From assembly GCA_945877185.1 (NCBI GenBank), contig CAMCRD010000009.1, positions 1-36,861 on the forward strand: a DNA stretch of 36,861 nucleotides, given 5' to 3'. The number at the start of each line of letters is the position of its first letter. The first letter of the stretch is position 1. The notes beneath the pieces are model-generated. The model worked only from the letters and a program-made list of their open reading frames with translations, did no database searches and was not told the DNA's origin. This document shows positions 1 through 36,861 of the stretch, one piece after another. The position numbers and the translations under genes were made by a program. This stretch comes from Candidatus Finniella inopinata. Lineage in GTDB: Bacteria; Pseudomonadota; Alphaproteobacteria; Paracaedibacterales; VGCI01.

Positions 1-77
1 TGTCCTTCTCTGACCATCTTTCTCTCCAACGTTGAGGGTTGAAGAGTATTGTGATCCAATTCTCTCTCTTTTGACAT
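1..77 (-). CDS. N-terminal fragment of an unknown leftward gene
   Basis: Reading leftward, an ATG at 77 is preceded at five bases by a strong ribosome site (AAAGGAGGAC, complement of 81-90). The frame stays open for 25 codons to the window edge. The visible peptide begins MSKERELDHNTLQPSTLERK and is hydrophilic, with no signal peptide. I do not recognise the family from this fragment. It would be transcribed divergently from the serine hydrolase gene. The call rests on the ribosome site and the open frame only. Confidence 0.45.
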   Translation of the reverse strand, partial: MSKERELDHNTLQPSTLERKMVREG

Positions 78-134
78 GATGTCCTCCTTTGGTCAGGGGG
101 GGAATTTTCAGTGACCATAAAGGGGGAATATTGC

Positions 135-1340
135 ATGACCAGTGACAACAACCATATTCTCAATGGCGCTATCGCCGTTGCTGTAGGTGACAAAATGGTA
201 TATTCAAAATGCTCTGGCATAGCAGACTTTGAAGGAAACACCCCTTGCACGATTGACACCCAATATAATATTGCCTCTGTAACAAAACAATTTACAGCAG
301 CCGCTTTATTGCGCGTATTATTTGATGCGAATCCCTCTTTAAAGGATTTAAAAATAACCTTACAAAACCCTCTATCTCATTATCTACCACCAGAAGATTT
401 CCTTTGGGATAGCGAGATGCCAGGATGGGCAAAAACCGTAACCCTTCACCAATTATTGACGCACACGTCAGGGATTGTTAACTATACGGACTTGGACCCC
501 TTTTGGGACGACCTTTACCCTACAGAGAATCCTTCAATTTTAAATCTCATGAATCTATTTAAAAAAGAACCTCTTAATTTTGAGCCAGGAACTCAATATG
601 AATATTGCAATTCAGGATATACCTTATTAGGCCAGGTCGTGGAGCAATTGAGCAAAAAGACTTTGAGCCAGTATTTCACAGAAACATTTTTCGCCCCATT
701 GAGGATGACAAGTACCTCGCTACCCACCCGAGGAACGAGCCTTACTCTTAAGAAGAAAAAGCCATATTCCAATCTCGCTCGGGGATATACCTATGATATC
801 AAGAACCCCACAGGACCTTATACAGAAATCAAAAATTATTGGCCCCATGAAATTGATCAGGGAGATGGCGGTATAATTTCAACAGCCCGCGACCTGATTA
901 AATGGAATCACGCTTTGTATAAAGGGCGAGTTTTACCACATCCTGTTTTGGAACTAATGCTGGCTCCCCACGAACTTATTCCGGAAGAACATAATTCATA
1001 CTATGGCTATGGAATTGTATCCAAAAGGCTCCCCGCTGAAACTATTTTTACGCATGGTGGATCCATTCCTGGCTATCACAATTACCCTATTTACATCCCT
1101 TCTACAGATACCACTATCCTTTCTTTCACAAATGTAACTTTTGATAGTACTTGTATTCAAGACAAAAGGCAGACGATTAAAGATGAATTAGCTGATGTTA
1201 AGGATGCTGTAGAAAAGGAGAAGAAATATAACGAGATCTTTACGAAACGTCATCCAGACGTTGTAAAAATCAAAGAGCAACATAGTCTATTTAAAATTAA
1301 AGATCTTAAAGCATTAGAGGTAGGCTCCCCTGTTGACTAA
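135..1340 (+). CDS. Serine hydrolase, class C beta-lactamase / penicillin-binding family
   Basis: This is a member of the serine beta-lactamase-like family (AmpC, D-aminopeptidase and esterase relatives). Seen from the ATG at 135: the nucleophile motif S48-V-T-K51, the second motif Y157-C-N159, and the third motif HGG near residue 305 (THGGSIPG), in the usual order and spacing. I chose ATG 135 because AAAGGGGGA sits eight bases upstream; a GTG at 111 also has a purine-rich site and would add eight residues. Neither start gives a recognisable signal peptide, which is odd for a family that usually acts in the periplasm. The last 60 or so residues are highly charged and probably lie outside the catalytic domain. 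Substrate cannot be predicted. It sits where valS often follows popZ in other alphaproteobacteria. Confidence 0.85.
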   Translation: MTSDNNHILNGAIAVAVGDKMVYSKCSGIADFEGNTPCTIDTQYNIASVTKQFTAAALLRVLFDANPSLKDLKITLQNPLSHYLPPEDFLWDSEMPGWAKTVTLHQLLTHTSGIVNYTDLDPFWDDLYPTENPSILNLMNLFKKEPLNFEPGTQYEYCNSGYTLLGQVVEQLSKKTLSQYFTETFFAPLRMTSTSLPTRGTSLTLKKKKPYSNLARGYTYDIKNPTGPYTEIKNYWPHEIDQGDGGIISTARDLIKWNHALYKGRVLPHPVLELMLAPHELIPEEHNSYYGYGIVSKRLPAETIFTHGGSIPGYHNYPIYIPSTDTTILSFTNVTFDSTCIQDKRQTIKDELADVKDAVEKEKKYNEIFTKRHPDVVKIKEQHSLFKIKDLKALEVGSPVD

Positions 1341-1491
1341 AGCTCCTTACCTTCAATGGCATATTTATCTCTGCACATGGGGAACCTTATATAATAGAAT
1401 GTGGATAAATTGGAGATAAAAAGAGTTAGCTAATGATCCCATACTTATAATGACGCACGCCCCTTTGTCTTCCGGAAGTTTACGAGACTTC

Positions 1492-2226
1492 TTACCCCAA
1501 ATGTTTGGTAATGCGCTTTATCTCTTTGGCAACCATCTCTTCCACAAGAGAGGAAAGGTGGGCGTCAATCCACTGCTTAATCATGGGGCGGATCATGTCT
1601 TGAATGAGTTGATCCAAAGTAACGTTTCGTTGGTCAGCAAGGCTTGAGAAGCTTTTCTTGGGCGAAAATTTTGTGGCTTGTGCCAAACGTGACAGAGAAT
1701 TTGCCGAAGCTGAGAGCGCATAAGGTGAGCCAAGACCTTCCTCCTGTTCTGTCATTTGTGCTGGTTTCGTAGACTGACGGCCGAATCTTTCCATCTTTTT
1801 TGACTCAAGAGGATTTGTTAATGTCATAATTGACTCTTCTTGAACCGTCTTCTGAAACTGTGACCGAACAGGCGCCGTTGATTCTCCCCACTCCCCCCTA
1901 GGATCTCGGTTCGACCCTATCCCTGGTGAAGGAGGACTTCTCAAGTCTAAAGCTTCTGGGTCATACAGATGAGTAGACATACTCGGCATTGGGGCGGAGG
2001 ACATACCCGCAGGCATAGCAGATGAAGCCCGGCGAGGCGGATTCTCCAATAGCTCACGACTACTAGCATGACCCGCGGGAGGGATAACAACAGATTCCGC
2101 TAAATCACCCCCATAAACCTTTTGTTTATGCGGATCTTCAGATGGATTATCCGTTACAAACTTACGGATAGATGCCAGGATTTCCTCCATGGACATGTCT
2201 TCTTCATGGTCGCTCTTGGGCGTCAT
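1492..2226 (-). CDS. popZ: PopZ-like pole-organizing protein (DUF2497)
   Basis: PopZ forms a polar matrix that anchors ParB-bound origins and cell-cycle factors in alphaproteobacteria. Seen: the short conserved N-terminal helix (MSMEEILASIRKFV, residues about 11-24), a long low-complexity middle rich in Pro, Ser and acidic residues, and a C-terminal block of predicted helices (about residues 200-244, LDQLIQDMIRPMIKQWIDAH) that matches the DUF2497 oligomerisation region. The ATG at 2226 has an AGGA six bases upstream. It lies downstream of tolC on the same strand, an arrangement conserved in many alphaproteobacteria, though a terminator separates the two here. ParA and ParB, likely functional partners, are encoded at 30.3-32 kb. 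Confidence 0.85.
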   Translation of the reverse strand: MTPKSDHEEDMSMEEILASIRKFVTDNPSEDPHKQKVYGGDLAESVVIPPAGHASSRELLENPPRRASSAMPAGMSSAPMPSMSTHLYDPEALDLRSPPSPGIGSNRDPRGEWGESTAPVRSQFQKTVQEESIMTLTNPLESKKMERFGRQSTKPAQMTEQEEGLGSPYALSASANSLSRLAQATKFSPKKSFSSLADQRNVTLDQLIQDMIRPMIKQWIDAHLSSLVEEMVAKEIKRITKHLG

Positions 2227-2560
2227 TCTTCTTCCTCAAGCAAAAAAACATCACAATATAAAAATAGTTTACACCTAATGATGCAAAATATTCCAGAACT
2301 AGATTCTAGAAGTACTCCTCACTTTTAGAAAGCCCCCCAAAATTGCGAGTAAAAAAATCCATTATCTATCATATTTCGTCAGCAATGACGGATAGTATAT
2401 TGTTTATACTAAGAAAAGCAATATATTTTGTCTTTATACTTTTACCAATTGTAGATAGAACCTAGATCATGTATATACAAGAAAAAAACCTATCTCACAA
2501 ATAAATATTTGCAAGATAGGTTTCATTTATAGAATTTTTTAAGTTTGTCTCAAAATAATC
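2227..2560. other. AT-rich spacer between tolC and popZ
   Basis: No convincing gene. The stretch holds the tolC terminator at 2482-2524, a small perfect inverted repeat (AGTATA at 2394-2399 with TATACT at 2405-2410), and presumably the popZ promoter, which I could not place confidently. Confidence 0.5.
2482..2524 (-). terminator. Rho-independent terminator of tolC
   Basis: Reading leftward from the tolC stop, AAACCTATCT (2523-2514) pairs perfectly with AGATAGGTTT (2495-2486). A second inner stem is formed by CAAAT and ATTTG. A run of T follows on the minus strand (2488-2482). Position and structure fit an intrinsic terminator about 40 bases after tolC. Confidence 0.8.
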
Positions 2561-4174
2561 TTACCAACTGTTACGCACATCCTGATAGTGCACTTGCGTA
2601 TTATAACGCTTCACTTTTAGCTTCATATCCATAGCATTCAAGCGGCCCATATTAGCTAAAATGTCGTAAGCTGCTTGATAGAATTGTTGTTCCGCTTGAA
2701 CAAGGTTGAGTTGTGATTGGACCAATAACCGTTGAGCATTTAAGACGTCTAACAAAATCTTGGACCCAACCAACATTTCTTGACGTGTTCCTTCAAGAGC
2801 AACTTCGTTGGCTTTGACTTGCGTTTCATAGCTTTTTACATTGGCCTTGGATGAAGTATATAACTCCCAAGCTGCAACAAGTTGCTGAATAACCTTTCGC
2901 CGCGCCGTTTCGATCATAATACGGCGTTGCTCGGCCGCCTCACGCAGCCCCCTCGTCCTTGCCCGAAACTCTCCACCTTCATAAAGGGGTGTTTTTAAAA
3001 CGACTGCAATTTTTTGTGCCGTTACAAAGTCATTGAACTGCACATTGGTATTACTTGCTGCAAGCCTCGTCTTATTATTCGTGGCTTGACGCCCTACAGA
3101 TGCTTGCAAATCAACCTTTGGTAACAAATCCGCATCGCTTGACTTAATCGCCTGGCGATCTGCCCTTTCTTGATAGACGACGGTTAAAATAGCAGGGTTG
3201 TTTTTCTTAGCAATTTCAATGGCTTCTTTCAATCCGGTCGGAAGCATAGAGAGATCCCCGGGCTTTTTCAATTTGCCAGGACGCGCCCCCGTCACTTGTT
3301 CAAAAGTTGCCTCTGCAGCAAGAAGCTGGGCTTCTGTTGACTCACGTTGAGCAATGGCATTGGCTAAGTCAGCTTGGGCCTGAGCAATACTTGTCCGTGT
3401 TTCTTCACCCACATTGAATTTATCTTGCGTAGCCTCTAGGGTTTTCTTAAAGGCCAATTCCGTGCTCTTTCTATATGCTAATTCAGAGGTTTTCGCGATA
3501 ACTTCAAAGTAAGCTTTAACAGCAGCGAACAGAACTTCACGTTCCTTATCCGCCAACTGCGCGCGCGCTGCTAAGACAGTATTTTCTGCCTTACATGTTT
3601 CTGCAACCGTTTTACCCCCATAAAATAGATTCTGTTGAAGGGCTATATCAGCGCTGGCTGTTGAAAAATTACTTCCACTTTGGGCCGACGAATTCAGTTC
3701 TCCAACATCTTTTTGGGTGCCTGATTTAATATCCTTTTCTCCCCCAATGCTTGCATTTAAATAAACTGTTGGACGCCAACCCGCCAAAGCCTGGGGAACA
3801 CCTTCATCTCTGGACCTTAGTTGTGCTTGGTATTCTTTAAGTTCCGAATTATTTCGATAAGCAGCTTCTAAAGCACCTTCAATATTCGTGACGGTTACTC
3901 TGCCTTCAGGTATCCGGGCAGCCGCAACTTTATCAAGAGGATCTAGAGTTGGATCAGGCGCTTTGGCAGAAATTGAAGAATCTGCTTTTACAACGCCCGC
4001 CTTTGCACTGGCAACTTTAGCATAGGCACAATTCATAGAAAGAGGCGACGCAGATAATGCTAAACCTAAAATTCCTAATCTTAAACCCCAAGGTGTTACA
4101 GAATAGTGACTTTTCATCGTTTCAATTCCTTTGTGAAATGTTTTGCTTCCCATTTGACTCAATTTAGACAACAT
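2561..4174 (-). CDS. tolC: TolC family outer-membrane channel protein
   Basis: This is a trimeric outer-membrane channel for type I secretion and multidrug efflux. Two outer-membrane efflux protein repeats are visible. One starts near residue 78 (IEGALEAAYRNN, then an ALAGWRPTVYLNASIGG strand). The other ends with the typical LDVLNAQRLLVQSQLNLVQA helix and AAYDILANMGRLNA close. The first 50 residues include a hydrophobic segment ending in CAYA, consistent with a signal peptide, though the positive region before it is longer than normal. I chose ATG 4174, five bases after GGGGAGG; a second ATG at 4117 with AAAGGA upstream would give a more ordinary signal peptide and is a real alternative. A candidate CtrA box lies upstream at 4257-4272. 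The gene is separated by 260 bp from the rhodanese gene and is probably transcribed from its own promoter. Confidence 0.93.
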   Translation of the reverse strand: MLSKLSQMGSKTFHKGIETMKSHYSVTPWGLRLGILGLALSASPLSMNCAYAKVASAKAGVVKADSSISAKAPDPTLDPLDKVAAARIPEGRVTVTNIEGALEAAYRNNSELKEYQAQLRSRDEGVPQALAGWRPTVYLNASIGGEKDIKSGTQKDVGELNSSAQSGSNFSTASADIALQQNLFYGGKTVAETCKAENTVLAARAQLADKEREVLFAAVKAYFEVIAKTSELAYRKSTELAFKKTLEATQDKFNVGEETRTSIAQAQADLANAIAQRESTEAQLLAAEATFEQVTGARPGKLKKPGDLSMLPTGLKEAIEIAKKNNPAILTVVYQERADRQAIKSSDADLLPKVDLQASVGRQATNNKTRLAASNTNVQFNDFVTAQKIAVVLKTPLYEGGEFRARTRGLREAAEQRRIMIETARRKVIQQLVAAWELYTSSKANVKSYETQVKANEVALEGTRQEMLVGSKILLDVLNAQRLLVQSQLNLVQAEQQFYQAAYDILANMGRLNAMDMKLKVKRYNTQVHYQDVRNSW

Positions 4175-4256
4175 CAAAACCTCCCCGTTTATCGCCCTGG
4201 GCGCTCCAACCTTGAAGCTTTTCCCCTTTGTATACTCAAAGTTTCAAATTATTAAG

Positions 4257-4272
4257 GTTAACAGAAGGTTAA
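4257..4272 (-). promoter_or_regulatory. Candidate CtrA binding site upstream of tolC
   Basis: The minus strand reads TTAACCTTCTGTTAAC, an exact match to the alphaproteobacterial CtrA consensus TTAA-N7-TTAAC. It lies about 85 bases upstream of the tolC start. In AT-rich DNA such a match can occur by chance, so the promoter position is the main support. Confidence 0.4.
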
Positions 4273-4434
4273 TAGTTCCCAAAAAATTAAAAAAATTTTA
4301 AATTAATTCAACTTATCTGAATCTCTCTTGTTTTTACAAGCCGATATTGCCTTTGACGTCAGATTTACACAAGGGGGTATAAACGATTTATCAAAAAATG
4401 TTGCGAAAAAAACACACTTGTTAAGGATCAAATG

Positions 4435-4773
4435 TTAATATTGTGTCATAAGAGGGTCAACTTGCTCAGCCCAAGCTTGTATGCCGCCTACAAGATTCAA
4501 AACTTGCCCAAAACCATGATGTTTTAGCAATAAGGCAGCTTGTAGGCTGCGGCGGCCATGATGGCATAAAGTAACAATAACGCGATCTCGAGGGAGTTGA
4601 TCTAGTTCTTTTTGTAAACCCCCTAAAGAAATGTGGGTATACGTTGGGAGGGAACATATTTTAAGCTCTTCGGCTTCTCGAACATCCAGAACAAGAGGGG
4701 GAATATCTTTGCCCAGCAGCTCTTTTAACTGAAGAACCGTAATGGTATCAATTGTAAAATCAGAAGCCATCAT
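4435..4773 (-). CDS. Rhodanese-like domain protein
   Basis: A single rhodanese domain of 112 residues with no signal peptide, so probably cytoplasmic. Seen: LVLDVREAEE (about residues 27-36) and the active-site loop CHHGRRS with its catalytic cysteine (about 69-75), followed by LKHHGFGQVLNLVGGIQAW, the usual rhodanese ending. Such proteins carry sulfane sulfur; the natural acceptor is unknown. Its ATG overlaps the pcm stop codon as ATGA (4770-4773), so translation is likely coupled to pcm. The pcm-rhodanese-tolC order is common in alphaproteobacteria. Confidence 0.88.
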   Translation of the reverse strand: MMASDFTIDTITVLQLKELLGKDIPPLVLDVREAEELKICSLPTYTHISLGGLQKELDQLPRDRVIVTLCHHGRRSLQAALLLKHHGFGQVLNLVGGIQAWAEQVDPLMTQY

Positions 4774-5474
4774 AGCCGAAACCTTAGATCAGGCTCAAAC
4801 TCAGGCAAATGAGGACAATTTGCGTCAAACTTACGGCTTTCGACCAACGTATCACCCCGCCTTGTAATCAACACACCTTTGCCAAATTCTTTTTGGCCTA
4901 TCCCCGTTTGTCTTTTGATTACCGTGACAAGTCGACCTTCAGGAGCGAGTTGTTGCGTTAATATCGGTGGAATTTTATCAACCGCTCCTTCAATAAGGAT
5001 TACATCATAGGGAGCTTCTTTAGGATAGCCGATACTTAAGGCCCCTATGACCACTTCAACATTGGATATTCCTCGGTCTAACCCATATATCGTTGCAACA
5101 CGGGCTAAATCTTCATAGCTTTCAACACCCACCACAGAGGCCGCCAATTCGACGACAAGAGCCACGCTATACCCAACGCCACATCCCACAATTAGCACTT
5201 TATCAGAAGATTGGATGTCGGCAAGTTGAAGCAGCTTTCCAAGTGTCACGGGCGCCAACAACCATCGCCCAGGAACTGAACCTTCGGTTAAAGGCAAATC
5301 TGCATCAGCGTATACCAAAGACTGAATAGCTGGGGGAACAAAGGCTTCCATGGGAACAGACTCAAACGCCTGAATCAGTTGCGCATTCCCAATTCCGTTG
5401 GGACGAAGCTGATTTGAAACCATATTAAGGCGCGCCCGAACTTTATCTTTTAAAAATCTTTCTGCAGGTGCCAT
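4770..5474 (-). CDS. pcm: Protein-L-isoaspartate O-methyltransferase family protein
   Basis: This belongs to the SAM-dependent methyltransferase family that repairs isoaspartyl residues. Seen: the N-terminal family block RARLNMVSNQLRPNGI, the VPMEAFVP segment, the SAM-binding loop VLIVGCGVGYSVA (about residues 98-110 from ATG 5474), and IEGAVDKIPPILTQQL further on. Start choice: ATG 5474 with AGAAGAG just upstream gives the usual short N-terminus; an upstream frame to 5537 would add 21 unconserved residues. The alphaproteobacterial members of this subgroup next to tolC are divergent, and isoaspartate activity has not been shown for all of them. It leads the leftward pcm-rhodanese pair, divergent from tRNA-Cys. 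Confidence 0.88.
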   Translation of the reverse strand: MAPAERFLKDKVRARLNMVSNQLRPNGIGNAQLIQAFESVPMEAFVPPAIQSLVYADADLPLTEGSVPGRWLLAPVTLGKLLQLADIQSSDKVLIVGCGVGYSVALVVELAASVVGVESYEDLARVATIYGLDRGISNVEVVIGALSIGYPKEAPYDVILIEGAVDKIPPILTQQLAPEGRLVTVIKRQTGIGQKEFGKGVLITRRGDTLVESRKFDANCPHLPEFEPDLRFRL

Positions 5475-5587
5475 GACATCTCTTCTTGACTGAGGGGTTA
5501 TAACAGTACTATACGAGAAAAAGGCGCTATGAAACATTATTTATTGTATTTTAAAGCTTTAATCGTTCCTATTAAGGAAATAAGATT

Positions 5588-5661
5588 GGCCGGGTGGCAG
5601 AGTGGTCATGCAGAGGATTGCAAATCCTTGTACGTCGGTTCGATTCCGGTCCCGGCCTCCA
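5588..5661 (+). tRNA. tRNA-Cys (GCA)
   Basis: The acceptor arms GGCCGGG (5588-5594) and CCCGGCC (5651-5657) pair perfectly. The discriminator is T5658, as expected for tRNA-Cys, and CCA is encoded at 5659-5661. The anticodon GCA is at 5620-5622 in the loop ATTGCAAAT. The T arm contains GGTTCGATTCC. Confidence 0.97.
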
Positions 5662-5743
5662 TTATTTCTAGTAAAAATCCTCTAATTCGTGCTATTTAAT
5701 TAATCAACTTGGTTATAATTTTGATTAAGAGTACCCATCAACA

Positions 5744-7495
5744 ATGAATGTTTTTCATTTTTTTAAAGAAGCCGTTGTAACGGTCGTCCACAAGCTGGTT
5801 CAAGACGGGCATCTGCCTGAGGGATTGGATTTAAGCCGCATTACCGTTGACCCCCCTAAAGAAACCGGGCATGGGGACTTGGCCACAAATGCAGCAATGG
5901 TTTTGGCAAAACCCGCAGGCAAAAACCCAGCAGCCCTTGCAACCCTTATGCTTGAACCTTTACGCCAACTTGAAGATATAGATCACGTTGAGATTGCTGG
6001 GCCAGGATTCATTAATTTAACATTAAAACCTGACTTCTGGCGGCATCAACTGCTCGATATTCTGCAAACAGGCACAGCCTATGGGAACAGCCTTTTAGGC
6101 GCCGGTGAAAAAATCAATGTCGAATATGTGTCAGCAAACCCAACAGGCCCGATGCACACTGGCCACGGCCGGAATGCCGTCTTGGGAGACGCCATCGCAT
6201 CCCTCCTTCAAAAGATAGGATACGACGTCTGTCGAGAGTATTACGTTAATGATGCTGGTGGACAAATTGATGCGCTTGCTCGCTCTGTCTATATCCGTTA
6301 TCGGGAAGCCTTGGGCCATCCTATCCAAGAGGGTGATTTTCAAGAGGGAATGTATGGATCTGATTACCTTGTCCCTGTTGGTCAAGAACTTGCCCGTTTA
6401 AAAGGGGATACCTGGATTGACAAACCTGAACCTGTATGGATAGAGGAGATTCGCCGTTTCAGCGTCGATGCCATGATGGACATCATTCGTGCAGATCTTG
6501 ATGCTTTAGGGATCCATATGGATGTCTTTACATCTGAGAAAAAACTTGTGGATGAAGGTGGTGTTGACGCGGCCTTAAAAACCCTGGAAGAAAAAGGTGA
6601 CTTATATGTTGGCGTTCTCGAACGTCCCAAAGGTCACGATGTCGAAGATTGGGAGCCCCGACCTCAAACATTATTCCGCGCAACCGCCTATGGTGACGAT
6701 GTCGACCGCCCTTTAAAAAAATCCGATGGTAGCTGGACCTATTTTGCCAGCGATATCGCCTATCATTTTGATAAGTTTCGTCGTGGTTTTTCCAAAATGG
6801 TTGATATACTTGGTTCCGATCATGGAGGGTACATAAAACGCATTCAGGCAGCAACAGCCGCTGTCACAGGGGGGCAAGGCCATGCCGAAGCTAAATCCTA
6901 CCAAATGGTTAACTTTATGGAAAACGGCGTCCCCATTAATATGTCAAAACGTGCAGGGACATTCATTAAGCTTCGGGATGTAACCGATCGTGTCGGCAAA
7001 GATGTCATGCGCTTTATCATGCTCACCCGTCACCATGACCATACCATTGATTTTGATTTTGCAAAGGTTATTGAGCAAAATCGCGAAAATCCCGTATTTT
7101 ATGTTCAATATGCCCATGCGCGTGTTTGTTCTGTACTAAAGCATGGTTTAGCTCTGTTCCCAGATGCTTTGGATGATTTATCAAAAATAAATGTCAGTCT
7201 CTTGACCGATGCCTCAGAGTTAGAGATGATTAAGGTATTAGCGAGTTGGCCAAGACAAGTTGAAGTTGCTGCTTTGACTCGGGAACCACACCGAATCGCC
7301 TATTATTTGCATGATGTGGCGGCTGCGTTCCATGTTTTATGGAACAAGGGAAAAGATCATACTCATTTGCGCTTCATCGATCCAGAAGATCGTGCAACAA
7401 CAGCAGCGCGATTAGCCTTGGTGAAAGGGGCAGCAACGATCATTGCTTCTGGTTTAGAGTTATTCGGCATTACCCCGCTTCAGGAGATGCGTTAA
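5744..7495 (+). CDS. argS: Arginine-tRNA ligase
   Basis: This class I aminoacyl-tRNA synthetase charges tRNA-Arg in the cytoplasm. Seen in 583 residues: an N-terminal Arg-specific domain (residues 1-100), the HIGH-type signature ANPTGPMHTGHGRN (H138-T-G-H141), the connective region with YVNDAGGQIDALA, the KMSK-type loop NMSKRAGTF, and a C-terminal DALR anticodon domain ending LELFGITPLQEMR. Length is normal. The stop codon directly abuts the start of the SPOR gene, suggesting one transcript through nagZ and the protease. A possible -10 (TATAAT, 5714-5719) lies 24 bases before the start without a good -35. Confidence 0.97.
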   Translation: MNVFHFFKEAVVTVVHKLVQDGHLPEGLDLSRITVDPPKETGHGDLATNAAMVLAKPAGKNPAALATLMLEPLRQLEDIDHVEIAGPGFINLTLKPDFWRHQLLDILQTGTAYGNSLLGAGEKINVEYVSANPTGPMHTGHGRNAVLGDAIASLLQKIGYDVCREYYVNDAGGQIDALARSVYIRYREALGHPIQEGDFQEGMYGSDYLVPVGQELARLKGDTWIDKPEPVWIEEIRRFSVDAMMDIIRADLDALGIHMDVFTSEKKLVDEGGVDAALKTLEEKGDLYVGVLERPKGHDVEDWEPRPQTLFRATAYGDDVDRPLKKSDGSWTYFASDIAYHFDKFRRGFSKMVDILGSDHGGYIKRIQAATAAVTGGQGHAEAKSYQMVNFMENGVPINMSKRAGTFIKLRDVTDRVGKDVMRFIMLTRHHDHTIDFDFAKVIEQNRENPVFYVQYAHARVCSVLKHGLALFPDALDDLSKINVSLLTDASELEMIKVLASWPRQVEVAALTREPHRIAYYLHDVAAAFHVLWNKGKDHTHLRFIDPEDRATTAARLALVKGAATIIASGLELFGITPLQEMR

Positions 7496-8765
7496 ATGTC
7501 CCAATTTACCCCTCGATTCCGATCGACTTCTTCTTCTCCTCAAAAAAGGGATAACGATGTAAGATTGCGTGTGTCCTCTGAGGCTTATGCACAAGAAAAT
7601 GCAGATTCTGTGTACTACAGACGACATCAAGATACGCAAAAAATCAAAAACCTATCCTTTTGGGATAATACAGATTCAGAGGATGTTGATCAGGACGAGT
7701 GGACAGAACGCCAGTCCACCACACCTTTCATTCTCGTTATTGTTATTTTAGTTGTTGTCAGCACTTTATTATGGTTTATGTATCGATGGGCTTCAGGTGA
7801 AAACCCTGGCACTCCTCCTATCATTTCTGCCGACACAGCGCCATTCAAAGTTCGTCCCGACAATCCTGGCGGTATGATGATTCCCCATCAAGATAAGCTG
7901 GTATATGGCCGCTTAAGCCAAGATGCATCCCAACCTATTGAACGGTTATTGCCACCTCCGGAACAACCTGTAGCCCATCCTCCCCATTCTATGGCAGCGC
8001 CTCCTTACCAGCCCCCTTATCCCCAAGGCCAACAAGGTCAGGGTCAAGGTGGCTATCCCCCTCCTAATGCTCCTCCGCCAGGCTATGCCCCTCATCCACC
8101 AACAGGGACACAGCCTCAATATGCACCGCCGCCTCAACCTTATCCCCCTTTTCAGGCTCAACCCACTTATCCTCAACAACCACTTCCTGTACAAGGACAA
8201 CCTCCTTACCCTGCCCCGCAAGCGCAAGTCCCTTACGGACCACCCTCAGCACCTATGCCTCCTGCGATTCTACCAACCATGCCACTGTCTCCTCCTCAAC
8301 CCATATCCCAGTCTGAGGACAAAAAAACCTCGACCGTTGAAGAGATCAAGCCCGCTTCTGATGAGGATGAGACCGATGACACGTCGCCCCCTGATGGACG
8401 TAATGAACTCGATCAACTGATTGCCAGAGAAGCTGAAAAACCTCTGAAACGTTCTGCGAAAAAAAAATCCTGGAAAGCTAAGCCAACCCACGACCATGGG
8501 ACTTGGAAAATACAAAGTGCAGATTGCCTCTCTTCCTTCTCGCGCCATGGCAGAAAACGAGATGAAACGCTTACGCGATCATCACGGTCCTTTCTTTGAT
8601 AATAAGCCCTGGAATATCCAAAAGATTAATCTCGGCACAGATCGGGGCGTTACACATCGGTTGGTTGTTGGGTCATTCCCAAATCACAATGCCGCCACTA
8701 AGTTTTGTAAAAGATTACGCGCAGAGAAGATCGGATGCCTCGTTATTGCTCCGGCAAATGAATAG
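7496..8765 (+). CDS. SPOR-domain membrane protein, reading frame broken at an A9 run
   Basis: SPOR proteins bind denuded septal peptidoglycan; FtsN is the best known. The first frame runs 7496-8599: a cytoplasmic N-terminus, one transmembrane helix (about residues 77-97, FILVIVILVVV), then a long Pro/Gln/Tyr-rich linker and an acidic stretch. The SPOR domain itself (GKYKVQIASLPSRAMAENEM through FCKRLRAEKIGCLVIAP) lies in a different frame, up to 8765. The frames meet at nine A residues, 8459-8467; eight A residues would join them. The first frame past the run gives a Ser/Arg-rich tail unlike anything. The SPOR piece has no ribosome site of its own. So this is a sequencing error, a true frameshift, or a gene read by polymerase slippage. 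The ATG follows AGGAG at nine bases and abuts argS. Confidence 0.82.
8459..8467 (+). other. A9 homopolymer at the SPOR frame junction
   Basis: Nine consecutive A residues mark the point where the coding frame changes. Upstream codons read in one phase (RSAKKK) and the SPOR domain in the next. Poly-A runs of this length are known sites of RNA polymerase slippage in AT-rich symbiont genomes, and of sequencing error. Confidence 0.6.
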
Positions 8766-8776
8766 AGAAATGATAT

Positions 8777-9844
8777 ATGTCTAACCCAAAGGCCGTTATT
8801 TTTGGTTGTCATACAACCCAATTGCTTGTTGAAGAAAAATCTTTTTTCCAACGCACCAATCCTTTAGGGTTTATTCTCTTTGCCCGCAATTGCGAAACCC
8901 CTGAGCAAATTCAGCAACTGATCCACGACTTACGCCAAACCGTAGGGCGATCCAATGCGCCCATTCTGATTGACCAAGAGGGAGGACGGGTTGCCCGGCT
9001 TATGTCACCTCATTGGCGGATAGCGCCCCCTGCTGGAACTTTTGGCATCATGGCGGAAGAAGATCCAGAAAAAGCAAGCTGGTGCGCTCGCGCCAATGCT
9101 TGGCTTATTGGACGCGAACTCAAAAATTTGGGCATTAGTGTGAATTGCGCACCCGTTGTGGACGTCCTCCACCAAATGACCCACCCTATCATAGGAGATC
9201 GCGCTTTTAGCCATCATCCTGATGTCGTCGCAACTTTAGCGTTACAATCCATAAAAGGATTTCAAGAGGCAGATGTCATTCCTGTCATCAAGCATATTCC
9301 AGGTCATGGGCAAGCCGCGGCTGATAGCCATGAGAAACTACCTATTGTGTCGGCTTCTTTGGAAGATCTTGGCGCCTCAGACTTTGAAGCTTTCCGTCAA
9401 GTTTGCCAACACTTTAAAAGGCAGACAGATACGATGCCCTGGGCAATGACGGCCCATGTTGTCTATAGTGCTATTGATCCTGCCGCCCCTGCAACGCAGT
9501 CACCTTTGGTAATCGATAGTGTGATTCGAGGCCACATTGGCTTTACAGGATTTTTAATCAGCGATTGTCTGACGATGAAAGCTTTAGATGGGAACCTTGG
9601 AACGCGAGCCAAAAAATCCCTCGGTGCAGGCTGTGACGCCGTCCTCCATTGCAGTGGTGTGTTAGAAGAGATGATCGAAGTTGCTGCTCAAACGGCCCCC
9701 CTGAAAGATGAAGCTATGAATCGTCTCAACCGAAGTTTTCTTATCTCTCAACCCAAAACTTTTGATTCTGAAGAAGAAACACTGATGCGCCTCGATCAAA
9801 ATCTTCGTTTAGAAGGCTTGTCGCCTTCAACAGAAAGGATGTAA
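8777..9844 (+). CDS. nagZ: Beta-N-acetylhexosaminidase (glycoside hydrolase family 3)
   Basis: NagZ removes N-acetylglucosamine from muropeptides in the cytoplasm during cell-wall recycling. Seen: LIDQEGGRVARL (residues 64-75), the family signature KHIPGHG (172-178), the catalytic D-S-H triplet (D183-S-H185), and the nucleophile context ISDCLTMKAL (about 258). There is no signal peptide, as expected for cytoplasmic NagZ. Length of 355 is normal. It starts 11 bases after the SPOR frame ends, and its stop abuts the next ATG. The argS-SPOR-nagZ order is widespread in alphaproteobacteria, where scpA usually follows; here an M50 protease does. Confidence 0.95.
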   Translation: MSNPKAVIFGCHTTQLLVEEKSFFQRTNPLGFILFARNCETPEQIQQLIHDLRQTVGRSNAPILIDQEGGRVARLMSPHWRIAPPAGTFGIMAEEDPEKASWCARANAWLIGRELKNLGISVNCAPVVDVLHQMTHPIIGDRAFSHHPDVVATLALQSIKGFQEADVIPVIKHIPGHGQAAADSHEKLPIVSASLEDLGASDFEAFRQVCQHFKRQTDTMPWAMTAHVVYSAIDPAAPATQSPLVIDSVIRGHIGFTGFLISDCLTMKALDGNLGTRAKKSLGAGCDAVLHCSGVLEEMIEVAAQTAPLKDEAMNRLNRSFLISQPKTFDSEEETLMRLDQNLRLEGLSPSTERM

Positions 9845-10528
9845 ATGGATATGTTCTCACAAACTGGCTTAGAAACGATTGCTTTCTTGATAGCTCTGAT
9901 GGTGGCAATCACTTTTCATGAGGCCGCCCATGGCTTTATTGCACGTATGTTTGGCGATTACACAGCCACGCGACTGGGACGTGTGACCTTAAATCCCCTT
10001 AAACATGTTGATCTCTTTGGTACCATTATTTTGCCTGGCTTTATGCTCTTGTCAGGAACTCCCTTTTTGTTTGGGTATGCCAAACCTGTCCCAGTGAACT
10101 TTAGCTCCTTGAGCCCTAAACGCTTAGGAGCAATTTTAGTTGCCGCCGCAGGCCCTGGGATGAATTTTCTTCTGGCCTGGATTTCAGCTTTACTGCTCCA
10201 CATCAACATGGGGGTTGATTCCTTGGGAAATGAAATTCTAGTTAATTCCATTCGTTTTAACATTGTTCTGGCCATCTTCAATATGCTACCCATCCCCCCT
10301 CTAGATGGTGGACGCGTCGCTATTGGCCTTTTGCCAAAGCCTTTGAGCAATCTGTTGGCAAGGCTTGAACCTTTTGGGTTTCTTATTCTTTTAGGATTAC
10401 TCATTTTGCCTGGTCTGGTTTTACAACCCATGGGCATTAACTTTCACCCTATTCGTGAAATCATGACGCCCGCAATCCAGGTTCTTACTCATATAATCTT
10501 GGTTTTAAGCGGACATCATATTCTTTAA
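9845..10528 (+). CDS. Site-2 protease family protein (M50)
   Basis: A multi-pass membrane metalloprotease of the short M50B type that lacks PDZ domains. Seen: the zinc motif HEAAH (about residues 25-29) in the first helix, a GDYTATRLGRVTLNP segment, GAILVAAAGPGMNFLLAW, and the third-ligand motif NMLPIPPLDGGR (about residues 145-156). Four to six hydrophobic segments are evident. The start ATG directly follows the nagZ stop and is preceded by AAAGGA, so it belongs to the argS transcript. Members cleave transmembrane anchors; the substrate is unknown. No sigma or anti-sigma gene is nearby. Confidence 0.9.
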   Translation: MDMFSQTGLETIAFLIALMVAITFHEAAHGFIARMFGDYTATRLGRVTLNPLKHVDLFGTIILPGFMLLSGTPFLFGYAKPVPVNFSSLSPKRLGAILVAAAGPGMNFLLAWISALLLHINMGVDSLGNEILVNSIRFNIVLAIFNMLPIPPLDGGRVAIGLLPKPLSNLLARLEPFGFLILLGLLILPGLVLQPMGINFHPIREIMTPAIQVLTHIILVLSGHHIL

Positions 10529-10551
10529 TTATAATGAGGTTTTGAATCCCT

Positions 10552-10579
10552 AGCGTCTTCCCCGCGAGGGGGAGGCGCT
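10552..10579. repeat. GC-rich hairpin with GCGA loop between convergent genes
   Basis: AGCGTCTTCCCC pairs with GGGGGAGGCGCT across a GCGA tetraloop, with two G-T wobble pairs. It lies 24 bases after the protease gene and before the convergent hypothetical gene. There is no T run on either strand, so it may be a transcript-end stabiliser or a repeat copy rather than an intrinsic terminator. Confidence 0.45.
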
Positions 10580-10623
10580 GGAGTGCAGGGAGGAGCGTCT
10601 TGAGACAAAACAACAATCTTTCC

Positions 10624-11013
10624 TTATCCCCCTCCTATCTCCTTAAAATCAGCAGGCTTGGAAATCTCAAACAAGGCATAGTTATGCTCCTTACAATAAT
10701 TCTGGCACCATTGTTGTTGAAGAGCGATGACATCGACATCCGGCGTAACCGGAATAAATATAGGTTCTTTGACATTGCCGTTAATCATTTCTAAAACATC
10801 CCCCGCCTCCATAGAAGAAAGCTTTTCTGCAGGTTGCACAGACATTTCCTGGTCGCAAACGTACCTGTAAAAAGACAGCACGCGCTGATGGGAATGACGG
10901 GCAAAGATCCACTTGCCCTTTCCTTTGTTCCGCTCCAAATTTTCTAAATGGTTATAAAGCTTTCTATAATTGTTAAAGGCAATGATGTGGTGACGATCAA
11001 ATAGTAATAACAT
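10624..11013 (-). CDS. Hypothetical protein, 129 residues
   Basis: I do not recognise this protein. The start at ATG 11013 is decided by an excellent ribosome site, AAAGGAGAA, seven bases upstream; the frame is open further up but without a comparable site. The product begins MLLLFDRHHIIAFNNYRKLY, is rich in charged and aromatic residues, and shows no signal peptide or membrane segment. There are four cysteines (CDQ, then W-C-Q-N-Y-C, plus none paired in a CxxC motif). The C-terminus ends in GGG. It is transcribed leftward and convergent with the protease gene. Codon use looks like its neighbours. Confidence 0.65.
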   Translation of the reverse strand: MLLLFDRHHIIAFNNYRKLYNHLENLERNKGKGKWIFARHSHQRVLSFYRYVCDQEMSVQPAEKLSSMEAGDVLEMINGNVKEPIFIPVTPDVDVIALQQQWCQNYCKEHNYALFEISKPADFKEIGGG

Positions 11014-11097
11014 GATAAAATTCTCCTTTTGATAAAATTCTTCCCTATCCTTCAAAGAGCATAGAGAAGGCTTCGCTTAGCTCTTTAATCGATGGGC

Positions 11098-11150
11098 GTG
11101 ACGATTGGGAGGAAACCCAACATATAGACGTACCAACCCCTTACCGTCAC
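11098..11150. other. Inverted-repeat structure, possible structured RNA
   Basis: GTGACG (11098-11103) pairs with CGTCAC (11145-11150), enclosing TTGGG (11105-11109) paired with CCCAA (11116-11120). It is part of a run of small hairpins between two leftward genes and may be a transcript leader of the 129-residue gene or a repeat. Confidence 0.35.
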
Positions 11151-11155
11151 ACCAT

Positions 11156-11190
11156 AAAAGAGAATGGGACAAAAAAGTCCCGCCCTCTCT
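11156..11190 (-). terminator. Probable terminator after the 32-residue ORF
   Basis: Reading leftward, AGAGA pairs with TCTCT and GGGAC with GTCCC around a T6 loop. TTTT follows (11159-11156). It begins at the stop codon of the small ORF at 11190-11288. Confidence 0.45.
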
Positions 11191-11288
11191 CAATCTATAT
11201 GAGGTAAGAGGGTCAATTTTCGGCCTTTCGGCCGTTTGAGGATTCGATTGAAAAGGCGCACATTGTGCGTTAATTTGATTTTAGCCAT
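11190..11288 (-). CDS. Short basic ORF, 32 residues
   Basis: An ATG at 11288 is preceded by AAGGAG at six bases, as good as any ribosome site in the window. The peptide starts MAKIKLTHNVRLFNRILKRP and ends LTLLPHID; it is strongly basic. A hairpin with a T run follows at once. No homologue is recognised. Real translation is plausible from the signals, but so short a frame could still be chance. Confidence 0.45.
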   Translation of the reverse strand: MAKIKLTHNVRLFNRILKRPKGRKLTLLPHID

Positions 11289-11319
11289 GTGAACTCCTTG
11301 CGTGAGTTTTATGTGGTTA

Positions 11320-11441
11320 GCAACGTGTGGGCAGTTCTAAGTGCTCATACGTTGCGCTGTTACGAACCATTCGTAACATTCCTTATAGTAAGGTGGAGAT
11401 GTGCAATTTACTTTATCGACGCTCTCCCGCTTACCACCTTA
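11320..11441. other. Cluster of inverted repeats, possible structured RNA
   Basis: Three successive stems are visible. A 14-base stem with two wobble pairs joins 11320-11333 and 11342-11355. A perfect 8-base stem joins GTTACGAA (11359-11366) and TTCGTAAC (11370-11377). A perfect 8-base stem joins TAAGGTGG (11389-11396) and CCACCTTA (11434-11441). A rightward frame through the region (about 78 codons) looks unlike a protein. It could be a non-coding RNA, a long leader of either flanking gene, or a degraded mobile-element end. Confidence 0.4.
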
Positions 11442-11580
11442 AGTTACAATGGCGGATAACCCAAAGTCAAAACTTTTTTCCTCGATTGAGACAATCGTTG
11501 CTTCCGAAATGGGTCGTTTTGTCACCTAGTCTTTTTATCTCTTTTTTAGCAACTCTCCATTAAACAAGAGGATTATAACC

Positions 11581-12051
11581 ATGGTCATGAAAAAAATTGC
11601 CGCCTTGATTATCTTCACTGTGGGTATTCTTATTGCAACAGCGATGGTCTCCCCTCCTATTCCTGTGGGAGACCTCTCCATTATAGGACCCTGTTGGATC
11701 CGCCCATCAACAGGTCCCAACACAGCCGCCTATCTCACCATCGCAAGTCCCGGCGGCCAACCGGATAAACTGATTAAGGTTGAATGTGAAGACGCAACAA
11801 CTGTCGAACTGCATGATCATATTAACGATAACGGCGTCATGAAGATGCGCCCCGTTCCCTTTATTGAGATTCACAAAGACCCTGTTTCTTTGAAACCAGG
11901 TAGCCTTCACATTATGCTCATGGGACTTAAAGCTTCCTTTCAAAGTAAGGAAAAAATACCCTTGACGCTTCATTTTGAGAAAGCCGGAAAGATTACCATT
12001 GATTTTTCCGTAAAAGTACCGGAATCAACTGAAGATAACCCCCCTGCATAA
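11581..12051 (+). CDS. Copper chaperone PCu(A)C family protein
   Basis: PCu(A)C proteins are periplasmic copper carriers that help load Cu into cytochrome c oxidase. Seen: an N-terminal hydrophobic segment (residues about 5-23) acting as signal peptide or anchor, then the copper site H78, M89, H110 and M112 (ELHDH, VMKM, SLHIM), with spacing H-x10-M-x20-H-x-M close to the family pattern. LHIMLMGLK and IPLTLHFEKAGKI are typical of the family. AAGAGGA lies upstream of ATG 11581. It stands alone, with no SCO or cox gene in view. Confidence 0.9.
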   Translation: MVMKKIAALIIFTVGILIATAMVSPPIPVGDLSIIGPCWIRPSTGPNTAAYLTIASPGGQPDKLIKVECEDATTVELHDHINDNGVMKMRPVPFIEIHKDPVSLKPGSLHIMLMGLKASFQSKEKIPLTLHFEKAGKITIDFSVKVPESTEDNPPA

Positions 12052-12088
12052 TGGGAAGCGCTGTCCGTAAATTGCTGACAACCTGTTT

Positions 12089-12565
12089 TCATCTTTCATC
12101 GAAACAAACTTGAGGTTGTATTCTTGGATATTGTATGAAGATAGGGGCGAAACCAAATCTATTAGGATTTGGTTTTGGGAAAGAAAATTGGATAAAAACA
12201 TATTCTTCTAAATATCCTATCTCGAGTAATTGTTCTTTCAGACCACCAATCCGTTGCCGACATTGGAAAAGCTGATCCATATTTATTTTATAGGGATGCT
12301 CAGGTAAAGCCATCATCTGGACAATCTGACGCTTATCCCCGAAAAGCAAAACCTCTCGATATTCAACAAGAAGCGCTGTCGATCTTTTTGATAACTTATC
12401 TTCTAGCTTCCTTTCATTACCAAGCTCACGTATGAGATCCTGCTGGGAAGAAGTCCTTGTAGGTATTTTATTCGAGTTTTCATCATAAATTGATTCAGTT
12501 CCTAGAATATTCCCACCTATCAAAAATCCGAAAAGAAACGCTAAAGCACTCCGTGAATTTTTCAT
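12089..12565 (-). CDS. Hypothetical exported protein
   Basis: I do not recognise this protein. From ATG 12565 it has a short basic N-terminus followed by a hydrophobic stretch (ALAFLFGFLIGGNILG), consistent with a signal peptide or anchor. A charged, probably helical middle and a Pro/Phe-rich end (PKPNPNRFGFAPIF) follow. A TTG at 12577 would add four residues without a better ribosome site. It is convergent with the PCu(A)C gene. Function unknown. Confidence 0.55.
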   Translation of the reverse strand: MKNSRSALAFLFGFLIGGNILGTESIYDENSNKIPTRTSSQQDLIRELGNERKLEDKLSKRSTALLVEYREVLLFGDKRQIVQMMALPEHPYKINMDQLFQCRQRIGGLKEQLLEIGYLEEYVFIQFSFPKPNPNRFGFAPIFIQYPRIQPQVCFDER

Positions 12566-12904
12566 TCTTTTACTCAATTAATCATTATCTTATATAATAA
12601 ATTAGAACCCACACGACAAAAAAACGCAATATGCTGCTTTTGCTTTGGGGTAGCTTAATCTGATAGAAGCAATAGAGCTAATTTCTGTTTAAAAACAAAT
12701 ACCAAGGCTCATATTTGCCCAAAAATGGCAGTTTACCTGGTTTTTTTAGGGCTTAAAAAAAGTTTTGAGGGTTGGCCGTGGATGCATGATTCCTAACAAA
12801 AAACAAGACTGTTTTTTAGCAAGCCAATATGTTTCTTTAGCACAAGATATTGTTATCGACATCAAAATTAAAACCATATTTAGTAGTATAGAGGGGAAAA
12901 ACAC
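12566..12904. other. Intergenic region upstream of nrdJ
   Basis: No gene seen. I looked for a cobalamin riboswitch, which would suit a B12-dependent enzyme, and saw no B12 box. An AT-rich hairpin (AAAAAACA with TGTTTTTT, about 12798-12817) is the only clear structure. The region holds the divergent promoters of nrdJ and the hypothetical gene, which I could not place. Confidence 0.5.
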
Positions 12905-15900
12905 ATGAAGATTCATCGTCAATTCACAACGGCAGGTCAATCCCCCTATACGACCATTACGTTTCGTCAAATCAGCAGTGAAATTCGTAACCCAGATGGG
13001 TCCGTTGTCTTTCGCCAAGATAACATTGAGGTGCCTGACTTTTGGTCGCAAGTCGCTTGTGATGTCCTGGCCCAAAAGTATTTCCGTAAAGCCGGTGTCG
13101 CAAAAGATCTTGTCGTGGTCGAAGAAAATTCTGTTCCAAGCTGGCTATGGCGTCATACCCCAAAACCAGGAACCACTTTCGGAAGTGAAACCACGGCGCG
13201 CCAAGTATTTGACCGACTCGCGGGCACCTGGACCTATTGGGGATGGAAGGGTGGCTATTTCGATACAGAAGAGGATGCACAAAGTTTCTTTGATGAAATG
13301 CGCTATATGTTGTGTACCCAAATGGCCGCGCCAAATTCCCCTCAGTGGTTCAATACGGGGCTCCATTGGGCTTATGGTATTGATGGCCCCGCTCAAGGTC
13401 ACTTCTATGTAGATTACAAAACAGGAAAGCTCGTCTCGTCCCAATCCTCTTATGAGCACCCTCAACCTCACGCTTGTTTCATCCAAAGTATTGGGGATGA
13501 CCTTGTCAATGAAGGGGGCATTATGGACCTTTGGGTTCGCGAGGCACGCCTGTTTAAATATGGATCTGGAACAGGAAGCAACTTCTCCAATTTACGAGGG
13601 AAAGGAGAACCCTTATCGGGGGGCGGAAAGTCTTCTGGATTGATGAGCTTTTTGCGCATTGGAGACCGTGCTGCAGGCGCTATTAAATCCGGCGGTACAA
13701 CCCGCCGGGCCGCCAAGATGGTCATTGTCGATATCGACCATCCTGATGTCGAAGAATTCGTCAACTGGAAGGTGCAAGAAGAACAGAAAGTAGCCGCCCT
13801 TGTTACTGGATCGAAACTCAATAAACAACATGCAGATGCTTTGATGGCAGCTTGCCAAACATCTGATGTCCCTGAAGCCGACCGCCTAGATCCAAAGAAA
13901 AATCCTACTTTAAAAGAAGCGATTCGTGCCGCCCGTAAGGACATGATTCCAGAAAATTATGTGCAACGGGTGATCCAACTTGCTCGCCAAGGCCACACAA
14001 AAATTGACTTTCCCGTCTTTGATAAAGATTGGGATTCTGAAGCTTATCTTACCGTATCCGGACAAAATTCTAACAACACCGTGCGCATATCAAATGATTT
14101 CCTAGAGGCCGTCCAAAAAGATGAAGATTGGCACCTTAAACGTCGCACGGATGGATCCATTCACCATACACTTCGCGCTCAAGATTTATGGGAAAAAATT
14201 GCTCTTTCAGCTTGGGCTTCCGCTGATCCAGGGGTTCATTTTGACACCACCATTGATGAATGGCACACATGCCCTGAAAGCGGCCGAATCAAAGCCTCGA
14301 ACCCTTGCTCTGAGTATTTATTCTTGGATGATACGGCTTGTAACCTGGCTTCTTTAAACCTGGTTACTTTTTGTAAGGGGGAAACCTTTGACATTGAAGC
14401 CTATCAACACGCCATCACTTTGTGGACGATCACCCATGAAATCTCAAATATGATGGCTCAATTCCCCTCCCGGGAGATTGCGCTTCGGACATATGAATTC
14501 CGTACCATCGGTTTGGGTTATGCCAACCTTGGGGGGCTCTTAATGGCTTTGGGTATTCCCTATGATAGCACGGAAGGTCGTTCAATTGCAGGCGCTTTAG
14601 CAGCTGTCCTCACAGGGGTGTCTTATGCAACTTCGGCAAAAATAGCCAAAGAATTGGGAACCTTCCCAGGATATTCAATGAATAAAGATGCCATGTTGCG
14701 AGTTATGCGCAATCATCGCCATGCCGCTTATGGAGAAACGAAGGGATATGAAGGTCTTTCGATTCTGCCAGTTCCCTTGAAGGGGAAAGATTGTCCTTTA
14801 ACAGGCCTTGCAGATGCTGCTAAAAAAGCTTGGGATGAGGCTGTGAAATTGGGGGAAAAATATGGATATCGCAATGCCCAAACAACGGTTATTGCGCCCA
14901 CAGGCACCATTGGCCTTGTCATGGATTGCGATACCACAGGTGTTGAGCCTGATTTTGCTATTGTAAAATTCAAAAAATTAGCTGGTGGCGGCTACTTTAA
15001 AATCATCAACCAAATGGTTCCAAGGGCACTAAAAGTCCTGGGGTACACCCCTGATCAAATTAATGACATTATCTGTTATGCGGTTGGTCATGGCACTCTC
15101 GAAAATGCGCCGGGCATTAACTTTGATGCCCTCCGGTCTAAAGGGTTTACAGATGAAATCTTAACAAAACTCAACGACGGCCTGACCAGTGCCTTTGATA
15201 TTAAATTCGCCTTTAATAAATATGCTTTGGGCGAAGATTTTTGCAAAAAAACGTTGGGGTTCACAGATAAACAACTCAATGACTTTAACTTTGATATGCT
15301 GTCTGAGCTTGGCTTTACCAAAACAGAAATTGAAATGGCCAATAATTTTTGTTGCGGCACGATGACGGTAGAGGGAGCACCCCATTTAAAGGATGAGCAT
15401 TTGCCCGTCTTTGATTGCGCAAACCCTTGCGGAAAAGTGGGGAAACGGTTCCTGTCTATTGATAGCCATATTCATATGATGGCGGCTGTACAGCCCTTCA
15501 TCTCAGGGGCCATCTCCAAAACCATCAATATGCCAAACAACGCAACGATTGAAGATTGTAAGCAAGCCTACCTGGCTTCTTGGCGTCTTTGCTTGAAAGC
15601 CAATGCTCTCTATCGCGATGGGTCGAAACTTTCTCAACCCCTTAATACATCATTATTTGATGAAGTAGAGGTTGAAGAACTCTATAGCTTGCCCAACGCT
15701 GAAAAGGCAGAAGTTGTCGCAGAGCGTATTGTGGAACGTCTCATTGGAAGAGGCAACCAAACTTCCCAACGAACCAAATTACCGAATCGCCGCAAAGGCT
15801 ACACTCAAAAAGCATCTGTCGGCGGGCATAAGATTTACTTGCGCACAGGCGAATATGATGATGGATCCATTGGTGAAATCTTTATTGATATGCACAAAGA

Positions 15901-16519
15901 GGGTGCCTCCTTCCGGTCCTTGATGCACAACTTTGCCATGGCAATCTCCATAGGCTTACAGTATGGCGTTCCCTTGGAAGAATATGTGGAAGCCTTCACC
16001 TTTACCCGCTTTGATCCATCCGGCATGGTGGAAGGGAACCAGACCATTAAGATGGCAACCTCGATTTTAGACTATATTTTCCGTGAACTTGCCATCACGT
16101 ACATGGGACGCCACGATCTGGCTCATGTTCAAATCGGAGACATGGATTTGCGTCCCGACACCATTGGAGAAACGACGGGCTACCCTTCTGTTTTAACGGA
16201 AGATGCCCCCATTGGAAAAACCCAAGAAGATATCCATGCAAAAACAGGGTTGGAAATGGGCCAAGAAATGGAAACGCGCCCCAATAATCTTTACATCTTG
16301 CCTTTGCGCGGTGAAGAAACGACCGTATTAGCCGCGACGGGTACGGGAGGATTTGCTATGGGCGTCGGCCGCAAACCAACGCAGTTAGACAGCGTACGTC
16401 GTGCGCGGTTACAAGGATACGAAGGCGATTCCTGTGGCGATTGTGGCAACTTTACGATGGTTCGCAATGGAACTTGTTTAAAGTGCAACACCTGTGGTGC
16501 AACCAGTGGATGTTCTTAA
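12905..16519 (+). CDS. nrdJ: Vitamin B12-dependent ribonucleotide reductase (class II)
   Basis: NrdJ reduces ribonucleotides to deoxyribonucleotides using adenosylcobalamin, independent of oxygen. Seen in 1204 residues: the N-terminal [18 protein letters not shown] block, the substrate-site segments [12 protein letters not shown] and [12 protein letters not shown], the phosphate-binding APTGTIG loop, [10 protein letters not shown], and a C-terminal Cys-rich tail (CGDCGNF, then [14 protein letters not shown]) that re-reduces the active site. Length and ends match the long alphaproteobacterial form. GAGGGG precedes the ATG by about eight bases. No intein or frameshift is visible. The cell must make or import cobalamin; no such genes are in the window. 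Confidence 0.96.
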
Positions 16520-16530
16520 GTTAAAGGATA

Positions 16531-16580
16531 AGAGCCAGGGTTTAGAGAAATGGAAACTGTTATCTCTAAACTCTGGCTCT
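16531..16580. terminator. Long hairpin between nrdJ and the methyltransferase gene
   Basis: An 18-base arm (16531-16548, beginning AGAGCCAGGG) pairs with 16563-16580 (ending CTCTGGCTCT), with one wobble and a 14-base loop. Part of the right arm repeats directly afterwards (TCTAAACTC at 16580-16588). It sits between convergent genes and probably ends transcripts, though no T run follows. Confidence 0.6.
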
Positions 16581-16596
16581 CTAAACTCCAATAAAC

Positions 16597-17421
16597 TCAA
16601 TTCATGTTTCTTTGAAAAATGAATTCATTACAACCTATACCACCAGCACAGGTTTTTAAAAAAAGAAGTGAGAATTTTTTACCTTTAAAGAACTCAAATA
16701 CCTTTTCTGGTTTAGCAACCTCAAAGGGATATCCTCCAACCCAATCAATCAAATCATAATAAGCGGACATCCCACGAGTATTAAGGGCATAATTGCGCCA
16801 AGACTTAAGAGGGTTCCCTGTTTTTAAGAAATCTTTCACAAAAGTTAGGGTCCATTGCCGAAACAAGGTATACATACTTAAAATCCAACGAACAAAAGCG
16901 CCCGATTCATTATAGGTTCTTTTGATCCACGCCCATCGACGGCTTGCATCCCCTTGGTCATTATAAATGGAGATAAATAAATACCCCCCCGGCTTAATCA
17001 TATCACTCACGTTCTCAAATGCCTGAGCCATATTGCCTGTATGATGTAAAACGCCCCAAGAATAGAGAATATCAAATTTTCCCAAGGTATTGAGATAGGA
17101 TTTGTCCAAAGCTGACCCTTGATCAACTGTCCATGCCGGATCGTTCGGAAAAAAACGCTCCTTCAAAGACTTTGTACAAGCTACAGATTGGGGGTCATAG
17201 TCAAAAGAATACACCTCCGCTCCCAAACGCCTTGCAGCAAGGCTAAACAACCCACTCCCGGACCCAACATCTAAGAATCGCAAACCCTGTAAATCTGATC
17301 GCTCAAGTGTTTTTTTCAAGGATGCTTCAGCTTCTTGGATTCGACTCTCATCAAGCACTTTCAAAAATGAAGACCAATTTTTTCCGAATTTAAACCGCAC
17401 TTCTTCTGTTTCTGTTGTCAT
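16597..17421 (-). CDS. Class I SAM-dependent methyltransferase
   Basis: A methyltransferase of unknown substrate. Seen from ATG 17421: the SAM-binding loop FLDVGSGSGLFSLAA (DVGSGSG, residues 51-57), the acidic FDYDPQSV strand, and FDILYSWGVLHHTGNM with the Ubie-like HH. After the core, a long C-terminal part (about 175-274) contains WAWIKRTYNESG and LNTRGMSAYYDLIDWVGGYP, which resembles methyltransferases of cell-surface sugar or lipid pathways, but this is only a likeness. A TTG start at 17448 would add nine residues; the ATG has GGAAA upstream. It is convergent with nrdJ. Confidence 0.85.
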   Translation of the reverse strand: MTTETEEVRFKFGKNWSSFLKVLDESRIQEAEASLKKTLERSDLQGLRFLDVGSGSGLFSLAARRLGAEVYSFDYDPQSVACTKSLKERFFPNDPAWTVDQGSALDKSYLNTLGKFDILYSWGVLHHTGNMAQAFENVSDMIKPGGYLFISIYNDQGDASRRWAWIKRTYNESGAFVRWILSMYTLFRQWTLTFVKDFLKTGNPLKSWRNYALNTRGMSAYYDLIDWVGGYPFEVAKPEKVFEFFKGKKFSLLFLKTCAGGIGCNEFIFQRNMN

Positions 17422-17639
17422 TTTCACTTTCCGCTTTACGGTTCTCAAGCAACGCCTTATAACAGCTCATCTTTTAAGAATATACAGAATTGGCCCCCTA
17501 AACTTCAAGGTTTATAAAAGAGTTTGAAACGAATAAGAACAAAATGGAAATTACTTTCCTTAACCCCTTGTTAATTGATCATTTTGTATGTTAAATAAAG
17601 CAACTCATTAAAAGATTGAATTCAGAGGGAACAATACGG

Positions 17640-18110
17640 ATGATTATGGATATAGGATTGCAAAAGAAAGACCGTAAAGTTATTACCGACGCGTTAAGTC
17701 GTGTTTTGGCGGATACCTTTACTCTTTATGCAAAAACCCATAGTTTTCACTGGAATGTTACCGGTTTAAATTTTTACTCCCTTCATAATTTTTTTAAAGA
17801 ACTCTACGAAGACCTTATCGAAGGTGGCGACACGATTGCAGAGCGAATTCGAACCCTAGGATATTGGGCGCCGAGTTCTTTTTCAGAATTTGCCAGTCTT
17901 TCTGCAATTAAAGAAGAAACGCATCATATCTATGATTCAGCAGATATGCTTCGGCAGCTGGTTCTAGACAATGAACTCTTGGTTCGTCGGCTTAAGGAGG
18001 TTTTCGATGTTGCAGAAGCAAATAATGATAGCGTGACAGCCGACATGATAACAGATAGGATGAACATCCATTCGAAAGCAGCTTGGATGCTGCGTAGCCA
18101 CCTAGAATAA
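17640..18110 (+). CDS. dps: Dps family DNA-binding ferritin-like protein
   Basis: Dps forms 12-subunit shells that oxidise and store iron and protect DNA in stress. Seen from ATG 17640: a short N-terminus, then AKTHSFHWNVTG with ferroxidase H37, FKELYEDLIEGGDTIAERI with D64 and E68 at the inter-subunit iron site, and a C-terminal HSKAAWMLRSHLE. Length of 156 is normal. The start is set by AGAGGGA nine bases upstream; an upstream TTG at 17616 is less likely. The N-terminus has few Lys residues, so DNA binding is uncertain. No OxyR or Fur site was recognised. The MlaD gene follows by 25 bases on the same strand. Confidence 0.93.
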   Translation: MIMDIGLQKKDRKVITDALSRVLADTFTLYAKTHSFHWNVTGLNFYSLHNFFKELYEDLIEGGDTIAERIRTLGYWAPSSFSEFASLSAIKEETHHIYDSADMLRQLVLDNELLVRRLKEVFDVAEANNDSVTADMITDRMNIHSKAAWMLRSHLE

Positions 18111-18135
18111 TCCTACACAAGAAGAGGACCATAAA

Positions 18136-18612
18136 ATGCGAACGAATATGATTGAAGCAGTGATGGGGGCTATTGTTCTGCTCCTCGCTTCCTTTTTTTT
18201 AGTATTCGCTTATACTTCGAGTAAAGGAGGGTCTTATTCAGGCTATCCCCTCGTCGCAAAATTTGATCGTATCGATGGGCTTTTGGTTGGTAATGATGTC
18301 CGCATCAGCGGCGTTAAAGTCGGCAGTATCGTCAGCATTGAGATTGACCCCCAAACCTTTTTGGCCCGCGTTGTCTTCACCGTTCGTAAAGGGCTAGACC
18401 TTCCCGTTGATACGGTTGCTGAAATTGTGAGCGAAAGCTTGATGGGGGGCAAATACATTGCTCTTGTCCCAGGCGGTGATAAAAAAACCCTCGCACCTGG
18501 TGAAAAAATCACCTATACACAGTCTGCTATTAGTTTCGAGGCATTGATTGGTAAGTATCTTTTCTCCAACAAAGATGAGGAAAAAGAAGAAAAATCAAAG
18601 AAACAGGCCTAA
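18136..18612 (+). CDS. mlaD: MlaD family lipid-transport protein (MCE domain)
   Basis: MlaD is the inner-membrane-anchored MCE ring subunit of the phospholipid transporter that keeps outer-membrane lipid asymmetry. Seen in 158 residues: an N-terminal transmembrane helix (about 6-26), then one MCE domain (YPLVAKFDRIDGLLVGNDVRISGVKVG, through VSESLMGGKYIALVPGGD), and an acidic/Lys-rich tail. The partner genes mlaE and mlaF are not in the window; MlaD encoded apart from them is seen in other alphaproteobacteria. Its stop overlaps the end of the convergent CofE-like gene by four bases. Confidence 0.9.
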   Translation: MRTNMIEAVMGAIVLLLASFFLVFAYTSSKGGSYSGYPLVAKFDRIDGLLVGNDVRISGVKVGSIVSIEIDPQTFLARVVFTVRKGLDLPVDTVAEIVSESLMGGKYIALVPGGDKKTLAPGEKITYTQSAISFEALIGKYLFSNKDEEKEEKSKKQA

Positions 18613-19355
18613 CGGGTTTGATGCCAAATCCAATCCACGCTTCTGAGAAGAGGAGCATAAATATCTTCTTCCAAAGGAATGCGGATCATGTGTTCTTCCT
18701 CTTGAGTGGGTGGACGAGATAAAAATTGGACTTTGGGCGCATCTTCAATAAGGGCCATTGGCGTTTGTTCCGCCCCCTCGCCCATGATAAATACAGCTGA
18801 CGTCGCCAAGGCATCAATCATATTCATTTGCGTCACGCGAAGAGGATGATCAAAAATATCAGGCTTGCCAACATAGCTGTACAAGGGCTCAAAACCACAC
18901 CATCCAAGGGAAATTCCTGTAACGCCTTTACGCAAAGGCGTTGTGTGGCTGTCTGTTATGATCACCCCAAGATGATTTAGGTGATGTTTCTGGCGTAAAT
19001 ACTGCCAAATCTCTGCTGCCGTTTGCTGACTATTATGGGGGTAAAGGATATACATGCCATCCCCATTTGATTCATCAATCCCAGCTGATGGAATGAGAAT
19101 ATTATGCTTGATCGTAAGATGGGCATCATAAAGGCTATCTTGCTCCTTTAAATGGGCATCGGCTTCTCTTTTGACAAGCTCAAACTTGTTGCTTACAGAA
19201 TCTTTCGGCACGACACGCCCCTGGCAAATGCTTAAGATCTTCGAAGTAATCGCAATAATCGTTCCTTCAGCTATTGATAGAAGGTATCGATCTAAAATTG
19301 CATTGATCGATTCTCTTGGTTGAATCGGGTGGGTTTTTATTGGACTTACTTTCAT
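18609..19355 (-). CDS. CofE-like gamma-glutamyl ligase, putative folate role
   Basis: The protein resembles coenzyme F420-0:L-glutamate ligase (CofE), which adds gamma-linked Glu. Seen: TIIAITSKILSICQGRVV (about residues 32-49), NILIPSAGIDESNGDGMYIL with the metal/GTP-site acidic residues, and LGVIITDSHTTPLRKGVTGISLG (about 134-155), all typical of the family. F420 is not expected in this type of bacterium. The gene lies 15 bases downstream of folA on the same strand, which supports a proposed role in folate polyglutamylation; that role is inference from context. The ATG has AGGGA seven bases upstream. Confidence 0.8.
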   Translation of the reverse strand: MKVSPIKTHPIQPRESINAILDRYLLSIAEGTIIAITSKILSICQGRVVPKDSVSNKFELVKREADAHLKEQDSLYDAHLTIKHNILIPSAGIDESNGDGMYILYPHNSQQTAAEIWQYLRQKHHLNHLGVIITDSHTTPLRKGVTGISLGWCGFEPLYSYVGKPDIFDHPLRVTQMNMIDALATSAVFIMGEGAEQTPMALIEDAPKVQFLSRPPTQEEEHMIRIPLEEDIYAPLLRSVDWIWHQTR

Positions 19356-19370
19356 GCTGCTTCCCTTGTG

Positions 19371-19865
19371 CTAGTGCACGTATTTATAAATTGTGAAATG
19401 CTTTTCTTGTCTGATGATTTCATAAGACCAATCCTGCAGTAGGCTCAAAGGGAAAATGGTGTCCCCTTCATAAACATCATGGATCTTTGTCAATAGAAAC
19501 GCGCTCAAAAGATCTGCTGTTAAAAATAGCTTTGCAATTTCTGCGCCCCCAATCATGAAAATTTCTTTGTCAGCTGGTATAGGGCTCAAGGCCAAAAAAT
19601 CATTCAATGATGAAACAAAAATAACGTTCTCACAAGGTTCAGATGGCTTTTGAGAACGTCTTGAGAAAACAATATTGAAACGGTCTTTTAAAGTGGCCGA
19701 TGGAATAGATTCAAAGGTCTTGTGACCCATAATCATGACCTGTCCAAAGGTTACTTTTCGAAAATGCTCTAACTCCTCAGGATATGACCAAGGTAGTCCC
19801 CCCTTGTTTCCAATAACACCCCTCGGATCACAAGCCATAAGCCCAATAATTTTTTTGTTGTTCAT
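19371..19865 (-). CDS. folA: Dihydrofolate reductase
   Basis: DHFR makes tetrahydrofolate with NADPH. Seen from ATG 19865: IIGLMACDPRGVIGNKGGLPW (residues 6-26), the catalytic acidic residue in PEELEHF (about E30), the NADPH-binding MGHKTFESIP (46-55, with His where Arg is common), FSRR, and EIFMIGGAEIAKLF. Length of 164 is typical. Start chosen because AGGGG lies seven bases upstream; the frame extends 17 codons further with no conservation. thyA, a frequent neighbour, is absent. It is the first gene of a two-gene leftward unit with the CofE-like ligase. Confidence 0.94.
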   Translation of the reverse strand: MNNKKIIGLMACDPRGVIGNKGGLPWSYPEELEHFRKVTFGQVMIMGHKTFESIPSATLKDRFNIVFSRRSQKPSEPCENVIFVSSLNDFLALSPIPADKEIFMIGGAEIAKLFLTADLLSAFLLTKIHDVYEGDTIFPLSLLQDWSYEIIRQEKHFTIYKYVH

Positions 19866-20118
19866 AAACAGCCCCTTTTGGTTGATCTTTGATTTCCTGA
19901 ACAACAAAAAATCCATCAGGCATCTTTTGAAAAAATCTCACATATTAGACACCTGAAGTCAATGAAATTGCCGCATAACTCATGGACAATATGATGTCCA
20001 TTCCTTTGCCAGATTCAAGAATTATCGTGCAATAGCTTTCTGAATTGGGTATAATCAAGCGGGATAACATGTGCCTTGTCTGAGTCCATCAGTTCACGGA
20101 AGTGTAGGGGCATCGAAA

Positions 20119-21003
20119 ATGTCGCAAAAAAAGATCACCACACAAAAGATCATTCTCGTCACAGGGATGTCAGGGGCTGGGCGGTCGACTGCGCTGAAAG
20201 TTTTGGAAGATTTAGGCTATGAAGCTATCGACAACCTTCCGTTAAGTTTGCTCCCCCATTTATGTGACCAAATTCCTTCTTGGGAACGGCACAATCCATT
20301 AGCCATTGGGATTGATACAAGGTCCTATGGCTTTGATCTCACTCGATTCTGGGAATTATTTCAAATAATATCAGCTACCCTAAAAGGCTCCGTCCAGCTT
20401 TTGTACCTTGAATGTGATGACGAGGTTCTTTTACGTCGTTTTACAGAAACCCGCCGACGGCACCCTATCGGAGAATTTTCTCTGCCAGAAGCGATTGCTC
20501 AGGAACGGCAATTGATAGACCCGTTGAAATCTTTGGCTGATTTAACGATTGATACCTCTCATTTATCCATGCCAAGTTTTGGACAAATCGTACGCCAGCA
20601 TTTCAGCCTAGAAGACTCCCTTTCTCTATTGATTTCATTGATTTCTTTTTCTTATCGCCGTGGATTACCACGAGAAGCAGACATGGTTTTTGATGCCCGT
20701 TTTCTCTCAAATCCCTATTATGAAAAACCTTTTCGCGTTTTAACAGGGAAAGATGCAACTGTTGGAGAGTACTTAACCAAAGATTCAAATTGGCAAGCCG
20801 TCTATGAATCCTTACAAGAAATTATTCGTCATTCTTTAAAGGGATTTCGTTTAACGGGACGCAGTTACTTAACGCTCGCCTGTGGTTGCACGGGCGGACA
20901 GCATCGTTCCGTTTTTTTAGCGGAGCAGTTATCAAAGTGGCTTCACAATGAAGGAGAAAGGGTTATGATTGAGCATCGGGATTTACCCATTCGGACACAT
21001 TAA
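20119..21003 (+). CDS. rapZ: RapZ / YvcJ nucleotide-binding protein
   Basis: RapZ is an RNA-binding adaptor that in enterobacteria senses glucosamine-6-phosphate. Seen from ATG 20119: the Walker A GMSGAGRST (16-24), LGYEAIDNLPLSLL, LYLECDDEVLLRRFTETRRRHP, FDARFLSNPYYE, and the conserved C-terminal CGCTGGQHRSVFLAEQL and HRDL. Length of 294 is normal. ATG 20119 has AGGGG at eight bases; a GTG at 20071 would add 16 residues. In many alphaproteobacteria hprK sits just upstream; here the upstream 250 bp hold no kinase gene. A TATAAT at 20050-20055 is a possible -10. It is followed by EIIA and HPr in the same direction. Confidence 0.95.
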   Translation: MSQKKITTQKIILVTGMSGAGRSTALKVLEDLGYEAIDNLPLSLLPHLCDQIPSWERHNPLAIGIDTRSYGFDLTRFWELFQIISATLKGSVQLLYLECDDEVLLRRFTETRRRHPIGEFSLPEAIAQERQLIDPLKSLADLTIDTSHLSMPSFGQIVRQHFSLEDSLSLLISLISFSYRRGLPREADMVFDARFLSNPYYEKPFRVLTGKDATVGEYLTKDSNWQAVYESLQEIIRHSLKGFRLTGRSYLTLACGCTGGQHRSVFLAEQLSKWLHNEGERVMIEHRDLPIRTH

Positions 21004-21019
21004 TTAAGGGAGATATGCT

Positions 21020-21463
21020 ATGATTGGTCTTGTCATTGTAACCCATGGTCAACTCGCTAAAGCCTTTGTTGAAGCTTTAGAACACGTGGTCGGTCCGCGG
21101 GAAAATATTCGTGCAATATGCATTTACCCTCAAGATAACATTGACCTTCATCGAGAAAATATTTTGAAAGCCACCGAAGAAGTTGATAGAGGGCAAGGCG
21201 TTATTCTACTGACAGACCTGTTTGGGGGAACACCTTCCAACTTAGCGATTTCAGCCCTTGGCGTGAAATCTGTAGAGGTCATTGCGGGAATTAATTTACC
21301 CATGCTCGTCCGATTGGCGCGACTGCCAGAAGGCACATCCCTAAAGGATGCTGTTATCCAAGGCCAAGAAGCGGGACGTAAATATATCCATGCTGCCTCT
21401 ACTCTCCTCGAAGGCAAAATGATGGAGCCAGTAACAACAGAGCAAATAGCTAAAAACGGATAA
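21020..21463 (+). CDS. PTS EIIA component, mannose type
   Basis: A cytoplasmic EIIA(Man)-type domain (147 residues) that takes phosphate from HPr on His9 (VTHGQLA). The TDLFGGTPSNLAI motif (about residues 67-79) is characteristic. No EIIB, EIIC or EIID genes are near, as in most alphaproteobacteria, where this short PTS is regulatory rather than a sugar importer. It starts 16 bases after rapZ and ends 16 bases before HPr, so the three are probably one operon. Confidence 0.94.
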   Translation: MIGLVIVTHGQLAKAFVEALEHVVGPRENIRAICIYPQDNIDLHRENILKATEEVDRGQGVILLTDLFGGTPSNLAISALGVKSVEVIAGINLPMLVRLARLPEGTSLKDAVIQGQEAGRKYIHAASTLLEGKMMEPVTTEQIAKNG

Positions 21464-21479
21464 TTAGGGATAACGGGCC

Positions 21480-21800
21480 ATGAATGATTTCACGCCCCAA
21501 ACTCGAACTGCCGTCATTGTGAATCGTTTGGGCATGCATGCCCGGGCAGCCGCAAAGCTTGCTCAGTTGTCGGATCAGTTTAAGGCAACGACAACACTTG
21601 AAAAAGATGATCTCGTCGCCTCAACAGACTCCATTATGGAATTAATGATGCTCACAGCAGGGCCAGGTGATACGGTTAAAATCACAACCATAGGGCCAGA
21701 GTCAACGGCTGCGCTCAAGGCTCTGGTCGATTTGATTCAAAAGGGCTTTGGAGAGGATGTTGTTATCCCAGAAACGAACGAGACTGCGCCAAAGATTTAA
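21480..21800 (+). CDS. ptsH: Phosphocarrier protein HPr
   Basis: HPr passes phosphate from enzyme I to EIIA domains. Seen: NRLGMHARAAAKLAQL with the active His20, and LVASTDSIMELMMLTAG with Ser51 at the position of the regulatory serine of other HPr proteins. The 106 residues exceed the usual 85-90, through short extensions at both ends. The gene is last in the rapZ-EIIA-HPr unit; enzyme I (ptsP) is not in the window. Its last 38 bases overlap the 3' end of the opposing amidase gene. Confidence 0.94.
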   Translation: MNDFTPQTRTAVIVNRLGMHARAAAKLAQLSDQFKATTTLEKDDLVASTDSIMELMMLTAGPGDTVKITTIGPESTAALKALVDLIQKGFGEDVVIPETNETAPKI

Positions 21801-22509
21801 CAATCCCTAAGAGCTCTTGTAAAGTCTGACATGTCAAATCCGATGGATAACCTGTCAATTCAACAGGGGTAAAGTGTTGTTGAAAGACTCGACATACTTT
21901 TTGAGAATCGTCATCCCAGACGCCCGTTAAAGGGCACTCATAGCCAATATCTCGTAGAGCTTGCTGTACTTCCAGAAAACTTAAGGATACTGAGGAGGAC
22001 AATGGGGGTGTCTTTTGACTCGACCAAAGTCCAAAGCCCTTCTTCGCAAGATCATGCCAAGGAAACAATTCTCCTGGATCTTGCTTTCGCAAAGGCGCCA
22101 CATCTGAATGTCCCACAACGCGATGTGCCGGAATTCCATAGATTTGGGTCAACTCTTCCAACAAGTGATAGAGTGTGGTCATTTGAGAGACTGGAAAAGG
22201 CTCTGGGCCAAAAGTATGCCCAAGGTTATCCAGCTCAATTCCAATAGAACGACTGTTAATATCCCCTTCACCCCCCCAAAAGCTAGTGCCAGCATGCCAA
22301 GCACGATGCTTTGGGTCAACCAATTGATAAAGGGGCCCTTCTTTATGAATCAAAAAATGGGCGCTCACCTTACTTGCGGGATCACATAATCGTGCCAAGG
22401 CCTCTTCTGCGTTTGGCATATCGGTGTAATGAAGGACGATCATATCCAAAGGAATCCCAGAGGGGCGGGGCTCAAAATTTGGGGATGGGTAGTAGATTTT
22501 TTTCAACAT
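21763..22509 (-). CDS. N-acetylmuramoyl-L-alanine amidase (Amidase_2) with peptidoglycan-binding domain
   Basis: A zinc amidase that cleaves the MurNAc-L-Ala bond. Seen from ATG 22509: MIVLHYTDM (zinc His, about 27), HRAWHAGTSFWGG, NSRSIGIELDN, and GHSDVAPLRKQDPG (zinc His and a catalytic Lys/Asp pair, about 152-166), which is the AmiD/AmpD-type order. A C-terminal peptidoglycan-binding helix set follows (LEVQQALRDIGYECPLTGVWDDDS). No clear signal peptide is present, so an anhydro-muropeptide recycling role (AmpD-like) fits the nearby NagZ function better than an outer-membrane one; this is inference. The 3' end overlaps ptsH by 38 bases. Confidence 0.9.
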   Translation of the reverse strand: MLKKIYYPSPNFEPRPSGIPLDMIVLHYTDMPNAEEALARLCDPASKVSAHFLIHKEGPLYQLVDPKHRAWHAGTSFWGGEGDINSRSIGIELDNLGHTFGPEPFPVSQMTTLYHLLEELTQIYGIPAHRVVGHSDVAPLRKQDPGELFPWHDLAKKGFGLWSSQKTPPLSSSVSLSFLEVQQALRDIGYECPLTGVWDDDSQKVCRVFQQHFTPVELTGYPSDLTCQTLQELLGIVKSLAQSRSFLG

Positions 22510-22890
22510 GAACAACTCGTTAACAAGCCAGAATGAGCATCAAAAGCTCTTTCATTGGTACTAATATCAAGGATCGGAGACTCAAATACAACTCCAAAAA
22601 GAGTATCAATCTATCTTTCTTAAAGATCACAATGGTTGATATGAATTGATCAAATTTTACGATTCCAATTAAAAGCTTCAAGCTGAAATAAGGAACTGAA
22701 TACAAGAATCTTATTTCAAGTTGAGGCTCCAAGTTGAAATAAGGAATCGCATCATGATCGAACGCAAAGCGGGTGAATATTACTCCGAAAATGAAACAAT
22801 ATATGTTTTCAAAAATGCAACCCAATGCATCCCTTGCTGTACCGGACATAATATGTAAGCTATTTGCCTTCCAGAGTAATAGGAACCTTG
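22510..22890. other. Intergenic region with short repeats
   Basis: A leftward frame of 109 codons (22520-22849) exists but has no ribosome site and an odd composition, so I do not call it. The region contains repeats of a 14-base unit at 22679-22743. Nothing else is recognised. Confidence 0.4.
22679..22743. repeat. Three copies of a 14-base repeat in mixed orientation
   Basis: CAAGCTGAAATAAG (22679-22692) and CAAGTTGAAATAAG (22730-22743) are direct copies differing by one base. CTTATTTCAAGTTG (22710-22723) is an inverted copy with one mismatch, so the last two form a 13/14 stem with a six-base loop. Confidence 0.6.
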
Positions 22891-23184
22891 ATGCTTATTA
22901 AATTAATTGTAGGATCGTTAGAAGCATATGCCACCCTAGAAGAAGCATGGATAAAAGCAACACTGTATGCTTTCGCAATTATAATTGTAGGAGGCATATT
23001 GTGGCTGTTGTTATTTTCTCTGTTTACGTTTTTAACTATGTATATTATGTATGTCTTGGGCGCTGATATAGATGTAAATAAAGTAACTTTTATCTCTTTC
23101 TCTATTACAACACTTCTTATTACAATACTTCTATCACTACTCGTAATAAGACAGTATAAGAAGAGAAAATCACAAAACAAATAA
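22891..23184 (+). CDS. Small membrane protein of unknown function
   Basis: Ninety-seven residues from ATG 22891, which has AGGA six bases upstream. Two or three hydrophobic helices are evident: about residues 23-55 (AFAIIIVGGILWLLLF and FLTMYIMYVLGA) and 63-84 (ISFSITTLLITILLSLLVI). A basic tail (RQYKKRKSQNK) follows, which suggests a cytoplasmic C-terminus. I recognise no family. The opposing strand is also open, but its translation is less protein-like. The gene is bounded by repeats on both sides and looks more AT-rich than its neighbours. Confidence 0.55.
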   Translation: MLIKLIVGSLEAYATLEEAWIKATLYAFAIIIVGGILWLLLFSLFTFLTMYIMYVLGADIDVNKVTFISFSITTLLITILLSLLVIRQYKKRKSQNK

Positions 23185-23191
23185 AGCTGTA

Positions 23192-23244
23192 TGTCATCTC
23201 CGCGGCTCGCCACGGCAAACCCGCTAGGCATAACTAGGATGACA
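23192..23244. repeat. Palindromic intergenic element bounded by TGTCATC / GATGACA
   Basis: TGTCATC (23192-23198) and GATGACA (23238-23244) are perfect inverted ends of a 53-base GC-rich segment with further internal complementarity. The look is that of the short palindromic repeats scattered through Rickettsiales-like genomes. Only one copy is in the window, so repeat status is inference. Confidence 0.45.
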
Positions 23245-23324
23245 CATCATAAGCTGGCAAACTTATTTTGGCAAATATAGTGAAAAAACCTCTGAATGAG
23301 GAAACTTTTTTAAGATATATTCCC

Positions 23325-23353
23325 TTGAAAATTATTGAAAAGGGCGCTATTCA
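23325..23353 (+). promoter_or_regulatory. Candidate promoter of tRNA-Ala
   Basis: TTGAAA (23325-23330) and TATTCA (23348-23353) are separated by 17 bases and end 18 bases before the tRNA. The -35 is good; the -10 is weak. Confidence 0.35.
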
Positions 23354-23371
23354 TAAGTCTGATGAACAAGT

Positions 23372-23447
23372 GGGGCCATAGCTCAGCTGGGAGAGCGCTA
23401 CGATGGCATTGTAGAGGTCAGGAGTTCGATCCTCCTTGGCTCCACCA
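23372..23447 (+). tRNA. tRNA-Ala (GGC)
   Basis: Acceptor arms GGGGCCA (23372-23378) and TGGCTCC (23437-23443) pair with a G3-U70 wobble, the identity element of tRNA-Ala. The anticodon loop ATGGCAT carries GGC. The discriminator is A23444 and CCA is encoded at 23445-23447. Confidence 0.97.
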
Positions 23448-23503
23448 AGTTCACGAAACCACACAGATGCCCATCGCCCCCTACCAGAAAGGACCATGTA
23501 TCC

Positions 23504-23791
23504 TTGTCCTCGCTTGCCGTAGAAGCCTTCAAAACCTTAAATACGCTATTCGAACAGCTTGAAAAAGTTGGTTTTGAGTGCGAGTGTGATGGTCATTCCC
23601 TCGCCTTTGATTTGCCGGATGGACGCCCCTACCTTCTCAATTACCATGGGGTGACTCACCAAATTTGGTTAGCTTCCCCCCTCACCGGCGCCCATCATTT
23701 TCGACTTCAGGATGGCCATTGGATCTCCACCCGGGGAACAGAGGACTTAATCACTTTGCTCGAAACAGAATTAGCGATATCCCTCTCATGA
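23504..23791 (+). CDS. cyaY: Iron donor protein CyaY (bacterial frataxin)
   Basis: Frataxin binds iron and modulates Fe-S cluster assembly. Seen in 95 residues: an N-terminal helix rich in acidic residues, FDLPDGRPYLLN (about 35-46), QIWLASPLTGAHHF (about 53-66), and a final helix EDLITLLETELA. No ATG exists in frame; TTG 23504 is the likely start, ten bases after AAAGGA. Its stop overlaps the next gene as ATGA (23788-23791), implying coupled translation. tRNA-Ala ends 56 bases upstream. Confidence 0.88.
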   Translation: MSSLAVEAFKTLNTLFEQLEKVGFECECDGHSLAFDLPDGRPYLLNYHGVTHQIWLASPLTGAHHFRLQDGHWISTRGTEDLITLLETELAISLS

Positions 23792-25614
23792 CTCAGCTGA
23801 AGACAAAGAGTTCCCCCCAAATCGCTCCTCAAGCTTCTTATGAAAAAACAATTCATAAGCTGAAAATTCTTCTCAAGCTCGCAACACCTTATCGCCGCCC
23901 CCTAACCTTTGCCATTCTTTCTTTAATTCTGGCCGCCGGGATGGTCTTAAGTTTGGGGTGGGGTTTGCGCCACCTCATCGACCATGGTTTCGGACAAGAA
24001 GACGCCGCAAGTCTGGACTCTACTCTTCTTTTAATGGGCTTTGCTGTTGTGTTGCTCGCCATCGCCAGCTTCGGCCGGAGTTACTACATCGGCTGGGTGG
24101 GAGAGCGGGTGGTCACCGATTTGCGTCAACGGGTTTTCAATCACTTGTTATCTCTGGATGTTGGTTTTTTTGAATTGATTCGCCCTGGTGAATTGGTCTC
24201 CCGCATCACAGCCGACACCACATTGGTTCAAGTTGTCATTGGGACATCCGCGGCGGTCGCCGTTCGAAATTTTCTGTTGCTCGTCGGGGGCCTTGTCATG
24301 ATGATGGCAACGTCCCTAAAGTTAACGCTGTTAACCCTCATCATTGTGCCCTTTGTCTTAATCCCCATTTTAATTTATGGCAAGCGCGTGCGCCACCTAT
24401 CTCGAAAAAACCAAGACCAAATGGCTGATGTCGGCGGATTTTTAGAAGAAACCATCGGCGGCATCCGTACCTGCCAAGCCTTTATGCATGAGGATCATGA
24501 TCGAGCCGCGTTTAGGGACCACACGGAAAAAGCCTTTGGCGTGGCCATTCAGCGTATTCATTTGCGTTCCCTCTTGGCATGTCTTGTCATGACGTTGGTA
24601 TTTGGGGGCGTAAGTTTGGTTCTTTGGAGCGGGAGCCGGGATGTGATTGTCGGCACCCTTCAAGCAGGACAATTATCAGCCTTTATCTTTTATGCTGTTG
24701 TGGTGGCCTCCTCCGCAGGGTCTTTTTCAGAAATTTTTGCCGACCTTCAACGAGCGATGGGAGCCCTTGATCGGTTACGGGAATTATTGGCCACAGCACC
24801 AAGTTTACAACCAAGAGATGAAACAATTTTTCGAAAGCTGCCCACGCCATCAAGTGGCGTCATAGCGCTCCATAATGTCTGCTTTGCTTATCCCAACAAT
24901 CCAGAACGGCCCATCTTGAACAACATTACGTTATCGGCAGCTCCTGGGGAAAAAATAGCGATTGTTGGCCCATCTGGCGCCGGAAAAAGCACCCTTTTTT
25001 CTATTTTGCTTCGGTTCTATGCTCCTCAATCCGGAGGAGTTTATTTAGATGGGGTCGATGTGCGCGATGTGGACGTAAAAGAAGTCCGCTCCAGGATGGG
25101 ATTGGTCCCCCAAGATCCCATGATCTTCTCTCAATCCCTTTATGAGAATATCCTTTATGGTCGCCCCAATGCCACCGAGACGGACGTCTGGAAAGCTGCA
25201 GAGTTAGCCCATCTCCTCGACATCATTAACGGTCTTCCCCAAGGGATTCATACCCTTCTCGGAACGAAAGGGGTTCGCCTCTCAGGGGGACAAAAACAAC
25301 GTGTCGCTATTGCCCGCGCTATTCTGCGCAACCCTTCCCTTCTTCTTCTGGATGAAGCCACCAGCGCACTTGATTCTGAAAACGAACACCTCATTCAGCA
25401 GAGCCTCAACCATCTCATGGCAACCCGCACCACCCTTGTGATTGCCCATCGCCTTGCCACCGTTTTAAAAGCGGACCGCATCATCGTGATGGACCGAGGG
25501 GAAATTGATGCCGTCGGCACCCACGCAGAACTCATCAGCGAAGACGGCCTCTATCGCCGCCTCGCCATGATGCAATATGCCGAAAATGATCCCCCGAAGC
25601 GCTGGATGGCTTGA
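23788..25614 (+). CDS. MsbA-related ABC exporter (fused permease and ATPase)
   Basis: A half-transporter of 608 residues that would work as a dimer. The N-terminal six-helix membrane domain runs from about residue 30 to 330. The ATPase domain has Walker A GPSGAGKST (about 394-402), the signature LSGGQKQR (about 497), Walker B LLLLDEATSALD (about 517) and an H-loop IAHRLA (about 552). It best fits the alphaproteobacterial MsbA-related group; lipid, drug or Fe-S-linked substrates are all possible. Start ATG 23788 lies inside the cyaY stop; an upstream in-frame extension inside cyaY is not conserved. Co-translation with frataxin hints at an Atm1-like role, but this is weak. Confidence 0.93.
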   Translation: MTQLKTKSSPQIAPQASYEKTIHKLKILLKLATPYRRPLTFAILSLILAAGMVLSLGWGLRHLIDHGFGQEDAASLDSTLLLMGFAVVLLAIASFGRSYYIGWVGERVVTDLRQRVFNHLLSLDVGFFELIRPGELVSRITADTTLVQVVIGTSAAVAVRNFLLLVGGLVMMMATSLKLTLLTLIIVPFVLIPILIYGKRVRHLSRKNQDQMADVGGFLEETIGGIRTCQAFMHEDHDRAAFRDHTEKAFGVAIQRIHLRSLLACLVMTLVFGGVSLVLWSGSRDVIVGTLQAGQLSAFIFYAVVVASSAGSFSEIFADLQRAMGALDRLRELLATAPSLQPRDETIFRKLPTPSSGVIALHNVCFAYPNNPERPILNNITLSAAPGEKIAIVGPSGAGKSTLFSILLRFYAPQSGGVYLDGVDVRDVDVKEVRSRMGLVPQDPMIFSQSLYENILYGRPNATETDVWKAAELAHLLDIINGLPQGIHTLLGTKGVRLSGGQKQRVAIARAILRNPSLLLLDEATSALDSENEHLIQQSLNHLMATRTTLVIAHRLATVLKADRIIVMDRGEIDAVGTHAELISEDGLYRRLAMMQYAENDPPKRWMA

Positions 25615-25644
25615 ACTAAATTATCTGATATTTAAAAGGGGTAA

Positions 25645-25663
25645 GGGGATCTTAGAGATCCCC
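25645..25663. terminator. Hairpin between the ABC exporter and thioredoxin genes
   Basis: GGGGATCT (25645-25652) pairs perfectly with AGATCCCC (25656-25663) across a three-base loop, between convergent genes. No long T run follows on either strand; on the minus strand a CCCCTTTT lies shortly after. Confidence 0.5.
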
Positions 25664-25674
25664 TGTCATTAACC

Positions 25675-25941
25675 TTATAGTGGTTGCCCGATCCCAGCCT
25701 CTTTTAAGGATTGTTCATTTAATGCACCCCCGATGCAACAGTCCGCAATCTTGCCATCAATCACGATCGTCGGTATTTTATGAATGCCCATTTTCTTTGC
25801 CCGATCCGCAATTTTGGGATCTTTCATATCCAACACATTGATGTCACATGATGGACAGGCCATATCCTTGACCCGTTGGACAGCCTCCTCGCAAATTGGG
25901 CACCCTGCACTGAATATTTCTACGTTACGGTTTCTAACCAT
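25675..25941 (-). CDS. Thioredoxin/glutaredoxin-like protein with two CPxC motifs
   Basis: An 88-residue thioredoxin-fold protein without signal peptide. Seen: VEIFSAGCPICEEAV with C14-P-I-C17, a second pair C29-P-S-C32, cis-Pro motif KIPTIVIDGK (about 55-64), and an adjacent Cys pair C68-C69. Six cysteines in so small a protein suggest metal or thiol chemistry beyond simple disulfide exchange. It lies downstream of a mercury-type MerR gene and has a promoter-like block shared with merR (26028-26060), so it is probably the regulator's target. AGGA precedes the ATG. Confidence 0.85.
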   Translation of the reverse strand: MVRNRNVEIFSAGCPICEEAVQRVKDMACPSCDINVLDMKDPKIADRAKKMGIHKIPTIVIDGKIADCCIGGALNEQSLKEAGIGQPL

Positions 25942-26027
25942 TTGTCTCTTTCCTTATAAGTTAATAGAAAACTCGCTCTTATTATTCAACGAGCTAGGGC
26001 GTTTCATAATCACACCCTATAAGGAAG

Positions 26028-26060
26028 TGTGGGCCCTGCACCCTGGTGACGGGTCAAGGA
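26028..26060 (-). promoter_or_regulatory. Candidate MerR-controlled promoter of the thioredoxin gene
   Basis: The minus strand contains TCCTTGACC followed by CACC, AGGGT, AGGG and ACA. It matches the block upstream of merR (26646-26678) at 24 of 33 positions with no gaps. TTGACC would be the -35, as in many MerR-type promoters; the -10 is not clear. A CACCAGGGTG palindrome lies within it. Confidence 0.55.
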
Positions 26061-26108
26061 CTTTTTTTCTTGTGAATATTGTGGTTTAAGATCATCGCGA
26101 GCATATTT

Positions 26109-26513
26109 TTAATCCCTAGCTTTTATTTCACCCACGATCGGACAGTTTTCTAGAGGACCTTCTTTGGGGCATTTCGATTGCAAATCCAACAGTGTCTTCT
26201 TAATCTTTTGAAGCGCCTTTATTTTTTGTTCTATGATTTTAACCTTCGCTGTAGCGCGATCATTAATGGTATCACATCCCGTATTTTCATCTTCAATGAG
26301 GGTAACAAGATCGGCTATTTCACCTAACGTAAAACCCAGCTCTTTGCTTTTTAAAATAATTTGTAAGCGTGCAAGAGAATCCTTTGAGTAGTGGCGGTAC
26401 CCTGACAAACTCCGGTCAGAGGGGCACAAAAGGTTACAACGCTCATAAAAGCGTATGGTTGAAACTTTGACCCCTGCCACCCTTGCCAATTGCCCTATCG
26501 TTAAACCATTCAT
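26109..26513 (-). CDS. MerR family metal-responsive regulator, mercury-type cysteine triad
   Basis: MerR regulators bind between -35 and -10 elements and twist the DNA when bound to a metal. Seen from ATG 26513: the winged-helix head LTIGQLARVAGVKVSTIRFY, GYRHYS, a long dimer helix, and cysteines at 80, 115 and 124. The spacing of 35 and 9 equals that of the Hg(II) ligands C82, C117 and C126 of Tn501/Tn21 MerR. A GTG at 26516 is less likely since AGGGG lies six bases before the ATG. Mercury or another soft metal is the expected signal. No merA, merT or merP is nearby; the only apparent target is the thioredoxin-like gene. Confidence 0.9.
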   Translation of the reverse strand: MNGLTIGQLARVAGVKVSTIRFYERCNLLCPSDRSLSGYRHYSKDSLARLQIILKSKELGFTLGEIADLVTLIEDENTGCDTINDRATAKVKIIEQKIKALQKIKKTLLDLQSKCPKEGPLENCPIVGEIKARD

Positions 26514-26534
26514 CACTCACCCCTTTTACTTATG

Positions 26535-26640
26535 TATAGTCTTTTAAGTTTAGTTTTTCACAAGGAACAAGAAGCAACGCCTACTAAAGCTAGGCGAGCG
26601 ACGAAGTGACGATGTAAAAATCTAAAATCAAAAGACTATA
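26535..26640. repeat. 106-bp inverted-repeat element in the merR leader (MITE-like)
   Basis: The ends TATAGTCTTTT (26535-26545) and AAAAGACTATA (26630-26640) are perfect 11-base inverted repeats, and similarity continues inward for about 24 bases. Inside is another hairpin, CGCCTA (26578-26583) with TAGGCG (26591-26596). The outermost bases are TA on both sides, as expected for Tc1/mariner-IS630-type insertions. It lies between the merR promoter and start codon. Confidence 0.55.
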
Positions 26641-26645
26641 ATCCT

Positions 26646-26678
26646 TGTACACCCTAAACCCTAGTGTAAGGTCAAGGA
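26646..26678 (-). promoter_or_regulatory. Candidate autoregulated promoter of merR
   Basis: The minus strand starts TCCTTGACC and continues with CACTAGGGT, AGGG and TGTACA. TTGACC as -35 and TACAAG (26649-26644) as -10 would be 20 bases apart, the long spacing typical of MerR-controlled promoters. The same block occurs upstream of the thioredoxin gene. Confidence 0.55.
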
Positions 26679-26685
26679 GGGAGTC

Positions 26686-27573
26686 TTATGAAGGATCTTT
26701 TGAAGTCGCCAGTTGTGTTCTTAAACACCTTTGAAGACGCGGCATAAGAATATAAATTAAAACAACTAAGAAAGCATACTTAGTAAGTCCCATGACCCAA
26801 AGAAGGAATTTTGATCCCTCCTTTGGAATCGGAAATATAAAAGAAACCCCGCCTAAAATGCCAAGAGAAAGTAAGATTAAAAAAAGATTCATTCGTTTGC
26901 CTATGGCTGTATTTAAGGGCTCAGAAACTTCTCGCCATTGTAGAGATAGGCCATATCCAATCAGGGCTCCCAAGGCCATAACGACCATCGGAGGCGTTGA
27001 CTGAAAGCGAGAGATAAGAAAATACACCAAAGCGCCCCAAAAAATGATTATCCAATAGGAGCGCGTTTGGCCTGAAAGCCATTTTGAAACGAAGGACTGA
27101 AAGTGATTGTAATAAACCAGGAGGGTTAAACCACCCAAAAAGAAACCTACAATGACATCATAAGGACTATGCACGCCCAGATAAAGGCGAGAGAACATCA
27201 TTGTTGCAACAAGGCAGAGAGCAGCAAAAGAGAGCCCAAAAGATCGACGCGCAAGGCAAATCATCCCCCAAAATACGACAGCGACTTGAATGTCTCCACT
27301 TGGAAAACCAAAGGGATCATGAACAGGAACCAAATGAAAAGCATGATCAGGACGGGGAATCGAAAAGAGGTTTTTGAGCACACAATTGAGCAGCGTGGAG
27401 AAAGGCACGAGAAACCCTAAATCCCAAAACAGGCGATTTCGCGGTTGCCGCCAGTAGCCAACGGCAATTACAAGAATATAAAAACTGTCGCTTGCAAAGA
27501 AGGGAAACACCTTGAAAAAGCTGGTCAATGTGTCTGATCGAATGCTGACAATCCAAGAAAAAAGATCTAACAT
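26686..27573 (-). CDS. PAP2 family membrane phosphatase, motif 2 His replaced
   Basis: A multi-pass protein of the PAP2 (type 2 phosphatidic acid phosphatase) family. Seen: motif 1 KNLFSIPRP intact (K-x6-RP), motif 3 SRLYLGVHSPYD intact (SR-x5-H-x3-D), but motif 2 reads PSGD where PSGH is standard. That His is the general acid in characterised members, so activity is doubtful or altered. About eight hydrophobic helices are present; the last ones lie after the catalytic part. It starts with a seven-base overlap with the end of its PAP2 neighbour and is clearly a paralogue of it (PSGDIQVAVVFWG versus PSGHMQVAVAFYG). Substrate unknown; lipid A, undecaprenyl or phosphatidate are possible. Confidence 0.85.
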   Translation of the reverse strand: MLDLFSWIVSIRSDTLTSFFKVFPFFASDSFYILVIAVGYWRQPRNRLFWDLGFLVPFSTLLNCVLKNLFSIPRPDHAFHLVPVHDPFGFPSGDIQVAVVFWGMICLARRSFGLSFAALCLVATMMFSRLYLGVHSPYDVIVGFFLGGLTLLVYYNHFQSFVSKWLSGQTRSYWIIIFWGALVYFLISRFQSTPPMVVMALGALIGYGLSLQWREVSEPLNTAIGKRMNLFLILLSLGILGGVSFIFPIPKEGSKFLLWVMGLTKYAFLVVLIYILMPRLQRCLRTQLATSKDPS

Positions 27574-28214
27574 CCTAATTCTTTCCTATTGGATAGGTAG
27601 GTGATCAATAACCACCCCACCGCAATGCCCACAAGCCCCATAAAAGTAAGGATGATATGCGGCGGAATGCCGATGCGGTAATGGATGACCCCCATCATCA
27701 GCCCCGCAACGGGAAGGAGACTGAGGCCTAAGCATGCGGGATTTTTTTGAATAAAAGAAAAGCGCGTTATCTTCACAACACCATAAATGGTTAAGATGCC
27801 AACGGCAACAGCCGCGACAACATCTTCAAGAGTATGGTATCCTTGCTGAATCAAGCCATAACCAAGTCCTGTTAAAGTCAAAATGATAAGGCTACGAACC
27901 CCCCGATAAGCGTAAGCCCAAAACACCCACCCATAAAAAGCCACGGCGACTTGCATATGGCCACTGGGAAAGGCAAAGCCTTCTTTGCCAATTGCTGGAT
28001 TGAGGGGCACTAAAAAAAAAGATTTTAAGAGGGTGTTAAAGATCATTGTAAAAAGGATCAATAGGCAAGCATTTACCCACACGATAGTACCTTGCTCAGA
28101 ATTCTTTATGATATCATTTTTTTCTAATAAAAATCCAATAATGAGGAATGGAACAATGAGGGTGGGATGCCCAAATGCAAGAAATCCCTTAGCTAAAAAG
28201 TCCAGAGGTTCCAT
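27567..28214 (-). CDS. PAP2 family membrane protein, both Arg residues replaced
   Basis: The upstream member of a tandem PAP2 pair. Motif 2 PSGH is intact, and the His and Asp of motif 3 (YHTLED) remain. The Arg of motif 1 (KSFFLVPLN, Leu in place of Arg) and the SR of motif 3 are lost. Those Arg residues bind phosphate in active enzymes. Six hydrophobic helices are seen in 215 residues. The start is 9 bases downstream of recJ's stop; a GGAG lies rather far upstream (about 14 bases). With its neighbour it has a complementary pattern of losses, which may mean a heteromeric enzyme or two decayed copies. Confidence 0.85.
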   Translation of the reverse strand: MEPLDFLAKGFLAFGHPTLIVPFLIIGFLLEKNDIIKNSEQGTIVWVNACLLILFTMIFNTLLKSFFLVPLNPAIGKEGFAFPSGHMQVAVAFYGWVFWAYAYRGVRSLIILTLTGLGYGLIQQGYHTLEDVVAAVAVGILTIYGVVKITRFSFIQKNPACLGLSLLPVAGLMMGVIHYRIGIPPHIILTFMGLVGIAVGWLLITYLSNRKELGC

Positions 28215-28222
28215 GAGATCTA

Positions 28223-30019
28223 TTAAATCTCCATTACATCTTCGATATAAACCACCGTCTCATTCCGTCCCCCCCACGTATCTAAACGTAGCGTACCCAC
28301 AACATGCACCAGACGATTTTTCGACTTCAAGATTGTTTGACCCAACGGTTGTTGCACTACCCGAAAAGCAATCGCTTTTTGGCGCGCGCCATCTTCGCTT
28401 AAGAGCGTGCACCGCACATGGTCGTTTCCAAAAGCTTCGGCATAGGCGATGCGCACATTCTGGAGCATAAACTTCGGTGTTGGGTTGCCCGCCCCGAAAG
28501 GCTCCAAACATGCCAAACTTTGAAGAAAATCCAGCGTTATCCCTTTGAGTGTAACAGAAGCATCAACATCCAACGTTGGCTTGATGAGATCCATATCTGC
28601 GGCCAGGCGGTTCAGCAGAAAATCATAGAATTTATCAAAATGATCACGCATCACCGTAAACCCTGCCGCCATGGCATGACCGCCCCCATGAACAAGGAGC
28701 CCTTGATGGCAGGCCGCATGCATGGCTGTCCCCAGATCTACTCCCGTTACCGAACGCCCCGACCCTTTGCCTACATCCTCTGTAAAGCTAATGATACACG
28801 CGGGACGCCCATAACGTTCCTTCAGGCGGCTCGCCACAATGCCAATCACGCCCGGGTGCCACCCGTCCCCTTTGACCAGAAGAATAGGCTTACTCTGAAG
28901 ATCGGTCGTTTCCACAAGCTCAATGGCTTCTTCCAACACGGTCGCTTCAATTTGTTGACGCTCCCGATTCAGCACATCAAGGCGCTGAGCGATAACGCGC
29001 GCTTGGGCGTCATCATCAGTGGATAAAAGCAGTGCCCCAAGATTTGCTTCACCAACGCGCCCTCCCGCATTTACCCGTGGGCCAATCATAAAGCCTAAAT
29101 GATAGGCAGTCGGGGCTTCTTTCAAACCTGAAACATCCCCTAAGGCGGTCAATCCTAAATTAAGCCGCCATCGGGCAATCTTGAGCCCTTGTGTCACAAA
29201 AGCCCGGTTCAGCCCGGTGAGCGGCATCACATCACAAACCGTCCCAAGGGCCACAAGGTCAAGGAGGTTCATCAAGTCAGGCTCAGGCCCTGCAAACCAC
29301 TTGATGTCCCGAAGCTTGCGTTGCAAGGCGACAAGAAAAACAAAGGACAAACCTGCTGCACAGAGATTCTTGAGAGGAGATTCTTGATCCAAGCGATTGG
29401 GATTGATGACCGCATAGGCCTCCGGCAAAGCGGGTTGCGCCACATGGTGGTCTATGACGATGACATCCATCCCCAAGGCTTTTGCTTCAGCCAATGGCTC
29501 AAAGGCTGTCGTGCCACAATCAACCATCAAGACAAGGGCATGGCCCTCCTTCTTTAAAGTCCGCATGGCTTCCGCGTTGGGGCCATACCCCTCGTCAATG
29601 CGGTCGGGAATGTAAATGCGAATGGCCCTGCCAAGAGCTGCAAAGTATCGATGAAGAAGCGCACACGAGGTTCCTCCGTCCACATCATAATCCCCAAAAA
29701 CAGCGATTTTTTCTCCTGCTTTCAAGGCTGCAATAACCCGGTCAACCGCTTGGTCCAGATCCTTCAGATGAGAGGGATCCGGCATAAGCTGCCGCAAGGT
29801 CGGCTCCAAAAAAGACGGAACATCCTCTAAGGCTACGCCCCGGTTTGACAACAATTGCCCAACAGACGGAGAAAGGTCATACCGTTGCGTAATAGCAAGC
29901 GCTTGACGCTCATCGCAATTTCGAAATTGCCAGATTTTTCCAGAAACGGACGGCTTTGACTCAAACAAGGGCTCAAGATGTGAAGAAGAGGATTCAAGGG
30001 AAACTTTAAGAGCACTCAC
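28223..30019 (-). CDS. recJ: Single-stranded-DNA-specific exonuclease RecJ
   Basis: RecJ degrades single-stranded DNA 5' to 3' in recombination and repair. Seen in 598 residues: VFGDYDVDGGTS (DYDVDG 110-115), VDCGTTA, VIDHHVAQPALPEA (the DHH motif), NAGGRVGEA, and the DHHA1 signature GGGHAMAAGF, then a C-terminal OB-like part. All expected manganese-binding motifs are present and length is normal. The start is GTG at 30019, with AAGGGA eight bases upstream. It heads a leftward unit with the two PAP2 genes and is divergent from parA. Confidence 0.95.
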   Translation of the reverse strand: MSALKVSLESSSSHLEPLFESKPSVSGKIWQFRNCDERQALAITQRYDLSPSVGQLLSNRGVALEDVPSFLEPTLRQLMPDPSHLKDLDQAVDRVIAALKAGEKIAVFGDYDVDGGTSCALLHRYFAALGRAIRIYIPDRIDEGYGPNAEAMRTLKKEGHALVLMVDCGTTAFEPLAEAKALGMDVIVIDHHVAQPALPEAYAVINPNRLDQESPLKNLCAAGLSFVFLVALQRKLRDIKWFAGPEPDLMNLLDLVALGTVCDVMPLTGLNRAFVTQGLKIARWRLNLGLTALGDVSGLKEAPTAYHLGFMIGPRVNAGGRVGEANLGALLLSTDDDAQARVIAQRLDVLNRERQQIEATVLEEAIELVETTDLQSKPILLVKGDGWHPGVIGIVASRLKERYGRPACIISFTEDVGKGSGRSVTGVDLGTAMHAACHQGLLVHGGGHAMAAGFTVMRDHFDKFYDFLLNRLAADMDLIKPTLDVDASVTLKGITLDFLQSLACLEPFGAGNPTPKFMLQNVRIAYAEAFGNDHVRCTLLSEDGARQKAIAFRVVQQPLGQTILKSKNRLVHVVGTLRLDTWGGRNETVVYIEDVMEI

Positions 30020-30308
30020 GAAAATTATCCCTTATAAGTAAAGAAAGCCTGGCAATGAAATCTGAATTGGTTTATTAAGTACCACAGCGCACTCTATTGC
30101 ACCAAATAAATATTGATTGGTACGATGTAGCGTGTTTAAATACTCTTTCTTTTCCTCTTGCTGAAAGGCTCTAACAGCCATAAAATAGAATTCTTCACGA
30201 AAAATCGTTAGCAAGGATGACACAGGATCACCGGATCAGGTATACTCGTCTTAAATGAAGCCTTTAGCCCACACCTAATAAGATAAAAAACCGGAGTTTA
30301 CCAGAAGA

Positions 30309-31100
30309 ATGAGTCGAATTTTTACCGTGTCGAACCAAAAGGGTGGAGTGGGGAAAACCACAACAACCGTTAACTTGGCAACCGGGTTGGCCGCTGTTGG
30401 CAAGCGGGTCCTCATCATCGACTTTGACCCCCAAGCCAATGCGTCGACTGGATTGGGCTTAAGCAAGCAAAAGCGCCTCTTGAACTCTTATGGATTATTG
30501 ATTGGTGACTACACCATGAGCCAAGTCATTGTCAAAAGCGCTATTCCGGGATTATCGATCGTCCCATCTGCCATTGACCTCCTGGGCGCTGAAATTGAGC
30601 TTGTCGGCATGGAGCGCCGCGAATACATTCTCAAAGACATCATTGCCCCTTACGTCAACATGTTTGACTATATTCTCATTGATTGCCCGCCATCGATGGG
30701 GCTTTTAACCTTAAATGCCATGGTTGCCGCAACGGACGTCATTATTCCGTTGCAATGTGAATATTATGCTTTAGAGGGTTTGAGTTATTTGTTAGGCTCC
30801 ATTCAAAAGATTAAAAAGACTTTGAATCCCCATTTATCGCTCTTTGGAATTGTCCTCACAATGTTTGATCGCCGAAGCTCCTTATGCGATATGGTCGCAA
30901 AGGATGTTCGCTCCTATCTTGCAGACAAGGTTTTTGACACGGTGATTCCCCGAAATACAAAAGTATCTGAGGCCCCCAGCCACGGTAAGCCAGCCTTAAT
31001 CTATGATTTTAGATGCACGGGCTCCCAAGCTTACATGGCATTGGCCCGTGAAGTGCTCATTCGTGATACCCAATTGAACCAGGAGGAGAAAGTCGCATGA
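30309..31100 (+). CDS. parA: Chromosome partitioning ATPase ParA
   Basis: ParA is the Walker-type ATPase that moves ParB-parS complexes. Seen: deviant Walker A QKGGVGKTTT (10-19), LIIDFDPQANAST (Walker A'), LIDCPPSMGLLTLNA (Walker B region), and PLQCEYYALEGLSYLL. Length of 263 is typical of chromosomal ParA. Its last four bases overlap parB as ATGA. In many alphaproteobacteria gidA and gidB precede parA; here recJ is divergent instead. No parS sequence was seen nearby. Confidence 0.96.
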   Translation: MSRIFTVSNQKGGVGKTTTTVNLATGLAAVGKRVLIIDFDPQANASTGLGLSKQKRLLNSYGLLIGDYTMSQVIVKSAIPGLSIVPSAIDLLGAEIELVGMERREYILKDIIAPYVNMFDYILIDCPPSMGLLTLNAMVAATDVIIPLQCEYYALEGLSYLLGSIQKIKKTLNPHLSLFGIVLTMFDRRSSLCDMVAKDVRSYLADKVFDTVIPRNTKVSEAPSHGKPALIYDFRCTGSQAYMALAREVLIRDTQLNQEEKVA

Positions 31101-31969
31101 TAACAGCAGAAGCCAAGAAAACCCCTCTGGGTCGGGGACTTTCTGCCCTCTTAGGAGAATCCTCCTTGTTAGAAGAGGAAACACCGGGATCCGTCTTTTC
31201 GCTCCCCACCCTTGACTTAAAGCCTGGGAAATTTCAACCGCGCAACCGGTTTGATGATGACAAACTGACAACACTCATTGATTCTATCCGGGAAAAAGGG
31301 ATCATCCAACCCCTTGTTGTGCGTCCTCTGCCTGGAGGCTTGAACACCTATGAGATTATCGCTGGTGAACGGCGGTGGCGTGCGGCACGAACCCTTAATT
31401 TAGAAAATGTTCCCGTTATTGTTCGAGATTACAATGACCGGGAGGCCTTAGAAGTCGCCCTTATTGAGAACATCCAACGGGATGACCTGACCCCCATTGA
31501 AGAATCTGAAGGTTACCAACGTCTCTTGACGGAATTTAACTATAGCCAGGAGGAGTTGGCGCGTTCCATCGGCAAAAGCCGTAGCCATGTGGCCAACATA
31601 CTGCGCCTCAACCATTTGCCGGATCACATTAAAGAGATGATCCAAGAAGGCAAGATTTCTGCAGGCCATGCGCGCACCCTCGTGAATGCAGATAATATCG
31701 AGGAAATGGTTCAAAATATTATTGAAAACGGCTTGAATGTACGCCAAGCAGAGCAACTCAAACGACAACACGTCAAAGGTCACATCCTCGAACTCCCAGA
31801 CACAGAACTCGCTGAACAGACCAAAATCATCGAAAATGAAATTGTCAAAATTTTGCAGCTTCATGTTGCTTTAAAGGTTAAAAAAACCGGCGCAACCTTA
31901 ACGGTTCAATTTCAAAGCTATGAAGAGATTGATGAGTTCATGGATAAGCTGAGATCCTTAGACCTATAA
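31097..31969 (+). CDS. parB: Chromosome partitioning protein ParB
   Basis: ParB is a CTP-dependent clamp that loads at parS. Seen: an N-terminal LGRGLSALLG box (ParA-stimulating), the CTP-binding GERRWRAA and ENIQRDDLTPIEES motifs, a helix-turn-helix (SQEELARSIGKSRSHVANILRL), and a C-terminal dimerisation part. Length of 290 is normal. Its start lies within the parA stop. PopZ, encoded at 1.5-2.2 kb, is a plausible polar partner. Confidence 0.96.
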   Translation: MITAEAKKTPLGRGLSALLGESSLLEEETPGSVFSLPTLDLKPGKFQPRNRFDDDKLTTLIDSIREKGIIQPLVVRPLPGGLNTYEIIAGERRWRAARTLNLENVPVIVRDYNDREALEVALIENIQRDDLTPIEESEGYQRLLTEFNYSQEELARSIGKSRSHVANILRLNHLPDHIKEMIQEGKISAGHARTLVNADNIEEMVQNIIENGLNVRQAEQLKRQHVKGHILELPDTELAEQTKIIENEIVKILQLHVALKVKKTGATLTVQFQSYEEIDEFMDKLRSLDL

Positions 31970-31988
31970 GAGCATCGCGCGTTTGACC

Positions 31989-33956
31989 ATGACGGATCAG
32001 ATCTTGTGGCGTCCTTCAGAAAAAGCGATTGAAACGGCCAATCTGACCCGTTTTATGGCCACCATTCGCCAAGAGTACGTTTTACCGATCAAGGGCTATA
32101 AAGACCTCTATCGCTTCTCGATTGAAAACCCGGAAAAATTTTGGAAATCTGTTTGGTCATTCTGCACTATCATTGCTGAAACCCAAGGAAACCGGGTTTT
32201 GATTGATGCAGAGACCATTGAGACCGCAAAGTTTTTTCCCGATGCCCGGCTCAATTTTGCCGAAAATCTCTTGCGCCGACGGGATGAAGCCGTTGCCCTC
32301 ACCTTTTATGGGGAAGATAAAGTCTACCAAAAGCTGACATTTCAAGAGCTTTACCTTGAAACAGCAAAACTTGTGCATATCTTTAAAGAGTGGGGGATAG
32401 AACCTGGTGATCGCATCGCCGGATATTTACCCAACATGCCCCAAACCATCATCGCGATGCTGGCCACTGCCAGCATTGGCGCTGTGTGGTCTTCCTGTTC
32501 CCCTGATTTTGGCGCTCAAGGTGTTGTGGATCGATTTTCTCAAATTACACCCCGCGTTTTCCTAATGGCCGATGGGTACTTTTATAGTGGTAAGACTTAT
32601 CCCTGCTTAGACCGTTTATCCGCGATTCGAAGCGCCATTCCCTCCCTTGAAAAAGTGATCATCGTCCCTTACATAACTCTAGAAAATGACCTATCAACAA
32701 AAAATTTAAAGGAACCTTTTGATCTATGGGATGATCTTTTGAAGCAATCAACCGCTCAATCCATTGACTTTGCCCAAATGCCATTCAACCATCCTTTGTT
32801 CATTCTCTTTTCTTCCGGCACAACGGGCATCCCCAAATGCATTGTCCACGGAGCTGGGGGAACTTTGCTCCAACATCTGAAAGAGCATCAACTCCATTGT
32901 GATATCAAACCAAACGATCAAGTCTTTTATTATACAACCTGCGGGTGGATGATGTGGAATTGGCTTGTCTCTGCCCTTGCCAGTGAGGCAAGCCTTGTTT
33001 TGTATGATGGTTCCCCCACATACCCCCATCCAGAAATCTTGTTTGATATTGCCAACAAAGAAAGCGTCACGTTGTTTGGAACATCCGCAAAATATATTGA
33101 CACGCTCGCAAAACTCGAAGCCAAACCGATAAAAACCTATCCTCTGCATCCTCTACGCATGATCACATCAACCGGTTCCCCTCTCGCGCCGGAGAGTTTC
33201 CATTATGTCTACCGCGCCATCAAAAAGGACGTTTGTTTAGCATCCATCTCTGGAGGAACAGATATTATCTCTTGTTTTATGCTCGGCAACCCTATCGCCC
33301 CTGTTCGACGGGGAGAATTGCAAACCAGAGGTTTAGGACTTGCCGTGGCTGTCTTTGATGAAGAAGGGAAGCCTGTAACCAGTCAAAAAGGCGAATTGGT
33401 TTGCACCCAACCTTTTCCCTCCCAACCCTTAGGGTTTTGGAATGATGCCACAGGGGAAAAATATCATGCCGCATATTTTAGCCGCTTTCCCAATGTTTGG
33501 CATCATGGGGACTTTGTGGAACTCACCCCCCATGGCGGGATGGTTATTTATGGCCGCTCAGATACGGTCTTAAATCCAGGCGGCGTTCGGATTGGAACAG
33601 CTGAGATCTATCGCCAAGTAGAACAAATTGAGGAAGTTCTCGAAAGCCTGGCGGTTGGACAAACCTGGCAACACGATGAACGGATTATTTTATTTGTTCA
33701 TCTCAAAGATGATGCTGTTCTTAATGAAGCTCTCCTTCAAAAAATCAAAACTCAAATTCGCCAGAATACAACACCCCGCCATGTCCCTGCAAAAATCCTG
33801 GAGGTTACCGATATTCCCCGCACCAAAAATGGAAAAATTGCCGAACAAGCCGTTCGTAATATTATCCATGGTGAGCCTGTTAAAAACCAAGAAGCCCTCG
33901 CCAACCCTGAAGCTCTCGACCAATTCCGGAATCGGGTGGAATTATTGCAAGAGTAG
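31989..33956 (+). CDS. Acetoacetate-CoA ligase
   Basis: This ANL-family enzyme activates acetoacetate to acetoacetyl-CoA, linking ketone bodies or PHB breakdown to central metabolism. Seen from ATG 31989: an N-terminal ILWRPSEKAIETANLTRF and WKSVWSF region typical of the family, GYLPNMPQTIIAMLA, SSCSPDFGAQGVVDRF, the AMP-binding loop FSSGTTGIPKCIVH, YTTCGWMMWNW, and a C-terminal PRTKNGKIAEQAV with the catalytic Lys. The 655 residues are as expected. An upstream TTG at 31983 is in frame; neither has a strong ribosome site. It starts 19 bases after parB, an unusual neighbour. No PHB genes are seen. Confidence 0.9.
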   Translation: MTDQILWRPSEKAIETANLTRFMATIRQEYVLPIKGYKDLYRFSIENPEKFWKSVWSFCTIIAETQGNRVLIDAETIETAKFFPDARLNFAENLLRRRDEAVALTFYGEDKVYQKLTFQELYLETAKLVHIFKEWGIEPGDRIAGYLPNMPQTIIAMLATASIGAVWSSCSPDFGAQGVVDRFSQITPRVFLMADGYFYSGKTYPCLDRLSAIRSAIPSLEKVIIVPYITLENDLSTKNLKEPFDLWDDLLKQSTAQSIDFAQMPFNHPLFILFSSGTTGIPKCIVHGAGGTLLQHLKEHQLHCDIKPNDQVFYYTTCGWMMWNWLVSALASEASLVLYDGSPTYPHPEILFDIANKESVTLFGTSAKYIDTLAKLEAKPIKTYPLHPLRMITSTGSPLAPESFHYVYRAIKKDVCLASISGGTDIISCFMLGNPIAPVRRGELQTRGLGLAVAVFDEEGKPVTSQKGELVCTQPFPSQPLGFWNDATGEKYHAAYFSRFPNVWHHGDFVELTPHGGMVIYGRSDTVLNPGGVRIGTAEIYRQVEQIEEVLESLAVGQTWQHDERIILFVHLKDDAVLNEALLQKIKTQIRQNTTPRHVPAKILEVTDIPRTKNGKIAEQAVRNIIHGEPVKNQEALANPEALDQFRNRVELLQE

Positions 33957-34061
33957 GAATATTTAACATAATCCTCCTTCCTAAAAATTAACCTAAAATT
34001 AATATCACATCCTTCATATTGAGATTATTACAATTCATTCTTTATTTTTGGAGAATTGACG

Positions 34062-34469
34062 ATGTCCAAAAACATAGTGCGAGCCCTCCTTGTCACGGTT
34101 GTTGCCTCCGTATCCTTAAGCGCAAACGATGCCTCTACAGAGGCGAATAAACCCCTCGTCCTGGAATGCCCCCTCATGAAGAGCACAGATTTAAAGACCC
34201 TCGCAGATACAGGAGAAATCCAATTAAACGACAAGTCTTTTCACTTAGTGTTTGAACAGGAAACAGGCAATAATTATAATAAGCGTTTACTGGGGTCTAA
34301 AGAAAACCTTGACGCTTTCCTGAACAAATCAACCGCTACTTTAACCGTCACTCGCCACATTAATTCCCATCAAAATGCGATGATGAAAGACCACTCGAAA
34401 AAGCATTGTCCCTATATTCTTGAAAGAGGGTCAGAGATTGCTGTCGTCGCCATAGCGCCGACTTCTTAA
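34062..34469 (+). CDS. Small secreted protein with two cysteines (paralogue 1)
   Basis: I do not recognise the family. From ATG 34062 (GGAG about eight bases before it) there is a signal peptide of roughly 21 residues (IVRALLVTVVASVSLSA). The mature part has one cysteine in LECPLM and one in KHCPYIL, near its two ends, which could form a disulfide. It resembles the next gene: CP near the start, HL, ET, LLG, L-x-x-FL, and C-x-Y-x-I/L with VVAI near the end. The two are 28 bases apart, probably one transcript. A TTG at 34056 is in frame but less likely. Confidence 0.65.
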   Translation: MSKNIVRALLVTVVASVSLSANDASTEANKPLVLECPLMKSTDLKTLADTGEIQLNDKSFHLVFEQETGNNYNKRLLGSKENLDAFLNKSTATLTVTRHINSHQNAMMKDHSKKHCPYILERGSEIAVVAIAPTS

Positions 34470-34497
34470 AATTCCTTTACAACGGGAGAAAGAAATA

Positions 34498-36861: not shown

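Follow-up and report, generated by a model that had tools for sequence, protein, structure and literature searches.

A merR-like gene and a six-cysteine thioredoxin gene, each behind a MerR-type promoter, as a putative minimal soft-metal stress module in Candidatus Finniella inopinata

What does a mercury-sensor-like MerR regulator do beside a small, cysteine-rich thioredoxin, and to which metal might the two respond? The locus that raises this question lies in the draft genome of Candidatus Finniella inopinata (1.85 Mb, 91% complete), on a contig that we analysed at its whole length of 36,861 nucleotides and refer to as the window. Both open reading frames described in the first-pass annotation are present where it had placed them. 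The first is a merR-like regulator gene (26109..26516, minus strand) that encodes 134 residues from the ATG at 26513, with a GTG at 26516 as an alternative start, and contains MerR_1 and MerR-DNA-bind domains. The second, separated from it by a gap of 167 bp, encodes a six-cysteine thioredoxin-fold protein of 88 residues with a Thioredoxin_3 match (25675..25941, minus strand). None of the adjoining genes encodes a mer transporter or reductase, as had been noted.

Two consecutive PAP2-family phosphatase genes (26686-28214) lie between merR and recJ. A same-genus genome (G003) keeps this PAP2 pair, and there about 6 kb of unrelated genes lie in the place of merR and the thioredoxin gene, separating the ABC transporter gene from the PAP2 genes. 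Different genes thus lie between shared neighbours in the two genomes, which marks a variable site, and the comparison does not reveal the insertion event. The regulator is absent from three same-genus genomes, and the thioredoxin from all 41 of the other sampled genomes of the order. The merR leader contains a palindromic repeat element of 106 bp (26535..26640, unstranded) with 28-bp arms and the ends TATAGTCTTTT and AAAAGACTATA, which belongs to a MITE-like family of about 19 copies in the genome. As many of these copies are found on other contigs, the element argues that the locus is native to this genome rather than a contaminant.

The regulator matches PF13411 (61.5 bits, MerR HTH) and PF09278 (55.8 bits, MerR DNA-binding), both above the curated cut-offs. 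Its top NCBIfam model is TIGR02051 MerR, which at 114.3 bits falls below the equivalog cut-off of 150.85 and outscores the CueR, ZntR and CadR/PbrR models. The best PDB match is 4ua1 (E 3.7e-25), which we take to be the Hg(II) sensor MerR of Bacillus, and the C-terminal end of the regulator, CPKEGPLENCPIV, resembles Bacillus MerR. Counted from the ATG at 26513, the protein has cysteines at positions 26, 30, 80, 115 and 124, of which Cys26 and Cys30 were absent from the first-pass annotation. The spacing of 35 and 9 given there for Cys80, Cys115 and Cys124 is correct and equals that of the metal cysteines Cys82/117/126 of Tn501 MerR (PMC5027573), so the part of the mercury-type reading that concerns three cysteines at Hg-sensor spacing stands. 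The spacing is not specific to mercury, however, as PbrR has the same one (C79/C114/C123) and ZntR uses C79/C114/C124 (PMC3431237). In a FastTree phylogeny the regulator falls beside CueR and the MerR of one thioredoxin-linked locus (L079) with support of at most 0.8 and does not group with 4ua1 or 5crl, and a tree so poorly supported assigns no metal. Given the identical spacing in PbrR and the low support in the tree, a soft divalent metal is the likely inducer as judged from the protein sequence, and mercury would be its leading candidate, a choice that we hold with slightly more doubt than confidence.

The upstream regions of the two genes resemble each other. The 33-bp blocks at 26646-26678 and 26028-26060 are identical at 24 of 33 positions, as first reported, and the predicted long-spacer MerR-type promoter was found before each gene, with a 20-bp spacer at both. 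The promoter and putative operator of merR (26644..26675, minus strand) consists of TTGACC at 26675-26670, the spacer TTACACTAGGGTTTAGGGTG and a -10 element TACAAG at 26649-26644, and the spacer contains the 9-4-9 dyad ACCTTACAC-TAGG-GTTTAGGGT. That of the thioredoxin gene (26026..26057, minus strand) consists of TTGACC at 26057-26052, the spacer CGTCACCAGGGTGCAGGGCC, which contains the 9-4-9 dyad ACCCGTCAC-CAGG-GTGCAGGGC, and a weak -10 element, CACACT, at 26031-26026. A 9-4-9 dyad within a 20-bp spacer is also the arrangement of the firmicute MerR operator, with the consensus ACCGTGTAC-4-GTACAGGGT (PMC1526738). When a matrix built from the promoters of 15 relatives, with no window sequence among them, was scanned along both strands of the window, the two sites ranked on top, the thioredoxin site at 22.1 bits and the merR site at 16.4 bits; the third site in the window reached 10.2 bits, and shuffling the window 30 times gave at best 12.1 bits. 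The merR site scores lower than most of the relatives' sites, whose leave-one-out scores are 16-42 bits. An 18-base pattern search of the 1.85-Mb draft found two exact copies of the core TTGACCNNNNACYAGGGT, those of these two promoters, besides two near-matches at one mismatch and eleven at two. In a search for further MerR targets, the six near-matches inspected (the pair with a single mismatch and four of those with two) all lay inside long open frames. The regulator very probably controls both its own gene and that of the thioredoxin.

To see how far the pair recurs, we turn to other bacteria. The thioredoxin family is rare: of 384 further genomes of the class, 5 had a match. In even samples of the class and the phylum, all eight strong matches outside the window (E < 1e-20; L075-L078, L080-L082 and L085) have an adjacent MerR gene, in either order. 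Across 20 loci from several phyla the neighbour is a MerR gene in 17, one of them by annotation only (L097) and one with several hundred bases between the genes (L079), and a CsoR-type repressor gene in the other three (L034, L035 and L044). The thioredoxin is therefore not devoted to this MerR alone, since the family also accompanies CsoR-type repressors and MerRs from other lineages. In several thioredoxin-linked MerRs (L075, 1049-1435; L040, 5001-5405) Ser replaces the first metal cysteine, as in Cu(I) sensors, and because of such substitutions the inducer may differ between lineages. The search for the promoter block upstream of related pairs, which had been suggested as a check, was run, and in nearly every pair the first gene is preceded by a single dyad-containing promoter of the form TTGAC[C/T]-19/20-TANNNT. 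The block is thus borne out in its general form. As a family rule, the copy before the second gene did not hold up: it is peculiar to this genome, and the second-gene upstream regions of 14 relatives contain no such promoter (best 5.9 bits, versus 22.1 bits here).

The company that the pair keeps varies. In Burkholderia contaminans it is joined by MerT, MerP and a GDCCVxC protein, on a plasmid with the order thioredoxin-merR-merT-merP-GDCCVxC (L039:6001-7609) and no merA annotated in the 12 kb inspected, that is, import genes without a reductase. MerF accompanies it in Gloeocapsa, HMA-like and outer-membrane-like genes (judged from their sequences) in Scalindua and others, and a Halobacillus plasmid carries a lone merR-thioredoxin pair. 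On this evidence of gene neighbourhood, the thioredoxin is a widespread and recurrent accessory of metal-regulated clusters. A plasmid of Cupriavidus metallidurans (L092:1369-2971) has a MerR gene followed by a different small thioredoxin with a single CSQC motif and then by a CcdA gene. We rejected this as the same pair, as its thioredoxin is of another family, and the pairing is apparently a second, convergent instance.

The protein shows the features that set its family apart, namely a CxxC, a second CxxC and a CC at fixed places, together with an adjoining metal regulator. Its six cysteines in 88 residues are those originally listed, Cys14/17 (CPIC), Cys29/32 (CPSC) and Cys68/69 (CC), and all six are 90-100% conserved in the family across several phyla. 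An AlphaFold2 model (pLDDT 81.7) has a thioredoxin fold, in agreement with the Foldseek matches, with strands at residues 6-11, 33-38, 58-61 and 64-68 and helices at 15-27, 42-50 and 76-82. C14xxC17 lies where helix 1 begins, the loop that follows this helix holds C29xxC32, C68C69 closes strand 4, and the cis-Pro position is P57. Because the known topology of the thioredoxin fold puts the end of strand 4 near the active site, C68/C69 would return to the edge that holds C14/C17 and the cis-proline, with C29/C32 at the opposite pole. We lean, with a little more confidence than doubt, toward metal-thiol chemistry as the job of this protein, most likely metal capture or thiol repair.

Taken together, these observations are probably best explained by a minimal, autoregulated soft-metal stress module. 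The first-pass annotation had likewise proposed a minimal soft-metal response; the MerR-type regulator, the long-spacer promoters before both genes and the absence of a mer transporter or reductase beside them uphold that proposal; the cysteine spacing by itself does not single out mercury. We hypothesize that a MerR dimer sits on the spacer dyad of both promoters and holds RNA polymerase poised and repressed. The inducer would be a soft divalent metal, with Hg(II) the most likely and Cd, Pb or Zn possible, coordinated by Cys80' from one subunit and Cys115/Cys124 from its partner, and metal binding would untwist the spacer DNA and switch both genes on, as in classical MerR activation. The thioredoxin would then act on cytosolic thiols that carry metal or are oxidised. 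Its C14/C17 and C68-C69 probably strip metal from the thiols of proteins or small molecules, or reduce those thiols, and C29/C32 could form another pair at the opposite pole. The two genes probably arrived by lateral transfer, within a broader mer-like set of accessory genes, of which the transport genes are absent here.

Of the alternatives, the one that fares best is that the module responds to a non-mercury metal (Cd, Pb or Zn) or to general thiol stress, with the thioredoxin serving as an ordinary disulfide reductant. It is a serious contender, even if we consider it less probable than a mercury response. The three-cysteine spacing shared with PbrR and the closely similar cysteines of ZntR fit it, as does the 22-bp dyad in a 20-bp spacer, which resembles the ZntR arrangement too (PMC1526738), and so do the CsoR-type repressors that precede the same thioredoxin family and the MerR, thioredoxin and CcdA genes of Cupriavidus metallidurans. 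It is harder to reconcile with the lead of the TIGR02051 model over the CueR, ZntR and CadR/PbrR models, and with the MerT, MerP or MerF genes that adjoin several family members.

Rather than a working module, the pair could be the decaying remnant of a larger mer-like operon that has lost its transport genes, duplicated a promoter by accident, received a repeat in the merR leader and is on its way out. Relatives often have MerT/MerF/MerP, HMA or GDCCVxC genes with the pair. No HMA protein was found in this genome by a search that was positive in 13 of 14 control genomes, and its best MerA match, in a draft that is 91% complete, scores 383 bits against a cut-off of 454; the MerT search gave no match here or in any control genome, so that it carries no weight. 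The single P-type ATPase found (L102; G000:C2:10150-10662) carries an ATPCPL motif, lacks an HMA domain and is encoded on a different contig from merR; it was rejected as a MerR target, as L102 has no operator (best 5.2 bits). The weak -10 of the thioredoxin promoter and the 106-bp element would also suit decay. The element sits downstream of the merR -10 and before the start codon, and as RNA it folds into a strong hairpin (-34.8 kcal/mol). However, it spares the merR promoter and the ribosome-binding site, the region of which is left unpaired. Moreover, neither gene is disrupted, every key residue is conserved, including those of the metal site of the regulator, two good operators persist at fixed geometry, and the lone pair exists in Halobacillus as well, so that we regard decay as unlikely. 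Chance similarity of the 33-bp blocks between genes that are mere neighbours, for which one could cite that there are only two copies and that nine positions differ, is rejected as far as sequence allows and is extremely improbable: in 2000 paired shuffles of both upstream regions that preserved dinucleotides, no more than 23 identities arose, the independent matrix from relatives finds both sites and the core is found nowhere else in the genome.

Returning to the minimal soft-metal module, a bolder extension would make the six-cysteine thioredoxin an unrecognised mer-type component, a cytosolic metal relay or sequestration protein that gives resistance alone, without reductase or transporter. 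The genome studied here would then hold the smallest form, its promoter duplicated to allow separate induction of sensor and effector. We put this forward as speculation and regard it as unlikely. A literature search on GDCCVxC or merR with a thioredoxin-like gene returned no description of the pair among the matches listed, and no description of the six-cysteine thioredoxin as a mer component was found in the searches made. If the thioredoxin does protect against mercury without MerA, it would represent a cheap route to resistance that surveys keyed to merA have missed. The family may be an overlooked mer accessory and is worth testing directly as such, and the lone two-gene form is a naturally minimal setting for examining whether it protects.

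Three known systems provide a comparison. With the Thioredoxin_3 and MTH895-ArsE-like small thioredoxins and Nitrosomonas NE0084 (PDB 2k8s), the protein shares the fold, a CxxC after strand 1 and the cis-Pro position. It nevertheless scores 24.5 bits with TIGR00412, far under the cut-off of 62, and the extra CxxC and the CC mark a separate family. With mer operons under an Hg(II)-responsive MerR (Bacillus type, 4ua1; Tn501 type, 5crl), the locus has in common the regulator fold, three metal cysteines, the CP...CPI metal loop and a long-spacer dyad promoter, whose spacer and dyad lengths are those of firmicutes (PMC1526738). It differs from them in that no merA, merT, merP or merF adjoins, the regulator scores under the cut-off of TIGR02051, a thioredoxin is the target and two same-strand promoter copies are present, one before each gene. 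The closest likeness is to the pairs in Scalindua, Halobacillus, Burkholderia contaminans, cyanobacterial plasmids and other relatives (L036, L038, L039, L040 and L043, together with the eight strong matches above), in which the same thioredoxin lies next to a MerR with a promoter before the first gene. Those relatives have a single promoter for both genes, mostly shorter gaps and often transport genes, whereas the present locus lacks transport genes and has a second promoter and a gap of 167 bp. Judged against these loci, the pair itself occurs in many unrelated bacteria, and what sets this one apart is its isolation together with its two promoters.
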